Source of the DNA: Aureibaculum sp. 2308TA14-22
GTDB taxonomy: Bacteria > Bacteroidota > Bacteroidia > Flavobacteriales > Flavobacteriaceae
Assembly (NCBI RefSeq): GCF_040538665.1
Contig: NZ_JBEWXT010000001.1
Location: 832,501-896,500 of the forward strand
Reading direction: 5' to 3'
Length of the DNA: 64,000 bases
Shown here: positions 1 to 64,000 of the stretch, piece after piece
Layout: every line of letters starts with the position of its first letter
How positions within the stretch are numbered: the stretch's first letter is position 1
The notes under the pieces: generated by a model
Told to the model about the DNA's origin: nothing
Seen by the model: only the letters and a program-made list of their open reading frames with translations
The model's database searches: none
Program-made: the position numbers and the translations under genes

Positions 1-69
1 GTGGCATAAAGGTTTCCTGGAGAAATATTAACATTAAAGAATTATAAATATACTTTTCTCTTTTAAGGA

Positions 70-3000
70 TTAAAATTGGATTTTATACTTTTCAAGTATC
101 TTAGTTGAGTTTAATTTGGTTATTTCTTTTTTCATACTGTAGGGTGTTGTTTTAAACTCTTCTTTGAAACGTTTTGTAAAATATTTTGCATCTTTAAAAC
201 CTACGGTAAAAGCAGCTTCAGAGATGTTGTATCCTTTTTTTACAATTAATACAGCTGCTTTTTTAAGCCTTAACGATCTAACAAACTCAACTAATGATTT
301 TCCTGTTATATCTTGGCATTTTCTGTAGATTACAGAGTAACTCATGTTTAGACAATCAGAAAGATCTTCTAATTTAAAATCTGAATTCTCTAATTGAATA
401 TCCAACTGTTTAACTAAATCTTCCATAAAAATATCATCTTTGGATTTAGAATTGTTTTCCTTAGGTTTACTTATAAGATCTGTTTTATATCTAGCTACTA
501 CTTTTTCTTGATTTTTAATTGTATTTTCAATTTTCAACTGAAGTTCATGAAAATTAAATGGTTTTCTTAAGTATTCAACTGCACCGGTTTTAAGCCCTAA
601 GAGCTTAAATTTGCTAGAGTTCTTAGCTGTTAGTAAAATTATGGGAATATGACCCGTAGATTTTTTTTTCTGAAGCACTTTACACATTTCTATACCATCC
701 ATAACTGGCATCATAATATCACTTATTATTAAATCAGGTTTATTTTTTTTGGCCAGTACAATTCCTTGTTTCCCATTTTCTGCAAATAGCAAGTTATATG
801 TTGTTTCTAAAACATCTTTTAAAAACATTTGCATTTCAATATTATCCTCTACGATTAAAAGTGTATGTAATCTATTTTTATTTACATCTGTATTTAAATT
901 TAAATCCAATTCTTTTGTGTATTCACTGGCTAGCTTTATTGGTTCTTTTTTAGATTCGACCGTAACTTTTTCATTTTCAGAAAATTTATTTTCATTTTTA
1001 CTTAATAAAACAGAAAAACAAGTTCCTTTTTCGGGTGAAGATTCTACATCAATTTTTCCGTGGTGTAGTGATACCATTTCTTTTGTTAGGGCAAGTCCAA
1101 TACCTAGACCTCTTTTATGTTTGCCTAGCTCAGATCGATAAAAAATCTTAAAGATGTCTTCGAGTTCTTGTTTAGGTATTCCTGGTCCGGAATCTGAAAC
1201 ACAAATTTTAACTGTGTCTGTGTTCTTATTGTCAATTTTTATAGCAATAGAGCCTTCTCTGGGAGTAAATTTAAAAGCATTTGAAAGTAGATTATATATT
1301 ACATGTTCAATTTTATCTACATCATACCATAAAGTAATTTCTTCATTTGGAAAATCTTTAATTAAATCTATATTTTTAAAACTTGCTTGTTCAGAAAAAG
1401 ATAGAACTATATCACTTAAGTGGTTTTTCAAATTGTTTTTAGATGCATAAATTCTCAATTTTCCCAATTCTTTATTTCTTACCGTCATCAACTCATTTGC
1501 AACTCTAGACAATCTGTTGGTATTGTTTTTTAGAATTGACAATCGCTTTCTTAATAAGCTATTACCATTGGCTTTTGCCCTAGATAGCATATCATCAATA
1601 GGGCCTAAAATTAGGGTTAACGGTGTTTGAATTTCATGCGACATTTTTGCGAAAAAATTCATTTTTAAAGCATACAATTCTTTTTCTTTATAATTTTGCC
1701 ATTCTTCTTTTGCTAGTTTATTTTTTAGTTTTACCCATTTATAAATACCAAATAGCAGTGAAGATAAAAGGATTAAATAAAACACATATGCCCAAGGGTG
1801 CAACCACCATTGGGGTTTAATATTAATATCTATAGATTTTGTGGCAATGTTCCATTCTCCTTTTTTTGAGCCTGACCTGACTTCAAAAGTGTAATTGCCC
1901 GACGGGATATTCGTATAAGTTGCAATGCGTTCTTTTCTTGGGGTAATCCAATCTTTATCAAAGCCCTTTAATCTATAAGCATAGTAATAATTTGAGTTTA
2001 ACAAATTATCAATAGCCGAAAATTGAAATGAAAATGAAGATTGGTTGGCATTCAACTTTAAAGTGTTAATATTCTCAATTTTGTCATTCAATTGATTTGG
2101 AATAATTAGACTAGCTGGTTTATTCAAAATTTCAATTGAATTAATAAATAACTTGGCTACCGATTCTTTTTTAACTAAATCCTTTGGAAGAAAGGAATTT
2201 ACACCATCGTTTCCTCCAAAATAAAACATACCATTATTGTCTTTATGAGATGCCCTAAAGTTGTTTTGGAGTAGCCCATCAGTTTGATAATAAGATTTTA
2301 TGTTGTCATTTTTTACATTGTAATGATGTACACCATTAATACTTCCCAACCAAATATTATAAGGATTGTCAATCAGCAATGTAGTAAATTGGATATCCTT
2401 TAAATTGTCATTATTTTGAAAAGGCACATAACTGTCTTTATTAATATCATATTTTATTAAAAATCCAGATGTACTTAAAATCCATAAGTTTCCATTATAA
2501 TCTGGTTTTATAATTCTTAAATTGTTATTTGTATTAATTGTGTTGTTTTTTGGGAAATAGTCATAATTAAGAAAAAAAGATTGACTAAAATCTTCTTTAT
2601 TTTCACTCAGTTTAAATAACCCTCTACCAAATCCAATCCAAATATTACCAAACTCATCTTCACAGATATTGTTAGAGATTTCGCCAAAAAGGCCTTTGTC
2701 ATTATTATTAAATGTATGTAACAGGTTGCCGTTTTCAGAAAAAGCATTAATGGCGACACCAGATGTTGCCCAAATTCTATTTTTTGAATCTTTAAAAAGT
2801 TCTCGGATATCTGGAGAATGGTTTCCAAAAGTATCATGAGTTTTTATTTTAGAAAAAGTTTCTTTTTTAGTGTCAAAAACCCAAAGCCCATTTTGATAGG
2901 TGGCAATCCAAATATTCCCATTTACACTTTCAACTAATTTTTGAATGTACCTGCCCTTAAAAAAATACTTATCTTTTTCTGTATTGCTGTAATGTACTTT

Positions 3001-4146
3001 TTCATTTGAAGGTAATACTCTATTCAACCCTTTGCCATCTGTTCCAATCCATAAAGATCCGTCAGATGACTTTAAGATTGTTAAAATACGATTGGGCTGA
3101 CTATTTTTTGATCCGCTATAAAATTTTATGTTATTATCATTATTTGGTAATATATTTATTTGTCCATTCTTTGTAACTATCCATTTATTAGAATGTTTAT
3201 CTTCGGTAATATAAGTAATGGTATTACTGCTAATTGAGAATTTGTTGGTTTCATCATGTTTAAAAATAGTGATTTTGTCATTTGAAGGATTTATTTTGTA
3301 CAGCCCATCTCCATCTGTACCAGCCCAAATAATTCCATCTTTACTGCAAAATAAAGAAATAAACATACTGAATTTTGAATCTTGAATTTTGAAATGGTCA
3401 TATTGCTTAAACGACCCCTCTTTTATATTATATTTAAATAACCCCTGTAATTCTGTAGCAATCCATAAATTTTCTTCTCTATCCGTAGTTATTCGAATAC
3501 TCCCTATATGATTATCAACAGGTAGTTTAAACTCTTTTAATTTTTTTGAATGTGTATCGAAATAATACAATTTGTCTTTAGAGGTACTTGTCCAAACTTT
3601 ATCAGTTGTATATGCAATACTTTTTATAACTTGATTAACCTTTTTTATGCTCGGAAGTTTGGTTATGCTATCCATTCCCGTAGTTTCGTTATAAGAATAC
3701 AGGACACCGTTATCAGAACCAAACCACATATTTTGTTTAATATTTTTTATCGTGGAAATTGTTGTATTTCTATTGATTGAGTTTAAACTGTCTTTATATT
3801 TGGTATTTAGGCCACTGTTATTAATTTTTTTAAAAGACCCATTTAAGGAAGAAAGCCAGAAATTCCCATTTATATCTTTAGAAAACTGAAGGCCCAAATT
3901 TGTTCCAGAATTCTCACCAAATATTTCGTTAAATGAAGTAAAAGAAAAATCGTAACCGTCATATTTATACAAACCATCTCTTGTAGAAATCCATACATAG
4001 CCTAAGTCATCTTCCATAATTTTTGAATTACCTGCAAAAGTTTTTGATAGTCGAATAAAGTTTGATTGTTCTTGAGCAGTTGTATAATTATGCCCAAAAA
4101 CTATAATTAATAGAATTATTAATTTTAAAAAAAACTTCAATTGCAT
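70..4146 (-). CDS. Hybrid two-component system regulator (HTCS) of the adjacent SusCD locus
   Basis: One-protein sensor kinase and transcription factor that senses a glycan fragment in the periplasm and activates its polysaccharide-utilisation locus. A signal peptide (about residues 1-24, ending TTAQ) is followed by repeated two-component propeller segments (about 30-680, with recurring IWIGT/LWIAT motifs), a Y_Y_Y domain (about 690-770), one membrane helix near 785-805, a HisKA H-box (SHEIQTPLTLI, near 835), a HATPase with GIGLAL, a receiver domain with phospho-acceptor Asp in ISDIMMPVMDG (near 1144), and a C-terminal AraC-type HTH (about 1235-1340). The 1358-aa length is normal for the family. 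It is transcribed divergently from susC across 242 bp, the usual position for the cognate regulator. The specific ligand cannot be read from sequence. Confidence 0.95.
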   Translation of the reverse strand: MQLKFFLKLIILLIIVFGHNYTTAQEQSNFIRLSKTFAGNSKIMEDDLGYVWISTRDGLYKYDGYDFSFTSFNEIFGENSGTNLGLQFSKDINGNFWLSSLNGSFKKINNSGLNTKYKDSLNSINRNTTISTIKNIKQNMWFGSDNGVLYSYNETTGMDSITKLPSIKKVNQVIKSIAYTTDKVWTSTSKDKLYYFDTHSKKLKEFKLPVDNHIGSIRITTDREENLWIATELQGLFKYNIKEGSFKQYDHFKIQDSKFSMFISLFCSKDGIIWAGTDGDGLYKINPSNDKITIFKHDETNKFSISSNTITYITEDKHSNKWIVTKNGQINILPNNDNNIKFYSGSKNSQPNRILTILKSSDGSLWIGTDGKGLNRVLPSNEKVHYSNTEKDKYFFKGRYIQKLVESVNGNIWIATYQNGLWVFDTKKETFSKIKTHDTFGNHSPDIRELFKDSKNRIWATSGVAINAFSENGNLLHTFNNNDKGLFGEISNNICEDEFGNIWIGFGRGLFKLSENKEDFSQSFFLNYDYFPKNNTINTNNNLRIIKPDYNGNLWILSTSGFLIKYDINKDSYVPFQNNDNLKDIQFTTLLIDNPYNIWLGSINGVHHYNVKNDNIKSYYQTDGLLQNNFRASHKDNNGMFYFGGNDGVNSFLPKDLVKKESVAKLFINSIEILNKPASLIIPNQLNDKIENINTLKLNANQSSFSFQFSAIDNLLNSNYYYAYRLKGFDKDWITPRKERIATYTNIPSGNYTFEVRSGSKKGEWNIATKSIDINIKPQWWLHPWAYVFYLILLSSLLFGIYKWVKLKNKLAKEEWQNYKEKELYALKMNFFAKMSHEIQTPLTLILGPIDDMLSRAKANGNSLLRKRLSILKNNTNRLSRVANELMTVRNKELGKLRIYASKNNLKNHLSDIVLSFSEQASFKNIDLIKDFPNEEITLWYDVDKIEHVIYNLLSNAFKFTPREGSIAIKIDNKNTDTVKICVSDSGPGIPKQELEDIFKIFYRSELGKHKRGLGIGLALTKEMVSLHHGKIDVESSPEKGTCFSVLLSKNENKFSENEKVTVESKKEPIKLASEYTKELDLNLNTDVNKNRLHTLLIVEDNIEMQMFLKDVLETTYNLLFAENGKQGIVLAKKNKPDLIISDIMMPVMDGIEMCKVLQKKKSTGHIPIILLTAKNSSKFKLLGLKTGAVEYLRKPFNFHELQLKIENTIKNQEKVVARYKTDLISKPKENNSKSKDDIFMEDLVKQLDIQLENSDFKLEDLSDCLNMSYSVIYRKCQDITGKSLVEFVRSLRLKKAAVLIVKKGYNISEAAFTVGFKDAKYFTKRFKEEFKTTPYSMKKEITKLNSTKILEKYKIQF

Positions 4147-4175
4147 AAAGCGTTAATTTCAACTATAGGTTTTCT

Positions 4176-4183
4176 CAAATTTA
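4176..4183 (-). promoter_or_regulatory. Candidate -7 box for the HTCS gene
   Basis: The minus strand reads TAAATTTG here, a perfect match to the Bacteroidetes -7 element TAnnTTTG, about 30 nt upstream of the HTCS start. I could not find a good TTG at the expected -33 distance, so the assignment rests on the -7 box alone. The rest of the 242-bp divergent region (4147-4388) is AT-rich and should hold the HTCS binding site and the susC promoter, but I see no clear repeat or palindrome there. Confidence 0.4.
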
Positions 4184-4388
4184 CAAGTTTTAGGTAAGAT
4201 AAAAAATAATATTTGCTCATAATACATTTTATATTTATAGGTTAATCTGTTGTAAATGAGTATTAACATTGCTTAAAGCATACTAAATTGAATAATATAC
4301 CACCTACATTAGCAAAAAAAACCTACCCTAATTACTGAGTTATGTTATTAGTTTTATACATTGATTTATTAACTCAAATTCATTATTT

Positions 4389-7300
4389 ATGAAAAAACTA
4401 ATTTTTAAAGTATTTCTAGTTTTGTTTTTTGGATTTTCGTATATTACGTATGCCCAAGACATAACAATAACTGGAACTGTACTTGATGAAACAAATGCAC
4501 CCTTGCCTGGTGCCAGTATTTTGGTAAAAGGTACAACTAATGGTGTAACAACAGATTTTGATGGCAAATATAGCATTGTAGCAAATCCAACCGCTACATT
4601 GGTATTTAGTTTTGTAGGCTACAAATCTGTTGAAAGAGCGATTGATAACCGAACCGTTATTAATTTGGTAATGGAGGAAGATGCCTCCCAACTTGATGAA
4701 GTTGTGGTGGTAGGTTTTGGTACTCAGAAAAAGGCCAATGTTACTGGAGCAACCGGTTTTGTGGAAATGGAAGATATTTTGGCAAATAGACCTGTAACCA
4801 ATGCCATGCAGGCCATTCAAGGTACAATTCCAGGTCTCCAGATTTTAACGAATTCAGGTCAACCAGGCTCATCCGGTTTAGATATTAATATTAGAGGGAT
4901 TACTTCTATAAATGGAGGTTCTCCTTTAATTTTAATGAACAATGTTCCTGTATCTATTGAAGATATCAATCCACAAGATGTAGCATCAATAACAGTGCTA
5001 AAAGATGCATCAGCAACATCAATTTATGGTGCAAGAGCTGCATTTGGTGTTGTATTGATAACAACTAAAAGCACAGCAAGAGACCAACCCGTAAAGTTCA
5101 ATTACTCTTCTACTTTTAGTTTTATGGAGCCGGAAGATATTCCAGACAAGGCATCTACTTACGACTTTGTAAATGCGTTGAACGATTGGGGAACAAACCC
5201 ATTTTGGACAGGACAAGATATCCCTACATGGGTAGGTTTTTTAGAGGAATATAAAACGAATCCGTCTACATACCCAGAGGGGTATGCCGAATTTAATGGA
5301 TTAAGATACCCACTTGCTGATACAGATCTAATTGGCGAATGGATTAATGATCCAGGATTTACACAAATACATAATTTTAGTTTTAGTGGTGGTGGCTCTA
5401 AAACAAGCTACAGAATATCTGCTGGTTATAGTGATGAAGACGGTATCATCATTACAAGAAATGATAGTTACAAAAAGTATAATGTAAATGCTTCTTTAAC
5501 TACGGACCTTACTTCTAAACTCACTTCAACTACAAATATTATTTACAGAAATAGTATAAGAAGAACACCGTTGGGAAGTTATAGCAATTCAATAAGTTTT
5601 AACCCTTACACACCAGCTGGTGGTAATTTTGTATTAGATGATGGTACAGAAGTGCCTTATGATACTCCGGCCAATAGGGAACGAATTAAAGTGGCACCAA
5701 AAATACTAAATGATAATATCCGCTTTTTTCAAAAATTGGATTATAATTTAGTTGAAGGCTTACATTTAATTGGTGAGTATACATTTGAAAAATTAAATTT
5801 AACTAGAACTACTAGTGATAATCAAATATTGACAGCAAATCCGGAAAGATTTGTATTGAATGCCGTGGACCCAGTTAATACCTTTTTTAGAAAAGAAAAT
5901 ACACAGACCAACTATAATGCATTTAATATTTATGGTAAGTATGAAATTAGTTTAAATGATCAACACAATTTTAGCTTACTTGCTGGTATGAATAGTGAGG
6001 AAAATAGCTTCGAATCTTTTGATGCTAAAAGAAACAACCTTATTAATGTTGATTTGCCTTCCTTGTCTGGTGCAACTGGAAATCAAACTACAGATGATTC
6101 TTACGGAGAATGGGCAGTATTGGGTTATTTTGGAAGGTTAAATTATAATTTCAATGAAAAATATTTCTTGGAATTAAGTGGTCGTTATGATGGATCCTCA
6201 AGATTTCCAAAAGATGATCGATTTGGTTTCTTTCCGTCATTTTCTGCAGGATGGCATTTAGGTAAGGAGTCTTTTATGGAATCTGTTGACTTTTTAACAA
6301 GTCTTAAATTAAGAGGCTCATGGGGTGAAATTGGTAACCAACAAACAAACTCTTTATACCCAGCAATACCAGGTCTCGGAATTACAGATTATAGCGATAG
6401 AAGTGCTTTTAACTGGTTAAATGAAGAGACAGGAACCCGTTATTCTACTTTAAGATTGCCTAATTTAGTAAGTTCATCTTTTACATGGGAAACCGTGCAA
6501 ACATTAAACTTAGGTTTTGATGCATCCTTTTTTAACAACAGGTTAAGTACTTCTTTTGACTGGTTTAAAAGAAAAACTTTAGATATGTTGGCTCCTGGTG
6601 CTGAGCTTCCAGCTGTATTAGGTGCTAATGCTCCATTAGAGAATGTGGCCGATTTAGAATCTAAAGGTTGGGAACTGGGTATTTCATGGAAAGATAAAAT
6701 CAATGAGTTTACTTATAATCTTGGTTTTTCACTTTCAGATAATCAAGCTGAAATTACCAAATTTGATAATCCGGCTGGATTACTGAGCCAGTATTATGTT
6801 GGTAGGGAATTTGGTGAAATTTGGGGTTATACAACAGATGGTTATTACACGGAAGATGATTTTGTAGAAGGAACTTTAAATGCAGACTTAACTGGAGGAA
6901 CCCTAAAAGATGGTATACCAAGATGGGAAGGCCGTAATCAAAATCCTGGTGATATAAAGTTTGTTGATCGAAATGGCGATGGAATTATTAATGATGGTAA
7001 TAATACATTGGACGATCCAGGTGATAGAACCATAATAGGTAATTCAACAAGAAGGTATCAATATGGTGTTTTTGGAAATTTTGATTATAAGAACTTTGAT
7101 TTTTCATTTTTATTGAATGGAGTGGGTAAAAGAGATTTATATTTGAACAACCGAGTGCGTTTTCCATATCCTGATGAATTTTCTGTAGTCTATCAATCAC
7201 AATTAGATTATTGGACACCAGAAAATAGAGATGCTTTTTTTCCAAGGAACTACCCTCTTGGTGGAGTTAATTATGGAGTTAGTAGAAGTACTCAAACTAA

Positions 7301-7538
7301 ATACATGCTAAACGGAGCTTATTTAAGGATGAAAAACATAACATTGGGTTATACCATACCTCAAAAAATACTAGATAAAATTAAGGTGGACAAACTACGT
7401 ATTTATGTAGCTGGTGAAAACCTTTTCGGTATTAATGATTACCCAGATGGGATTAATACGGAATTACGAGTTGTTGGTAGTGGAGGAATTTATCCCTACC
7501 TAAGAAGTTATTCTGTAGGTTTAAACTTAACTTTTTAA
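4389..7538 (+). CDS. SusC-like TonB-dependent outer-membrane glycan transporter
   Basis: Outer-membrane importer that takes up oligosaccharides with energy from TonB. The protein starts with a signal peptide (about residues 1-22, ending YAQ). A carboxypeptidase-regulatory-like beta domain follows (about 23-105: GTVLDETNAPLPGAS, TDFDGKYSI). Next come the SusC/RagA signature (VVVVGFGTQKK, near 107-117) and the plug domain (about 115-225: GLDINIRGITSINGG, ISVLKDASATSIYGAR-like core). The remainder is a beta barrel ending in a terminal aromatic residue (LNLTF). The length of 1049 aa is usual. It is followed after 10 bp by its SusD partner, and the divergent HTCS is its likely regulator. Family assignment is secure; the substrate is inferred only from neighbouring enzymes. 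Confidence 0.97.
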   Translation: MKKLIFKVFLVLFFGFSYITYAQDITITGTVLDETNAPLPGASILVKGTTNGVTTDFDGKYSIVANPTATLVFSFVGYKSVERAIDNRTVINLVMEEDASQLDEVVVVGFGTQKKANVTGATGFVEMEDILANRPVTNAMQAIQGTIPGLQILTNSGQPGSSGLDINIRGITSINGGSPLILMNNVPVSIEDINPQDVASITVLKDASATSIYGARAAFGVVLITTKSTARDQPVKFNYSSTFSFMEPEDIPDKASTYDFVNALNDWGTNPFWTGQDIPTWVGFLEEYKTNPSTYPEGYAEFNGLRYPLADTDLIGEWINDPGFTQIHNFSFSGGGSKTSYRISAGYSDEDGIIITRNDSYKKYNVNASLTTDLTSKLTSTTNIIYRNSIRRTPLGSYSNSISFNPYTPAGGNFVLDDGTEVPYDTPANRERIKVAPKILNDNIRFFQKLDYNLVEGLHLIGEYTFEKLNLTRTTSDNQILTANPERFVLNAVDPVNTFFRKENTQTNYNAFNIYGKYEISLNDQHNFSLLAGMNSEENSFESFDAKRNNLINVDLPSLSGATGNQTTDDSYGEWAVLGYFGRLNYNFNEKYFLELSGRYDGSSRFPKDDRFGFFPSFSAGWHLGKESFMESVDFLTSLKLRGSWGEIGNQQTNSLYPAIPGLGITDYSDRSAFNWLNEETGTRYSTLRLPNLVSSSFTWETVQTLNLGFDASFFNNRLSTSFDWFKRKTLDMLAPGAELPAVLGANAPLENVADLESKGWELGISWKDKINEFTYNLGFSLSDNQAEITKFDNPAGLLSQYYVGREFGEIWGYTTDGYYTEDDFVEGTLNADLTGGTLKDGIPRWEGRNQNPGDIKFVDRNGDGIINDGNNTLDDPGDRTIIGNSTRRYQYGVFGNFDYKNFDFSFLLNGVGKRDLYLNNRVRFPYPDEFSVVYQSQLDYWTPENRDAFFPRNYPLGGVNYGVSRSTQTKYMLNGAYLRMKNITLGYTIPQKILDKIKVDKLRIYVAGENLFGINDYPDGINTELRVVGSGGIYPYLRSYSVGLNLTF

Positions 7539-7548
7539 TTGTATAAAG

Positions 7549-9330
7549 ATGAAAAAAATAAATTTTATAATAATTGCCTCTTTATTACTACTAATAAGTG
7601 GTTGTAATGAAGATTTTCTTGACAAACTACCAAAAGATCAGTTAACGGTAGAAACGACATTTACTACTAATTCTAATTTTGAAACCTATGCATGGTCAAT
7701 GTATGCAGAAGCCTTACCCGGGTATTATGATTTATCACCTATTAATAGGGAAAGAGGAAGTGATTTGATGGTAAATAATTCAGGTACAGTTGGAGAAGCT
7801 TTGTTATGGCAACGTAAAACTGTTCCCTCTTCTTCTAATACTTGGTCAAGTGCATTTGTAAATATTAGACGTGCAAATTTAATGTTAGATAACATTGAAA
7901 ATAGCCAGTTAACTGATGCTGAAAAAGATCATTGGAGAGGCGTTGGGCTATTTTTTAGAGCTTATGAATATGTTGAATTAATAGCTAATTATGGCGAAGT
8001 ACCATGGGTTAACAAGGCTTTAACCGAAGCAGATGAAGATATATTATTTGGCCCAAAAATGGCTAGAGATGAATTGGCACAAAATGTGTTAAACGACTTA
8101 AAAGAGGCTGAGGCAAAAATAAGCCCTAATGGTAGCGGATCTAATACAATTAATACTGACGTAGTTAGGGCTTTAATTTCAAGGTTTGGGCTATATGAAG
8201 GTACATGGAGAAAATACCATGGTTTGGGCGGTGAAGCTACTTATTTACAGGCAAGTGCGGATGCAAGTGCTCAATTGATTGCTGATCATCCCAATTTACA
8301 CCCTAGTTATGACGAAGTATTTAATAGTGAAACGTTAAAAGGTGTACAAGGTATTTTATTATATAAAGCCTATGAATTTGGTATTCTAAATGGTAGATGG
8401 TCACATTACAACAGAAGCTCCATTGGGCATGAAGATTTAACTAAAAAAGCCGTTGACCAGTATTTGTGCTTGGATGGGGAAACCATTTTTACCAGCCCAC
8501 TTTTTGATGGAGAACAAGATGCTTATGACGAGTTTAGAAACAGAGACCATAGACTGTATTTTAATACACCACCACCTTTTAGAGTAGATACTGGAGGTAA
8601 AAACCAATTAACTTGGGAATATGATTCAGATCCAAAGCATAGGGAATACATAGATTTGATGGAAACCCTCAGTGACGATCAACATAAAACGTTACCTACG
8701 ATTAATTGGAGGGGACTTGTGGTAAGAACTTCGCCACATTTTAGAAAGTTTAACGAGGGTCATGGGTTTAATGTGACCTACTCAGGTTATGCCTTTTATA
8801 AATTTTCGAATAAGATTAGTAGGTTGCAGAATAGAGATTCGCATGATGCACCAATTTTTAGAATGGGAGAAGTATTTTTGAACTACGCCGAAGCAATGTT
8901 TGAACTGGGTCAGTTTACCCAAGAAATTGCCGATCAGACCATTAACAAATTGAGAGCTCGTGGTGCGGTAGCTCCTTTAGATATTGGTGCTGTGCCTGAT
9001 GACCCAACACGGGATGCTGATGTTGATGTTGTGTTATGGGAAATTAGAAGAGAACGCGGTGTCGAGTTTTTAGCTGAAGGTTTAGGAAGGGTTTTTGATA
9101 TAAAGCGTTGGAAAAAATTAGTTGAATATGGTGATGATGAAAAATTAGGCAGATGGGTAAATAATGCAGATTATAATAATAAACTACCAGTTCAAGGTGG
9201 TGGTGCACAGGGTTACGTATCGCCTTTTGGTGTTCCGCCAGGTGTGCCAGAATATTATTACTTAGAACCGATACCTTCAGATCAGATTGTGTTAAACCCA
9301 CAATTGATTCAAAATACAGGTTGGGAATAA
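7549..9330 (+). CDS. SusD/RagB-family surface glycan-binding lipoprotein
   Basis: Partner lipoprotein that caps the SusC barrel and binds the incoming glycan at the cell surface. The lipobox LLLLISGC gives a lipidated Cys near residue 19. The body shows the SusD pattern: an alpha-helical TPR-like N-terminal half (FRAYEYVELIANYGEVPWV, near 140-160, is the typical SusD core), and a C-terminal RagB segment with NYAEAMFELGQ and a late IRRERGVEFLAEG motif. Length of 593 aa fits the family. It starts 10 bp after susC and is followed by a strong palindromic terminator, so susC-susD can be transcribed as a separate highly expressed unit from the enzyme genes downstream. Confidence 0.96.
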   Translation: MKKINFIIIASLLLLISGCNEDFLDKLPKDQLTVETTFTTNSNFETYAWSMYAEALPGYYDLSPINRERGSDLMVNNSGTVGEALLWQRKTVPSSSNTWSSAFVNIRRANLMLDNIENSQLTDAEKDHWRGVGLFFRAYEYVELIANYGEVPWVNKALTEADEDILFGPKMARDELAQNVLNDLKEAEAKISPNGSGSNTINTDVVRALISRFGLYEGTWRKYHGLGGEATYLQASADASAQLIADHPNLHPSYDEVFNSETLKGVQGILLYKAYEFGILNGRWSHYNRSSIGHEDLTKKAVDQYLCLDGETIFTSPLFDGEQDAYDEFRNRDHRLYFNTPPPFRVDTGGKNQLTWEYDSDPKHREYIDLMETLSDDQHKTLPTINWRGLVVRTSPHFRKFNEGHGFNVTYSGYAFYKFSNKISRLQNRDSHDAPIFRMGEVFLNYAEAMFELGQFTQEIADQTINKLRARGAVAPLDIGAVPDDPTRDADVDVVLWEIRRERGVEFLAEGLGRVFDIKRWKKLVEYGDDEKLGRWVNNADYNNKLPVQGGGAQGYVSPFGVPPGVPEYYYLEPIPSDQIVLNPQLIQNTGWE

Positions 9331-9358
9331 TAGAACGAATTATTTGAGTTAGTTTTAT

Positions 9359-9390
9359 TAAGGGTGTCTTAATATATTAAGACACCCTTA
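9359..9390 (+). terminator. Palindromic terminator after susCD
   Basis: A perfect 32-bp palindrome (TAAGGGTGTCTTAATA and its exact inverse) lies 28 bp after the susD stop and is followed by TTTAATAG. It should fold into a long hairpin and can stop or attenuate transcription between susD and the sulfatase genes. Such attenuation would keep SusCD levels above those of the enzymes; that regulatory role is inference. Confidence 0.8.
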
Positions 9391-9468
9391 TTTAATAGAA
9401 AATAAGGTATTTTTACAATTGACTTTTTGCTTATTAACATTGTTAAATATTATATAGTTCATTAAACA

Positions 9469-10857
9469 ATGAAAATTTTCATTTCTTTTTTGATTTTGGT
9501 TTGCCTAGGGAGTGTTAACGCTCAAAATAGAAATCAAAATGATAGACCAAATTTTATTCTTATTGTAGCCGATGATTTGGGATATGGAGATCTTGGTATT
9601 ACTGGGAGCAAACAAATAAAAACACCAAATATTGATAGGCTGGCAAAAACAGGAATGTTTTTTACAGAGGGTTATGTTTCTTCAGCTGTTTGTAGTCCTT
9701 CAAGAGCAGGGCTTTTAACGGGTATAAATCAAGTGGAGTTTGGATATGATAATAATCTTGGTGGAAATCAACCTGGATTCGACCCTAATTTTTTAGGCCT
9801 TCCAATAGAACAAAAAACAATTGCGAACCATTTGAAACCTCTGGGATATGTAAATGGTTTAATTGGCAAATGGCATTTAGGATATGAAGATCAGTTCCAC
9901 CCGTTGAAAAGGGGATTTGATGAATTTTGGGGATATAGAGGTGGTGGTCATGATTATTTTAAGGCAAATGATTCTAAAAGAGGATATAAAGCAGCAATAG
10001 AATGCAATTATAAAACGCCACAAAAAATAACTTACATTACCGATGATAAAGGAGATGAATGTGTAGATTTTATAAAAAGGAATCATGATAAACCGTTCTT
10101 TTTATATGCTTCGTTTAATGCTCCGCATACGCCAATGCAGGCTACAAAAGAAGATTTAGAACTGTATTCAAATATAAAAGACAAAAAGCGAAGAACCTAT
10201 GCGGCTATGGTACATCGGCTTGATGTGAATATTGGGAAAATTATTGTCACCTTAAAAGAACAACAGTTGAGTAAAAATACATTGATCGTTTTTATAAGTG
10301 ATAACGGTGGACCAGTATTTACGAATGGATCTATTAATGCACCGTTTAATGGAAAAAAGGGAATTTTACTTGAAGGTGGAATACATGTTCCATTTATTAT
10401 GAACTGGCAAGGAAAGATTGCAGCCGGTAATAATTATAGTAATGCGGTTTCATCTCTGGACTTAGCACCTACTTTTGTAGAATTGGCAGGAGGAAAAATT
10501 AATGAAGAAATAAATTTTAGTGGCGTAAATTTAATGCCATTTGTTTTGGGAGAAAATATTGACATACCACATAAAGACTTAAAATGGCGGTTTACTATAA
10601 GTGCCGCCATAAGAGAAGGAGACTGGAAATTAATTAGACTTCCAGACAGATTACCCTCATTGTATCATCTTCCCACGGATGTTTCTGAGCAAAATAATGT
10701 TTCGTTGAAAAATTTAGATATTACTAAGCGGTTATTAAAAAAATTAGGGATTTGGGACGTCAAATTACCACATCCTGTATTTTTAGAAGGAGCTGTATGG
10801 AAAAAAAGACAACTGAAACATTACGACGATGAATATTTTTTACACCAACCTGAATAA
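9469..10857 (+). CDS. Secreted S1-family sulfatase (formylglycine type)
   Basis: Hydrolyses sulfate esters from a glycan, probably in the periplasm. A signal peptide (about residues 1-19, ending VNAQ) is followed by the alkaline-phosphatase-like sulfatase fold. Metal-ligand Asp pair ADDLGYGD is at 35-36, and the maturation motif CSPSR carries the Cys (residue 75) converted to formylglycine. GKWHLG, APHTPMQA and SDNGG motifs complete the active site. Length of 462 aa is normal. It is the first gene of the enzyme run after the susD terminator and ends 18 bp before a second sulfatase. No sulfatase-maturing enzyme is encoded in the window, so one must lie elsewhere. The exact substrate class cannot be told by eye. 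Confidence 0.93.
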   Translation: MKIFISFLILVCLGSVNAQNRNQNDRPNFILIVADDLGYGDLGITGSKQIKTPNIDRLAKTGMFFTEGYVSSAVCSPSRAGLLTGINQVEFGYDNNLGGNQPGFDPNFLGLPIEQKTIANHLKPLGYVNGLIGKWHLGYEDQFHPLKRGFDEFWGYRGGGHDYFKANDSKRGYKAAIECNYKTPQKITYITDDKGDECVDFIKRNHDKPFFLYASFNAPHTPMQATKEDLELYSNIKDKKRRTYAAMVHRLDVNIGKIIVTLKEQQLSKNTLIVFISDNGGPVFTNGSINAPFNGKKGILLEGGIHVPFIMNWQGKIAAGNNYSNAVSSLDLAPTFVELAGGKINEEINFSGVNLMPFVLGENIDIPHKDLKWRFTISAAIREGDWKLIRLPDRLPSLYHLPTDVSEQNNVSLKNLDITKRLLKKLGIWDVKLPHPVFLEGAVWKKRQLKHYDDEYFLHQPE

Positions 10858-10875
10858 TAAAACAATAAACTAACA

Positions 10876-12282
10876 ATGAAGAAATTAGTTGTACTATTGG
10901 CATTTTTACTGTTTTTTAGCTGTAATAAGAACAAGGATGAAAAGAAAGAAGAAACCGTAAAACCAAACATTGTCCTTATAAATATTGATGACCTTGGTTG
11001 GAAAGACCTTAGTTTTATGGGTAATGATTATTTTGAAACACCTAATTTGGACGCATTGTCAAAAGAAGGTATGGTATTTACCAACGGTTATGCTTCTGCA
11101 GCAAATTGTGCACCAAGTAGAGCTAATTTAATGACAGGTCAATGGCCACAACGTCACGGAATTTATACCGTAGGCAACTCGGATAGAGGGAAATCTAAAT
11201 TTAGAAAATTAATTCCCACTAAAAATACAACTACGCTTGTCGATAGTTTTTTAACGCTGCCAGAGGTGTTAAAAAACAACGGATATGCCACTGCTCATGC
11301 AGGTAAATGGCATTTGACAGATAATCCATTAGACAATAGTTTTGATATAAATATCGGCGGTAGCCATGCTGGACACCCTTCGGGTTATTATCCACCCTTT
11401 AAAAATATTGATTTAGAAGCTGAGGATGGGAAAAGACTAACCGATTTAATTATGGATAAAACCATTGATTTTGTAAAATCCTCAAGCGAACCTTTTTTTC
11501 TTAACTATTCCCCATATGCAGTACATACGCCAATACAACCTGTAAAAGAGTTGGTGGGCAAATACAAAACGAAAACATCTAAGCAAGGTCATAATAATGC
11601 CAATTATGCTACCATGATAGAAAACATGGATGACAATATTGGCCGTTTGATAACAACGTTAAAGGAAAGTGGAAAATTTAAAAACACATTTATTGTTTTT
11701 ACGTCTGATAATGGTGGATTATTTGCTGTGAGCAAACAGCATCCATTACGATCTGGTAAAGGAAGTTATTATGAAGGTGGAATTAGGGTTCCCTTCTTTT
11801 TTGTTTGGCCCGACAATATCAAAAATAACCAGCAATCAGAAGAGTCAATTACCAATCTTGATTTATTCCCTACGATTTTAGAGGTTGCGGACATAGCAAC
11901 ACCAAAAGACAAAATTTTAGATGGTCAAAATCTGCTTCCGGTTTTATTACAAAATGAAAGAACTCTAGATAGGTCTATTTACTGGCATTTTCCAGTTTAT
12001 TTGCAGGCAGTTGCGAAAGTGAACGAAAACAGAGATGCTAAATTTAGAACCCGTCCAGGTTCTGTTATTCGAAACGGAGACTGGAAATTACACCATTATT
12101 TTGAAGATAATGGAATAGAATTATATAACCTGAAGAATGATTTAGGTGAAAGAAACAATCTAGTAGAAAAAGAACCGGAAAAAGTAGAAGAATTATTAAA
12201 TTTATTAAACACTTGGAGGAAAGAAACTAATGCACCTATTCCAACAGAATTGAATTTAAAATATGAAAGCGAGACACGATGA
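10876..12282 (+). CDS. S1-family sulfatase lipoprotein
   Basis: Second sulfatase of the locus, predicted to be membrane-anchored: the N terminus is a lipoprotein signal with lipobox LLFFSC (Cys16). Sulfatase motifs are complete: NIDDLGWKD (Asp38-Asp39), CAPSR maturation motif with Cys78, GKWHL, VHTPIQP and SDNGG. It differs clearly in sequence from the preceding sulfatase, which suggests attack on a different sulfate position or sugar rather than a recent duplication. Length of 468 aa is normal. Its stop codon overlaps the start of the metallopeptidase gene by 4 bp (ATGA), so the two are translationally coupled. Confidence 0.93.
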   Translation: MKKLVVLLAFLLFFSCNKNKDEKKEETVKPNIVLINIDDLGWKDLSFMGNDYFETPNLDALSKEGMVFTNGYASAANCAPSRANLMTGQWPQRHGIYTVGNSDRGKSKFRKLIPTKNTTTLVDSFLTLPEVLKNNGYATAHAGKWHLTDNPLDNSFDINIGGSHAGHPSGYYPPFKNIDLEAEDGKRLTDLIMDKTIDFVKSSSEPFFLNYSPYAVHTPIQPVKELVGKYKTKTSKQGHNNANYATMIENMDDNIGRLITTLKESGKFKNTFIVFTSDNGGLFAVSKQHPLRSGKGSYYEGGIRVPFFFVWPDNIKNNQQSEESITNLDLFPTILEVADIATPKDKILDGQNLLPVLLQNERTLDRSIYWHFPVYLQAVAKVNENRDAKFRTRPGSVIRNGDWKLHHYFEDNGIELYNLKNDLGERNNLVEKEPEKVEELLNLLNTWRKETNAPIPTELNLKYESETR

Positions 12283-13868
12283 AAAGAGTACTTATTTTGA
12301 CATTTTTTTTAGCTTTTCTCCATTCTTGTTCTGATGATGATGTTTCTTCTGTAGAAATAGATGAACCGGATATTTGGTCAGTAAACAAGCCCAATCAATA
12401 TGCCTTAAATGTTGTTATTTTTAAACCTACGGATGGAACTGCTGAGAAGGAAATGATTGACAAAGTATCAACAATGATGCTTTATATTCAAAAATGGTTT
12501 GAAAAACAAATGGATATGCAGGGATATGGAAGAAAAACTTTTGGACTTATGACTAATCAGCATGGTAAAGTCAAAATAACAGTCGTGTCGGGGTCTGAGT
12601 CCAGTGTGTATTATAAAAATAACAATAGGGATGTAAATAAAGAGGTTAAAAAATATTTTGAAAATCATCCGAATGAAAGACTTAGCAATCATATTTTTGT
12701 TTTGGGAAAAGATGATAGTGGTGTACCATTCTATGGCTTAGGGAAAAATGCTTTTGCAACCTCAAAGGATTTTTCATTGACTTCCACAGGAAAATTTCTA
12801 GACGATTTGGAATTGATGTTATGCGATAAATTAGGTGGAATTATGCATGAATTAGGACATGGATTAAATTTACCGCATTGTGCACATAAAGCCTCTGATT
12901 TACCAAATATATCATTAATGTCTTTTGGTAATCATACTTATCAGAATAAAGGGAAATCAGATTTGGTATTTTTAACGGCATCAGATTGTGCAATTTTAAA
13001 TGCCAGCGAAACATTTAATACCAAGGAGAAACAGTATTACCAAGAAGGTCCTTCACCAAAGCTTGTATCCTATACCGTTGTAAAAGACAACACTATACAA
13101 GCTACAATTGTTGAAGGGCTATTAACATCTTCAGTAAAATCAAACCATTTATATGTAGGGCATAACGGTTACCCTATTGAAGGCGGTTATGACGATATTA
13201 CTTTCACTACTGACTTGACACCTACTTCTAATACCAATGAATATTCTTTTAGGTTAGAAATGCCATATTCCGATATATTTAACGGTTACAAAGCAAAAGA
13301 TTTACTCCAAATGACTTTGGTGGTGATTACTGATGATGGTATTAGAAAAACATTAGACAAATACGATTATACAATAAGGACAAATACTCTTGAACCTAAT
13401 GATGATATACTTAGGGATTATACACCTTTTGTTTTTTCAGATAGGTCCAATTGGACGGTAACCACCAATAGTAGTAGTGCAGGTACATCTGCTTCATTAC
13501 TCTTGGATGGAAATATAGAAACCTATTGGCATTCTATATGGCCTTATGCTATAACCGAAAAAGGATCTCATGTTGTAACAGTTAATATGAATAAAACGGA
13601 TAGTATAAAAGGTGTCTATTTTAAATCAGATAGGCAAGGGAAGCAATATCGACCAAAAGAAATTATCATAGATACAAGTAATGATGGCACTACTTGGAGA
13701 AAAAGAAAAGACGTTTCAATTTCATCAATAGGAAATGCCCGAGAATTAGAGGTCTATTTTGATTCACCTGTAAATACAAAATATATTAGGATGACAGTAG
13801 ATGAAGTTTATGCTTCATCAGGCAATGAAGAAAATTTACTGTTTAATGAAATAGATATTGTTCAATAA
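12279..13868 (+). CDS. Putative metzincin-like metallopeptidase lipoprotein with C-terminal F5/8-type carbohydrate-binding domain
   Basis: Likely secreted zinc protease. The lipobox FLHSC places the lipid anchor at Cys17. Residues 190-200 read HELGHGLNLPH, an HExxHxxxxxH zinc motif; Asn197 stands where metzincins usually have Gly. A Met-turn candidate (SLMSFG, Met214) follows at the expected short distance. The C-terminal part (about 385-529: LLDGNIETYWHS, then IRMTVDEVY) looks like a discoidin/F5/8 type C domain that would bind a glycan. It sits between sulfatase genes with a 4-bp overlap upstream, so it is co-expressed with sulfate-removing enzymes. A protease here suggests that the target is a glycoprotein. 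The peptidase family is not certain (M66-like or pappalysin-like are options), and no activity can be shown from sequence. Confidence 0.75.
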   Translation: MKRVLILTFFLAFLHSCSDDDVSSVEIDEPDIWSVNKPNQYALNVVIFKPTDGTAEKEMIDKVSTMMLYIQKWFEKQMDMQGYGRKTFGLMTNQHGKVKITVVSGSESSVYYKNNNRDVNKEVKKYFENHPNERLSNHIFVLGKDDSGVPFYGLGKNAFATSKDFSLTSTGKFLDDLELMLCDKLGGIMHELGHGLNLPHCAHKASDLPNISLMSFGNHTYQNKGKSDLVFLTASDCAILNASETFNTKEKQYYQEGPSPKLVSYTVVKDNTIQATIVEGLLTSSVKSNHLYVGHNGYPIEGGYDDITFTTDLTPTSNTNEYSFRLEMPYSDIFNGYKAKDLLQMTLVVITDDGIRKTLDKYDYTIRTNTLEPNDDILRDYTPFVFSDRSNWTVTTNSSSAGTSASLLLDGNIETYWHSIWPYAITEKGSHVVTVNMNKTDSIKGVYFKSDRQGKQYRPKEIIIDTSNDGTTWRKRKDVSISSIGNARELEVYFDSPVNTKYIRMTVDEVYASSGNEENLLFNEIDIVQ

Positions 13869-13889
13869 CCATTAAATATATATAAACCA

Positions 13890-15470
13890 ATGAAGACTAT
13901 AATTAAAATCTGTGTTTTATCAATTAGCGTATTGTTCTTTTCGTGCAAAGAAAAACCCGAAGCAAAGAAAGAAGATGTAAAAAAGAATTATCCCAATATT
14001 ATTTATATTTTGGCAGATGATTTGGGTTATGGAGAGTTGGGAGCTTATGGTCAAGAAAAAATAGAAACTCCAAATATTGACGGTTTAGCCAAAAGCGGAA
14101 TGTTATTTACCCAGCACTATTCTAGTGCCCCAGTCTGTGCTCCGGCAAGGTATATGCTGTTAACTGGAAAGCATTCAGGTCGTGCTTACATACGTGGTAA
14201 TGATGAGTGGCGAGAACGTGGCAAAGTATGGGATTATAAAGAAATGATTAAAGATTCTACATTAGAAGGTCAAAGACCTATCCCTAGTAACACATCATTG
14301 TTTCCTAAAAAGTTAAAGGAAATTGGATATACCACAGGCATTGTAGGCAAATGGGGACTGGGAGCTCCACATACTGACGCCATACCAACCAAAATGGGCT
14401 TCGACTATTTTTACGGTTATAACTGCCAACGTCAGGCTCATACTTATTATCCGGTACATTTATATGAAAATGAAAATCGTGTGTATTTAAATAACGATAC
14501 TATTGCCCCGAATACTAAATTGGCTAAAGGTGCCAACCCCAATGATCCAGAAAGTTATGCTAATTACAATTTAAACGATTACGCACCGGATTTGATGTTT
14601 GATAAGATTACTAAGTTTGTAGATGAAAATAAAGAGAAACCGTTTTTCCTCTATTGGGCAAGTCCCATACCGCATAACCCAATACAAGCACCGCAACGTT
14701 GGGTAGATTATTACAAGGAAAAATTTGGAAAAGAAGAACCTTATTTAGGCAATAGAGGTTATTTTCCGCATCCAAATCCAAGAGCGGGCTATGCTGCTCA
14801 GATTTCATACCTAGATGAGAACGTGGGCAAATTAATTGACCAATTAAAGGCTGAGGGAATTTATGATAATACCCTAATTATATTTACGTCTGACAATGGT
14901 GTTACGTTTTCTGGTGGTACGGACGGTCCATATTTTAACAGTTCGGGGCAATTTGGTGAAGAATACGGTAGAGGAAAAGGATTTGTTTACGAAGGAGGTA
15001 TAAGAGTGCCTATGATTGCCAGTTGGAAAGGTCACATAAAAGAGGGAACTCAAACGAATTTAATTTCTGCTCATTATGACGTAATGGCAACAGTTGCAGA
15101 GCTTACAGGGCAAAAGAGGCCTGAAGATACAGATGGTATTAGCTTTTTACCCACCCTCTTAGGAGAAAATGATAAACAGAAAAAACATGAATTTTTATTC
15201 TGGGAATTTCCTGAATACGGCGGTCAAGTAGCGATCAGAATGGGAGATTGGAAAGTAATCCGCCAAAATTTAAAGAACAAGAAAAAAGAACCCACATTAG
15301 AATTGTATAATTTAAAAGAAGACCCTCAGGAACTAAACAATATTGCAGAAAAACATCCAGAAATATTGGAAAAAGCGGCAAAAATATTTTCTGAAGAGCA
15401 TGAAGATAGCGAGATCGAAAGGTTTAGGATACCTTTGATAGAGAACGGTCTTGTTGCGGAAGAAGAATAG
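13890..15470 (+). CDS. S1-family sulfatase lipoprotein (third of the locus)
   Basis: Sulfate-ester hydrolase with an N-terminal lipoprotein signal (lipobox LFFSC, Cys19). The catalytic set is complete: LADDLGYGE (Asp43-Asp44), CAPAR maturation motif with Cys83, GKWGLG, PIPHNPIQAP and TSDNGV. At 526 aa it is longer than its two neighbours, with an insertion around residues 100-135 (RGNDEWRERGKVWDYKE), and it has the GYNCQRQAHTYYP segment seen in one arylsulfatase subgroup. It starts 21 bp after the metallopeptidase gene and is followed by the DoxX-like gene. Three different sulfatases in one operon point to a multiply sulfated substrate. Confidence 0.93.
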   Translation: MKTIIKICVLSISVLFFSCKEKPEAKKEDVKKNYPNIIYILADDLGYGELGAYGQEKIETPNIDGLAKSGMLFTQHYSSAPVCAPARYMLLTGKHSGRAYIRGNDEWRERGKVWDYKEMIKDSTLEGQRPIPSNTSLFPKKLKEIGYTTGIVGKWGLGAPHTDAIPTKMGFDYFYGYNCQRQAHTYYPVHLYENENRVYLNNDTIAPNTKLAKGANPNDPESYANYNLNDYAPDLMFDKITKFVDENKEKPFFLYWASPIPHNPIQAPQRWVDYYKEKFGKEEPYLGNRGYFPHPNPRAGYAAQISYLDENVGKLIDQLKAEGIYDNTLIIFTSDNGVTFSGGTDGPYFNSSGQFGEEYGRGKGFVYEGGIRVPMIASWKGHIKEGTQTNLISAHYDVMATVAELTGQKRPEDTDGISFLPTLLGENDKQKKHEFLFWEFPEYGGQVAIRMGDWKVIRQNLKNKKKEPTLELYNLKEDPQELNNIAEKHPEILEKAAKIFSEEHEDSEIERFRIPLIENGLVAEEE

Positions 15471-15497
15471 TGAATCTTTGGAATTTAATTGTTGTTT

Positions 15498-15875
15498 ATG
15501 TCCGCAAAATTAGGAAAGATTAAATCTATGGAATGGCTATTGAGAATAGCCGTTAGTATGACATTTTTAGGACATGGCATTTTTGCTATACAAAGCAACC
15601 CTAGCTGGATAAAGTATTTAGAGTTTGTTGGGTTTTCGATAGAAACCGCTGAAAAAGTGATTGTAATAATTGGAGTGTTGGATGTGCTAGTAGCGATAAC
15701 AATACTTATAAAACCTTATAAATATGTGGTTTTATGGGCTTTTTTATGGACATTTTCTACTGCGTTGATAAGACCATTGGCTGGTGAATCAATATGGCAA
15801 TTTGTAGAAAGAGCGTCAAATTGGTCAGTGCCACTTGCATTGTTTTGTTTAATACATATTAAGTTTAAAAAATAA
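15498..15875 (+). CDS. DoxX-like small membrane protein
   Basis: About 125-aa inner-membrane protein with four predicted hydrophobic helices (around LLRIAVSMTFLGHGIF, VIVIIGVLDVLVAITIL, VVLWAFLWTFSTALI and VPLALFCLIHI). It resembles the DoxX/DoxD-like family, whose role in sulfatase loci is not established. The frame is open from TTG at 15489, but the ATG at 15498 is the better start; another ATG lies at 15528. It fits between the third sulfatase (27 bp upstream) and the phosphoesterase gene (5 bp downstream), so it belongs to the operon. Function is unknown. Confidence 0.75.
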   Translation: MSAKLGKIKSMEWLLRIAVSMTFLGHGIFAIQSNPSWIKYLEFVGFSIETAEKVIVIIGVLDVLVAITILIKPYKYVVLWAFLWTFSTALIRPLAGESIWQFVERASNWSVPLALFCLIHIKFKK

Positions 15876-15880
15876 TTATA

Positions 15881-18481
15881 ATGAATAGATTTTTTCTTCA
15901 ATACCTTCTTTTAGTGTTGATAATTTTTGTAGCTAGTTGTAGAAAGGACTCAACTGAAGATATTGTTTTTAAAAGCAATTTCAACTCTTCAGAAGCGAGA
16001 ACTTTTATAGGTCCTGAATATTGGTCTAATCCATTGCAAGATTGGCAAATAGAAAACGGAGAGCTCATATGTTTGGTAAGTAAGCCTAATAGAAATGTAC
16101 ATGTTTTGACTAAAAAAATAGATACCGTAGCTGGTAATTTAAAAATGAGTGTTCAGCTAAAGGCTTTGAATTTAAAAGATGAAGACAACAAGAATTGGAT
16201 AGGGTTTAGCATAGGGTCTAAGGGAGAGTTTAATGATTATCGAGATAATGCCATTTTTGGTAAGGGGTTAAATTTAGGAGTAACTACCAATGGTAATTTA
16301 TTTATTGATAAAATTAAAGACAATCAGGTTAAAAAAGACATTCAAAATATTTTAAGCAATGGTGCCAGATTGAATGTTAATTTGGTTTTTGAAAAAGACA
16401 CATATATATTACAGCTTTCACTTTACAAAAGTGATTCAGATGACGCTATCTCTCAAATTGAATTAATAGGCGTTGATTCCAATAAACTAAATGGGAATTT
16501 AGTTTTAGTCAGTGATTATAAAGGCAAGCGTAAAGCTGATGAAACCAATAAAGCAAGTGTATCTTTTAAAAATTGGAAAATTTTAGGTTCGAAAGTTAAA
16601 ACAAATAACGAATATAAGTTTGGACCCATTTTATTCTCACAATATACTTTGTCTAAAAACACGTTAAAGCTTACTGTCCAAATGGCACCAGTTATTATTA
16701 AAGAGGAAAAAGTTAAACTTCAAATAAAAAAAGCTGTTAATTGGAAAACCATAAGAGAATCAGCAATTGATAATGATGCTAGAACCTCCACATTTAAAAT
16801 TGAAAATTGGGATACTACTATTGATAAACAATATAGGTTAGTGTATGACCTGGATAGAGGGGAGGAACCTAAAGAAACATTTTATTGGGAAGGTATTATC
16901 CGTAAAGACCCGATTGAAAAGGATGAAATTGTAATTGCGGGCTTTACAGGAAATGACCAACAAGGTTTTCCAAATACTGATATTTTTGAGCAAGTTAAAT
17001 ATCATGATCCTGATGTTTTGTTTTTTTCTGGAGATCAAATTTATGAGCCTAATGGTGGTTTTGGTGTACAACGCTCGCCAATTGATAAAGCCATGTTGGA
17101 TTATCTACGTAAGTGGTACATGTATGGTTGGGCGTATAGAGATTTGTTAAAGGACAGGCCTACCGTTGCAATTACCGATGACCATGATGTATATCATGGG
17201 AATATTTGGGGAGCTGGGGGTATAGCCACACCAACTGATTATGGGCAGGGAGCAAAAGCTCAGGATGCTGGTGGTTACAAAATGCCACCTGAATGGGTAA
17301 ATATGGTGCAAAGAACACAGACTAGTCATTTGCCAGATCCTTTTGACCCTACACCAGTTGCTCAAAATATAGGTACTTATTACACAGATATGGTATATGG
17401 AGATATTAGCTTTGCCATTTTAGAGGATAGAAAATTCAAATCGGCACCTAAAGGTTTACTGCCAAAAGCAGAAATTCAAAACGGTTGGGCACAGAACAAG
17501 TCATTTAACATGAAAAAAGATGGAGATGTTTCCGGGGCAAAGTTATTAGGTGATAGACAATTATTGTTTTTAGATAAATGGTCAACAGATTGGAGCTATC
17601 GAGCTGAAATGAAAGTATTGCTATCACAAACCATTTTTGCAAATGTAGCTACCTTACCCAAAGAAGCCATGTCCGGTGCAATTATTCCAACATTGAGGAT
17701 TATGAAAGAGGGAGATTATCCCCCAGATGATAGGCCAGTATCAGATTTAGATTCTAATGGTTGGCCACAAACGGGTCGGAATAAAGCAGTGGAAACTGTT
17801 AGGAAAGGATTTGCATTTCATTTGGCCGGAGATCAACATTTAGGAAGCACTATTCAATATGGTGTGGATAATTGGAGCGATAGTGGTTTTGCATTTTGTG
17901 TACCTTCTATCACCAATCATTGGCCCAGAAGATGGTATCCCGCAGAAGGTGGTAAGAACCGTAAACCTGATATGCCAAAATATACAGGACAGATAGAAGA
18001 TGGTTTTGGTAATAAAATGACGGTTTATGCAGTTTCTAACCCATTATTTACAGGCCTAAAGCCTGAAAGAATTTATGATAGGGCAGCGGGATACGGTATT
18101 GTCAGATTAAATAAAAAAGAACGGAAAATAACCTTGGAATGTTGGCCAAGGCAAGCTAAGCCTCAAAATGGTGAAGTAGAGCAATATCCAGGTTGGCCCA
18201 TTTCCATAACTCAAGAACAAAATTTTGGTAAGAAAGCTGTAGCATTTTTGCCCGAAATTAAAATCAATGGGTTAAAAAATCCTGTAGTTAAAATCATCAA
18301 TGAATCGAATAACAAGACTGTCTATTCTTTAAGAATAAAGGGCAGTTCTTATACCCCTAAAATATTTGATAAATCAACAAAATATACTATTAAAATTGGT
18401 GAGCCTGATACCAATAGTTGGCAGACTAAAATGAATGTTTCTCCAGGTAATAATCCAATAAATTTTAATTTTAATAAATAA
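15881..18481 (+). CDS. PhoD-like metallophosphoesterase lipoprotein
   Basis: Predicted secreted phosphoesterase of the PhoD type, anchored through lipobox FVASC (Cys20). The N-terminal 250 residues look like a concanavalin-type beta domain. The catalytic part (about 340-760) has the metal-binding blocks expected for PhoD-like enzymes: VLFFSGDQIYE, AITDDHDVYHG and FHLAGDQHLGS. At 866 aa it is longer than classical PhoD because of this extra N-terminal domain. It sits 5 bp after the DoxX-like gene and 9 bp before the GH109-type gene, in the middle of the glycan operon. It may remove phosphate or phosphodiester groups from the same substrate. Enzymes of this type occur often beside sulfatases in marine Bacteroidetes, but the natural substrate here is unknown. 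Confidence 0.82.
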   Translation: MNRFFLQYLLLVLIIFVASCRKDSTEDIVFKSNFNSSEARTFIGPEYWSNPLQDWQIENGELICLVSKPNRNVHVLTKKIDTVAGNLKMSVQLKALNLKDEDNKNWIGFSIGSKGEFNDYRDNAIFGKGLNLGVTTNGNLFIDKIKDNQVKKDIQNILSNGARLNVNLVFEKDTYILQLSLYKSDSDDAISQIELIGVDSNKLNGNLVLVSDYKGKRKADETNKASVSFKNWKILGSKVKTNNEYKFGPILFSQYTLSKNTLKLTVQMAPVIIKEEKVKLQIKKAVNWKTIRESAIDNDARTSTFKIENWDTTIDKQYRLVYDLDRGEEPKETFYWEGIIRKDPIEKDEIVIAGFTGNDQQGFPNTDIFEQVKYHDPDVLFFSGDQIYEPNGGFGVQRSPIDKAMLDYLRKWYMYGWAYRDLLKDRPTVAITDDHDVYHGNIWGAGGIATPTDYGQGAKAQDAGGYKMPPEWVNMVQRTQTSHLPDPFDPTPVAQNIGTYYTDMVYGDISFAILEDRKFKSAPKGLLPKAEIQNGWAQNKSFNMKKDGDVSGAKLLGDRQLLFLDKWSTDWSYRAEMKVLLSQTIFANVATLPKEAMSGAIIPTLRIMKEGDYPPDDRPVSDLDSNGWPQTGRNKAVETVRKGFAFHLAGDQHLGSTIQYGVDNWSDSGFAFCVPSITNHWPRRWYPAEGGKNRKPDMPKYTGQIEDGFGNKMTVYAVSNPLFTGLKPERIYDRAAGYGIVRLNKKERKITLECWPRQAKPQNGEVEQYPGWPISITQEQNFGKKAVAFLPEIKINGLKNPVVKIINESNNKTVYSLRIKGSSYTPKIFDKSTKYTIKIGEPDTNSWQTKMNVSPGNNPINFNFNK

Positions 18482-18490
18482 TATTACATT

Positions 18491-19846
18491 ATGAATTCAA
18501 GAAGAAATTTTATAAAAAAGACCGCAATAGTAGGAGCGGGAATTTCCGTGATGCCTAATATAACTTATGGTTTTAGCGGTAAAAGAGAAAAACTAAAAGT
18601 AGGTTTAATTGGGGTTGGTCTCAGAGGCACCAACCATCTTAATAATTTATTACAGCGTGATGATGTTTTGATTACAGCTATTTGCGATATTGACCCAGCA
18701 AGAATAAAAATTGCCGAAAAACGCATTAAAAAGCATAAACATCCAAAGGCACAGGTTTTTGGCAAAAATGATTATGATTATAGAAATTTATTGGAGTTAA
18801 AAGAATTGGATGCGGTAATAATTGCTACACCTTGGCTTTGGCACACACGTATGGCTGTTGATGCTATGAAAGCAGGGAAATATACGGGTCTGGAAGTTTC
18901 TGCTGCCAATACGCTAGAAGAATGTTGGGATTTGGTAAATACGCATGAACAAACCGGCTCGCATTTAATGATTTTAGAAAATGTGAATTATCGCAGAGAT
19001 GTGTTGGCAGTACTGAATATGGTAAAACAAAATGTGTTTGGAGAAATGATACATTTTAGGTGCGGTTATCAGCACGATTTACGTTTTGTAACATTAAATG
19101 ACGGAAAAACAGCCTATGGGAAAGGTGTGGAGTTTGGAGAAAAAGGTATTTCTGAATCTAAATGGCGTACACAACATTCGGTATTAAGAAATGCAGATGT
19201 ATATCCTACACATGGTGTTGGTCCGATTGCGGCAATGTGCGATGTTAATAGAGGTAACCGATTTGTTTCAATGACCTCGCACGCCACAAAAAGCCGAGGG
19301 ATGCACAACTATATTGTGGAGCATGGAGGTAAAGACCATCCCAATGCAAAGGTGAACTTTAAAATGGGAGATGTAATTACATCAACCATAGAGACTGCCA
19401 ATGGAGAAACTATTATTGTAACACACGATGTACACTTACCAAGACCGTATTCGTTAGGTTTTAGAGTACAAGGTACTAAAGGGCTTTGGGAAAAAGACGG
19501 TGATAGAATTTACATAGAAGGTCAATCTAAAAAACCACATGCTTGGGACAATTCTAAAGAATGGTTAAAAAAATATGACCATCCTTTATGGAAAAAATAT
19601 GGAGAACATGCTTTGGGTGCTGGGCATGGAGGTATGGACTTTTTTGTAATTAATTCGTTTGTAAAATCCGCTTTGGAGAATATCGCTCCTCCTATGGATG
19701 CTTATGATGCTGCGGCATGGAGTGCTATTACACCACTTTCTGAGTTATCTATCGAAAATAATGGAGAACCACAAGATTTTCCGGATTTTACTAGAGGTAA
19801 TTGGATTAAAAGACAACCTTATAATTGGATGAAAGATACGTATTAA
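18491..19846 (+). CDS. GH109-family alpha-N-acetylgalactosaminidase (NAD-dependent, Tat-exported)
   Basis: Probably removes alpha-linked GalNAc by the NAD-dependent oxidation/elimination mechanism of family GH109. A twin-arginine signal (SRRNFIKK, Arg4-Arg5) fits export of a protein folded around its cofactor. The Rossmann motif GVGLRG is at 41-46. Several stretches match the GH109 pattern rather than ordinary Gfo/Idh/MocA dehydrogenases: ATPWLWHTRMAVDAMKAGKY, LEECWDLVNTHEQTGSHLMI, LENVNYRRDVLAVLNM, CGYQHDLR, YPTHG (238-242, with the proposed catalytic Tyr/His region), SLGFRVQGTKGLWE and GAGHGGMDFFV. Length of 451 aa is typical. It precedes a nucleotidyltransferase and a NahK-like kinase, which would consume the released GalNAc. 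I recognised the family from memory, so a CAZy search should confirm it. Confidence 0.88.
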   Translation: MNSRRNFIKKTAIVGAGISVMPNITYGFSGKREKLKVGLIGVGLRGTNHLNNLLQRDDVLITAICDIDPARIKIAEKRIKKHKHPKAQVFGKNDYDYRNLLELKELDAVIIATPWLWHTRMAVDAMKAGKYTGLEVSAANTLEECWDLVNTHEQTGSHLMILENVNYRRDVLAVLNMVKQNVFGEMIHFRCGYQHDLRFVTLNDGKTAYGKGVEFGEKGISESKWRTQHSVLRNADVYPTHGVGPIAAMCDVNRGNRFVSMTSHATKSRGMHNYIVEHGGKDHPNAKVNFKMGDVITSTIETANGETIIVTHDVHLPRPYSLGFRVQGTKGLWEKDGDRIYIEGQSKKPHAWDNSKEWLKKYDHPLWKKYGEHALGAGHGGMDFFVINSFVKSALENIAPPMDAYDAAAWSAITPLSELSIENNGEPQDFPDFTRGNWIKRQPYNWMKDTY

Positions 19847-19881
19847 TTTGTATTTTAGTATTTTATTAAATACAAACATAA

Positions 19882-20790
19882 ATGCATAAAAATAAACCCA
19901 TGCTAGTAATTTTAGCGGCTGGTATAGGTAGTCGTTACGGAGGATTAAAACAACTGGATACATTCTCGCCAGAAGGCGATACAATATTAGATTTTTCAAT
20001 TTATGATGCTTTACGAGCAGGTTTTGGAAAATTTGTATTCATTATCCGCAAGAATATTGAGACAGAATTTAAGAAAACATTTGATGAAAAATTAAATGGT
20101 AAAGCTGAAGTTGAATATGTATTTCAAGAAATTGAAAATGTACCCGAAGCCTATCAAAATATAGGTAGAAAAAAACCTTGGGGAACGGCTCATGCCTTAC
20201 AAATGGCAAAAGGTGCTGTTACAGAAAATTTTGCCGTTATTAATGCCGATGATTTTTATGGAAAAGAGGCATTTGAAGTTATGGCCGAGTATTTGACCAA
20301 AACGGATAAAAATTCTTATGAGTTCAGTATGATGGGTTACTTATTAAAAAATACAGTTTCTGATTACGGCTTTGTGTCTAGAGGCGAGTGTCAAGTTAAT
20401 ACAGATGGTTATCTAACTTCGGTTGTAGAGCGTACACATATCGAAAAAATTGACGGTAGCTTGAAGCGAAAGAACGATTCTGAAAAATTTATTCCTATTG
20501 ATGAAAATACTGTAGTTTCTATGAATTTTTGGGGATTTACTCCTAAGTATTTTGAATTTGGAGATGCCCTTTTTAATGAATTTCTAGAAGAAAATAAAAC
20601 CAATCTAAAAGCAGAATTTTTTATTCCGCTTGTGGTTAACCATATTATAGAATCTAAAAAAGCAAAGGTGAGAGTTTTAAAGTCTGATGCTGAATGGTTT
20701 GGTGTAACCTATAAAGAAGATAAAGAATTAGTGCAAAAAGCGATTGCTAAATTAAAGGCTGCTACAGTATACCCAATTCAATTATTTTAA
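19882..20790 (+). CDS. Sugar-1-phosphate nucleotidyltransferase-like protein
   Basis: Cytoplasmic NTP-transferase fold. The N terminus shows the nucleotide-binding loop of sugar-phosphate nucleotidyltransferases, LAAGIGSRYGGLKQL (about residues 8-22), followed by a metal-binding Asp region (AVINADDFYG, near 120). The protein is 302 aa with no signal peptide. It ends one base before the NahK-like kinase gene, so the two are almost certainly translated together. In Bifidobacterium, NahK also works next to a nucleotidyltransferase in amino-sugar salvage. The likely role is to convert GalNAc-1-P or GlcNAc-1-P into a UDP-sugar. The nucleotide and sugar specificity are inferred only. Confidence 0.8.
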   Translation: MHKNKPMLVILAAGIGSRYGGLKQLDTFSPEGDTILDFSIYDALRAGFGKFVFIIRKNIETEFKKTFDEKLNGKAEVEYVFQEIENVPEAYQNIGRKKPWGTAHALQMAKGAVTENFAVINADDFYGKEAFEVMAEYLTKTDKNSYEFSMMGYLLKNTVSDYGFVSRGECQVNTDGYLTSVVERTHIEKIDGSLKRKNDSEKFIPIDENTVVSMNFWGFTPKYFEFGDALFNEFLEENKTNLKAEFFIPLVVNHIIESKKAKVRVLKSDAEWFGVTYKEDKELVQKAIAKLKAATVYPIQLF

Positions 20791-20791
20791 A

Positions 20792-21865
20792 ATGGAACAT
20801 AGAGAATTAATCTCGATATTTGACCAGTTTGAACATGGAGCCAAATTTGAATCTTATTCAGAATTGAACTCAGGACACATCAATGATACTTACCTTGTAA
20901 AAACAACTCAAAAACCGTATTACGTGTTGCAGCGTATTAACCATATTGTTTTTAAAGATGTTCCTGGGCTTATTTCTAACAAAGTAAATGTCAGTAGGCA
21001 TATTTCCAATAAACTAACACATGTTTCTGATGCGGAAATCGAGCGTAGTGTACTGTCATTTGTAAATGCAAAAGATGGCAAATTTTATCATATTGATGAA
21101 GATGGAAATTATTGGAACATGATGGTTTTTATTGACGAGAGTCAAACTTTTGAAACAGTAAAAGAAAAAGAAATAGCTTATGAAGGCGGAAAATTATTCG
21201 GTAATTTTTTAAACTTGGCGAGTGATTTTGATGCTGCAAAATTAACAGAAGTCATTCCTAACTTCCATAATATGTTGTTCCGGTTTAGACAATTTGAAGA
21301 TGCTTTAAAAGTAGCTTCTTCAGAGCGATTGGAGAAGGCTAAAAGTTTATTAAAAAGAGTTGAAGAGTTAAAAGAGGAAATGCTCATTTTGCAGCATCTA
21401 AAAGACAAAGGTAAAATTAAATTAAGAGTTACACATAACGATACTAAAATATCAAATGCTTTGTTTGATATGGATAATAAAGGGCTCTGTGTAATTGATA
21501 CGGATACGGTAATGCCCGGCATAATTCACTATGATTTTGGTGATGCGATAAGAACAATTTGTAACACGGCTGCGGAAGATGAAAAAAAATTAGAATTGGT
21601 AAATTTTAATTTGGAATATTATAACGCTTATGCTAAAGGCTTTTTAGAAGAAATTGGGTCTTCACTCACGGCTTTAGAAAAGAAGTATTTACCATTAGGG
21701 GCAAAAACCATGATTTTTATTATGGCTTTACGTTTTCTAACCGATTATTTGAATAACGACATTTATTACAAAACAGAGTACCCTGAGCATAATCTAAATC
21801 GTTCGAAAAATCAATTTAAACTGATTGAAAGTTTTGAAAAATACTTTGAACCTGAAAAGGTATAA
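20792..21865 (+). CDS. N-acetylhexosamine 1-kinase-like phosphotransferase (NahK homologue)
   Basis: Predicted to phosphorylate free GalNAc or GlcNAc at the anomeric position. It has the aminoglycoside-phosphotransferase fold: N-terminal SGHINDTYLVKT and YVLQRINHIVFKDV, catalytic HNDTKISN with Asp217, and metal-binding region IDTDTVMPG followed by YDFGD. The C terminus (MALRFLTDYLNNDIYY, TEYPEHNLNRSKNQFKL) closely follows characterised bifidobacterial NahK as I remember it. Length of 357 aa matches. Its start is one base after the nucleotidyltransferase stop, and it is the last gene of the plus-strand run beginning at 9469. Together with the GH109-type enzyme it forms a release-and-salvage route for an N-acetylhexosamine. 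Confidence 0.85.
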   Translation: MEHRELISIFDQFEHGAKFESYSELNSGHINDTYLVKTTQKPYYVLQRINHIVFKDVPGLISNKVNVSRHISNKLTHVSDAEIERSVLSFVNAKDGKFYHIDEDGNYWNMMVFIDESQTFETVKEKEIAYEGGKLFGNFLNLASDFDAAKLTEVIPNFHNMLFRFRQFEDALKVASSERLEKAKSLLKRVEELKEEMLILQHLKDKGKIKLRVTHNDTKISNALFDMDNKGLCVIDTDTVMPGIIHYDFGDAIRTICNTAAEDEKKLELVNFNLEYYNAYAKGFLEEIGSSLTALEKKYLPLGAKTMIFIMALRFLTDYLNNDIYYKTEYPEHNLNRSKNQFKLIESFEKYFEPEKV

Positions 21866-22121
21866 TTAAGATTTTAACGGATTTTTTTGCTATAGAAAAC
21901 AAACGGTCAATTTCCTTATTCTGCCCTGTTACAAACAATAAAAAGAATAATGGTAAATTGGTTAGGTGAATTAGTAATAGCCCGAATGCATTAGAAATTT
22001 TTTTCATGATTTTGTTGTTTGGTTATATAACAATTATCTACCCAGCTTTCCTACCTGGATTTTAAAAATTTCGTTGAAAAAGTTTAACTTTATCCAATTC
22101 TTTAAAACTAAATCTTTTCCA

Positions 22122-23657
22122 ATGAAAAAATTACTAATTCTTTTTATCACATTTTCTTTAATTTGTACTGCTTCTGTTGCCCAGAAATCCCCAAAAGTAA
22201 ATCTTAAAAAACTAGATCAATATTATGCAAAAATGGTAAAAGACTGGGATGTGCCAAGTGCTGTTATCGGAATTGTAAAAGACGGCAAACTGGTTTTTAC
22301 CGGAAGTTATGGAGTCAAGAAAATAGGTAAATCAGATACCCCTGATGCCAATACCAACTATGCTATTGCTTCCAATTCCAAAGCGTTTACAAGTGCAATT
22401 TTAGGAATGTTAGTAGAAGAAGGTAAACTCAGTTGGAACGATAAAGTAAAAGACCACCTGCCTTATTTTGCCGTTTACGACCCGTGGGTTAGTGCCAATG
22501 TGACCATTAGAGATTTGTTAAGTCATCGTGTGGGTTTAGGTACTTTTAGTGGAGATGTAATTTGGTACAAGTCTGATTTAAGTGCTGAGGAAATTGTAGA
22601 AAGAGTAAAGTTTGTGCCCAAAGCTTTTGATTTTAGAGCCGGTTATGGCTATTCTAATGTAATGTACATCACCGCTGGAGAGGTAATCCGGAAAATTACG
22701 GGCAAATCTTGGGCAGAAAATGTTAAAGAACGAATCTTTAATCCATTAGGTATGGATAAAACAGTTACTAACCCAAATAAATTAGAAAGTGTTGGTGATT
22801 TTGCAACTCCACACGGGAGGGAGGACGATATAAATATTCCCATTGATTGGGTAAATTGGGAAGAAATTGGTGCTTTGGGAGGCATAATTTCCAATGTAAA
22901 TGATCTTTCTAAATGGATGATTTTAAACTTAAATCACGGTGTTAATGGTACAGACACGTTATTCTCAAAAAATACCAGAAATATGGTATGGAGACCTCAC
23001 AATAATCATTACATAGACCATACCAAAAAGAACGATTTTAACCGTCATTTTAATGGTTATGGGTTAGGTTGGGGCCTGAGCGATTACCATGGCAATTTAC
23101 GGGTAGGGCATACTGGCGGTTACGATGGAATGATTACGGCAATAACGTTGATTCCCGATAAGAACCTTGGTGTCGTAGTGTTAACCAATGGTATGAAAAG
23201 CCCGATTATGGCAGCAACCTATTATGGCTTGGATCAATTTTTGGGCGTTGAAATCGTTGATTGGTCTGCCAAGATGTTAGAGGCCCGAAATAAAAATCAA
23301 AAAGAAGATACACGTATAAGTGATAGAAAAGCGAAACGAAAAACGAATACCGTACCGTCTTTGGAACTCAATGGCTATACGGGCACTTATAAAAGCGATA
23401 TTTACGGCAACATCACCATTTCCAAAAAAGGAGATGAGCTACAAATGGATTTTGAACATTCGCCCGATCTTTCCGCTACCTTGACCCATTGGCATTTTGA
23501 TGTTTTTGAAATCAACTGGAACCAAAAGCACGCTTGGTTTAATTTTGGAACTGTAAAATTTAATCTGGATAACAATTTAAAAGTTTTGAGAATTGATTTT
23601 GATGTACCCAATGATGATATTTTCTTTGAAGAGCTGAAACCATATAAGGTAAAATGA
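22122..23657 (+). CDS. Secreted serine hydrolase, class C beta-lactamase/PBP fold with C-terminal DUF3471-like domain
   Basis: Penicillin-binding-protein-like hydrolase, probably acting on peptidoglycan peptides or small esters or amides in the periplasm. The ATG at 22122 gives a clear signal peptide (MKKLLILFITF to SVAQ); the open frame extends 16 codons upstream, but that start would bury the signal. The SxxK motif is in IASNSKAFT, the Tyr-x-Asn motif is YSN in YGYSNV, and HTGG replaces KTG (VGHTGGYDG). The last 100 residues resemble the DUF3471 domain often attached to such hydrolases. It is separated by 256 bp from the glycan operon, and its stop overlaps the methyltransferase start by 4 bp (ATGA). 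A true beta-lactamase role is possible but not favoured. Confidence 0.85.
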   Translation: MKKLLILFITFSLICTASVAQKSPKVNLKKLDQYYAKMVKDWDVPSAVIGIVKDGKLVFTGSYGVKKIGKSDTPDANTNYAIASNSKAFTSAILGMLVEEGKLSWNDKVKDHLPYFAVYDPWVSANVTIRDLLSHRVGLGTFSGDVIWYKSDLSAEEIVERVKFVPKAFDFRAGYGYSNVMYITAGEVIRKITGKSWAENVKERIFNPLGMDKTVTNPNKLESVGDFATPHGREDDINIPIDWVNWEEIGALGGIISNVNDLSKWMILNLNHGVNGTDTLFSKNTRNMVWRPHNNHYIDHTKKNDFNRHFNGYGLGWGLSDYHGNLRVGHTGGYDGMITAITLIPDKNLGVVVLTNGMKSPIMAATYYGLDQFLGVEIVDWSAKMLEARNKNQKEDTRISDRKAKRKTNTVPSLELNGYTGTYKSDIYGNITISKKGDELQMDFEHSPDLSATLTHWHFDVFEINWNQKHAWFNFGTVKFNLDNNLKVLRIDFDVPNDDIFFEELKPYKVK

Positions 23658-24277
23658 AAGGTTTCAACAGAAAAACACATTGGGAAACCATTTATCGGAC
23701 CAAAAACTTGGATGAAGTAAGTTGGTACCAACCAAACCCTGAAACTTCGTTGTCGTTTTTCAAAAAATACAACATCCCTAAAAATGCCAATATAATTGAC
23801 ATTGGCGGCGGCGATAGTTTTTTGGTGGACTATTTGCTGCAGTTGGGCTATGAACATATTACGGTATTGGATATTTCGGAAAAAGCCATTAACAAAGCCA
23901 AAAAGAGATTGGGCGAAAAGGCAAAAGCGGTGAAATGGATCGTTACCGATATTATTCATTTTAAACCGACCAAAAAATACGATGTTTGGCACGACAGAGC
24001 CGCATTTCATTTTTTAACAAGCGAAAATGATATTAGCCATTACACAACAATTGCCAATAAAAATATAATAAAAAATGGTTTGCTGATTCTTGGAACATTT
24101 TCCGAAAAAGGACCTAAAAAATGTAGCGGAATTGAAATCAAACAGTATTCAGAACAAGAATTGTCAAATCAATTCAAAACGTCTTTTAAAAATCTAGAAT
24201 GTTTTACCTCAAACCATCAAACACCGTTTGACACTACCCAGAATTTTGTTTTTTGTGTGTTTGAAAAAATAGCATAA
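23654..24277 (+). CDS. Class I SAM-dependent methyltransferase
   Basis: Small (207 aa) cytoplasmic methyltransferase. The SAM-binding motif I is IDIGGGDSFLVDYLL (about residues 47-61), followed by an acidic residue after the second strand (VLDISEKAI). The N terminus HWETIYRTKNLDEVSWYQP is typical of a family of unassigned methyltransferases that includes thiol or metalloid detoxifying members. It is translationally coupled to the serine hydrolase (4-bp overlap). Its stop codon touches the terminator of the oppositely transcribed tracrRNA. The substrate is unknown. Confidence 0.8.
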   Translation: MKGFNRKTHWETIYRTKNLDEVSWYQPNPETSLSFFKKYNIPKNANIIDIGGGDSFLVDYLLQLGYEHITVLDISEKAINKAKKRLGEKAKAVKWIVTDIIHFKPTKKYDVWHDRAAFHFLTSENDISHYTTIANKNIIKNGLLILGTFSEKGPKKCSGIEIKQYSEQELSNQFKTSFKNLECFTSNHQTPFDTTQNFVFCVFEKIA

Positions 24278-24300
24278 AAAAGTCCCACCGAAGCGGGACT
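24276..24300 (-). terminator. Intrinsic terminator of the tracrRNA
   Basis: On the minus strand this reads AGTCCCGC-TTCG-GTGGGACT followed by six T. It is an eight-pair stem (with one G-U pair) closed by an extra-stable C(UUCG)G tetraloop and a U-run, a textbook rho-independent terminator. It also overlaps the stop codon of the methyltransferase gene on the other strand, and the hairpin may end that transcript too, although the plus side has no good T-run. Confidence 0.88.
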
Positions 24301-24362
24301 AAAGATTTTCATCTACGGCATATAGCCTTATTGTGATAAGATTAAAGATTAGAAATTTTAAT
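24276..24362 (-). ncRNA. tracrRNA of the type II-C CRISPR system
   Basis: Predicted trans-activating RNA of about 87 nt, transcribed away from cas9. Plus-strand bases 24331-24354 match repeat positions 2-25 at 21 of 24 sites, so the minus-strand RNA can pair with crRNA repeats. One mismatch becomes a G-U pair and two adjacent U-U mismatches form a small internal loop, the bulge typical of such duplexes. Downstream, in RNA order, come a nexus hairpin GGC-UAUAU-GCC (24317-24327), a hairpin AGAU-GAAA-AUCU (24303-24314) and the terminator hairpin (24276-24300). The 5' end near 24362 is inferred from the promoter spacing. This is a direct reading of pairing; processing and expression are not shown. 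Confidence 0.9.
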
Positions 24363-24368
24363 CTGTTT

Positions 24369-24398
24369 CAAATATATAAAAACTCTTGTAAATTTCAA
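24369..24398 (-). promoter_or_regulatory. tracrRNA promoter
   Basis: The minus strand has TTG (plus positions 24396-24398), a 19-nt spacer and TATATTTG (24369-24376). This matches the Bacteroidetes consensus TTG-N17-23-TAnnTTTG exactly. It would start transcription about six bases further on, just before the anti-repeat. It interleaves with the candidate cas9 promoter on the other strand. Confidence 0.75.
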
Positions 24399-24416
24399 TT
24401 AATTCTTCTAAATTTA
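24386..24416 (+). promoter_or_regulatory. Candidate cas9 promoter
   Basis: Plus-strand TTG (24386-24388), 20-nt spacer, then TAAATTTA (24409-24416), one base short of the TAnnTTTG consensus. It lies 36 bp before the cas9 ATG. The two opposed promoters overlap physically, so cas9 and tracrRNA transcription may interfere with each other. Confidence 0.5.
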
Positions 24417-24452
24417 TTGCTTTAACCCAAGTTTTATTAAAAGCTAAACACA

Positions 24453-27400
24453 ATGTCAAAAATTTTAGGATTAGATTTAGGTACCAACAGTATTGGTTGG
24501 GCTATTGTTGAAAAAGAAAAGAGTGAAAAAGATTACACTCTAATTGATAAAGGCGTAAGAATATTTACCGAAGGTGTAAATATTGAAGCAAAAACAAGTA
24601 GTGAAAGTTCTAAAGCAGCACAGCGAACAGATTATAGAAGTGGCAGAAAATTAAAATATAGAAGAAAACTAAGAAAGCTTGAGTTGTTAAAAATTTTATC
24701 TGATAATAATTTGTGCCCAAATGTATCAGACGAAGAATTAAAACTTTGGAGGTATAAGAAAATATATCCTAAAAATAACGAATTTAGATTGTGGTTAAGC
24801 ACAGATAATCAAGATGATAAAATTGAACGAAAAAAACAAATCAAAAACCCTTATGTATTTCGTTTTAAAGCTGCAACTCAAAAGCTTGATTTAAGTAAGG
24901 CAAGTGATAGACATGAATTAGGCAGGGCCTTTTATCATATAGCCCAAAGACGAGGTTTTTTAAGCAATAGGTTAGATACTTCAGATAATTCTATTGTCGA
25001 GGAAAAAAACAGTGAAATTGAAGAGATTATTCAGCAATCCAATACTTCGGAAGAACTATTAAAAACGTATGATATTTTTTTGGAAACTTATGATAAAACA
25101 GAAGCCAACAGTAAAGCTTTGTTTACTTTAGGTAGAGCATTTAAATCTATTTTAAAAGAAAACTCAAATAAAGAATTCGACACTGTAAAAGAGAAATTAC
25201 TAGAACGCTTAAATCGTAAAGAATTTTTAGGCAAAGTTAAAAGTGCTATTAGTGATTTGTCTGCAAAAATAGAAGGGGCAAATTGTAACACATTAGGAGA
25301 ATATTTTTATGGTTTACATAAGGAGGGAAAAAGAATCAGAAATAATTATACGCATCGTGAAGAACATTATTTGCATGAATTTCATGCTATTTGCGATCAA
25401 CAAAATTTACCAATTGCACTAAAGGCAGCTATTGAAAACGCTATCTTTTACCAAAGACCACTAAAGTCTCAAAAAGGATTAGTTGCAAAATGTCCATTGG
25501 AAAATGATAAGGCTTGTGTACCTATTTCGCATCCAGATTTTGAACTGTTTAGAATGTACGGTTTTATTAATTCAATAAAAATAAAGTCGGCGGAAGAAGA
25601 CAAATTAAGATTTTTGAATACCGACGAAAAGCTAATTATAGAACCTCTTTTTTATAGAAAATCTAAACCAAATTTTGATTTCGACGAGATAACAAAAAAG
25701 TTAACACCAAAATATGTAACATCTGGTTATTATAAAGACAAAAACGCAAAAGAGTTTGATGTGTTATTCAACTTCGGAAATTATACAAATGTGAGTGGTT
25801 GTCCAACAATTTCAAATCTGATGTCTGTTTTCGGAAACGATTGGAAAATCTATTTAATTCAGAATTTTAACAAAAAGAATAAGGACAATTCTAGTAAAAC
25901 AGAACATCAAATAATTGATGCTATTTGGCATGTGCTTTTCAGATTCGATAAAACCGAAAAATTGAAACAATTTGTTATCGATTATTTAGGATGTGATGAA
26001 AAAGTGGCTACAAAATTTTCGAAAATAAAACTGAAACAAGATTATGGCTCGCTAAGTTTGAAAGCTATTCGTAACATTTTACCATATTTAGAAAAAGGCT
26101 TGCTGTATTCGCATGCAGTGTTTTTAGCAAATATGAAAACAGTTTTACCACAAGATGTTTGGAAAAATGAAGATGATAGAAAAGTTATAAATAATGAAGT
26201 GTTTTCAATAATAGAGAATTATAATGCCTATAGAAGCACAGTTGACATAGTAAATGGAGTAATAGCTAATAAAAATAAAAAAGAAACTTGGAACAATAAG
26301 AACGGTTTTGTTATTGAAGCTTATAGAAAAGACATTGATAAAAATGTTAAAGACTATTATGGTTTACAACGTTGGGATTCCTTTTCAGAAGAAGAAAAAG
26401 TAACTATTTTAAAAGATAGTTTTGAACTCTTCTCTACTCAAATGGAATTAAATTCAGGTCGAGGTCAATTCTTAAAAAAAGAAACATTAGATGAACGTGT
26501 AAAAGAATTTTTAAGAGACAACTTTAATATTAGTGAAGATAGTTTGAAAAAACTCTACCACCCATCTGCCATAGAAGTTTATAAAAAAGCAAAACGCAGC
26601 GATACAGATGGTAAACTATATTTAGGAAGTCCGCTTATATCTTCTATTAAAAACCCGATGGCAATGCGTACACTTCATCAATTGCGTAAAGTGATTAACC
26701 AATTAATAAAGGATGATGCCATTGACGAAAACACGATTGTGCGTATTGAAATGGCAAGAGAGCTAAAAAGTGCCAACGAAAGAGTGGCTATAAAACAATG
26801 GCAAAACGACCTTCAAAATAATAAAAAGGAATATATAGAAGCCATAAAAAAACTCTATAAAGAAGATTGCGGATTGGACATTGAACCGTCTCAAGATGAG
26901 GTTTTAAAATACCAACTTTGGCTTGAGCAAAATAGAATTTGCCTTTACACAGGTAAAACAATAAGTATTTGCGATTTTATTGGCTCAAATCCAAAATTCG
27001 ATATAGAACACACCATTCCAAGAAGTAAAAGTTTAGATAATTCGCAAACTAATAAAACGCTGTGTTGTTCAATATATAATAGAGATGTTAAAAAAGATAA
27101 AATACCAACAGAATGTAAAAACCATGAAGACATCATGCCAAGAATTAACCATTGGTATGCACAATATAAAAATTTAGAAAATCAAATTATAAGTATTACT
27201 AAAAAAGTAAGAGCAGCAACCACAAAAGAGAATCGAGACAGTTACATCCAAAAAAGAACAAAACTTCGTTTTGAATATAACGACTTAAAGCATAAGTATA
27301 AAACTTTTACAATGACTGAAATCCCTAGAGGATTTAAGAATAGTCAGTCTGTAGATATTGGTATTATTAGCAAATACGGAAATTTGTTTTTAAAATCATT

Positions 27401-28760
27401 GTTTACAAAAGTATATCCTGTAAAGGGGAAAACAACGTCTAATTTAAGAGATATTTGGGGATTAGATAAAAAAGAACGGATTAACCATGCACATCATGCA
27501 AAAGATGCTGTAGTTGTGGCGTGCTGCTCTAAAGATATTAACGATGCATTAGCAGAATATTATCATAATTACGAAGATTATAAGTTTTACGGAAAGCCAA
27601 AGCCATCATTTAAACATCGAATACCATGGAAGGGTTTTAACTACGATGTTAAAAATTTTGATGATAATACATTAATAAGTCATCATACACCAGATGTATT
27701 ACCTATACAAAGTAAAAAAGCCATTCGTAAACGTGGCATTATTCAAAGAAACAAAAAAGGAAAAATTAAATACCAACAAGGCGATACTGTTAGAGGTGCT
27801 TTACATAAGGAAAGTTTTTATGGTGCAATAAAAAGAGAAGAAACTAATAAAAAAGGGGAAACAGAAGACGTTATTAAGTACGTATTACGAAAACCTTTGG
27901 ATAGTTTTTCGGATACAGACTTAAAAAACATTGTTGACGACAGAATAAGAGAAATTGTTACTAATGGTCGAAAACAAGAAAAAACAATAAAGAAAGAAAT
28001 TGAAAGATTAAAAAAGCAAATTAATAAAGTAGATGACACTGAAGAAGAGATAATAAGAGATCAAATAAAAGTACTATCAAGTAAGATTGAGAATGGACTT
28101 TATGTATTACCAAACAAAAACGGCAATCCAATACCAATAAAAAAGATTCGATACTTTACAAAAGATGTAAAAGTGCCATTAGAAATAAAAAGGCATCGTG
28201 ATATATCAAGACATGAACACAAGCAATATTTTTTTGCTAAAAACGACAGTAATTATTGCATGGCAATTTATGAAGGGATTGATGCAAATGGAAAAGTAAA
28301 ACGATCCAATCTATTAATTAATAATTTAGATGCTGGCAGTTATTTTAAAAGAAGTAATGAAAACAATGAAATATATCCAATTGCACCAGAAAAAGATGAA
28401 AATAATAATCCTTTAAAGTATGTTTTAACAAAAGGAAAAATGGTTTTAGGTTATGACAAGTCCCCTGATGAATTGTACGAAATGGATGAGACGCAATTGC
28501 TCGAACGTTTATTTCAAATTACGCAAATGGATGTTGAAAAATCTGCTGAAATAAAATTATTGCATCATTCTGAAGCAAGAGAAAAGAAGGTATTAACGAA
28601 ATTTATGGGTTTAAAAAGTGGAATGAAAGGTGGAAAAAACATAGGCGAGTATAAAAAATATCCTTGGATAAAAATTGGTGTTAATAGTTTTGATTGTCTT
28701 GTAGAAGGTTATGATTTTTACATATCACCTACTGGAAAGATAAAGTTTTTAGATTTGTAG
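24453..28760 (+). CDS. cas9: Cas9 endonuclease, type II-C (Bacteroidetes group)
   Basis: RNA-guided DNA nuclease that cuts DNA matching array spacers, using crRNA and tracrRNA. RuvC-I is at the N terminus (ILGLDLGTNSIGWAIVE, Asp8). It is followed by an Arg-rich bridge helix (near 55-80, RSGRKLKYRRKLRKLELL), a long REC lobe, and RuvC-II (VRIEMAREL, Glu766). The HNH domain has FDIEHTIPRS with catalytic His853 and a following NRDVKKDKIP. RuvC-III is HAHHAKDAVVVACC with His1015 and Asp1018, and a PAM-interacting C-terminal region completes the protein. All catalytic residues are present. At 1435 aa it belongs to the large Cas9 forms seen in Bacteroidetes. No csn2 or cas4 is nearby, which fits subtype II-C. 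The PAM cannot be deduced from sequence. Confidence 0.98.
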   Translation: MSKILGLDLGTNSIGWAIVEKEKSEKDYTLIDKGVRIFTEGVNIEAKTSSESSKAAQRTDYRSGRKLKYRRKLRKLELLKILSDNNLCPNVSDEELKLWRYKKIYPKNNEFRLWLSTDNQDDKIERKKQIKNPYVFRFKAATQKLDLSKASDRHELGRAFYHIAQRRGFLSNRLDTSDNSIVEEKNSEIEEIIQQSNTSEELLKTYDIFLETYDKTEANSKALFTLGRAFKSILKENSNKEFDTVKEKLLERLNRKEFLGKVKSAISDLSAKIEGANCNTLGEYFYGLHKEGKRIRNNYTHREEHYLHEFHAICDQQNLPIALKAAIENAIFYQRPLKSQKGLVAKCPLENDKACVPISHPDFELFRMYGFINSIKIKSAEEDKLRFLNTDEKLIIEPLFYRKSKPNFDFDEITKKLTPKYVTSGYYKDKNAKEFDVLFNFGNYTNVSGCPTISNLMSVFGNDWKIYLIQNFNKKNKDNSSKTEHQIIDAIWHVLFRFDKTEKLKQFVIDYLGCDEKVATKFSKIKLKQDYGSLSLKAIRNILPYLEKGLLYSHAVFLANMKTVLPQDVWKNEDDRKVINNEVFSIIENYNAYRSTVDIVNGVIANKNKKETWNNKNGFVIEAYRKDIDKNVKDYYGLQRWDSFSEEEKVTILKDSFELFSTQMELNSGRGQFLKKETLDERVKEFLRDNFNISEDSLKKLYHPSAIEVYKKAKRSDTDGKLYLGSPLISSIKNPMAMRTLHQLRKVINQLIKDDAIDENTIVRIEMARELKSANERVAIKQWQNDLQNNKKEYIEAIKKLYKEDCGLDIEPSQDEVLKYQLWLEQNRICLYTGKTISICDFIGSNPKFDIEHTIPRSKSLDNSQTNKTLCCSIYNRDVKKDKIPTECKNHEDIMPRINHWYAQYKNLENQIISITKKVRAATTKENRDSYIQKRTKLRFEYNDLKHKYKTFTMTEIPRGFKNSQSVDIGIISKYGNLFLKSLFTKVYPVKGKTTSNLRDIWGLDKKERINHAHHAKDAVVVACCSKDINDALAEYYHNYEDYKFYGKPKPSFKHRIPWKGFNYDVKNFDDNTLISHHTPDVLPIQSKKAIRKRGIIQRNKKGKIKYQQGDTVRGALHKESFYGAIKREETNKKGETEDVIKYVLRKPLDSFSDTDLKNIVDDRIREIVTNGRKQEKTIKKEIERLKKQINKVDDTEEEIIRDQIKVLSSKIENGLYVLPNKNGNPIPIKKIRYFTKDVKVPLEIKRHRDISRHEHKQYFFAKNDSNYCMAIYEGIDANGKVKRSNLLINNLDAGSYFKRSNENNEIYPIAPEKDENNNPLKYVLTKGKMVLGYDKSPDELYEMDETQLLERLFQITQMDVEKSAEIKLLHHSEAREKKVLTKFMGLKSGMKGGKNIGEYKKYPWIKIGVNSFDCLVEGYDFYISPTGKIKFLDL

Positions 28761-28809
28761 GAATTAAGTAAGTTCATTGACATAAAGTATTCTAGTTATT
28801 AAACGACTA

Positions 28810-28842
28810 AAACCACAACGCGAGGAACGAGCGTTGTGGTTT
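28810..28842 (+). terminator. Hairpin at the upstream edge of the array
   Basis: AAACCACAACGC (28810-28821) pairs perfectly with GCGTTGTGGTTT (28831-28842) around a nine-base loop. The right arm is the first ten bases of CRISPR repeat 1 plus two bases before it. The 12-bp stem lies 50 bp after the cas9 stop and could end the cas9 transcript. It would also mask the tracrRNA-pairing end of repeat 1 in a read-through RNA. There is only a short T-stretch after it, so termination is not certain. Confidence 0.6.
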
Positions 28843-29329
28843 GATTAAAGATTAGAATTCACGATATTTTTAATCCTGATACTGATGGCGTAGGTATTGT
28901 TGTGGTTTGATTAAAGATTAGAATTCACGATATTCTTTCAATTGAACATACCCAGTCAATTAGAGTTGTGGTTTGATTAAAGATTAGAATTCACGATATT
29001 ATCTTTTATTGTTTATATAAACAGACCTTCGTTGTGGTTTGATTAAAGATTAGAATTCACGATATTCAACACGCACATTTTATAAATGGATAGATGTTGT
29101 GGTTTGATTAAAGATTAGAATTCACGATATTCAGGCTTACAATGTTTATAATGCACTCCCTGTTGTGGTTTGATTAAAGATTAGAATTCACGATATTAAA
29201 AAAAGAGCAGAACAAATAAAGCAAGCTGTTGTGGTTTGATTAAAGATTAGAATTCACGATATTTTGTCCACAGTACAAAAGGAGAAAGATTCCGTTGTGG
29301 TTTGATTAAAGATTAGAATTCACGATATT
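28833..29329 (+). CRISPR. Type II-C CRISPR array, eight repeats and seven spacers
   Basis: Eight identical 36-bp repeats begin GTTGTGGTTTGATTAAAG and end ATTAGAATTCACGATATT. They start at 28833, 28899, 28965, 29031, 29096, 29162, 29228 and 29294. Spacers are 30 bp, except the fourth at 29 bp. The repeat's first 25 bases pair with the tracrRNA found upstream of cas9, which fixes the crRNA sense as the plus strand. Only 72 bp separate cas9 from repeat 1, so there is no room for a long conventional leader on that side. The conserved, duplicated element lies on the other side (from 29330). All repeats are perfect, and the only degenerate copy is outside the array at 29504. Confidence 0.97.
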
Positions 29330-29439
29330 GGCTGTGCCGTTAGCCTCTGATATTGATGTGTTTAGTAAGAATATCGTTTAAAAAAAATGCTTCTTTTTTG
29401 TAGTGATAAGACAAGATTGGGGCATTTTTTTGTTTTAAA
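29330..29439. repeat. CRISPR flank element, copy 1 (leader or terminator candidate)
   Basis: This follows repeat 8 directly. It is repeated at 29533-29641 with near-identical blocks: GCTGTGCCGTTAG, TGATATT, AAGAATATCGTTTA, an A-run with TGCTTCTTTTTTG, AGTGATAAG and CAAGATTGGGGCATTTTT. Two short blocks between them vary. It contains AATATCGT (29370-29377), the inverse of the repeat end, and a distant inverted pair AAAAAATGC/GCATTTTTT (29382-29390 and 29422-29430). It may be the leader or a terminator-like array boundary. Confidence 0.85.
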
Positions 29440-29503
29440 TGTGGTTTACAAACACCGCATATAAATTTTAAAGCGGTGTGTTTGTGAATCTCCCTTTGAT
29501 CGA
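29440..29503. other. Short segment separating the two flank copies
   Basis: The 64 bp between flank copy 1 and the repeat remnant start with TGTGGTTT, which equals repeat positions 3-10. They then hold an imperfect inverted repeat (ACACCGC near 29453 and GCGGTGT near 29473, with ACAAAC/GTTTGT extensions). This could be a small insertion that split a former repeat, or just a spacer remnant. No coding capacity is seen. Confidence 0.4.
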
Positions 29504-29532
29504 TTTGATTAAAGATTAGAATTCACGATATT
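29504..29532 (+). repeat. Truncated CRISPR repeat (3' 29 nt)
   Basis: Identical to repeat positions 8-36 (TTTGATTAAAG through CACGATATT). The first seven positions do not match (TGATCGA instead of GTTGTGG). It lacks part of the tracrRNA-pairing end but keeps the end that touches the flank element, and flank copy 2 follows in exactly the same phase as after repeat 8. It is a relic of a second array end or of a segmental duplication. Confidence 0.85.
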
Positions 29533-29641
29533 AGCTGTGCCGTTAGTGGTTGATATTTAAGGTTTTATTGAAGAATATCGTTTAAAAAAATGCTTCTTTT
29601 TTGCAGTGATAAGGCAAGATTGGGGCATTTTTGTTTTTAAA
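29533..29641. repeat. CRISPR flank element, copy 2, abutting cas2
   Basis: Second copy of the 110-bp element described at 29330, beginning right after the truncated repeat and running into the cas2 stop codon (29637-29639 on the minus strand). AATATCGT is at 29574-29581. The inverted pair AAAAATGC (29586-29593) and GCATTTTT (29625-29632) lies just after the cas2 stop and could act as its terminator in the minus direction. The match ends where cas2 begins, so this is probably the original copy. Confidence 0.85.
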
Positions 29642-29966
29642 ACAATTCCAACTGCATGGGCGGAGGGTCTTTGGGGGCTTCGGCTCTGCCCCAAAAATTC
29701 ATGATATTTCCGTATTGTTTATCGGTAATCCGTAAAATACTCACTTTGCCCAAAGGGGGCAATAATTGTTTTATCCGTTTTTCGTGCACATCGGTACTTT
29801 CGCTACTGGCACAATGTCGCATATAAACGGAAAACTGCATCATGGTAAATCCGTCCTTGAGCAGGTTTTTTCTAAATTGCTGTGCGTTCCGCCTGTCTTT
29901 TTTGGTATCGGTCGGTAAATCAAAAAATACAAATAGCCACATAATTCTATATCCGTTTAATTCCAT
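29637..29966 (-). CDS. cas2: Cas2, spacer-acquisition subunit
   Basis: Small ferredoxin-like protein that forms the integrase complex with Cas1. The 109-aa sequence begins with the Cas2 strand RIMWLFVFFDLPTDTKKDRR (conserved Asp near residue 16), followed by FRKNLLKDGFTMMQFSVYMR and GKVSILRITDKQYGNI, all typical of type II Cas2. Its start overlaps the cas1 end by 10 bp, so the pair is translationally coupled. It is transcribed toward the array, opposite to cas9. The stop lies inside the last bases of the duplicated array flank. Confidence 0.95.
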   Translation of the reverse strand: MELNGYRIMWLFVFFDLPTDTKKDRRNAQQFRKNLLKDGFTMMQFSVYMRHCASSESTDVHEKRIKQLLPPLGKVSILRITDKQYGNIMNFWGRAEAPKDPPPMQLELF

Positions 29967-30841
29967 AACTTAGGATAAATAATTTTTTTCGCCTTTCCTG
30001 AAAAGCATTGTTGTAACGAACTTGTGGTAGTGGATAACCCTACCATTAATGGGCTTTTTTTATCCTTAAAATAAACTGTTTGGGTCAATATATTTAAAAG
30101 CTCGGCCTTTATTGGCGTTATCAACGCTTCTTCATCATAGTTTTCCATAATTTCAATTACTTTGGCATCTACTAAGGGGCGAAATGGTTCCATAATATCA
30201 TCTGCCAAACAAAAAGCATTGTATTTATTGCGGTGATTTATACCCAAAGTGTTTAACAGTCCACTACCCGATAAAGCTCTGGCAACGGCTGCTCTTAAAA
30301 TAATATAGCCGTAGTTTAAAAACAGATTGGGGTAAACACCATAGCGTTCTCTTTTAAAATCGAAGTCAAAAATATGTTTCCAGTAATAGGCTGCGGCCGC
30401 TCCTTCACGATTATCACTATCACCGCTTAAAACCTTTGAGGCATAATATTCTAAAGGGTTTGAATTTCTGTCCTGTGCATTTAAAAGTTGAGCCTGATTT
30501 TTTATTTTAGCCCTAATTACTTGTTTCCACAATTGTTTTTTTAATGGTTCGGTCGCATTTACCTGATTTTTAAAATGTTCCTGCTGAATATAGTGGCCGT
30601 CCAAATTCAAGAGCATGCTTTTGGGCATGTGTTTTTCATCACAAAAAATAACACTTACATTATTTGCCGTGAGTTTGGATAGTGCCGGAACGGAAATATA
30701 GGTTTCTTGATTTTCGATAACAACATACCCAATATCTTCAATGGGTACGGTTGTTTCTTTTTCGGAATTTTTGATGACGAGCTGTTCGTATTTTGTGGTA
30801 AGCGAACATTTGTTGCCAAAGAATAAGGTTCGTTTTAGCAT
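29957..30841 (-). CDS. cas1: Cas1 integrase, type II
   Basis: Metal-dependent integrase that inserts new spacers. It is 294 aa with the N-terminal beta domain (TLFFGNKCSLTTKYEQLVI, VPIEDIGYVVIENQETYIS) and an alpha-helical catalytic domain. The expected metal ligands are present: Glu in REGAAAAYYW (near 146), His in GINHRNKYNAF (near 201) and Asp in ADDIMEPFRPLVD (near 213). It is the first gene of a cas1-cas2 pair on the minus strand. A TATATTTA box about 20 bp upstream (plus 30861-30868) is a possible weak promoter, suggesting expression separate from cas9. No csn2 or cas4 follows, which supports subtype II-C. Confidence 0.97.
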   Translation of the reverse strand: MLKRTLFFGNKCSLTTKYEQLVIKNSEKETTVPIEDIGYVVIENQETYISVPALSKLTANNVSVIFCDEKHMPKSMLLNLDGHYIQQEHFKNQVNATEPLKKQLWKQVIRAKIKNQAQLLNAQDRNSNPLEYYASKVLSGDSDNREGAAAAYYWKHIFDFDFKRERYGVYPNLFLNYGYIILRAAVARALSGSGLLNTLGINHRNKYNAFCLADDIMEPFRPLVDAKVIEIMENYDEEALITPIKAELLNILTQTVYFKDKKSPLMVGLSTTTSSLQQCFSGKAKKIIYPKLWN

Positions 30842-30995
30842 GATTGGGTTGTTTGAACCTTAAATATAAAGGATTTCTGTGATTTTATAAAAATCTATTG
30901 GGCATACCTATAATTTAAACCCAACAAACCTTAAACTTAAAAACCTGAAATCTGTAACTTTTTCTCGTACTTTGCACCTCTAACCTCGTACCTTC

Positions 30996-32450
30996 TTAAG
31001 CCGTTAATAAATCCCCTTGTCCCTTCGTTGCTAAATTTGTTTTTCCCATTAAATAAAGATCAACTTCTCTAGCAGCCTCTCTACCTTCTGAAATTGCCCA
31101 AACAATTAAGGATTGTCCACGACGCATATCTCCAGCGGCAAAGATGTTGGGTACATTGGTTTGGTATTTTGGTGCTTTGTAGTTGCTTCTGGCATCCGTT
31201 TCTAAGCCCAATTTTTCGCTTAAGGTAGCTTCTGGACCTGTAAAGCCAAGTGCAAGCAGAGCCAAATCGCAGGGCCAAGTTTTTTCAGTACCCTCAATTT
31301 CAATTAGTTCAGGTCGTTGACCAGGCACCATTTTCCACTCAACATTTATAGTTTTTAATGCGGTAAGTTTTCCTTTTTTGTCTCTTATAAACTCTTTCGT
31401 GTTGATAAGCCAATTGCGTTCCACACCTTCTTCATGCGAAGAAGAAGTTTTCAATTGCAATGGCCAAAAAGGCCAAGGTGTTGTTGGTGAACGATGCCCT
31501 GGTGGTTTGGGCATAATTTCAAAATTTACAACAGACTTCGCTCCTTGGCGATTGGAAGTCCCGACACAATCAGAACCCGTATCTCCACCACCAATTACGA
31601 TTACGTTTTTATCGGTAGCCTTTACTTGGTTTTTTATTTTTTGACCAAATAATACCTTGGTCTGTTGCGTTAAAAAATCCATAGCCTGAACTACCCCATT
31701 CGCATCTATTCCAGGTGTTGGTAAACTTCGTCTTACGGTTGCACCACCGCATAAAACTACGGCATCAAATGCTTTTAAATCTTCCACACTATAATTTATA
31801 CCAACATTTACATTGGTTTTAAAAGTAATACCTTCTGCTTCAAGAATTGCCAGACGGCGGTCTATAATTCCTTTTTCCATTTTAAAATTCGGTATGCCGT
31901 AACGCAACAACCCGCCAATGGCATCATCGCGTTCAAAAACAGTTACGGTATGTCCTGCTCTATTGAGTTGTTGAGCGGCTGCTAATCCCGCTGGGCCCGA
32001 ACCTACAACGGCTATAGTTTTACCCGTTCTGGTTTTTGGCGGTTGTGGTTTTATCCATCCTTCTTTAAAAGCACGTTCTACAATATTTTTTTCAATATTC
32101 TCAATGGAAACAGGATCTTCAATAATACCTAATACACAGGCTTGTTCACAAGGTGCTGGGCATAATCGTCCTGTGAATTCAGGAAAGTTATTGGTAGCAT
32201 GTAATATCCATGATGCTTTTTTCCATTCGCCTTGATGTACCATATGGTTAAAATCGGGAATTAGATTACCCAACGGACAGCCACTATGGCAAAACGGAAT
32301 ACCACAATCCATACAACGTGAACCTTGTTTTTTGGAATCAGATTCACTTAACGGAACTGTAAATTCTTTATAATGTGTTATACGCTCTTTTACGGGTGTG
32401 TATTTTTCATCTTGTCTTTCAAACTCTTTAAATCCTGTTATTTTTCCCAT
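30996..32450 (-). CDS. gltD: Glutamate synthase (NADPH) small subunit
   Basis: Supplies electrons from NADPH to the large subunit for glutamate formation from 2-oxoglutarate and glutamine. The N terminus has the iron-sulfur Cys pattern CMDCGIPFCHSGCPLGN (about residues 44-60) and a second cluster near CPAPCEQAC. The FAD-binding Rossmann motif is VGSGPAGLAAAQQL (near 149-162) and the NADPH site is VIGGGDTGSDC (near 285). Length of 484 aa is standard. It starts 4 bp after the gltB stop, forming an operon with the large subunit. The 154 bp between it and cas1 hold no recognised feature. Confidence 0.97.
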   Translation of the reverse strand: MGKITGFKEFERQDEKYTPVKERITHYKEFTVPLSESDSKKQGSRCMDCGIPFCHSGCPLGNLIPDFNHMVHQGEWKKASWILHATNNFPEFTGRLCPAPCEQACVLGIIEDPVSIENIEKNIVERAFKEGWIKPQPPKTRTGKTIAVVGSGPAGLAAAQQLNRAGHTVTVFERDDAIGGLLRYGIPNFKMEKGIIDRRLAILEAEGITFKTNVNVGINYSVEDLKAFDAVVLCGGATVRRSLPTPGIDANGVVQAMDFLTQQTKVLFGQKIKNQVKATDKNVIVIGGGDTGSDCVGTSNRQGAKSVVNFEIMPKPPGHRSPTTPWPFWPLQLKTSSSHEEGVERNWLINTKEFIRDKKGKLTALKTINVEWKMVPGQRPELIEIEGTEKTWPCDLALLALGFTGPEATLSEKLGLETDARSNYKAPKYQTNVPNIFAAGDMRRGQSLIVWAISEGREAAREVDLYLMGKTNLATKGQGDLLTA

Positions 32451-32454
32451 GACA

Positions 32455-35400
32455 TTATGCTATTGTTAATTCTTCTACTAATTGCTCTTCTGTTTCCAAG
32501 CGTTTTAAGGCACGCTTGTATTCAGTTGGCATTACTTTTACAAAATTAGTTAGGCTGGTTTCCCAATTTGCAAGTAACTCTTGACCTTTTTTACTATCGG
32601 TATATAGTACGTGTTTTTCTATCAATACTTTTAAATTAGAAGCATCTTCTGCTAAAATTTCTTCAAATTCAATAGTTTCTGTATTGCATAACCCATTAAC
32701 AAATTTGTTTTCAGGATCATAAACATATGCAATACCACCACTCATGCCTGCGGCAAAATTCCGTCCGGTTTTACCCAGTACAATTACTTTTCCACCGGTC
32801 ATATATTCACAACAATGATCCCCAACTCCTTCTACAACGGAAGTTGCACCAGAATTACGAACGGCAAAACGTTCCCCTGCAATTCCGTTAATATACGCTT
32901 CGCCTTGTACGGCTCCGAACAAGCAAACATTACCTACAATGATATTTTCTTCAGCTATAAAATCTGCTTTTGTAGGTTTCTTTACAATTAATTTTGCTCC
33001 AGAAAGTCCTTTTCCTAAATAATCATTTGTATTTCCTTCAAGGGTAAATGTTAAACCATATGCTCCAAATGCCCCAAAGCTTTGTCCGGCAGATCCAGTA
33101 AAATTGATATTTAATGTATCTTCTGGTAAACCTAAATGTCCATATATTTTTGAAATTTCATTGCTCACAATAGCCCCAACTGTACGGTTAATATTGTTGA
33201 TGGGGTAACGCAAGGTCATTTTTTCTTTTCTGTACAATGCTCTATGAGAGTCTTTTAAAATTTCAAAATCCAATACGTTATCCAAATTGTGAACTTGTTG
33301 TTCAGTGTTTTTAACGGTCATTTGGCTATATTCAGCAGGTCTGTGTAAAATGCTAGATAAATCTAATCCTTTGGCTTTGTAATGTTTTATGGCCTTATTG
33401 GCATTTATTTTATGTGTTTGACCTACCATTTCTGCTAAGGTTCTAAAACCTAATTGAGCCATAATCCCTCTTAATTCTTCTGCGATGTAGTAGAAGAAAT
33501 TGATGACATGCTCAGGTGTGCCTCTAAAGTTTTTTCGGAGCTCTTTATCTTGTGTGGCTATACCAACTGGGCACGTATTTAAATGACATTTACGCATCAT
33601 AATACAACCCGAAGCTACTAATGGTGCAGTCGCAAATCCGAATTCTTCAGCACCCAATAAAGCAGCAATGGCAACATCTCGTCCTGTTTTTAACTGACCA
33701 TCACATTCTACTACAATCCGGCTTCGTAATTTATTCATTACCAAAGTCTGTTGAGCTTCTGCAAGACCAAGTTCCCAAGGTAAACCAGCATGTTTCAAAG
33801 AGGTAAGTGGTGATGCTCCAGTACCACCGTCATAACCAGCTATAAGTACTACATCAGCTTTAGCTTTTGCGACACCTGCAGCAATTGTGCCTACACCAAC
33901 TTCCGAAACCAATTTTACATTTATTCTCGCTTCACGATTGGCATTTTTTAAATCGAATATGAGCTGGGCTAAATCTTCGATGGAATAAATATCGTGATGT
34001 GGTGGTGGAGAAATCAAACCTACAAAAGGGGTTGAGTTACGTGCGGCAGCAATCCAAGGCAATACTTTTTCGCCAGGTAATTGACCACCTTCCCCAGGTT
34101 TTGCACCTTGAGCCATTTTAATTTGAATCTCCTTAGCATTGGTCAAATAATGGGAAGTTACGCCGAAACGACCTGACGCTACTTGTTTAATAGCAGAGTT
34201 ACGGCTATCGCCATTGGCATCTTTTTGAAAACGTTTCCTATCTTCACCACCTTCTCCCGAATTCGATTTTCCGCCAATACGATTCATTGCAATGGCTAAG
34301 TTTTCATGAGCTTCACGCGATATTGACCCGTAAGACATGGCTCCAGTTTTAAAGCGTTTTACAATTTCTGTCCACGGTTCAACTTCATCAATAGGAATGG
34401 GATTTAAATTATCAAACTCAAACAATCCTCGAATTGTCATTAAATTTTCTGACTGTTCATTGATTGCTTTGGCATACACATCATAACTCGCTTGGTCACT
34501 CAATCGAACTGCTTGCTGTAATTTTGAAACTGTAGTTGGGTTGAACAAGTGGCGTTCTCCTTTACGTCTCCATCGATATTCACCACCTATATTTAACCCT
34601 AATTTTTTATCAATTTTATTGTCAGGATAGGCATTTTTATAACGTTGATTAATTTCTTTTTCAATTTCATACAAGCCAATTCCTTCAATCCGAGAAGCGG
34701 TATACGGAAAATATTTTTCTACAAATTGAGAGTTAAAACCTACAATTTCAAAAATTTGAGAACCTCTATACGATTGTAGTGTAGAGATACCTATTTTGTT
34801 CATTACTTTTAAAATCCCTTTGCCGATAGCTGCATTAAAATTATCGACTGCTTTCTGTTCATCCATGCCTGTAATAAAACCTTCTTTTACTTGCATTCTG
34901 ATAATTTCGTTGACCATATATGGATTTATGGCACTTGCACCATAACCAAATAACGTAGCAAAATGATGAGGTTCACGAGGTTCTGCCGATTCTATAATGA
35001 TATCAAAATAAGAACGTTTACGCAATCTGTTTAATTGATGATTAACATAAGAACACGCCAATAAAGCTGGTATGGGTGCAAACTCTTGATTTACGCCTCT
35101 ATCTGATAAAATGATGATATTAGTTTTTCTGGTAATTGCTTTTTCAACCTGTTTAATGATGTCTTCTAAAGCGTCTTCAAGTCCATTAAGCCCCTGTGCT
35201 TTTGGATATAAAATTTGAATGGTTTCTGCCTTAAAACTCTCAATAGAAATAGATCTTATTTTTTCAAGATCCGCATTAGAAATTACAGGGTTTTGAATGT
35301 TTAATTTTCTACATTGTCTTTCTGTAATGCTGAAAATATTTCTGTCCTTACCCAGATTCAAGCTAATATCTGTAACAATTTTCTCACGAATACCGTCCAA

Positions 35401-36972
35401 CGGTGGATTGGTAACTTGTGCAAATAATTGTTTAAAGTAATTTGAAATCAATTGAGGTCTGTCAGATAAAACTGCTAAAGGTGTATCAATACCCATTGAA
35501 CCCAATGCTTCTTTACCAACAATTGCCATTGGTGTGATTACTTCTTGTATGTCTTCAAATGTATAGTTGAATAATCGCTGCCTTGTTTTGATGTCGATAG
35601 TTTCAATTGGGCAAGTTTCGTTATTATAGGGTATATCTTTTAAATGTAATCTCGTTTTATCTAACCATTCTTTGTATGGTCTCTCCGAAACAATTTTGCT
35701 TTTTATTTCCTCATCCTTAATGATGCGTCCCTCGTTCATATCAACCAAAAACATCTTTCCTGGTTCTAAACGACCATGACTTTCTACATCTTCTGGAGCA
35801 ATATCTACTACACCAATTTCTGAAGACATGATTAGTTTGCCACTTTTAGTAACGGTATATCTTGAAGGTCTTAATCCGTTTCTGTCTAATAAAGCACCCA
35901 CGTAATCACCATCAGTAAAAGGTACTGATGCGGGTCCATCCCAAGGCTCCATAATACATCCATTGTATTCGTAAAAAGCTTTACGTTCTTTAGGCATGGT
36001 CTGATGTTTTTCCCATGCTTCGGGAATCATCATCATCATAATTTCGGGCAACGAACGGCCTGAATGCGTTAATAACTCTACAACCATATCCATAGAGGCA
36101 GAATCTGATTTCCCAGGAAGTACGATAGGAAACAATTTATCGATTTGAGACCCAAATACATCACTTTTCATAATCTCTTCACGGATTCGCATTCTACTTA
36201 CATTTCCACGCAATGTGTTTATTTCTCCATTCTGACACATATACCTGAAAGGTTGAGCCAGTTCCCATGTAGGCATGGTATTGGTAGAAAAGCGTTGGTG
36301 TACCAGAGCTAAACGTGTCACTAAATCTTTTTCTTGTAAATCGGTATAGTACTGACCGATATCTTCGGGCATAATAATACCTTTATATATTAAAGTGGTA
36401 TTTGATAAACTTGGTAAATAAAAATAATCGCTTTGCGACATTTTTGATTTCCGTATGGCATGCTCGGTAATTTTACGTGCCATATATAATTTAGCTTTAA
36501 ACGTTGTCTCGTCAATATCCTTAGTTTTACCAATAAAAATTTGCTCGATATTAGGTTCAGAAGCTAAAGCTATTTCTCCTAACTGTGTAGCATCTACAGG
36601 AACATTTCTCCAACCTAAAATGCTAAGACCTTGAGCTAAAATTTCTGTTTCAAAAGAATCTTTACAAAATTTATATTGATTTCTGTTTTTTGGAAGAAAA
36701 ACCATCCCAACAGCATATTCTCTTACCTTGGGAATCTCAAAGTTACATACCCTTTGAAAATATTCATGTGGTATGTCAATTAATAAACCTGCACCATCTC
36801 CCGTCTTACCATCTGCACTTACACCACCACGATGCTCTAATTTTACAAGGATTTCCAGAGCATCATGAATAATTTGATTTGTTTTTTCTCCTTTAAGGTT
36901 GCAAATAAATCCTGCTCCACAGTTTTCATGTTCAAATTCTGGTAAGTATAGTCCTTGTTTTCTCATCTTCAT
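32455..36972 (-). CDS. gltB: Glutamate synthase large subunit
   Basis: Releases ammonia from glutamine and channels it to 2-oxoglutarate, giving glutamate. The N-terminal class II glutaminase domain has its nucleophile Cys18 in ENCGAGF, so about 17 residues should be cleaved as propeptide. The central and FMN-binding synthase domains follow ([30 protein letters not shown], and the iron-sulfur motif [13 protein letters not shown]). The C-terminal GXGXG beta-helix domain carries repeated Gly-rich motifs ([13 protein letters not shown]). At 1505 aa it is full length. It is upstream of gltD, and the amt-glnK genes precede it on the same strand, so the whole segment serves ammonium assimilation. 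Confidence 0.97.
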
Positions 36973-37136
36973 TAAATTATATCTACAAAAATAAAGAAAA
37001 TGATATAAAAATCACAGTAAGATAAGGGTTTAGATGTAAATAATGCAGTTCTAATAAAAATTAGCTGATTTAAATTTAAATATGATAATGGTTAGTGTTC
37101 TAAAATTGTGATATTGATAATTTGGATGTGGGTAAT

Positions 37137-37164
37137 ACACGGCTAAATAGTCATTTAACCGTGT
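37137..37164. terminator. Hairpin between amt and gltB
   Basis: ACACGGCTAAAT and ATTTAACCGTGT form a 12-position stem with one mismatch or wobble and a four-base loop, 40-67 bp after the amt stop. It may terminate or attenuate transcription from the nitrogen-sensing genes into gltB. It lacks a long T-run, so it may instead be a processing or regulatory hairpin. Confidence 0.45.
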
Positions 37165-37203
37165 AAATTTCAGAAACTGACTGACTTAAATTTTTATCTT
37201 CTA

Positions 37204-38448
37204 TTAATGTTCATTTAATCTAAAATCAGGATAGGCATCCATGCCGTGCTCGTGAACATCTAAACCTTCCAGTTCTTCGCGTTGAGAAACTCGAATACCT
37301 ACCGTTTTCTTTAACGTAAATAAGATAATAAAAGATGTAATAATACAGAAGACAGCATAAACTAAAATACCGAGTAATTGACTAAAGAATTGAGACCATC
37401 CTGCTAAGGCTCCAAAAATGCCAACTGCCAATGTACCCCAAATACCGCAGATTAAATGTACAGCAATAGCACCAACTGGGTCGTCTAATTTTAATTTATC
37501 AATTAAAGCAACACCAAATACAATAAATGTTCCGGCAACACTTCCTATAACGATAGCATTTGTAGGGCTCATTACATCCGCACCAGCTGTAATTGCTACC
37601 AGCCCACCTAAAATACCATTTAAAAACATGGTTAAATCATAGTTTTTGTAGAGTAATGTTGAAGTTAAGAATGCTAAAACACCTCCTGAAGCTGCGGCCA
37701 ATGAAGTGGTTACCAAAGTTAAAGAAGTAAGACCTGGGTCAGCTGAAAGTACGGATCCGCCGTTAAAGCCAAACCAACCTAACCATAATATTAATACTCC
37801 AGCTGTCGCTAACGGGACGTTATGTCCGGGGATGGCTTGTGGTTTCCCGTTTTTAAATTTGCCAATTCGCGAGCCTAATAACCATACAGCTACTAAAGCT
37901 GCCCATCCACCGATAGAGTGAACCAATGTTGATCCTGCAAAATCGTAAAATGGTGTGTTAAGGGTTTGTAAAAATCCACCACCCCATTTCCATGAACCAG
38001 CAATAGGATAAACGATACCCACATAAAATATTACAAATACCATAAATGGACCAATTTTAATACGCTCGGCAACTGCACCAGAAACTATGGTGGCTGCTGT
38101 TGCGGCAAACATTCCTTGAAAAAGAAAGTCTGTCCAGTAGGTATAACCTCCATCACCGTATAAAGAACCGTCCACATTAGTAAATGAATTCTGCATATCT
38201 CCTAGTCCAATTCCAAAATTTGGCCATGCTATGAAGCCATTAAACTCACTTGGGTACATTAAATTAAAACCTACCAAGCAATACAATAGTAGCCCAACGG
38301 TAATAATAAATATATTTTTAAATAAGATGTTCAATGTATTTTTTTGTCTTGTCATACCTATTTCCAGTAGTGAAAATCCTAAATGCATAAAAAATACGAG
38401 TGCTGTACAGATCATCATCCATACGTTGTTTATTGTTAATAATTCCAT
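37204..38448 (-). CDS. amt: Ammonium transporter
   Basis: Eleven-helix inner-membrane ammonium channel of the Amt/Rh family. Family hallmarks include FMHLGFSLLEIGMTRQKN near the N terminus, DFAGSTLVHSIGGWAALV (about residues 168-185), and FNGGSVLSADPG-type pore segments. HLICGIWGTLAVGIFG contains one of the conserved pore histidines. Length of 414 aa is normal. It follows the PII gene by 9 bp, the usual glnK-amt pairing, in which PII blocks the channel when nitrogen is plentiful. The cytoplasmic C-terminal tail (GLDVHEHGMDAY) is the expected PII-contacting region. Confidence 0.97.
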   Translation of the reverse strand: MELLTINNVWMMICTALVFFMHLGFSLLEIGMTRQKNTLNILFKNIFIITVGLLLYCLVGFNLMYPSEFNGFIAWPNFGIGLGDMQNSFTNVDGSLYGDGGYTYWTDFLFQGMFAATAATIVSGAVAERIKIGPFMVFVIFYVGIVYPIAGSWKWGGGFLQTLNTPFYDFAGSTLVHSIGGWAALVAVWLLGSRIGKFKNGKPQAIPGHNVPLATAGVLILWLGWFGFNGGSVLSADPGLTSLTLVTTSLAAASGGVLAFLTSTLLYKNYDLTMFLNGILGGLVAITAGADVMSPTNAIVIGSVAGTFIVFGVALIDKLKLDDPVGAIAVHLICGIWGTLAVGIFGALAGWSQFFSQLLGILVYAVFCIITSFIILFTLKKTVGIRVSQREELEGLDVHEHGMDAYPDFRLNEH

Positions 38449-38457
38449 AGGTTTTTA

Positions 38458-38808
38458 TTATTTTGATATTTTCTTTAAAGTTTCACCACCTTTTTCTCCA
38501 GTTCTAATACGATAGCATTCGGTTATGTCCGATACGAAAATTTTACCATCGCCAACTTCTCCCGTTGCTGCCGATTTGAGTATGGCATTGATGGTGATTT
38601 TTTCAAAGTCGTCATTGACCACTATTGATAAGTATCTACGTTGAATATCAGTTGTGCTATAGCTAACACCCCTATACACATGGGCTTCTTTTTCATTTCC
38701 CAATCCAGTAACATCCCAATAGGAGAAAAAGTTTACATCTACATTATGTAATGCTTCTTTTACATCGATAAATTTTGATTTTCTGATAATTGCTTCTATT
38801 TTTTTCAT
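38458..38808 (-). CDS. glnK: PII nitrogen regulatory protein (GlnK type)
   Basis: Trimeric sensor of 2-oxoglutarate and ATP/ADP that gates the ammonium channel. The chosen start gives MKKIEAIIRKSKF, the normal PII N terminus; an upstream in-frame ATG (38835) would add nine residues and overlap the barrel gene. The T-loop carries the YRGVSY segment, whose second Tyr aligns with the uridylylated Tyr51 of E. coli PII. The loop sequence around it (GLGNEKEAHV, TTDIQRRYL) differs from the proteobacterial form. The B- and C-loop region (AATGEVGDGKIFV, RTGEKGG) is conserved. The protein is 116 aa, and the gene lies between the barrel gene and amt. Confidence 0.92.
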   Translation of the reverse strand: MKKIEAIIRKSKFIDVKEALHNVDVNFFSYWDVTGLGNEKEAHVYRGVSYSTTDIQRRYLSIVVNDDFEKITINAILKSAATGEVGDGKIFVSDITECYRIRTGEKGGETLKKISK

Positions 38809-38818
38809 ATTTTTAGAT

Positions 38819-39589
38819 TTAAAGTGAGCATCCAAACGTCAAGTATATATTTTCTTGTTCAGGATTGAATGTTAATGCCGCATTTATGGGCAAGTTGAAA
38901 TTGTCCGTAATTTTTATTTCTTTGGTAGCACTTAGTCCGAGATTGATGAATCCAGAACCGTCCGTTAGGTAATAACTGTTATAATCGCCAAAAACTGCTC
39001 CAGCAAATATGCTGTACGCAGTGTTAGCCACTTTTTTTGAATAAGTTGCTTCTATATATGTGGAATATGCTTTTTTTTCGGACTCATTTTCATCATATTT
39101 AATAGCTCCTGCAAAGTTTGTTGCCAGTATTATACCTATGGGGATTTTTTCAGTTCCGTTAAAAGAAATAAGTGCTTCGTAAACGTGTCCGGTATTGTTA
39201 CCGTGTTCGAAATAATTATTATAAGCACCTTCTTTTGGGAAGAAATAATCGGTAATAGTAAGCGATAGAGCTTCGATAGGAGTATACGACACATATAAAT
39301 CGGCTTCTTGAAATTCATTAAAACCTCTAGTTGAGTACGCTCCCCAAGCTCCTAATATAAATTTACCCGCTGTAAACTCAACGGACGGTTGAATGCTAGG
39401 GCTGTTTCCACCTAATTGTAGACCTCTCCATATATACCTAGATTGTAAACCGACCCCAATATCAATTTTACTGGGCTTTACTAAAGATGCTTCTTTTTGT
39501 GCAAACAAAATTAAGCCTGATAGAAATAAAAAAATAAACAGTATTTTTTTACCATAAGTAATGTTTTTTAATTTGCTGTAATTTTCCAT
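38819..39589 (-). CDS. Putative outer-membrane beta-barrel protein of the nitrogen operon
   Basis: Hypothetical secreted protein of 256 aa. A signal peptide (hydrophobic segment ILFIFLFLSGLILFAQ) is followed by alternating beta-strand sequence with aromatic girdles (SRYIWRGLQLGG, FILGAWGAYSTRG, ADLYVSYTP, YSTYIEATYS, LYLTFGCSL-type ending). It resembles the barrel proteins, such as the TIGR02001-like family, often found beside amt and PII genes. It is the first gene of the minus-strand unit barrel-glnK-amt, ending 10 bp before glnK. It may let ammonium or a nitrogen compound cross the outer membrane. That role is inferred from position only. Confidence 0.75.
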   Translation of the reverse strand: MENYSKLKNITYGKKILFIFLFLSGLILFAQKEASLVKPSKIDIGVGLQSRYIWRGLQLGGNSPSIQPSVEFTAGKFILGAWGAYSTRGFNEFQEADLYVSYTPIEALSLTITDYFFPKEGAYNNYFEHGNNTGHVYEALISFNGTEKIPIGIILATNFAGAIKYDENESEKKAYSTYIEATYSKKVANTAYSIFAGAVFGDYNSYYLTDGSGFINLGLSATKEIKITDNFNLPINAALTFNPEQENIYLTFGCSL

Positions 39590-39633
39590 AGTAGTTTTAT
39601 TAATTTGAATTATTAATGATGTCTTACAGTAGT

Positions 39634-39641
39634 CAAATGTA
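39634..39641 (-). promoter_or_regulatory. Candidate -7 box for the barrel-glnK-amt operon
   Basis: The minus strand reads TACATTTG, a perfect TAnnTTTG element, about 45 bp before the barrel gene start. A weak TTAT stands at the -33 distance instead of TTG, which suggests activator dependence. The three-copy motif just upstream (39662-39822) would be well placed for such an activator. Confidence 0.5.
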
Positions 39642-39661
39642 AAAATTAATTTTACATAATG

Positions 39662-39822
39662 ATAGGGTGTAATTTTAAAAATTACATTTTTTTAAACTAT
39701 ATTGATAAAAAAACAGGGGGTATAATTTTAAAATAATAATTTTTATTACATTTTTAATGTAAAAAATAGGGGGTATAAAAATAATTCTAAAAAAATTGAT
39801 AATATGATAAAAATGACATTTT
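39662..39822. repeat. Three imperfect copies of an AT-rich unit with a G-rich core upstream of the nitrogen operon
   Basis: The 356-bp gap 39590-39945 has no gene. Within it, ATAGGGTGTAATTTT (39662), ACAGGGGGTATAATTTT (39713) and ATAGGGGGTATAAAAAT (39766) each lead into an A/T stretch ending in TTACATTTTT or GACATTTTT. The unit is about 50 bp, imperfect, and phased toward the barrel-glnK-amt promoter. It may be a set of operator sites. Further on (about 39835-39862) is a C/G-rich patch, CCTCTAACCTCTCCGAGG, unlike its surroundings; it could be a fragment of a dispersed intergenic repeat. Confidence 0.5.
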
Positions 39823-39945
39823 TGGAAAAAAAAGACCTCCTCTAACCTCTCCGAGGAAGGGGAAATAGCTCTCAATAGTAATTTTTGGATAAAAACTGCA
39901 AGAAATACAGACGATACTAAGTTCAACTATTTGTAATTTTGAAAT

Positions 39946-40740
39946 ATGCAATTTCAACAAACCTATATAGTTACTATTCAGTTTTTAGGCTTTCGTTTTC
40001 ATGGCTGGCAAAAACAAACCAATGTCAAAACCGTTCATGAAATGGTGGACAAAACACTGTCCTTTGTTTTTAGTCACAAAAATTATAAGACCCTAGGTGT
40101 AGGAAGAACAGATTCAAAAGTTTCAGCAAATAGCTATGTTTTTCAACTTTTTGTGGATGAGGAGATTGATGAAATTTCTTTTTTGGCGGATTTAAACTCA
40201 AATTTTCCGTCAGATATTAAAGGACTATCAATTGAAAAAACCTCAAATGATTTTAATATCATTCAACATCCGAAAATCAAGGAGTATTTGTATTTCTTTT
40301 CTTTTGGTAAAAAGAATCATCCATTTGCCGCTCCTTTTATTGTGGGCATAGAGGAAGACCTAAATATTGAACTAATGAAGCAAGGGGCACAGCTATTTGA
40401 AGGTGAAAATTATTTCCATAAGTATTGTACAGAACCTTCAACCAATACTACTTTTAAACGAATTATTGACTGCTGTGAAATAGTTGAGAATGCTGTTTAT
40501 ACCGCTAATTTTTTTCCCGAAAAGAGCTATTATTTGCGTGTAAAGGGGAGCGGGTTTTTACGCTATCAAATCAGATTGATGATGGGCGTGTTGTTTCAAC
40601 TGGGGAAAAGGGAAATTGATTTGGAATTTATAAAGCAATCACTTTTAGAAAACAATGACTGTAAACCACTACCTACTATTGCACCGAGTTCAGGGTTGCA
40701 GTTGTATGAGGTATTAATAAAACATAAGGAATTCTTATAA
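39946..40740 (+). CDS. TruA-like tRNA pseudouridine synthase family protein
   Basis: Predicted pseudouridine synthase that isomerises uridines in RNA. The TruA fold is recognisable by FLGFRFHGWQKQ near the N terminus and the catalytic Asp motif GVGRTDSKVSA (about residues 47-57; the usual form is GAGRTDAGVHA). A C-terminal LRVKGSGFLRYQIRLMMGVL segment matches the family's FLY/RxxRxMVG region. At 264 aa it is about the normal length. The catalytic motif departs from consensus at two places, so this may be a paralogue rather than the main TruA. It is convergent with the FKBP gene, two bases apart. Confidence 0.82.
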   Translation: MQFQQTYIVTIQFLGFRFHGWQKQTNVKTVHEMVDKTLSFVFSHKNYKTLGVGRTDSKVSANSYVFQLFVDEEIDEISFLADLNSNFPSDIKGLSIEKTSNDFNIIQHPKIKEYLYFFSFGKKNHPFAAPFIVGIEEDLNIELMKQGAQLFEGENYFHKYCTEPSTNTTFKRIIDCCEIVENAVYTANFFPEKSYYLRVKGSGFLRYQIRLMMGVLFQLGKREIDLEFIKQSLLENNDCKPLPTIAPSSGLQLYEVLIKHKEFL

Positions 40741-40742
40741 AT

Positions 40743-41189
40743 TCAATGCTTGATTATTATTTTATCTACTATCAACTTTATGACAAGGGTAGAGTCAGGA
40801 GATATATTATCAGGATAAAACTTTCTTTTTACCAAATGATGCGGAGCAATCAATAAACGGATTTCTCCAGATTGCATTCCGCGTAACCCCTCATCAATCC
40901 CTTTTGTAACTCGGTTAGCACCGATTTTAACTTTTATAGGATTCTCGGAATTTTCATTTGAGTATAGCTCAGTTCCATCTTGATAACTGGTAGTTTCGTA
41001 CAACAATACCTCATCACCGATTTTAGCTTTGAGGCCCTTACCTTCTTTCAGAATTTTATACTGTAGCCCAGATGCAGTTTTTATATACTCGTTTTTAAGA
41101 TTTGTTGTTTCTACTGTCTGCTTTTCTTTACAACTATTAATCCCAATAAATATGAGTATTACTAGTAGAATAAATCTTGTTTTTTTTAT
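40743..41189 (-). CDS. FKBP-type peptidyl-prolyl isomerase lipoprotein lacking a standard start codon
   Basis: The reading frame is open from 41195 down to 40743, and from ATA at 41187-41189 it encodes IKKTRFILLVILIFIGINSC, a complete lipoprotein signal with a lipobox Cys at residue 20. An FKBP domain follows: SGLQYKILKEGKG, IGDEVLLYETTSYQDGTEL, VTKGIDEGLRGMQSGEIRLL and a closing strand LVIKLIVDKI. There is no ATG, GTG or TTG between the upstream stop (41196-41198) and an internal TTG at 41006, which would cut the domain in half. The ATA stands exactly where ATG is expected. The gene is either started at ATA, silenced by a point change, or carries a base error. All coding features after it are intact. 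Confidence 0.72.
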   Translation of the reverse strand: MKKTRFILLVILIFIGINSCKEKQTVETTNLKNEYIKTASGLQYKILKEGKGLKAKIGDEVLLYETTSYQDGTELYSNENSENPIKVKIGANRVTKGIDEGLRGMQSGEIRLLIAPHHLVKRKFYPDNISPDSTLVIKLIVDKIIIKH

Positions 41190-41262
41190 ATTATATTAAT
41201 TGTTAAGCGAAGTCTATCAAAGTTATATAATTTGAGAGACTTTTTAAAGAAGTATATTTATC

Positions 41263-41297
41263 TTGTATGAATAGTTAATTATTATATTATACTTTTG
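41263..41297 (+). promoter_or_regulatory. Candidate promoter of the peroxiredoxin gene
   Basis: TTG at 41263-41265 and TACTTTTG at 41290-41297 form a Bacteroidetes-type promoter with a 24-nt spacer, one base longer than usual. The -7 box is a perfect consensus, 49 bp before the ATG. Confidence 0.5.
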
Positions 41298-41346
41298 TAA
41301 GGCTATATTCTTTTTTCGACTACAAGATAAAATAAATATAAAATTC

Positions 41347-41925
41347 ATGAAAAACTTTGCAATAGTACTTACTTTATTATTTTCAATTCACACATTTTCT
41401 CAAATTGATAATGAGCACTTAGAAGTGGGTGATGACGCTCCTTTAATTGCGGGAGTTGACCAGTTTGATAATGAAATTAGTTCTGCAGATATATTAAAAG
41501 ACAATAAAATTATACTTGTTTTTTACAGAGGTAATTGGTGTCCCTATTGTAAAAAGCATTTAAAAACATTAGAAGAAAACTTAGATGCCTTAACTGAAAA
41601 GGGGTATGCCGTTGTTGTAGTAACTCCTGAAAAAGTAGAGAAGACAAAAGAAACAGCGAAAAACCTAGGCAGTACGTTTTCTATTTTACATGATGTTGAT
41701 AACACCATAATGGAGAATTATAAAGTGGCATTTGAAGTCAATGAAAAAAGCGTACCCAAGTATTTTAGTGCTACACAAAAAAGATTAGCGGAATACAATG
41801 TCGAAAACAACAATGTATTGCCAGTACCTGCAACTTATATTATAGATAAAGAAGGTAAAATTGAATTTGTACATTATGACCCTAACTATTCTAAAAGATT
41901 TGATATTACTGAATTGTTGGAATAA
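41347..41925 (+). CDS. Secreted peroxiredoxin/thioredoxin-like protein (AhpC/TSA family)
   Basis: Thiol-based peroxidase or disulfide reductase in the periplasm. A signal peptide (about residues 1-19, ending TFSQ) precedes an AhpC/TSA domain: GDDAPLIAGVDQFDNEI, then VFYRGNWCPYCKKHL with a CPYC pair (Cys65, Cys68), VVVVTPEKVEKTKE, and a conserved cis-Pro region PVPATYIIDKEGKI. Length of 192 aa is normal. The CxxC arrangement is closer to thioredoxin-like peroxiredoxins than to one-Cys forms. It is convergent with the gene at 41926; the two stop codons are directly adjacent. Confidence 0.85.
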   Translation: MKNFAIVLTLLFSIHTFSQIDNEHLEVGDDAPLIAGVDQFDNEISSADILKDNKIILVFYRGNWCPYCKKHLKTLEENLDALTEKGYAVVVVTPEKVEKTKETAKNLGSTFSILHDVDNTIMENYKVAFEVNEKSVPKYFSATQKRLAEYNVENNNVLPVPATYIIDKEGKIEFVHYDPNYSKRFDITELLE

Positions 41926-43035
41926 TTAGTTTTTTGTTTTTTTCTTTAACTTGTTATAAACACGTTTCATAACTTCTATTTTACCTTCGTCCTCTGCTAC
42001 TGCAGAAGTTGTAAACATCATCACTCCTGTAGATTTTCCAGCCAAACCGGCCATTAAGGCGGTTTCAAAATCTTCATTGGAAATAACACTTGGACTATTA
42101 TGTGCCTGAATGATAGGCCATATTTTGGGATAAGAATTTTTTCCAATAGTTAATTTATTACTAAACCATTCTATATTTTCTTTTACCCAATCGGGCTCTC
42201 TTCCCATTTTTGCGTGATAGACCATAGGAGAAAACACATCGACGGTTTCTTTTAATAAATCATAATCGAGACCTAATATCCGACGTCTTGCACCATCAAA
42301 TTCTTCATCATCCCATGGGCAGTGGTATAATCCCAGTAGTACCTCTGGTTTAATTTCCTTTATAATACTTTTTACTTCATATGTCCAATCATAAATTACT
42401 TTGCATCGCCAGTTACGCCATTTTTCATCATGGTTGTTAAGTATCCATTCTGACTTCTTTGATATGATTTCGTCTGGTATTTCTAGACCTGAATATTTTG
42501 CAAATGCTCTAAGGCAACCATCACAAAAACAGGTTTCGGGCAATATGGGGTTAGAATCTTCAAATTGAGCATGCCAATGCACGTAATCCATGAAAATACC
42601 ATCAAGGTCAAACTTTAATAAATCTCGCAATTGCTTAAAACGGTATTCACGGAAACCTGGTTCTGTAGGACAAACTCCCATAAACCAAGTTGCAGCTTCT
42701 ACTTTTTCGCCTTTTTCATTTATTGCCCAGGCTTCAGGGTGTGTTTCTACATAATTTTTGCCGTTTAATGTGGCATACTCAGCAAATACCTTCATTCCCT
42801 CGGACGTAGCTCTATCAACCATCTCTTTATCAACTGATCCACCATGAACAAAAACGGCATTAATTCCAAGGTCATTAAGATTATATCCCTTATCCCATAA
42901 TGGTTTGGGATGTCCATAAACGCCTCTAGTTTCAACTGTTTTATCATGTTTTGGTTCGCAGGATATTACTAATAATGAGGAGAGTGTAGTAAATAGTAAA
43001 ATATATTGGAAAAGGAATCTTTTTGTTGAACTCAT
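41926..43035 (-). CDS. Putative TIM-barrel glycoside-hydrolase-like lipoprotein
   Basis: Lipoprotein of 369 aa (lipobox LLVISC, Cys26) with the look of an alpha/beta-barrel hydrolase. Barrel-like strands end in acidic or aromatic residues: INAVFVHGGSVD, MKVFAEYATLNG, LDGIFMDYVHWHAQFED, EVLLGLYHCPWDDEE and VDVFSPMVYHAKMG. A pair of Cys motifs (CFCDGC, near 168-173) lies after the DYVHWH strand, as in some putative glycosyl-hydrolase families of unknown activity. The HPEAWAINEKGEK and PTEPGFREYRFKQLRDLL segments are typical of that group. No family is assigned with confidence, and a catalytic acid cannot be named. It is a single gene between a peroxiredoxin and rlmD. Confidence 0.65.
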   Translation of the reverse strand: MSSTKRFLFQYILLFTTLSSLLVISCEPKHDKTVETRGVYGHPKPLWDKGYNLNDLGINAVFVHGGSVDKEMVDRATSEGMKVFAEYATLNGKNYVETHPEAWAINEKGEKVEAATWFMGVCPTEPGFREYRFKQLRDLLKFDLDGIFMDYVHWHAQFEDSNPILPETCFCDGCLRAFAKYSGLEIPDEIISKKSEWILNNHDEKWRNWRCKVIYDWTYEVKSIIKEIKPEVLLGLYHCPWDDEEFDGARRRILGLDYDLLKETVDVFSPMVYHAKMGREPDWVKENIEWFSNKLTIGKNSYPKIWPIIQAHNSPSVISNEDFETALMAGLAGKSTGVMMFTTSAVAEDEGKIEVMKRVYNKLKKKTKN

Positions 43036-43096
43036 ATTAATTTATGTTTAAGAACCAATTGTAAATATAATAAGAATTATATCACAATTGGAATAA

Positions 43097-44509
43097 CTAA
43101 TCTCTGAGTTCTAAAAGTACAACATTCTCCACATGGTGGGTCTGTGGAAACATATCTACGGCTTGTGTTTTAACTAATTGATACTTTTCATTGAGCAAGG
43201 CTAAATCTCTAGCCTGCGTAGCGGAATTACAACTTACATATACAATTTTTTGAGCTTTTATTTTTAAGAGTTGTGCTACCACGTTTTTGTGCATACCGTC
43301 CCGAGGCGGATCGGTAATTATTACATCGGGTTTACCGTTTTTGGAAATAAAGGCATCAGTAAATACTTTTGCCATATCACCTACAAAAAAATCAGTATTG
43401 GTTATGTTATTGTTTTTGGCATTTTCTTTGGCATCAGCAATGGCTTCGGGTATACTTTCAATACCCACCACTTTTTTAGCTTGTTTTGAAACAAATTGAG
43501 CTATAGTGCCTGTACCTGTATAAAGATCATAAACAACTTCGTTGCCAGATAAGTTGGCAAAATCTCTTGTTATTTTATAGAGTTTGTAAGCCTGTTCAGA
43601 ATTAGTTTGATAAAAGGATTTGGAATTAATTTTAAATTTTAAGCCCTCCATTTCTTCAAAAATATGGTCGCGACCTTTAAAACAGACTATTTCTTGGTCG
43701 TAAATGGTATCGTTTGCCTTTTGATTGATCACATACTGCAGCGAAGTGATCTCGGGGAATTTTTCCGCCACAAAGTTTAGTAGCAATTCCCGTTTTTCTT
43801 TGTCGTCATCATAAAACTGAATGACCAGCATAATTTCTCCAGTAGAAGAAATACGTATCATTAGGGTACGTAAAAGACCGATCTGTTCACGTGGATTGAA
43901 AAAAGACAAGTTGTTTTCTATGGCAAACGCTTTAACAGAATTTCTAATGGAATTAGAAGGGTCTTCTTGTAAATGACATTTTTCAATATCCAAAATTTTG
44001 TCCCACATACCAGCAATATGAAACCCCAATGCGTTTTTATTATCAATTTCTACGTCCGAATTAATTTCTTCCAAAGTGAGCCAACGGTTGCTGGAAAAAG
44101 AAAATTCCATCTTGTTTCTATAAAAATAGTGCTTTTTCGCTCCGAAAATAGGAGTGATTTCTGACAGTTCTAAATGACCAATGCGTTTAAGGTTATTGGC
44201 AACCTCTTTTTCTTTGTAAAACAACTGATCTTCATATTTCATATGCTGCCATTTGCAGCCACCACAATGCTCAAAATGTTGACAAACTGGTTCGGTACGT
44301 TTATCCGAATATGTCCTAAAATGAATAGCTTTGCCTTCGTAATAAGCTTTACGTTTCTTAAAAGTTTGGATATCAACCACATCGCCAGGAATGGCATTAG
44401 AAATGAAGATAATCTTGCCGTCAGGTGCTTTGGCAACCGATTTACCTCTAGCTCCAGCATCTAGAACTTCAATATTTTCAAAAACTTTGTGCTTATTTTT
44501 TCTTGCCAT
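43097..44509 (-). CDS. rlmD: 23S rRNA (uracil-C5)-methyltransferase, RlmD/RumA family
   Basis: SAM-dependent enzyme that forms 5-methyluridine in 23S rRNA. It begins with a TRAM RNA-binding domain (about residues 8-65, IEVLDAGARGKSVAKAPDGK). An iron-sulfur Cys motif follows, CQHFEHCGGCKWQHM (near 76-90). SAM-binding motifs are VYDLYTGTGTIAQFV and VVGIESIPEAIADAKENA, and the active site has the catalytic pair in DPPRDGMHKNV and VYVSCNSATQARDL. Length of 470 aa is typical. The precise target uridine cannot be decided; Bacteroidetes carry one or two members of this family. Confidence 0.92.
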   Translation of the reverse strand: MARKNKHKVFENIEVLDAGARGKSVAKAPDGKIIFISNAIPGDVVDIQTFKKRKAYYEGKAIHFRTYSDKRTEPVCQHFEHCGGCKWQHMKYEDQLFYKEKEVANNLKRIGHLELSEITPIFGAKKHYFYRNKMEFSFSSNRWLTLEEINSDVEIDNKNALGFHIAGMWDKILDIEKCHLQEDPSNSIRNSVKAFAIENNLSFFNPREQIGLLRTLMIRISSTGEIMLVIQFYDDDKEKRELLLNFVAEKFPEITSLQYVINQKANDTIYDQEIVCFKGRDHIFEEMEGLKFKINSKSFYQTNSEQAYKLYKITRDFANLSGNEVVYDLYTGTGTIAQFVSKQAKKVVGIESIPEAIADAKENAKNNNITNTDFFVGDMAKVFTDAFISKNGKPDVIITDPPRDGMHKNVVAQLLKIKAQKIVYVSCNSATQARDLALLNEKYQLVKTQAVDMFPQTHHVENVVLLELRD

Positions 44510-44567
44510 TTGGCAAAGGTAAGGGTTTGGTTAGGAATAAATTTTAAAAATAAATATGAAAACAGAA

Positions 44568-44981
44568 CTATTCAACATTCATTTCATCAACATGCATCAT
44601 ATAGGTAGCAATGGTATTTAACATTTCATCAGATAATCCTTTAACAAAACCGTTTATATTATCTTGCATAATAGCAACTTGGGTGGAAGTGGTATCTACA
44701 ATTGGTTCAGCTTCACCCTTTAAAAAGGCAACTATATCTCCATTCTTTTCCTTATAAACCCGCATTATTTCTTTTACTGAAGGGCCTATCTTTGTTTTGT
44801 TTACTGCGTGGCAGGTAACGCAGGTTTTTTCCGAGAAAAGCCTATTACCTAGAAAAATTTGTGAATCTCTACTTAACTCTCCTCGTTTGGGAACTTCTTT
44901 TTCTTTGCTATCAGTTGATTTTTTATCTGAAGCACAACTGCAAATCAATAAAAAACCAACAAAAATTAAAGATAAACGCAT
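44568..44981 (-). CDS. Small c-type cytochrome lipoprotein (paralogue A)
   Basis: Membrane-anchored electron carrier of 137 aa. The lipobox LLICSC gives a lipid anchor at Cys16, followed by a charged linker and one cytochrome c domain. The haem motif CVTCH is at 54-58, with the sixth ligand probably a Met in VAIMQDNINGF. It is closely similar to the cytochrome at 46203 (RLFSEKTCVTCHAVNKTKIG against KLFTEKTCVACHAIDSKTAG), so the pair arose by duplication. An ECF sigma factor and its partner on the other strand lie between them. Likely partners are terminal oxidases or a dehydrogenase, not visible here. Confidence 0.88.
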   Translation of the reverse strand: MRLSLIFVGFLLICSCASDKKSTDSKEKEVPKRGELSRDSQIFLGNRLFSEKTCVTCHAVNKTKIGPSVKEIMRVYKEKNGDIVAFLKGEAEPIVDTTSTQVAIMQDNINGFVKGLSDEMLNTIATYMMHVDEMNVE

Positions 44982-45142
44982 ATTTGTGATTAAAAAATTA
45001 CACTATAAATTTACGATAATAAAAATTAATTATTAAAAAAAAGAGGCTTAATTTTCCTAATTATTAATTGAATTAAATAAAAATAGAGACTTATAATTAG
45101 TTGATTTATTTGAGTTATTTTTAAAATCTATACTTTTAAATT

Positions 45143-45166
45143 GAACCTTTCTTAAAACGGGTCGTC
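45143..45166 (+). promoter_or_regulatory. ECF-type promoter upstream of the sigma factor gene
   Basis: GAACC (45143-45147) and CGTC (45163-45166) are separated by 15 bases, fitting the -35 (GAAC) and -10 (CGTC) pattern recognised by ECF sigma factors. The start would be about 13 bp before the ATG at 45186. The sigma factor may therefore activate its own gene. Confidence 0.55.
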
Positions 45167-45185
45167 TTAAAGGTAGAAATCAAGA

Positions 45186-45773
45186 ATGAACAAACCTGAA
45201 AAAATATTTGACGGACTTTTAGTTCTGCAATTCAAAGCAGGAGATAAAAAAGCATTTGCTTTATTGGTAAAGAGATGGCATTCTAAATTATATAATCAGG
45301 CATTTTGGTATGTAAAAGATGCCGATTTGGCCAAAGATATTGTTCAAGAAAGTTGGAGTGTGATTTTAAAAAAAATACACACATTAAAAAACCCAAATAA
45401 TTTTGGGAGTTGGGCTTTAAAACTAGTAATAAGAAAATCGCTTGATAATTTGAGAAAAAATAGAAAAGAAGAATTCAATTTATATCAATATCAAGAAAAT
45501 AAACACTCAGCTAATGAGACAAATGAATATAGTAAAAGCAATAATTATAATACTACTTCTGATAGTCATGCTACTTCCAAAATGGTTATAAACTGTATTA
45601 AAGAGTTGCCAGAACAACAGCAAATTGTAGTACGCCTTTTTTACATTCAAGAGTATACTTTACATGAAATAGCAGATATATTATCATTACCCAAAGGAAC
45701 TGTAAAATCAAGATTGTTTTACGCTCGAGAAAAATTAAAATTAAAAATAAAAAATAGAAATCATGAAAAATAA
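45186..45773 (+). CDS. ECF-family RNA polymerase sigma factor
   Basis: Alternative sigma factor of 195 aa. Region 2 is FALLVKRWHSKLYNQAFWYV then ADLAKDIVQESWSVILKKIH (about residues 20-65), the core-binding and -10-recognition segment. Region 4 is the C-terminal HTH with LPEQQQIVVRLFYIQEYTL and EIADILSLPKGTVKSRLFYA (about 135-180). It ends 11 bp inside the next gene, which encodes a membrane protein likely to control it. A GAACC/CGTC promoter lies just upstream. Target genes are unknown; the flanking cytochrome genes have no such promoter that I can see. Confidence 0.92.
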   Translation: MNKPEKIFDGLLVLQFKAGDKKAFALLVKRWHSKLYNQAFWYVKDADLAKDIVQESWSVILKKIHTLKNPNNFGSWALKLVIRKSLDNLRKNRKEEFNLYQYQENKHSANETNEYSKSNNYNTTSDSHATSKMVINCIKELPEQQQIVVRLFYIQEYTLHEIADILSLPKGTVKSRLFYAREKLKLKIKNRNHEK

Positions 45774-46146
45774 TAAAGAAGAAATAGACCAAATTATCAA
45801 AGAATCTTTGACAAGTGAAGAAGCTCAATTTTATGATGAGTTAGATGAACAAAACCTGCTACAAATGTTTGGAGGTTTATTTAAAACAAAAAATAGTTGG
45901 CTAATTATTATCATGAATATTGTTAATATAATTGTATTCGGTTTATTTATTTACTGTTTAATTCAATTTTTAAATACAGATGACACAAACGAACTTATAA
46001 AATGGACTTCTGCTGGATGTTTATGTTGGTCAACAATAGCAATGATAAAAATATTTGCTTGGATGCAAATGGACAAAAATGCATTGTTAAGAGAAATGAA
46101 GAGACTTGAATTGCAAATAGCCGCATCAGCAAATAAATCTAAATAA
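45763..46146 (+). CDS. Membrane protein coupled to the ECF sigma factor (putative anti-sigma)
   Basis: Hypothetical protein of 127 aa. A charged, Glu-rich N-terminal region (about 1-40, KEEIDQIIKESLTSEEAQFY) precedes two hydrophobic segments (LIIIMNIVNIIVFGLFIYCL and WTSAGCLCWSTIAMIKIFA) and an amphipathic C-terminal helix (LLREMKRLELQIAA). It probably belongs to a DUF6768-like family. The start codon overlaps the end of the sigma factor gene by 11 bp, the usual arrangement for a sigma factor and its membrane-bound regulator. No ZAS-type zinc motif is seen, so a classical anti-sigma assignment is only inferred. Confidence 0.75.
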   Translation: MKNNKEEIDQIIKESLTSEEAQFYDELDEQNLLQMFGGLFKTKNSWLIIIMNIVNIIVFGLFIYCLIQFLNTDDTNELIKWTSAGCLCWSTIAMIKIFAWMQMDKNALLREMKRLELQIAASANKSK

Positions 46147-46153
46147 ACAAAAA

Positions 46154-46179
46154 AAAGCATCCGTCTAAACGGATGCTTT
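46154..46179. terminator. Bidirectional terminator
   Basis: An 11-bp perfect stem (AAAGCATCCGT / ACGGATGCTTT) with a four-base loop CTAA lies between convergent genes. On the minus strand it ends in a long T-run (from the A-run 46149-46156), making a strong terminator for the cytochrome gene at 46203. In the plus direction it closes the sigma factor operon. Confidence 0.9.
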
Positions 46180-46202
46180 AAACTTTTGAAAAAATAGATC
46201 TT

Positions 46203-46637
46203 TTATTTTGCAGCATCACGCATATATGCAGAAAGTGCTTGTAATTCTTCAGGTTTCATATCTTTTACAAAACTGTCAAGATTTCCCTTCATAATAGCTA
46301 CTTGACCTGGGTCAGTATCTACAATTGGGTCAGCATTACCTTTTAAAAATTGAACAATATTACCTTTTTTTTCATCATAAATTTCTATAATGTTTTTTAC
46401 TGAAGGACCGGCAGTTTTACTATCAATGGCGTGACAAGCAACGCATGTTTTTTCAGTAAACAATTTTTTACCCATGGCTATTTGAGCGTCTTTATCAGAA
46501 GCTGCATCGGTAGAAGTTGTTTCTTTCACTTCCTCTTTTACAGTTTCAACATCCTTTTTAACTTCTTCTTTCTTTTTGTCACCACAACTTGCAACTATCA
46601 TTGATAGAGCAATAAATAATATTGATAATTTCTTCAT
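46203..46637 (-). CDS. Small c-type cytochrome lipoprotein (paralogue B)
   Basis: Membrane-anchored electron carrier. The start at 46637 gives MKKLSILFIALSMIVASC with lipobox Cys18; an upstream ATG (46658) would add seven residues before the signal. A Lys/Glu-rich linker (about 20-50) leads to one cytochrome c domain with haem motif CVACH (Cys65, Cys68, His69) and a probable Met ligand in VAIMKGNLDSF. It is a paralogue of the gene at 44568, with the same domain order. Transcription ends at the bidirectional hairpin at 46154. The 163 bp upstream are AT-rich and shared with the divergent prfA gene. Confidence 0.9.
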   Translation of the reverse strand: MKKLSILFIALSMIVASCGDKKKEEVKKDVETVKEEVKETTSTDAASDKDAQIAMGKKLFTEKTCVACHAIDSKTAGPSVKNIIEIYDEKKGNIVQFLKGNADPIVDTDPGQVAIMKGNLDSFVKDMKPEELQALSAYMRDAAK

Positions 46638-46794
46638 AATTTTAGTTTTTAAATTCAAGTGTAAATTTAGTTAAATAATAACTTCTTAACCTTAAAATTC
46701 AATAGATATTGCTATACCTTTTATAATTTAGATATATTCTAAATAATTTAGATATAGAATTTTTTGGTTATTAAAATTAATCGTAAAAATTGAT

Positions 46795-46802
46795 TAGATT
46801 TG
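46795..46802 (+). promoter_or_regulatory. Candidate prfA -7 box
   Basis: TAGATTTG matches TAnnTTTG perfectly, 19 bp before the prfA ATG. The nearest TTG upstream (46764-46766) is too far for a consensus -33 element, so only the -7 box supports it. Confidence 0.45.
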
Positions 46803-46821
46803 ACATCATAAAACACAGCAG

Positions 46822-47898
46822 ATGTTAGAAAGATTAAATATTGTAAAACAACGTTTTGATGAGGTCTCTGATTTAATTATCCAACCAGATATTATCACAG
46901 ACCAAAAGAGGTATGTAAAACTTAATAAAGAATATAAAGACCTTAAAACGATTGTTGACAAAGGTGAAGAATATAAAACCATATTGAGCAGAGTAGAAGA
47001 AGCAAAGGAAATTATCGATGATGGTTCTGATGCTGAAATGACCGAAATGGCAGAAATACAATTAAGTGAAGCTTCAGAGAAATTAGAGAAGTTAGAAGCG
47101 GATATAAAACTTATGCTAATACCTAAAGACCCTGAAGATGCTAAAGATGTAATGGTTGAAATTAGAGCAGGTACTGGTGGAGATGAAGCTAGTATTTTTG
47201 CAGGAGATTTATACAGAATGTATACTAAATTCTGTTCTGATAAAGGCTGGAAAACTGAGTTAGTTGATGTTAGTGAAGGTACATCAGGTGGATTTAAAGA
47301 AGTTATTTTTAGTATTTCTGGTGAAGATGTATATGGTGATATGAAATTTGAAGCAGGTGTGCACCGTGTACAACGCGTACCACAAACTGAAACTCAAGGT
47401 AGAGTTCACACTTCTGCTGCAACGGTAATGGTGTTGCCAGAAGCTGAAGAGTTTGATGTGGAACTCGATATGAAAGATGTAAAAATTATAAGAACTACAT
47501 CTACAGGGCCAGGCGGGCAAAGTGTAAATACTACGTATTCGGCAATTCAATTGAAACACATTCCTACAGGTATTGAGGCCAAGTGTCAAGATCAAAAATC
47601 GCAACATAAAAATTTAGAAAAAGCGATAAAAGTTTTACGCTCTAGACTATACGAAGCGGAATTAGCCAAGAAACAGGCCGAAGATTCTGCTAGACGTAAA
47701 AGTATGGTTTCCAGTGGAGATAGATCTGCAAAAATCAGAACTTATAATTATCCGCAAGGTCGTGTTACCGAACATAGAATAGGGTTAACCTTGTATGATC
47801 TTAGCAATATTATTAATGGTGATATTCATAAAATTATAGAAGAGTTGAAACTTGCCGAAAACGCTGAAAAGCTGAAAGAATCGGGCGAAGTACTTTAA
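46822..47898 (+). CDS. prfA: Peptide chain release factor 1
   Basis: Ends translation at UAA and UAG codons. The 358-aa protein has an N-terminal helical domain (about 1-100) and the core with the release-factor signature [20 protein letters not shown]; the PQT motif holds the place of the stop-codon-reading PxT of RF1. The catalytic GGQ is in [12 protein letters not shown] (near 230-235). The [13 protein letters not shown] segment completes the family pattern. It is preceded by a perfect -7 box and is probably a single-gene unit, since 138 bp separate it from the next gene. Confidence 0.96.
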
Positions 47899-48036
47899 AT
47901 TTAAGGTTTTGTTGGCTTTGGTTAATTATTGTGTTTGTTTAAATACTAACGCATATAAATTATTCGTTTAATTTGAATACATTACCATAAGATTAAAACC
48001 CGATTTACTAATTTTACACTACAATTGTTAAAAGCA

Positions 48037-48567
48037 ATGAATTTTAAAGGTTTAAAAAAGAAAACAGCCAATCAATATTATCAAAAACAATTAAAAAGAT
48101 TACAAAGTACAAACGATAATGTTCCAAATAAGATTAATAAAATTGGCGTGTTGGCCGATTCGCGATTATTTGGGGGCTATGATATTTCTAGAAACTTGAG
48201 CCAAAAATTAAAAATGCCTCATAAAAGTTTAGAAATTATCATTTTTGAAAACCTTAAAGACGATTTTGTTACACAGCATTACAATACATTTTCAGAAAAA
48301 GATTTGGGTATGTATGGTAAGCCAAAAGCACCAAACGTAGTTGATTTTGTAAATGAGGATTACGATATGTTAATTAATTACTGTAACCACACTAGTGTTT
48401 ACACAAACATATTGACAATGCGTTCTAGGGCAAAATTTAAAGTAAGTTTTGCTAATGAAGAATTACAAAATTTGTATGATTTTACCATAGCTGTCGAGGG
48501 TAATAAAATTGATGTTTTTAACGATGAATTGGCAAAGTATTTACAGATTTTTAATTTAATAGAATGA
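48037..48567 (+). CDS. Conserved hypothetical protein upstream of dapA (DUF6913-like)
   Basis: Cytoplasmic 176-aa protein without a signal peptide or clear catalytic motif. The start at ATG 48037 ([20 protein letters not shown]) is chosen over the in-frame TTG at 48025. A Lys-rich N-terminal helix leads to an alpha/beta body ([47 protein letters not shown]). Similar proteins occur next to dapA in flavobacteria, and I believe the family is DUF6913. Its last four bases overlap the dapA start (ATGA), so it is translationally coupled to lysine biosynthesis. Function is unknown. Confidence 0.75.
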
Positions 48568-49439
48568 CGGAATTTTATGGTACAGGCGTAGCCTTGGTAA
48601 CTCCTTTTAAAGCAGATAAATCTGTTGATTTTGATGCATTAAAAAGACTGATTAATTTTCAGATTGATAACGGCATTGATTACTTAGTAGTTTTGGGGAC
48701 TACTGGAGAGCCTGCAACCTTATCAAAAGAAGAAAAGCAAAAAGTAATCAGCACGGTTGTAGAGGTTAATAACGGAAAATTGCCTTTGGTTATAGGAATT
48801 GGTGGCAATAATACGCAATCTGTGATAAATGAAATTCAACAATCGGATTTGTCAGCCTTTGATGCCATTCTTTCTGTTTCTCCATATTACAATAAACCCA
48901 CACAAGAAGGCATTTATCAGCATTTTAAAGCGATTGCGACAATAAGTCCTAAACCATTAATATTATACAACGTACCAAGTAGAACAGGAGCAAATATGAC
49001 TCCGGAAACAGTTTTAAGATTGGCTTCAGACTTTTCCAATATTATTGGTGTAAAGGAGGCAGCCGGTAGTATGGATCAGGCGTTTCGATTGTTGCAAAAT
49101 AAACCTGAAGACTTTTTGGTTATCTCTGGTGATGATATGGTAGCGTTACCAATGACCTTAACAGGAGGGGCTGGCGTTATATCTGTAATCGGACAGGGTA
49201 TTCCCAGTGATTTTTCTAAGATGATAAAATTGGCTTTAGAAGGAAAAACCAAAGAGGCTTCAGGTTTACATTTTAAACTAATGGATAGTATTGATTATAT
49301 TTTTGAAGAAGGAAACCCTGCAGGTATCAAAGCTCTGTTAAAAAAACGTTCAATTTGCGAACCTTTTGTAAGGCTACCACTAGTTGAAGCAAGTTATGAA
49401 TTACAAGAAAAAATTAGTACCTTTATCAACGAATATTAA
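48564..49439 (+). CDS. dapA: 4-hydroxy-tetrahydrodipicolinate synthase
   Basis: Condenses pyruvate with aspartate semialdehyde in the lysine and diaminopimelate pathway, needed for peptidoglycan. The TIM-barrel enzyme (291 aa) shows [17 protein letters not shown] at the N terminus, [15 protein letters not shown] (about residues 42-56), [11 protein letters not shown] (near 133-143), the Schiff-base Lys164 in [13 protein letters not shown], and [20 protein letters not shown]. All catalytic elements are present. It overlaps the preceding DUF6913-like gene by 4 bp and is followed after 20 bp by a ferritin gene. Confidence 0.97.
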
Positions 49440-49459
49440 TTAACTAAAAGAGATAAATA

Positions 49460-49975
49460 ATGTTGATAAAAGAAGTTGAAAAAGCATTAAATGAACAGAT
49501 AACCGTTGAAGCGGAATCCTCTCAGATCTATTTAGCAATGGCATCTTGGGCCGAGGTAAAAGGACTGGAAGGTGTTGCTGAATTTATGTACGCCCAATCT
49601 GATGAAGAAAGAATGCACATGCTTAAGTTGGTTAAATATATAAATGAAAGGGGTGGTCACGCTAAAATTTCTCAATTAAAAGCACCACCATCTTCATTCG
49701 GATCGTTTAAAGAAATGTTTGAAACTTTATTTAAGCACGAAGTTCACGTTTCCAAAAGTATTAATGATTTGGTACACATTTGCTTAGAAGTAAAAGACTA
49801 TGCTACTCATAACTTTTTGCAATGGTATGTAGCCGAACAAATTGAAGAGGAAGCGGTAGCTAGAACAATTCTTGATAAAATTAACCTTATTGGTAATGAC
49901 AAAGGAGGGTTGTATCTATTTGATAACGATATAAAACAACTCACCGTACAATCTTCAGTTCAAATAGAACCTTAG
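49460..49975 (+). CDS. ftnA: Bacterial ferritin
   Basis: Iron-storage protein of 171 aa. The four-helix ferritin fold has its ferroxidase ligands visible: Glu17 and Tyr24-region in TVEAESSQIYLAMASWAE, EERMHMLKLV (near 50, Glu and His), and the second pair in FKHEVHVSKS and EQIEEEAVARTILDKI. Length and motif order match FtnA-type non-haem ferritins. The gene starts 20 bp after dapA and may be co-transcribed with it, with 155 bp before bamD. No iron-responsive (Fur-like) box was recognised. Confidence 0.93.
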   Translation: MLIKEVEKALNEQITVEAESSQIYLAMASWAEVKGLEGVAEFMYAQSDEERMHMLKLVKYINERGGHAKISQLKAPPSSFGSFKEMFETLFKHEVHVSKSINDLVHICLEVKDYATHNFLQWYVAEQIEEEAVARTILDKINLIGNDKGGLYLFDNDIKQLTVQSSVQIEP

Positions 49976-50118
49976 TACTAGGTACTTTGTACTATTAACA
50001 TATTTTTAGTAATCGTAAACTTAACATTTAGCTAACAAATTTTACATTTGTTTTTTATTATTAATGGCTACATCTTAAGCTATTAAAAAATAGTTTTTAT
50101 TAATTAGTTTTAAATAAG

Positions 50119-50126
50119 TACTTTTG
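50119..50126 (+). promoter_or_regulatory. bamD -7 box immediately before the start codon
   Basis: TACTTTTG (perfect TAnnTTTG) ends four bases before the bamD ATG at 50131. With normal spacing the transcript would start at or very near the ATG, so the mRNA may be leaderless or nearly so. Confidence 0.6.
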
Positions 50127-50130
50127 CAAA

Positions 50131-50964
50131 ATGTTTAGAATAAAACAACTTGGTTTATTAGTAGTAATTGGCTTGACCTTTACAGCGTGTAGCGAATACC
50201 AAAAGGTGTTGAATAAAGGCACAACTCAAGATCAATATAAAATGGCTACTCAGTTATTTGAAGAGGGCAAATACAATAAATCCATTAACTTATTTGAAAA
50301 GGTAATTCCTAAATATGGTGCCAAACCACAAATGGAACGTATACAGTTTATGGTTGGTGAAGCAAATTACAAAACTAAAAGTTACGAATTGGCTTCTTAT
50401 TATTTTGAACGATTTATCGGTAATTATCCTTCGAGTTCAAAAATTGAAGAAGCTACATTTTTAGCAGCACATAGTTATTACTTATCTTCTCCAAAAGCAA
50501 GTAGAGATCAAGCAAATACCCATAAAGCGTTAACAGCCCTTCAAAATTTTATTGATAAATTTCCGCAATCGGATAAACTTGAAGAAGCTAATAAATATTA
50601 TGATGAGTTAGCTACTAGGTTAGAAAAGAAACAATTTAATATTGCTAAACAATACTATATAACACAAAAGTACCAAGCTGCTATTATGGCGTTCGATATT
50701 TTTATTGAAGATAATTTTGGTACTGAATTCAAGGAGGAAGCATTGGCATATAAGTTTTTGTCAGCTTATGAATTAGCAACAAATAGTGTTATAACAAAAA
50801 AAGAAGAGCGTATTGAAAACGCAATAGCTTCTTATAATAGATTGGAAAAGAGTTTTCCTGAATCTAAACGATTAAAAGATTTTTCTTCTAAATCAGAAGA
50901 TTTAAATAAAGAATTAGAAAAAACAAAAGAATTATACGCTAAATATACAGACAATGGATTATAA
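50131..50964 (+). CDS. bamD: Outer-membrane protein assembly lipoprotein BamD
   Basis: Lipoprotein of the BAM complex that folds outer-membrane barrels. Lipobox FTAC gives lipidated Cys20. The rest is TPR-like helices: YKMATQLFEEGKYNKSINLF, YELASYYFERFIGNYPSS, HKALTALQNFIDKFPQSDKL, KYQAAIMAFDIFIED. At 277 aa it is within the family range. Its end overlaps the rpoZ-like gene by 11 bp, and the order bamD-rpoZ-coaBC-DUF4835 is the conserved flavobacterial cluster. The same function could be written as YfiO. Confidence 0.93.
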   Translation: MFRIKQLGLLVVIGLTFTACSEYQKVLNKGTTQDQYKMATQLFEEGKYNKSINLFEKVIPKYGAKPQMERIQFMVGEANYKTKSYELASYYFERFIGNYPSSSKIEEATFLAAHSYYLSSPKASRDQANTHKALTALQNFIDKFPQSDKLEEANKYYDELATRLEKKQFNIAKQYYITQKYQAAIMAFDIFIEDNFGTEFKEEALAYKFLSAYELATNSVITKKEERIENAIASYNRLEKSFPESKRLKDFSSKSEDLNKELEKTKELYAKYTDNGL

Positions 50965-51289
50965 AAATTCTGAAGCACCTATTACTACTGTAACTTATGA
51001 TAGGTCTAAAATTGAAGAACCAACTCATAATATTTATGAGTCTATTTCAATTATGGCGAAAAGAGCAAACCAGATTAATGAAGACCTTAAAAAGGAATTG
51101 ATTGATAAATTAGAGGAGTTTGCTACACATAATGATAGCTTAGAAGAAGTTTTTGAAAATAAAGAACAAATTGAAGTTTCTCGGTTTTATGAAAAACTAC
51201 CTAAACCTACTGCAATTGCAGTTGAAGAATGGTTAGATGGCGATATTTATTATAGAAATCCTGAAGAAGAAACTGAACCTAAGGAATAA
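50954..51289 (+). CDS. rpoZ: RNA polymerase omega subunit (Bacteroidetes form)
   Basis: Small assembly and stability subunit of RNA polymerase. The 111-aa protein has the omega-like core NIYESISIMAKRANQINEDL (about residues 27-46; compare the MARRANQI-type motif of omega). A charged helical tail follows (KKELIDKLEEFATHND). Bacteroidetes omega is longer than the classical one, with an extra C-terminal segment ending in Glu-rich sequence. It overlaps bamD by 11 bp, and its last base is the first base of the coaBC start, so all three genes are coupled. Confidence 0.82.
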   Translation: MDYKNSEAPITTVTYDRSKIEEPTHNIYESISIMAKRANQINEDLKKELIDKLEEFATHNDSLEEVFENKEQIEVSRFYEKLPKPTAIAVEEWLDGDIYYRNPEEETEPKE

Positions 51290-52500
51290 TGTCGGTTTTA
51301 AGCGGTAAAAAAATACTGTTGGGGGTAACCGCAGGAATTGCTGCTTACAAAACCACCTATTTGGTTAGACTTTTTATAAAAGCAGGAGCTCATGTTAAGA
51401 TAATTATGACTCCTGCTTCTAAAGATTTTGTTACTCCGCTTACACTTTCTACACTTTCTAAAAATCCGGTTTATTCTACTTTTTACGATAAAGAAGAGGA
51501 AAACGAACTGTGGAACAACCATGTTGAATTAGCCCTTTGGGCAGATTATTTTATAATTGCCCCTGCAACTGCAAATACCTTGTCAAAAATGACAAATGGT
51601 AGTTGCGATAATTTGTTATTGGCGACTTATTTATCGGCTAAATGTAAAGTCTATTTTGCTCCAGCAATGGATCTAGACATGTACAAACACTCATCCACCA
51701 AAGAAAACTTACAAAAATTAGAGAGTTTTGGTAATGTTATGATTCCCGTTGAAAGTGGCGAGTTGGCAAGTGGCTTAGAAGGTGAAGGTAGGATGGCGGA
51801 GCCAGAAAACATCCTTGCGTTTATTGAAAAAGATATACTTTCAGGTTTGCCGTTACACAATAAAAAAGTAGTGATAACAGCTGGTCCTACACATGAAGCT
51901 ATTGATCCTGTACGATTTATTGGTAACCATTCCTCTGGTAAAATGGGTTTTGAACTGGCTAAGGAAGCTGCAAATTTGGGAGCTGAGGTTATTTTAATTT
52001 CTGGACCGTCCAATGAAACCGTAAATCATTCGTTAATACAGAGAATAGATGTTACAAATGCTGAGGAAATGTATAATGCAGTGCATCAATATTATGCATC
52101 TTGCGATATAGCAATTTTATCTGCTGCTGTAGCTGATTTTAAACCTAGTAAATTGGCATCGGATAAAATTAAGAAAAAAGATGCTGAATTAAGCCTAAAG
52201 TTAGTGCCGACAAAAGATATTTTAGCTTCTTTGGGAAAAGCAAAAGAAAATCAATTTTTGGTTGGTTTTGCCTTAGAGACTTCTAATGAGTTGGAAAATG
52301 CAAAAGGGAAGTTAAAACGAAAAAATTTAGATTTAATAGTGTTGAATTCTCTAAACGACGAAGGAGCGGGTTTTAAAAAAGCGACAAATAAAATAACTAT
52401 TATTGATACTAATGATAACTGTCAAAAGTTTGACACGAAGTCGAAAACAGAAGTGGCTAAAGATATTTTTAATGAAATACTCAAAAAATATAATGCGTAG
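51289..52500 (+). CDS. coaBC: Bifunctional phosphopantothenoylcysteine decarboxylase/phosphopantothenate-cysteine ligase
   Basis: Two successive steps of coenzyme A synthesis. The N-terminal flavin decarboxylase half (about residues 1-185) has [16 protein letters not shown], the SH-binding [12 protein letters not shown], and [19 protein letters not shown] with a catalytic-type segment. The C-terminal ligase half (about 190-400) has [40 protein letters not shown], and [13 protein letters not shown]. Length of 403 aa is standard. The stop codon overlaps the DUF4835 gene start by a few bases. Confidence 0.97.
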
Positions 52501-53383
52501 TTTATTGTTTATTTTAGTTTTATGTTCGTTTTTAAAAATTAACGGGCAAGAATTGAATGCCTTAGTAATTGTAAATTCTGAGCAAATACAAAACAGTAAT
52601 AAGCAATTGTATGATAATCTTCAGGCTTCAATTTCAGAGTATCTTAATAATACAAAATGGACCGATAAAAGTTATAAACCGCAAGAGCGGGTAAGTTGTG
52701 CCATTACGTTGACAATTTTAGAACAGCCATCTTCAAATGAATTTAAGGGTAATATTTCTATTGTAGCTTCAAGACCTGTTTACAACTCTACATATCAAAC
52801 CCCAATTTTTAATTATAGGGACAATAATTTAACGTTTAATTACACCGAATTTCAAAACTTGATATACAACGAAAATAGTTTTGAATCTAATTTGGTTTCA
52901 ATTCTTACTTTTTATGTGTATACCGTTTTAGGTATTGATGCGGATACATTTGAACTTAATGGTGGTGAAGAGTATCATAAAAAAGCTGAAAAAGTGGTTA
53001 ATTTAGCTCAACAAGGTGGTTTTTCTGGTTGGAACAGAATTGATGGTAATAATACTAGATATCAGTTGAATGAAAATTTATTATCGCCTACTTATAAAGC
53101 CTACAGAACGGCTATGTACAATTATCATTTAAATGGATTAGATATGATGAACGATGATAAAAAGAAAGCCAAAACCAATATTAGCGATGCCGTTCTCACT
53201 TTAAATACCATTTACAATACGCGGCCAAATGCATTTTTATTGCGTGTTTTTATGGATACTAAATCTGATGAAATTGCTGATATATTTTCAGGTGGCCCAC
53301 GTATAAATGCGGTTAAACTTAAAGAGACTTTACTTAAAATTTATCCCACATATAGTGATAAATGGGATAAGATTAAAATTTAA
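52493..53383 (+). CDS. DUF4835-family secreted protein (possibly PorD-like)
   Basis: Exported protein of 296 aa. The start at ATG 52493 gives a signal peptide ([19 protein letters not shown]); the frame is open for 30 further codons upstream inside coaBC, but that part is not a signal. The N-terminal beta region (LNALVIVNSEQIQNSNKQLY) and the segment WNRIDGNNTRYQLNENLLSP are typical of the family. I recall that it has also been called PorD, linked with type IX secretion, but I cannot confirm this here. In flavobacteria it usually sits between coaBC and recN; here recN is about 7.8 kb further on. It overlaps the coaBC end by 8 bp. Confidence 0.82.
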   Translation: MRSLLFILVLCSFLKINGQELNALVIVNSEQIQNSNKQLYDNLQASISEYLNNTKWTDKSYKPQERVSCAITLTILEQPSSNEFKGNISIVASRPVYNSTYQTPIFNYRDNNLTFNYTEFQNLIYNENSFESNLVSILTFYVYTVLGIDADTFELNGGEEYHKKAEKVVNLAQQGGFSGWNRIDGNNTRYQLNENLLSPTYKAYRTAMYNYHLNGLDMMNDDKKKAKTNISDAVLTLNTIYNTRPNAFLLRVFMDTKSDEIADIFSGGPRINAVKLKETLLKIYPTYSDKWDKIKI

Positions 53384-53444
53384 TGTTATTTAAAAAGGGA
53401 AAAATTTAATAACTTTACAGCATACCCTTTTATAAATAAGTAAT

Positions 53445-54947
53445 TTGAATTTTAAATCAGCTTCAAAAAAACTTCTATGTTGTTGTCTAATACTAGTTCT
53501 AAGTAGTTGTGGCAATAACCAAAAGAAAGATGAGCCTACGGTACAAGCTTCCAAACAGCCAAATGTTGTATTTATTGCAGTTGATGATCTGCGACCTGAA
53601 CTAGGTAGTTATGGGAACGCTGTTGTTAAATCGCCCAATATTGATAAACTGGCTTCAGAGGGTATGGTTTTTACAAATCATTATGTACAAGTACCCACCT
53701 GTGGAGCTTCTAGGTTTAGTCTTTTAACAGGTCTTAGGCCTAAAAAGAAAAGTCATTTGTCAAACAATGTATTTGTAGCCGAAATTGCAAATAAGCAAGA
53801 ATCTGAACTGCCAGAATCTTTTGTGCACCAATTAAAAAGAAATGGATATTATACTGTTGGTATTGGTAAAATAAGCCATTCTGTTGATGGTTTGGTTTAT
53901 GGTTATGAGGAAACTCCATCAACAAAGAAAGAAATGCCATACAGTTGGGACGAATTTCTTTTTGACAGTGGGATATGGAAAACAGGGTGGAACGCCTTTT
54001 TTGGATATGCTGATGGAGAAAACCGACAGAGTTTAAAGAAGCAAGTTAAGCCCTATGAAGCGGGTAAAGTTGATGATGACGGTTACCCCGATGGATTGAC
54101 AGCGAACTTAGCGATTGCTAAATTAAAAGAATTAAAAAACAAAGAACAACCTTTTTTTCTGGGTGTAGGTTTTTTTAAGCCTCATCTGCCGTTTAACGCT
54201 CCAAAAAAGTACTGGGATTTATACGACAGGGAAGAAATACCATTGTCAACAAATCCGTATATACCTAAAGGTGTTGATTTGGAAAGCCTACAAAACAGTG
54301 GCGAATTTAAAAGTTATCAGTTATCTGATGAAAAACCCAGTTTGAATAATCAATTGAGTGATGATTATGCAAAAAAAATAAACCATGCCTATTATGCGGC
54401 AGTAAGCTATGTAGATGCACAAATTGGAAAGGTGCTCAATCAAATAAAAAGCCTTAACCTTGATCAAAACACTATCATTATTCTTTGGGGCGACCATGGG
54501 TGGCATTTGGGAGATCATTTAGTTTGGGGAAAACACACCTTGTTCGAAAGAGCATTAAAAAGTCCGTTGATTATAAAAGTACCCAATAGAAAAAGTGGAA
54601 AAACCCTCACAATTAAAGAAACGGTTGATATTTATCCTACAATTTTAGAATTATGTAATATCAATTTGCCACATAATGTGGATGGTGAAAGTTTTGCAAC
54701 TATTTTTGAGAAAGACAAGGACATGAATAAAGATGATGTAGCCTATAGTTATTTTAAAAATGGTATTTCTATGCGAACCCAACAATATCGTTTGACCAAA
54801 TACTATAGAAAACAAAAACCCGTAGTTGAACTTTACGATCATGAAAATGATTCATTAGAAACAAAAAATATAGCCAAAGAAAATCCCAAAGTTGTGCAAG
54901 AATTATTGCCTTTGCTAGAACAAGGAAACACTGGTTTGTATAAATAG
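53445..54947 (+). CDS. Iduronate-2-sulfatase-like S1 sulfatase lipoprotein
   Basis: Fourth sulfatase of the window, outside the main glycan locus. The best start is TTG at 53445, giving a lipoprotein signal (KKLLCCCLILVLSSC, lipobox Cys22); no suitable ATG lies near it. Catalytic elements are complete: VDDLRPELGSYG (Asp47-Asp48), maturation motif CGASR with Cys86, GKISH, GFFKPHLPFNAP and WGDHGWHLGDH. These last motifs are typical of iduronate-2-sulfatase-like enzymes. Length of 500 aa is normal. It begins the accessory block that separates the DUF4835 gene from recN and is 4 bp before the next gene. The real substrate may be a non-iduronate sugar. Confidence 0.9.
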   Translation: MNFKSASKKLLCCCLILVLSSCGNNQKKDEPTVQASKQPNVVFIAVDDLRPELGSYGNAVVKSPNIDKLASEGMVFTNHYVQVPTCGASRFSLLTGLRPKKKSHLSNNVFVAEIANKQESELPESFVHQLKRNGYYTVGIGKISHSVDGLVYGYEETPSTKKEMPYSWDEFLFDSGIWKTGWNAFFGYADGENRQSLKKQVKPYEAGKVDDDGYPDGLTANLAIAKLKELKNKEQPFFLGVGFFKPHLPFNAPKKYWDLYDREEIPLSTNPYIPKGVDLESLQNSGEFKSYQLSDEKPSLNNQLSDDYAKKINHAYYAAVSYVDAQIGKVLNQIKSLNLDQNTIIILWGDHGWHLGDHLVWGKHTLFERALKSPLIIKVPNRKSGKTLTIKETVDIYPTILELCNINLPHNVDGESFATIFEKDKDMNKDDVAYSYFKNGISMRTQQYRLTKYYRKQKPVVELYDHENDSLETKNIAKENPKVVQELLPLLEQGNTGLYK

Positions 54948-54951
54948 ACAC

Positions 54952-56199
54952 ATGAAACATATTATTTTTATAGTAACAGTACTGTTTTACATTTATTTAC
55001 CTGCTCAAGAATTAATTAGGTTCGAAGTGGAAAGCGGAGCATATAATCGTACAGATTGTCCAGTTGCTGTTACTTCATTACCTAAAGAAGTCCTTACTAT
55101 AGCTGATAATTTGCAATTGATTGAACTTTCCAATGATAGAATAGTGTTGGATATGCAAATAAATAAAGAAACAGGGGAGCTGTGGTTTATTTTGAACGGG
55201 TTTACTCCTAAAAATACAGTACGTCAATTTGCTCTTATAAAAAGAAGGAAAAAGTTATCTGCTCAGCAAATCAATTTACAGACTATTAATGGAGGGTTGC
55301 AATTATCCTATAAAAAACAACCAATTTTAAATTACCAATATAAAATGGTTTATCCTCCTAAAGGTATAGACTCCCTATATAAAAAATCAGGATTTATTCA
55401 CCCCTTATGGACACCAGAAGGAGAAGTGCTGACCAGGATTCACCCACCAGATCATTATCATCATTATGGAATTTGGGGGCCATGGACTAAAACTAAAATT
55501 GATAATCGTCATGTAGATTTTTGGAATTTAGGTGAAGGACAGGGTACCGTATTGTTTAAAGATTTTTTAAATAAAACTCAAGGTGATATTTATACGAGCT
55601 TTACCGCATTACAAGAGCATATTGATTTTGGTGCTACTGATAAAAATAGTGTAGCCATTAATGAAAACCTTGAAATACGAGCTTGGAATTTAGGCGATAA
55701 CAAACCTTGGTTAATTGACTACACTACCAAAATCAATAGCCCATTAAAAAATGGAATTCTTTTAGATGCGTATCGTTACGGTGGAGGAATAGGATTTAGA
55801 GCTACAGAGTTGTGGAACAAAGACAATACTAGAGTACTCACTTCTGAAAAAAAAGACCGTAGTAATGCTGATGGAACTTCGGCTAGCTGGGCAATTATTG
55901 AAGGTGCAACCAACAAAAAATCAGGCAAAGGTGGAATCCTTTTTATGAGTCATAAAGAAAACAAACATTTTCCCGAACCTATGCGAGTGTGGCCTATAGA
56001 TGCTAATGAAGGAAGGGGTGACATGTTTTTTGAATTTTGTCCTATTCGTCATAAAGATTGGAAGCTTGAAAGTCAAAAAACATACAGTTTAAAATACAGA
56101 ATGCTTATATTTGATGGTACTTTAAGTGTTGAGCAGGCTGAAATAGCATGGCACGGCTTTGTCAATCCACCAAAAATTAATATAATTTCTAAGAAATAG
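54952..56199 (+). CDS. DUF6807 (PmoA-family) secreted protein
   Basis: Secreted protein of 415 aa with a short signal peptide (IIFIVTVLFYIYLPAQ). The middle and C-terminal parts carry the pattern of the DUF6807/PmoA family: SGFIHPLWTPEGEVLTRIHP, DHYHHYGIWGPWTKTKID, FWNLGEGQGTV, GIGFRATELWN and GILFMSHKENKHFPEP. Despite the family name it is not a methane oxygenase. In Bacteroidetes such genes regularly sit with Gfo/Idh/MocA oxidoreductases, ThuA proteins and sulfatases, as here, so it probably acts on a sugar derivative. It starts 4 bp after the sulfatase gene. The reaction is not known. Confidence 0.8.
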   Translation: MKHIIFIVTVLFYIYLPAQELIRFEVESGAYNRTDCPVAVTSLPKEVLTIADNLQLIELSNDRIVLDMQINKETGELWFILNGFTPKNTVRQFALIKRRKKLSAQQINLQTINGGLQLSYKKQPILNYQYKMVYPPKGIDSLYKKSGFIHPLWTPEGEVLTRIHPPDHYHHYGIWGPWTKTKIDNRHVDFWNLGEGQGTVLFKDFLNKTQGDIYTSFTALQEHIDFGATDKNSVAINENLEIRAWNLGDNKPWLIDYTTKINSPLKNGILLDAYRYGGGIGFRATELWNKDNTRVLTSEKKDRSNADGTSASWAIIEGATNKKSGKGGILFMSHKENKHFPEPMRVWPIDANEGRGDMFFEFCPIRHKDWKLESQKTYSLKYRMLIFDGTLSVEQAEIAWHGFVNPPKINIISKK

Positions 56200-56211
56200 A
56201 AAAATTTAATC

Positions 56212-56961
56212 ATGAAAAAAATAGTACTCCTAGTTTTATGTGTTTTTGCCATAATAAATATGTATGCACAAGATGAAAAGCATGTATTGATTTATACCAA
56301 AAACGGAAAAGGTTTTGTCCATAAAAATATTCCCAATAGCATCAAAGCATTAAAAGAAATTTGTAAGGCTGAAAATATTAAAGCTGAAGCAAGTGAAGAC
56401 CCTACTCTTTTTACAGATGAAAATTTAAAAAAATACGATGCCATTATTTTCTCCAATGCAAATAATGAAGTATTTGATACTGATGCACAAAAAGAAGCTT
56501 TTCAAAAATACATTAAGAATGGCGGTGGTTATGTTGGTATTCACTCTTCAAATGCGGTTGAAAGAGATTGGCCTTGGTATTGGGCTTTGGTTGGAGGTAA
56601 ATTTGTGCGACATGCTCCTCACCAAGAGTTTGACGTAGCAATAATTGATGAAGACCATCCTTCGACTGAGTTTTTGCCCGAGGTATGGAAAGTAGATGAT
56701 GAATGCTATTATTCCAATAATTTAAATCCGAATATAAATGTGTTGCTCGCGGCTGATTTAAGAACGGTTGAGGATAAGCATAAAGTAGAATACCCAAATG
56801 ACATTTTTGGTGATTATTTTCCACTGTGTTGGACAAATAAATTTGAAGGTGCTAGGCAGTGGTACACTGCACTGGGACATGACGCAGAAACCTATGACGA
56901 CCCAACTTTTAGAAAACACCTTAGAGGTGGAATACTTTGGGTATTAAAAATTGAAGAATAG
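56212..56961 (+). CDS. ThuA-domain secreted protein
   Basis: Secreted glutamine-amidotransferase-like protein of the ThuA (trehalose utilisation) family, 249 aa with a signal peptide (IVLLVLCVFAIINMYAQ). It has LIYTKNGKGFVHKNIPNSIK, YDAIIFSNANNEVF, IKNGGGYVGIHSSNAVERDW and the C-terminal ARQWYTALGHDAETYDD, which are the usual ThuA blocks. Members occur with sugar dehydrogenases in oxidative sugar degradation. It lies 12 bp after the DUF6807 gene and 46 bp before a Gfo/Idh/MocA gene, so it belongs to the same operon. Its reaction is not established. Confidence 0.85.
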   Translation: MKKIVLLVLCVFAIINMYAQDEKHVLIYTKNGKGFVHKNIPNSIKALKEICKAENIKAEASEDPTLFTDENLKKYDAIIFSNANNEVFDTDAQKEAFQKYIKNGGGYVGIHSSNAVERDWPWYWALVGGKFVRHAPHQEFDVAIIDEDHPSTEFLPEVWKVDDECYYSNNLNPNINVLLAADLRTVEDKHKVEYPNDIFGDYFPLCWTNKFEGARQWYTALGHDAETYDDPTFRKHLRGGILWVLKIEE

Positions 56962-57007
56962 AAAAAGTAAAAATAATACGAAAAATACAGAACCATAAAA
57001 AAACACA

Positions 57008-58387
57008 ATGCAAAGAAGAAATTTTATAAAAAAAACATCAGTAGCCGGAGCGGCAACATTTTTAGCACCAACCATTTTACCTTCAGGTATACTTGGAAAG
57101 ACCACGGCAAACAAAAAAATTAATATTGGTCAGATAGGCTGTGGACGAATAGCTAGAGATCATGATATGCCTGGTGTAATGCAATATGATAACGCTCGTT
57201 TAATTGCTGTTTGTGATGTCGATAGTAATCGTATGAAGGATGCAAAAGAATTAGTTGAAAACTATTACCGCAAAAAAACGGGTAGTAATAAAGCTGTGGA
57301 TGTTAAGATGTACGGTGACTATAAGGATATGTTGAAAAACAAGGACATTGATGCTGTTGTAATTAGTACGCCAGACCATTGGCATTCGCAACCCGCTATT
57401 GAAGCTGCGTTAGCTGGAAAAGATGTTTATTTGCAAAAACCCACCTCATTAACCCTAGAAGAAGGAAGGTTATTAAGTGATATAATTCAAAAGAAAGGAT
57501 CTATTTTGCAAGTAGGTACGCAACAACGTTCTATGCCTCAATTCAGAATTGCAGCTGAATTAGTAAGAAATGGTAGAATTGGAAAACTGCATACGGTAAA
57601 GGTAGGATTGCCTGGAGATCCTTCAGGACCTGAAGCACCTAAAATGCCAGTACCCTCAAATTTGAATTATGACATGTGGTTAGGGCAAACCCCCTTAATG
57701 GATTATACGGAAATTGGTGTGCATCCACAACAAGGATATGGCAGGCCGGGTTGGCTAAGAATAGAGCAATTTGGTGCAGGAATGATTACAGGTTGGGGGC
57801 AGCATCATTACGATTCTGCAGCTTGGGGTATGGATACCGAATTAACCGGACCAATTTCTATTGAAGCTATAGCTGAATTCCCAAAATCAGGATTGTGGAG
57901 CGTTCATGGCGATTTTATGGCAAAAGCAGAATATAAAAACGGAATAACCATGTACACCAGTGGCGGTTATACTAACGGTATTAAATATATAGGTACTGAT
58001 GGCTGGGTATTTGTATCGCGTGGTGCTTATACGGCATCTGCATCTGATCCCGTTGCAAAAGAAAAAAGTTCAAAAGCGTTATCAGCTAGCGATCCAAAAA
58101 TATTGGAATCCGTTATTGGCTCTAATGAAATTCATCTATATAAAAGCGATGAACAACATGGCAATTGGTTAGAGTGTATTGAAAGTAGAAAAGCTCCAAT
58201 CTCACCAGTAGAAATTGGACATAGAGCCTGCTCGGTTTGCTTAATAACGCATATTGCTATGAAATTAGGAAGAAAATTAAATTGGAATCCAGATACCGAG
58301 AGATTCCTTAATGATGACGAAGCGAATAAGATGTTATCACGTCCGCAACGTAAACCTTATGGTGTAAACAATATAAAAGGTATTTAA
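57008..58387 (+). CDS. Tat-exported Gfo/Idh/MocA-family oxidoreductase
   Basis: NAD(P)-dependent sugar dehydrogenase predicted to act in the periplasm with its cofactor bound before export. A Tat signal (QRRNFIKKTSVAGAA, Arg3-Arg4) is followed by a Rossmann domain (GQIGCGRIARDHD, ICDVDSNRM-like AVCDVDSNRM). Next come the family's STPDHWHSQPA loop and a catalytic-site motif, YLQKPTSLT, with Gln in place of the usual Glu of EKP. A C-terminal substrate domain ends near RPQRKPYGVNNIKGI. Length of 459 aa is normal. It is 3 bp before the next oxidoreductase-like gene. Substrate is probably an oxidised or desulfated sugar of this block. Confidence 0.87.
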   Translation: MQRRNFIKKTSVAGAATFLAPTILPSGILGKTTANKKINIGQIGCGRIARDHDMPGVMQYDNARLIAVCDVDSNRMKDAKELVENYYRKKTGSNKAVDVKMYGDYKDMLKNKDIDAVVISTPDHWHSQPAIEAALAGKDVYLQKPTSLTLEEGRLLSDIIQKKGSILQVGTQQRSMPQFRIAAELVRNGRIGKLHTVKVGLPGDPSGPEAPKMPVPSNLNYDMWLGQTPLMDYTEIGVHPQQGYGRPGWLRIEQFGAGMITGWGQHHYDSAAWGMDTELTGPISIEAIAEFPKSGLWSVHGDFMAKAEYKNGITMYTSGGYTNGIKYIGTDGWVFVSRGAYTASASDPVAKEKSSKALSASDPKILESVIGSNEIHLYKSDEQHGNWLECIESRKAPISPVEIGHRACSVCLITHIAMKLGRKLNWNPDTERFLNDDEANKMLSRPQRKPYGVNNIKGI

Positions 58388-58389
58388 AA

Positions 58390-59808
58390 ATGAAGTTTGA
58401 TAAGTATCTGCTAATACTATTTTTTTTAGTTTTTCTTTCTTGTAAGAATGATAAACAACATATGGATAAACACTCAAATAATGAAGTTTTAGAAAAAGAA
58501 AGAGAAGTGACCTTAATTACGTTGAATCCGGGTCACTTTCACGCCGCTTTGGTTCAAAAGTCTATGTATAGTGGAGTTAATGATACCGTATATGTTTATG
58601 GGCCTGAAGGAAGTGATATAGATAATCATTTAAAACTAATTGATGGGTTTAATGATCGTGAAAAGAATCCTACAAATTGGACAGAAGAGGTTTACCGTGG
58701 TAGTGATTTTCTAAAAAAGATGATTGAAGAAAGAAAGGGAAATGTGATGGTTGTTTCGGGTAAAAACAATAAGAAAATAGATTATATTAATGCTGCCATT
58801 GATGCTGATATCCATGTCTATGCAGATAAACCTTTAGTAATAAATCCTGAAGGGTTTTTGGAATTAGAAGAGGCTTTTAAAAGGGCTCAATCTAAAGAGT
58901 TATTGATTTACGATGTAATGACGGAACGGTTTGAAATTACTACAATTTTGCAAAGAGAACTTTCTATGATTTCTGAAGTTTTTGGAACATTAATAGATGG
59001 TACGCCTGAAAATCCTGCCATTACAAAAGAAAGTGTACATCATTTTTCAAAAAATGTTGCTGGTAAGCCGTTGATTAGACCCGCTTGGTTTTTTGATACT
59101 GAACAACGTGGACAAGGCTTGACTGATGTTTCTACTCATTTAGTTGATCTAATTCAGTGGGAAGCTTTTCCAAATCAAACCCTAAAGAAATCCGATATTG
59201 AAATATTGAATGTGAAACATTGGGCTACAACGTTGAGCATAGAAATGTTTAAAAAAGTTACGGGAGCAAACGATTATCCAGAATATTTAACTAAAGATGT
59301 TGAAGGGGATAAACTTAAAATTTATTGCAATGGCTCTATACTTTATAAAATAAAAGGAAAAGTTGCCAAAACGTCTGTAATTTGGGATTTTGAAGCTCCT
59401 AAAGGAGCTGGTGATACACATTATAGTATAATGAGAGGTACAACTTCCGATTTAATTATTAAACAGGGAACTGAAGAAAATTATAAGCCGCAGCTCTATG
59501 TTAAGCGAAACGAAAATACGGACAAAGCCGACTTTGAAAACCAATTAAAAAAGGCTATTGGCGTTACTTTGGGCAAAAAATATTCTGGATTGGAATTAAA
59601 ACCTATCGATGATTTTACGTACGCGGTGAATGTACCCGATAAATACAAAATCGGGCATGAAGCACATTTTGAACAGGTAACCAAAAACTTTTTAAAATAT
59701 TTAAAATCAGGCACTATGCCTAAATGGGAAGTGCCCAATATGATTGTAAAATACTACACAACGACCGAGGCTTTAAAACGAGTTGAAAGTGAAAAAAAAG
59801 TAGATTGA
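58390..59808 (+). CDS. Gfo/Idh/MocA-like lipoprotein with putative oxidoreductase C-terminal domain
   Basis: Lipoprotein of 472 aa (lipobox VFLSC, Cys18) with the layout of a putative oxidoreductase family related to Gfo/Idh/MocA. The N-terminal half carries TLITLNPGHFHAALVQKSMY and a degenerate EKP-like motif, DADIHVYADKPLVINPEGF. The C-terminal half (about 190-460) matches a putative-oxidoreductase C-terminal domain: GQGLTDVSTHLVDLIQWEAF, KDVEGDKLKIYCNGS and HYSIMRGTTSDLIIKQG. It begins 3 bp after the preceding oxidoreductase and is the last gene of the sugar block. The lipid anchor makes it envelope-attached. No clear dinucleotide-binding glycine motif was seen, so it may not bind NAD in the usual way. 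Confidence 0.8.
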   Translation: MKFDKYLLILFFLVFLSCKNDKQHMDKHSNNEVLEKEREVTLITLNPGHFHAALVQKSMYSGVNDTVYVYGPEGSDIDNHLKLIDGFNDREKNPTNWTEEVYRGSDFLKKMIEERKGNVMVVSGKNNKKIDYINAAIDADIHVYADKPLVINPEGFLELEEAFKRAQSKELLIYDVMTERFEITTILQRELSMISEVFGTLIDGTPENPAITKESVHHFSKNVAGKPLIRPAWFFDTEQRGQGLTDVSTHLVDLIQWEAFPNQTLKKSDIEILNVKHWATTLSIEMFKKVTGANDYPEYLTKDVEGDKLKIYCNGSILYKIKGKVAKTSVIWDFEAPKGAGDTHYSIMRGTTSDLIIKQGTEENYKPQLYVKRNENTDKADFENQLKKAIGVTLGKKYSGLELKPIDDFTYAVNVPDKYKIGHEAHFEQVTKNFLKYLKSGTMPKWEVPNMIVKYYTTTEALKRVESEKKVD

Positions 59809-59824
59809 TTCAATAATTAAATCT

Positions 59825-61060
59825 TTGAAAAAGAGAAATCATTTCGGAATAATACTCAATAATAAAGTCAATAAAAAAGGCTTTGTAAAAAAGATTTTAT
59901 CTGGCGATGCTCCCAATCAGTTAGCATTTTTTAATAAACAAAGAGGAATATTGTTTTCTGATTTGGCAATTGCCGATTTTATTGAAAAAGAACATAAACA
60001 TCATACTATTGAAATAACACAATCAGAAAATAGACAATTAAAAACATTTTCTTCAGGCGAACGGCGTAAAGCCTATTTGGAGTATTGCTTAAATCAAGAT
60101 CCTGATTATATTATTTTTGATAACCCTTTTGACCACTTAGACCATCAATCGCGAATAGATTTGTCAAATAGGCTATTAGAATTGTCCAAAACTATTTCAA
60201 TAATTCAATTGACTAATCGTAAAGAAAGTTTCTTGCCATTTATAAATAACAAGTGGCTCATTGAAGACAATTCCTTTCAGTTATCCGAAATTAACGAAGT
60301 CGCACAGGTAATACAGAATACTTTTAAATCTGACGTTCCAAGTTCGTTATTGTCTTTTAATGAGCAATGTAAAAGCATCGTAAAATTTGATAAAGTTTCG
60401 GTCAGTTATGACGAAAAGCCCATCATTAGAGACATTACTTGGGAAGTTAAGAAAGGGGAGTTTTGGCAATTAATTGGCCCAAATGGTTCTGGAAAAAGTA
60501 CTATTTTATCATTAATTACCGGCGATAATCCGAAAGCTTACGGTCAAAACATTACTATTTTTGACAAAAAGAAAGGTAGTGGAGAGAGTATTTGGGATTT
60601 AAAAAAGAAGATAGGTCATTTTTCTACCAATTTAACGGAGTTATTTAAAAGAAACCATACTGTTAATCAAATGATTTTATCTGGATTCTATGATTCTATT
60701 GGATTATACAGAGAACCATCGGATTTACAGCAACAAAAAGTAGCACAATGGCTTGAGGTTATTAAAATGAGTCATTTAAAAAACACGTACTTTAATAGTT
60801 TAACATTAGGGCAACAACGCTTAATTCTAATTGTTAGAGCCTTGGTAAAACAACCTCCGTTATTAATATTAGATGAGCCTGTAGAAGGTCTAGACCAAGA
60901 GAATGCAAAGTTGGTAACGCAATTAATAAATACCTTAATTAATAGTACTAAAATAACCGTACTTTATGTTTCTCATACTGTTGAAAAATCATTGTTTCCA
61001 ACTAATATTTACGAACTAATTCCATCTAAAAATGGTTCAATCGGGCAATTAAAATTTTAG
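59825..61060 (+). CDS. Double-domain ABC ATPase (ModF-like) with a degenerate first half
   Basis: Cytoplasmic ATP-binding protein of 411 aa beginning at TTG 59825 (MKKRNHFGIILNNK). The C-terminal half is a complete ABC domain: Walker A IGPNGSGKSTIL (near residue 217), signature LTLGQQRLILI, Walker B LLILDEPVEGLD and the H-loop VSHT. The N-terminal half has a signature-like FSSGERRKAYLEYCL and a Walker-B-like DYIIFDNPFDHLD, but no Walker A before it. Such fused ATPases are often annotated as molybdate-type ModF, though no transporter subunits are nearby. It starts 17 bp after the sugar block and 102 bp before recN. Its role is uncertain. Confidence 0.82.
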   Translation: MKKRNHFGIILNNKVNKKGFVKKILSGDAPNQLAFFNKQRGILFSDLAIADFIEKEHKHHTIEITQSENRQLKTFSSGERRKAYLEYCLNQDPDYIIFDNPFDHLDHQSRIDLSNRLLELSKTISIIQLTNRKESFLPFINNKWLIEDNSFQLSEINEVAQVIQNTFKSDVPSSLLSFNEQCKSIVKFDKVSVSYDEKPIIRDITWEVKKGEFWQLIGPNGSGKSTILSLITGDNPKAYGQNITIFDKKKGSGESIWDLKKKIGHFSTNLTELFKRNHTVNQMILSGFYDSIGLYREPSDLQQQKVAQWLEVIKMSHLKNTYFNSLTLGQQRLILIVRALVKQPPLLILDEPVEGLDQENAKLVTQLINTLINSTKITVLYVSHTVEKSLFPTNIYELIPSKNGSIGQLKF

Positions 61061-61162
61061 TTATTCAATAAAAAAGACTTAATTTTGGTCAAGATTTCAA
61101 GCATTTGACCTAAAGAGTAATTAATTAGAGTACATTAGTATTAAAACAGATTAACATCACTT

Positions 61163-62818
61163 ATGTTAGCATCATTATCCATTAAAAATTATGCCTTAAT
61201 TGATTATTTGGAAGTAGATTTTCAAAAAGGCTTCTCAATTATTACTGGAGAAACGGGTGCTGGAAAATCAATCCTTTTAGGAGCATTGGGGCTTATTCTG
61301 GGTAAACGAGCAGACTTATCAAGCCTAAAAAACGAAGAGGAAAAATGTATAATTGAAGGTGAATTTTTTATTGATAAATTCAATTTAAAATCTTTTTTTG
61401 AGGGACACGATTTAGACTTTGAACCACAAACTATCATTAGACGTGAAATTTTACCGAGTGGAAAATCACGTGCCTTTATTAATGATACACCAACAACACT
61501 TTCTGTATTAACCGATCTTAGCGATAAATTGATTGATGTACATTCGCAGCATCAAACATTGCAATTGGCAAATAATGCTTTTCAGTTTTTGGTAATTGAT
61601 GCTTTGGCGGATAATTCAAAGACCTTAATTTCTTACAAGAAAGGTTTGGTGCTTTATAAAAAACTAAATAAAGAACTAGAAGAAATAGTAAACCGTCAAA
61701 CGGAAGCTCAAAGTCAACACGATTATAATTCTTTTCTGCTGAATGAATTAATTGATGCTGATTTTAAAGTAGATGAGCAGGAGTTTTTAGAAGAAACGTT
61801 AGAAAAACTGAATAATGTTGAAGAAATTAAATTACTCTTAACAGAAGCTAAGCAGTTGGTTGATATTGAAGAGGTTGGCCTAAGTGATAGCTTACAAAAA
61901 TATGCTGGTATTTTTCAAAAATTGAGGAAGTACAGCAAAGTATATGAAAATTTATCAGAACGGGTTGCAAGTTTAAAAATTGACTTTGAAGATATTTCAA
62001 ACGAATTGGAGAACAGTAACGATGGTATAGATTACAGTCCTCAGGAAATTGAAAAATATAATGATCGACTTCAGTTGCTGTACAATTTGCAAAAAAAGCA
62101 CCAAGTAAATACCATTCAAGATTTATTAGAGAAAAAACAAATTTTAGAAGTAAAAGTAAGTGCCGTTGAAAATGCAGATGAAATTGTAAAGTTAAAACAA
62201 AGTGAAATTTTAGAAGTAGAAAAACAGTTAAATTCAAGTTCGGAAATTTTACATAGCAACAGAAAGAAAGCAATTCCAGAATTAATTAAACAATTGGAGG
62301 CGTTACTGAATAAATTAGAAATGCCTAATACTTCTTTTAGAATTAACCTTAAAAAAAGCGAAACCTTTTTTGGTAATGGTAAAGATGAACTGGAATTTTT
62401 AATTTCCACAAATAAAGGGAGTAGTTTTGAAACCTTGAAGAAAATTGCTTCTGGTGGTGAAATGTCCAGAATTATGTTAGCGGTAAAATCCATTTTATGT
62501 AATTATTCCAGTTTACCCACTATAATTTTTGATGAGATAGATACTGGTGTTTCGGGCGAAGTTTCAAATAGAATAGCTACTGTTATGTCAGCAATGAGTA
62601 AAGAGATGCAAGTTATTGCCATTACACATTTGCCTCAAATTGCAGCAAAAGGAAAATATCATTTTAAAGTGTATAAAACGGATAAGGATAAAAAAACTTC
62701 TACTAACATAAAACAGTTATCTGAAGCGGAAAGAATTCAGGAATTGGCAGAGATGCTGAGCGGAAAAGATATTGCAGAGACTGCCGTTGTACATGCAAAA
62801 CAATTACTAGATCAATAA
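61163..62818 (+). CDS. recN: DNA repair protein RecN
   Basis: SMC-like ATPase that acts early in double-strand break repair. The 551-aa protein has the Walker A motif GETGAGKSILLGALG (about residues 29-43) at the N terminus, a long coiled-coil centre (about 150-380), and at the C terminus the ABC signature GGEMSRIMLAVKS with Walker B LPTIIFDEIDTGVSGEV. Order and length fit RecN. In flavobacteria it commonly follows the DUF4835 gene; here the sulfatase/oxidoreductase block and an ABC ATPase gene stand between them. Fifty-seven bases separate it from fabI. Confidence 0.96.
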   Translation: MLASLSIKNYALIDYLEVDFQKGFSIITGETGAGKSILLGALGLILGKRADLSSLKNEEEKCIIEGEFFIDKFNLKSFFEGHDLDFEPQTIIRREILPSGKSRAFINDTPTTLSVLTDLSDKLIDVHSQHQTLQLANNAFQFLVIDALADNSKTLISYKKGLVLYKKLNKELEEIVNRQTEAQSQHDYNSFLLNELIDADFKVDEQEFLEETLEKLNNVEEIKLLLTEAKQLVDIEEVGLSDSLQKYAGIFQKLRKYSKVYENLSERVASLKIDFEDISNELENSNDGIDYSPQEIEKYNDRLQLLYNLQKKHQVNTIQDLLEKKQILEVKVSAVENADEIVKLKQSEILEVEKQLNSSSEILHSNRKKAIPELIKQLEALLNKLEMPNTSFRINLKKSETFFGNGKDELEFLISTNKGSSFETLKKIASGGEMSRIMLAVKSILCNYSSLPTIIFDEIDTGVSGEVSNRIATVMSAMSKEMQVIAITHLPQIAAKGKYHFKVYKTDKDKKTSTNIKQLSEAERIQELAEMLSGKDIAETAVVHAKQLLDQ

Positions 62819-62845
62819 TGCATAGTATTGATTTAAAATATTCAT

Positions 62846-62853
62846 TAATTTTG
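62846..62853 (+). promoter_or_regulatory. Candidate fabI -7 box
   Basis: TAATTTTG is a perfect TAnnTTTG, 22 bp before the fabI ATG. A TTG at 62828-62830 lies 15 bases upstream, slightly closer than usual. It would allow fabI to be transcribed apart from recN. Confidence 0.55.
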
Positions 62854-62875
62854 TAAAACCTTAAAAAATCTAAAT

Positions 62876-63688
62876 ATGTATAACTTATTAAAAGGAAAAC
62901 GAGGAATTATTTTTGGTGCTTTAGATGAAAATTCCATAGCTTGGAAAACTGCTGAAAGAGCTCACGAAGAAGGTGCAAAATTTGTCTTGACCAACGCCCC
63001 AATCGCTATGCGAATGGGCGAAATTAATAAGTTAGCTGAAAAAACAGGTTCTGAAATTATACCAGCTGATGCCACTTCATTAGAAGATTTAGAAAATTTA
63101 GTTACAAAATCTACCGAAATTTTAGGCGGAAAACTAGATTTTGTATTGCATTCTATTGGAATGTCTGTAAATGTCAGAAAAAAAATACATTACACAGAAT
63201 CAAATTACGATTTTACTACCAAAGGTTGGGATGTTTCAGCAGTTTCATTCCACAAAGTAATGAACATTTTATATAAACAAGATGCAATGAACGAATGGGG
63301 TTCTATTGTTGCATTAACGTATATGGCGGCACAACGTGTTTTTCCCGATTATAATGATATGGCAGACAACAAAGCCTATTTAGAATCCATTGCCAGAAGT
63401 TTTGGTTACTTTTTTGGAACTGACAAAAAAGTAAGGGTTAATACTATTTCACAATCACCTACTCCAACTACCGCAGGGCAGGGTGTTAAAGGCTTTGATG
63501 GTTTTATTGCATATGCCGAAAAAATGTCACCATTAGGTAATGCTTCTGCCCAAGATTGTGCAGATTATACCATTTCTTTATTTTCTGATTTGACAAAGAA
63601 AGTAACATTGCAAAATTTGTTTCATGATGGAGGTTTTTCTAATATGGGTGTTAGTCAGTCAGTTATGGATTATTTTATGAAGGAATAA
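62876..63688 (+). CDS. fabI: Enoyl-[acyl-carrier-protein] reductase (NADH)
   Basis: Last reduction step of fatty-acid elongation, and the usual target of triclosan-type inhibitors. It is a short-chain dehydrogenase of 270 aa. The N terminus GKRGIIFGALDENSIAWKTA is the FabI variant of the NAD-binding glycine motif. The core LDFVLHSIGMSVNVRKKIHY follows, and the catalytic Tyr-x6-Lys is in DYNDMADNKAYLESIARSFG. The C-terminal QSPTPTTAGQGVKGFDGF carries the substrate loop. Length is normal and all catalytic residues are present. Its own -7 box lies 22 bp upstream. Confidence 0.96.
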   Translation: MYNLLKGKRGIIFGALDENSIAWKTAERAHEEGAKFVLTNAPIAMRMGEINKLAEKTGSEIIPADATSLEDLENLVTKSTEILGGKLDFVLHSIGMSVNVRKKIHYTESNYDFTTKGWDVSAVSFHKVMNILYKQDAMNEWGSIVALTYMAAQRVFPDYNDMADNKAYLESIARSFGYFFGTDKKVRVNTISQSPTPTTAGQGVKGFDGFIAYAEKMSPLGNASAQDCADYTISLFSDLTKKVTLQNLFHDGGFSNMGVSQSVMDYFMKE

Positions 63689-63805
63689 TCGTTTGATAAA
63701 CCCTTTATTAGTTGCTTTTTTACAATTATCATTTTTATTGCATTTTTTTATAATTTTTTAAGAAAATATGCGTTATCAGGTATTATCAACCTATCAAAAA
63801 ATGAA

Positions 63806-64000
63806 ATGATGAAAGGAAAAACTACATACGGATTAATAATCGCGTTTTTCTTAGTGTTTACAGGATTATCGCAAGTGAATGCAAGCGAATTTGCTCCACC
63901 TGCTAATGACGATTGTGCCAATGCTATAACTTTAACAGTAAATACAGATTATTTATGTGGAACTGTTACTGCAGGAACATTGGTAGATGCTACTGCATCT
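63806..64000 (+). CDS. Secreted protein, N-terminal part (truncated by the window end)
   Basis: Open reading frame running off the window, with 65 codons visible. ATG ATG at 63806 begins a signal peptide (TYGLIIAFFLVFTGLSQVNA, cleavage near residue 26). The start of the mature protein follows with the motif PPANDDCANAITLTVN, frequent at the start of large flavobacterial extracellular proteins, many of which carry a type IX secretion signal at the C terminus. The C-terminal domain is not in the window, so secretion route and function cannot be stated. Confidence 0.75.
   Translation, partial: MMKGKTTYGLIIAFFLVFTGLSQVNASEFAPPANDDCANAITLTVNTDYLCGTVTAGTLVDATAS

Follow-up and report, generated by a model that had tools for sequence, protein, structure and literature searches.

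The tracrRNA of a type II-C CRISPR locus in Aureibaculum and a conserved array-start hairpin that may hide the first repeat from it

In type II CRISPR-Cas systems, no spacer belongs to the repeat that is transcribed first, and an "extraneous" crRNA can arise from it. Which RNA pairs with the repeats of the type II-C locus of Aureibaculum sp. 2308TA14-22, and what becomes of the first repeat of its array? We addressed these questions in a window of 64,000 nt (the whole stretch of DNA analysed: NZ_JBEWXT010000001.1, positions 832,501-896,500 of the forward strand), in which the locus comprises the following features:

24276-24362, minus strand: tracrRNA gene, with anti-repeat, nexus, GAAA-loop hairpin and C(UUCG)G terminator (exact ends putative)
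24369-24398, minus strand: promoter-like sequence TTG-N19-TATATTTG of the tracrRNA, from a motif search
24453-28760, plus strand: cas9, 1435 aa, of the type II-C kind (Pfam and NCBIfam)
28833-29329, plus strand: CRISPR array with eight identical 36-nt repeats and seven spacers of 29-30 nt each
29637-29966, minus strand: cas2 (open reading frame list, Pfam and NCBIfam)
29957-30841, minus strand: cas1 (open reading frame list, Pfam and NCBIfam)

The Cas9 of the window matches NCBIfam TIGR01865 at 417.8 bits; the solved structure nearest to it by sequence is 9ar4 (E 1.7e-34), and one of similar length is CbCas9 (8iyq, 1442 aa, E 8.6e-19). Gelidibacter salicanalis has a Cas9 that is 86% identical to that of the window. 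An earlier note on this DNA had spoken of a small Cas9, which is wrong for a protein of this size. Between cas9 and cas1, cas2 apart, there is no open reading frame of at least 80 aa, csn2 and cas4 having been sought in that interval only. The polarity of the array, with the leader next to repeat nt 36, follows the description of F. columnare (excerpts of PMC8092290). The six spacer-phage matches are all weak (E 0.1-0.4), their hosts are unrelated and they were taken as chance, so no PAM was derived. On the other side of the locus, a class I SAM-dependent methyltransferase gene (Pfam Methyltransf_31, 23654-24277) runs towards the tracrRNA gene, and its stop codon overlaps the U-run of the latter.

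The tracrRNA gene is divergent from cas9. Co-folding of the repeat with the minus-strand RNA from 24276-24362 yields a duplex of -28.4 kcal/mol over repeat nt 1-8 and 11-25, with a U-U/U-U internal loop at repeat nt 9-10 between them; a hand count from the predicted structure gives 21 Watson-Crick and two G-U pairs. The earlier note had placed a tracrRNA on the minus strand opposite cas9 and had described its pairing as repeat positions 2-25 with 21 matches and one G-U: all the parts it listed lie where it had put them, and the duplex is the same one, less the outermost G-U pair. The RNA also folds as the note had claimed, into a nexus, a GAAA-loop hairpin and a C(UUCG)G terminator with its U-run (z -3.34), and the terminator is found by a separate terminator check as well. 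The 15-nt pairing stretch has ten exact places in the 3.57-Mb genome, namely the tracrRNA gene, the eight repeats and one half-repeat at 29507; the note would have taken a better anti-repeat elsewhere near the locus as a refutation, and the genome-wide search gave no second exact trans anti-repeat. With one mismatch allowed there are three places, and with two there are many; a control pattern gives similar numbers. A shorter cis anti-repeat on the plus strand (28810-28819) was rejected as a rival tracrRNA because it is part of a hairpin at the array start, described below, and has no scaffold behind it. Just before or at the tracrRNA start (24364-24339, minus strand), AGATTAAA can pair with the anti-repeat TTTAATCT (8 bp predicted) and is kept as GATTAAA in many relatives; modelled in this way, it could mask the tracrRNA anti-repeat or mimic a repeat.

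Relatives were fetched by Cas9 alignment, the best 80 of 180 matches being kept, and they number 79. Among these best 80 of 180, a tracrRNA core lies upstream of cas9 on the opposite strand in 71 of 79 relatives (72/80 with the window included), at a median distance of 128 nt from cas9 and at 100-145 nt in 53 of the 72 loci. Three coreless loci (L042, L078, L097) have little upstream sequence, and L052, L069, L101, L106 and L108 show no core even when four substitutions are allowed; L108 does carry an anti-repeat, together with a longer nexus. Some II-C loci of the Bacteroidota kind stand in MAGs labelled Bdellovibrio, Actinomycetota, Woesearchaeota, Limnohabitans, Desulfobulbaceae, Spirochaetes and Calditrichota (L042, L052, L054, L061, L067, L099 and L100); these are probably in part binning errors and possibly cases of transfer.

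The covariation check suggested in the earlier note, run on 39 of the 45 distinct tracrRNA sequences, came out in its favour. Of 581 cells in the three hairpins 99.7% are paired, two-sided changes number 65 where shuffles give 18.6, and RNAalifold, unaided, recovers the same three helices from the 39 relatives. The nexus is uninformative in this respect because it never varies, and the signal comes from the other two helices. Eight of the 39 aligned tracrRNAs, scattered among them, have a GUACUC-type loop in the terminator instead of the C(UUCG)G one (L034, with AUACUC, and L043, L049, L051, L080, L093, L096, L102). The anti-repeat changes with the repeat: repeat nt 11-24 fit the anti-repeat of their own locus in 211 of 252 cells (18 distinct pairs), where 10000 swaps average 169.6 and never exceed 199. 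The count is ungapped and leaves several rows, L050, L054 and L064 among them, out of register. Clear co-changes are seen in L046, L049, L051, L076 and L098. Because the loci are related, the cells in these pairing counts are not independent.

The consensus promoter claimed for this RNA is present as a motif at 24398-24369, and taken by itself it does no better than chance in the window: the bipartite motif occurs four times against 2.59 expected, 28 of 100 shuffles reach as many, and its frequency led us to reject it as a stand-alone proof. Across loci, on the other hand, 50 of 72 have a TAnnTTTG box between -39 and -33 relative to the tracrRNA core, as do 0.5% of control positions, and 21 of the 72 have the full TTG-N19 motif, which is present in 0.8% of control windows. 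The box of the window agrees with the promoter of Bacteroidetes described for F. psychrophilum (excerpts of PMC10309648). With this promoter-like motif before it, the RNA is putatively transcribed; that Cas9 needs it for its activity is likewise putative.

Position, pairing, fold, covariation and repeat/anti-repeat co-change all agree with the identification of the RNA as the tracrRNA of this II-C Cas9, and we regard it as practically certain that 24276-24362 is a real tracrRNA gene. It is also an ordinary one, a member of a kind already known, to which the putative II-C tracrRNA of F. columnare (PMC8092290) and the Fp2Cas9 tracrRNA tested in vitro (PMC12609912) belong. The excerpts of these papers, and of that on the R. 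anatipestifer anti-repeat (PMC5006608), likewise describe an anti-repeat RNA encoded upstream of cas9 in Flavobacteriia. The U-U loop of the window duplex is comparable to the crRNA U-bulge reported as essential for Fp2Cas9 (PMC12609912, in excerpt). As far as these excerpts go, the window tracrRNA differs from the F. columnare, Fp2Cas9 and R. anatipestifer ones in sequence, and it goes with a 36-nt repeat whereas the repeats served by the tracrRNAs in F. psychrophilum and R. anatipestifer are 46-47 nt long. The earlier note considered such scaffolds rarely annotated: Rfam indeed gives no match in the window at the gathering threshold, yet a Flavobacterium II-C tracrRNA has already been used in vitro (excerpts of PMC12609912). 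The tracrRNA supplies a guide scaffold ready for use with a divergent Cas9 of 1435 aa and is otherwise expected.

The first repeat of the array is preceded by two further elements:

28770-28784, plus strand: AAGTTCATTGACATA motif before the array, a possible part of an array promoter (putative function)
28810-28842, plus strand: array-start hairpin, with the 5' cis anti-repeat arm at 28810-28821, the loop at 28822-28830 and the 3' arm at 28831-28842

The hairpin sequence, directly 5' of the first repeat and running into it, is AAACCACAACGC-GAGGAACGA-GC|GTTGTGGTTT; it is predicted to form a 12-bp stem (-18.0 kcal/mol, z -5.8) whose 3' arm takes up nt 1-10 of the first repeat, its guide-adjacent end. 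An intrinsic terminator was rejected because no U-run follows the stem. The AAGTTCATTGACATA motif sits about 33 nt before the hairpin, and TTGAYAT, found within 130 nt of the first repeat in 27/27 hairpin loci, 16/29 others and 3.3% of control windows, may be an array promoter. A wider role of AGTTCNTTGACATA as a general promoter of the genome is unsupported, with one exact place in the whole genome, before the array, and 12 one-mismatch places against nine in all for a control.

We compared the best helix between the 100 nt upstream and repeat nt 1-15 with those of 500 dinucleotide shuffles. Arrays were detected in 59 of the 80 loci; L051, L059 and L069 (no upstream sequence, or N) were left out, which gives 56, with the first repeat set by hand for nine loci and L101 entered as p=1 without extracted sequence. 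The window gives p=0.006, and p falls below 0.01 in 29 of the 56 arrays, against 0/56 when nt 16-36 are used as a control. A AAACCACAAC arm is common to 25 of the 29; L077 (p 0.044) and L110 (p 0.086) were counted by this arm, so that 27 loci carry the hairpin, L084 and L108 (helices outside the family) and L091 and L096 (split first repeat) not being among them. These 27 belong to 48 tested arrays of the 36-nt repeat type.

The presence of the hairpin follows the state of the first repeat. It is found with 27 of 36 intact first repeats and with none of 12 degenerate ones (Fisher 4e-6), a test partly dependent on the flagging itself because a degenerate repeat weakens the pairing used for the flag. 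The exact AAACCACAAC arm, sought regardless of the repeat, occurs in one of the 12 degenerate loci, L076, where it lies upstream of a split first repeat. Nine of the 36 intact first repeats have no hairpin, and in three of these loci (L038, L048, L094) a decayed repeat can be seen by eye one spacer upstream.

The part of the stem outside the repeat, positions -1 to -6, was not used in the shuffle test that picked most loci. Its sequence differs widely with its pairing kept: 97 of 114 cells pair (17 do not) over 19 distinct arm pairs from 34 loci, seven of them from a search of 397 genomes of the window's family. By comparison, 10000 arm swaps average 74.7 and never exceed 90, and slid arms never exceed 70; position -5 occurs as A-T, T-A, G-C and C-G. 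Of the 397 genomes, a set overlapping the first one (L113, that is G149, and L058 are alike in their arms and upstream sequence), 18 have the exact 24-nt repeat; eight, the window's own included, hold the exact hairpin pattern, once each, against none for the reversed control, G029 escaping this exact pattern. On a Cas9 tree built by a quick method from 53 of the 56 loci, the hairpin label is clustered (8 of 500 shuffles are as low) and needs 13 changes, at least 10 of them well supported, with L091 mislabelled "hairpin" by the threshold only; the hairpin has thus been gained or lost repeatedly. In related genomes, none of eight arrays with other repeats has it (L122 and L127 being doubtful as to array or orientation). 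A ninth further array, L129, is of the 36-nt type and has a decayed first repeat and only a decayed arm, as expected if the hairpin and the decayed first repeat trade off, which makes 0/9; L126, one L131 array (no upstream sequence) and one unoriented L122 match stood outside this test, and no array was detected in the remaining fetched stretches. The hairpin seems confined to the 36-nt repeat lineage.

What would the hairpin do to the tracrRNA? In co-folding, the predicted probability of tracrRNA pairing at nt 1-8 of the first repeat has a median of 0.00 in 26 flagged loci, against 0.55 for their internal repeats, the values of L084 (1.00) and L091 (0.36) being those of loci flagged at p<0.01 outside the hairpin family. 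It is 0.98 for intact first repeats without hairpin (15 loci) and 0.18 for degenerate ones (nine loci), and in the window 0.00 for the first repeat against 0.68 for the internal ones. At nt 11-25 of the first repeat the tracrRNA is still predicted to pair (0.90-0.99), which makes the predicted block a partial one, confined to the lower stem.

In the model we propose, the tracrRNA would be transcribed away from cas9 and its 5' half would pair with every repeat of the array transcript, while the nexus and the two 3' hairpins, judging from sequence and covariation, would serve as scaffold and terminator. Loading and trimming of the tracrRNA/crRNA would proceed as in known type II biology. The array transcript would start with the cis anti-repeat hairpin burying nt 1-10 of its first repeat, where the tracrRNA would reach nt 11-25 only, so that the lower stem next to the guide could not form. 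The first, "extra" repeat, without its own spacer, would then likely yield no extraneous crRNA, and later repeats would still pair.

Past the array lie two leader copies and a split repeat:

29330-29440, plus strand: leader copy 1, from sequence comparison, the leader-proximal end of the repeats being nt 36
29441-29532, plus strand: split repeat, made of a repeat-like GTGGTTT, an inserted hairpin and then repeat nt 11-36
29533-29642, plus strand: leader copy 2, about 84% like copy 1 (counted from the alignment)

The insertion falls at the position of the tracrRNA internal loop. Among the best 80 of 180 matches, 12 loci have a split repeat, just after the array in the window, L058, L071, L072, L077, L098, L103 and L107, and at or near the array start in L061, L076, L091 and L096; its second half is not recognisable in L072 and L077. 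In eight loci it lies 110-132 nt past the array end, in the window between the two leader copies, and it is tandem in L107 (three, 209 bp apart), L058 (two) and L071 (six, at multiples of 239 bp). A split repeat with its own leader is perhaps the start of a second, spacerless array.

Hairpins over a first repeat are known elsewhere. In II-A, an upstream RNA pairs with the extra repeat (Liao 2022, as related in PMC12080349), and a leader-repeat hairpin has been shown in type VI-B and its relatives, with Cas13 (excerpts of PMC13187072). As described there, and as predicted for the window, RNA ahead of the extra repeat base-pairs with it at the start of the transcript and would prevent extraneous crRNA; the II-A hairpin, however, lies at the leader end by the newest spacer, and that of the window is leader-distal, by the oldest. 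With the polarity taken from the excerpts of PMC8092290, the leader copies (29330-29642) are at the array end opposite to the hairpin, which by analogy would work like the II-A hairpin but, for this reason, is not the II-A leader element. In II-C, guide-side hairpins, terminators and mutated extra repeats counter extraneous crRNA (PMC12080349), upstream/extra-repeat hairpins were not identified in the survey of that paper, and its main text is without the words Flavobacter-, Bacteroid- and Capnocytophaga. The window element shares with those of PMC12080349 the subtype and the array end, and its stem also covers guide-side nt -1 to -6, a part that could have been counted in the "guide hairpin" class of that paper; unlike guide hairpins, the core of the window stem is repeat nt 1-10. 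The degenerate first repeats of the relatives match the mutated extra repeats of the survey. The logic of a repeat-hiding hairpin is therefore known and, as far as we found in the open-access literature, it is new for II-C.

Two other readings of the hairpin deserve attention, and we hold each of them to be unlikely. It might be a neutral relic of an inverted repeat copy, the tracrRNA alone being of importance: the arm resembles the reverse complement of the repeat start, and palindromes can be kept by repair rather than by selection, such quasipalindrome correction being able to imitate compensatory change. A relic would hardly be restricted to intact first repeats or keep pairing while its non-repeat stem diverges so widely, and the label changes forced across the Cas9 tree (at least 10, L091 being mislabelled) also speak against it. 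The hairpin might just as improbably act on DNA or on array transcription, as a cruciform, a boundary to spacer integration at the wrong end or a stabiliser of the RNA 5' end, rather than against the tracrRNA. Indeed, it could be the 5' end of the transcript because it lies about 33 nt after the conserved TTGAC motif, and tests of sequence and pairing do not tell RNA from DNA; such roles, however, would hardly account for a stem that reaches exactly nt 1-10, the stretch the tracrRNA needs, or for its absence where the first repeat is degenerate. As for the tracrRNA itself, that 24276-24362 is a conserved terminator or a regulatory antisense RNA of the cas9 promoter, with the true tracrRNA elsewhere, is extremely improbable, for although its 5' extension AGATTAAA may mask part of its own anti-repeat and self-guiding long tracrRNA forms exist in II-A, the genome has no other exact anti-repeat stretch, the scaffold co-varies over 39 sequences and the RNA changes together with each locus's own repeat.

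We come back, then, to an array-start hairpin directed against tracrRNA pairing. This hairpin exists, is conserved and co-varies, it occurs where the first repeat is intact and nowhere else, and over nt 1-8 it is predicted to beat the tracrRNA; its action as RNA and its role in suppressing extraneous crRNA are inferred. On the modelled pairing we lean towards the view that it hides the first repeat from the tracrRNA, and it is probable that the window combines the tracrRNA of a complete II-C locus with a hairpin that hides the first repeat and suppresses extraneous crRNA. That the hairpin, the hairpin-split repeat and the decayed repeat can stand in for one another in shielding the extra repeat from the tracrRNA in the 36-nt Flavobacteriia II-C lineage, II-C thus having a repeat-hiding hairpin, is a proposal for which we see an even chance.

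In conclusion, this is on the whole a known system with a variant feature, in which the hairpin matters more than the tracrRNA. It would bring to II-C a mechanism already known from II-A and type VI, with the hairpin at the other array end; if the array start is indeed a dedicated control element, hairpins that hide a repeat would occur in II-C, where the published survey identified none. Furthermore, since the hairpin accompanies most intact first repeats and is missing with decayed ones, the cost of extraneous crRNA would become testable in nature.
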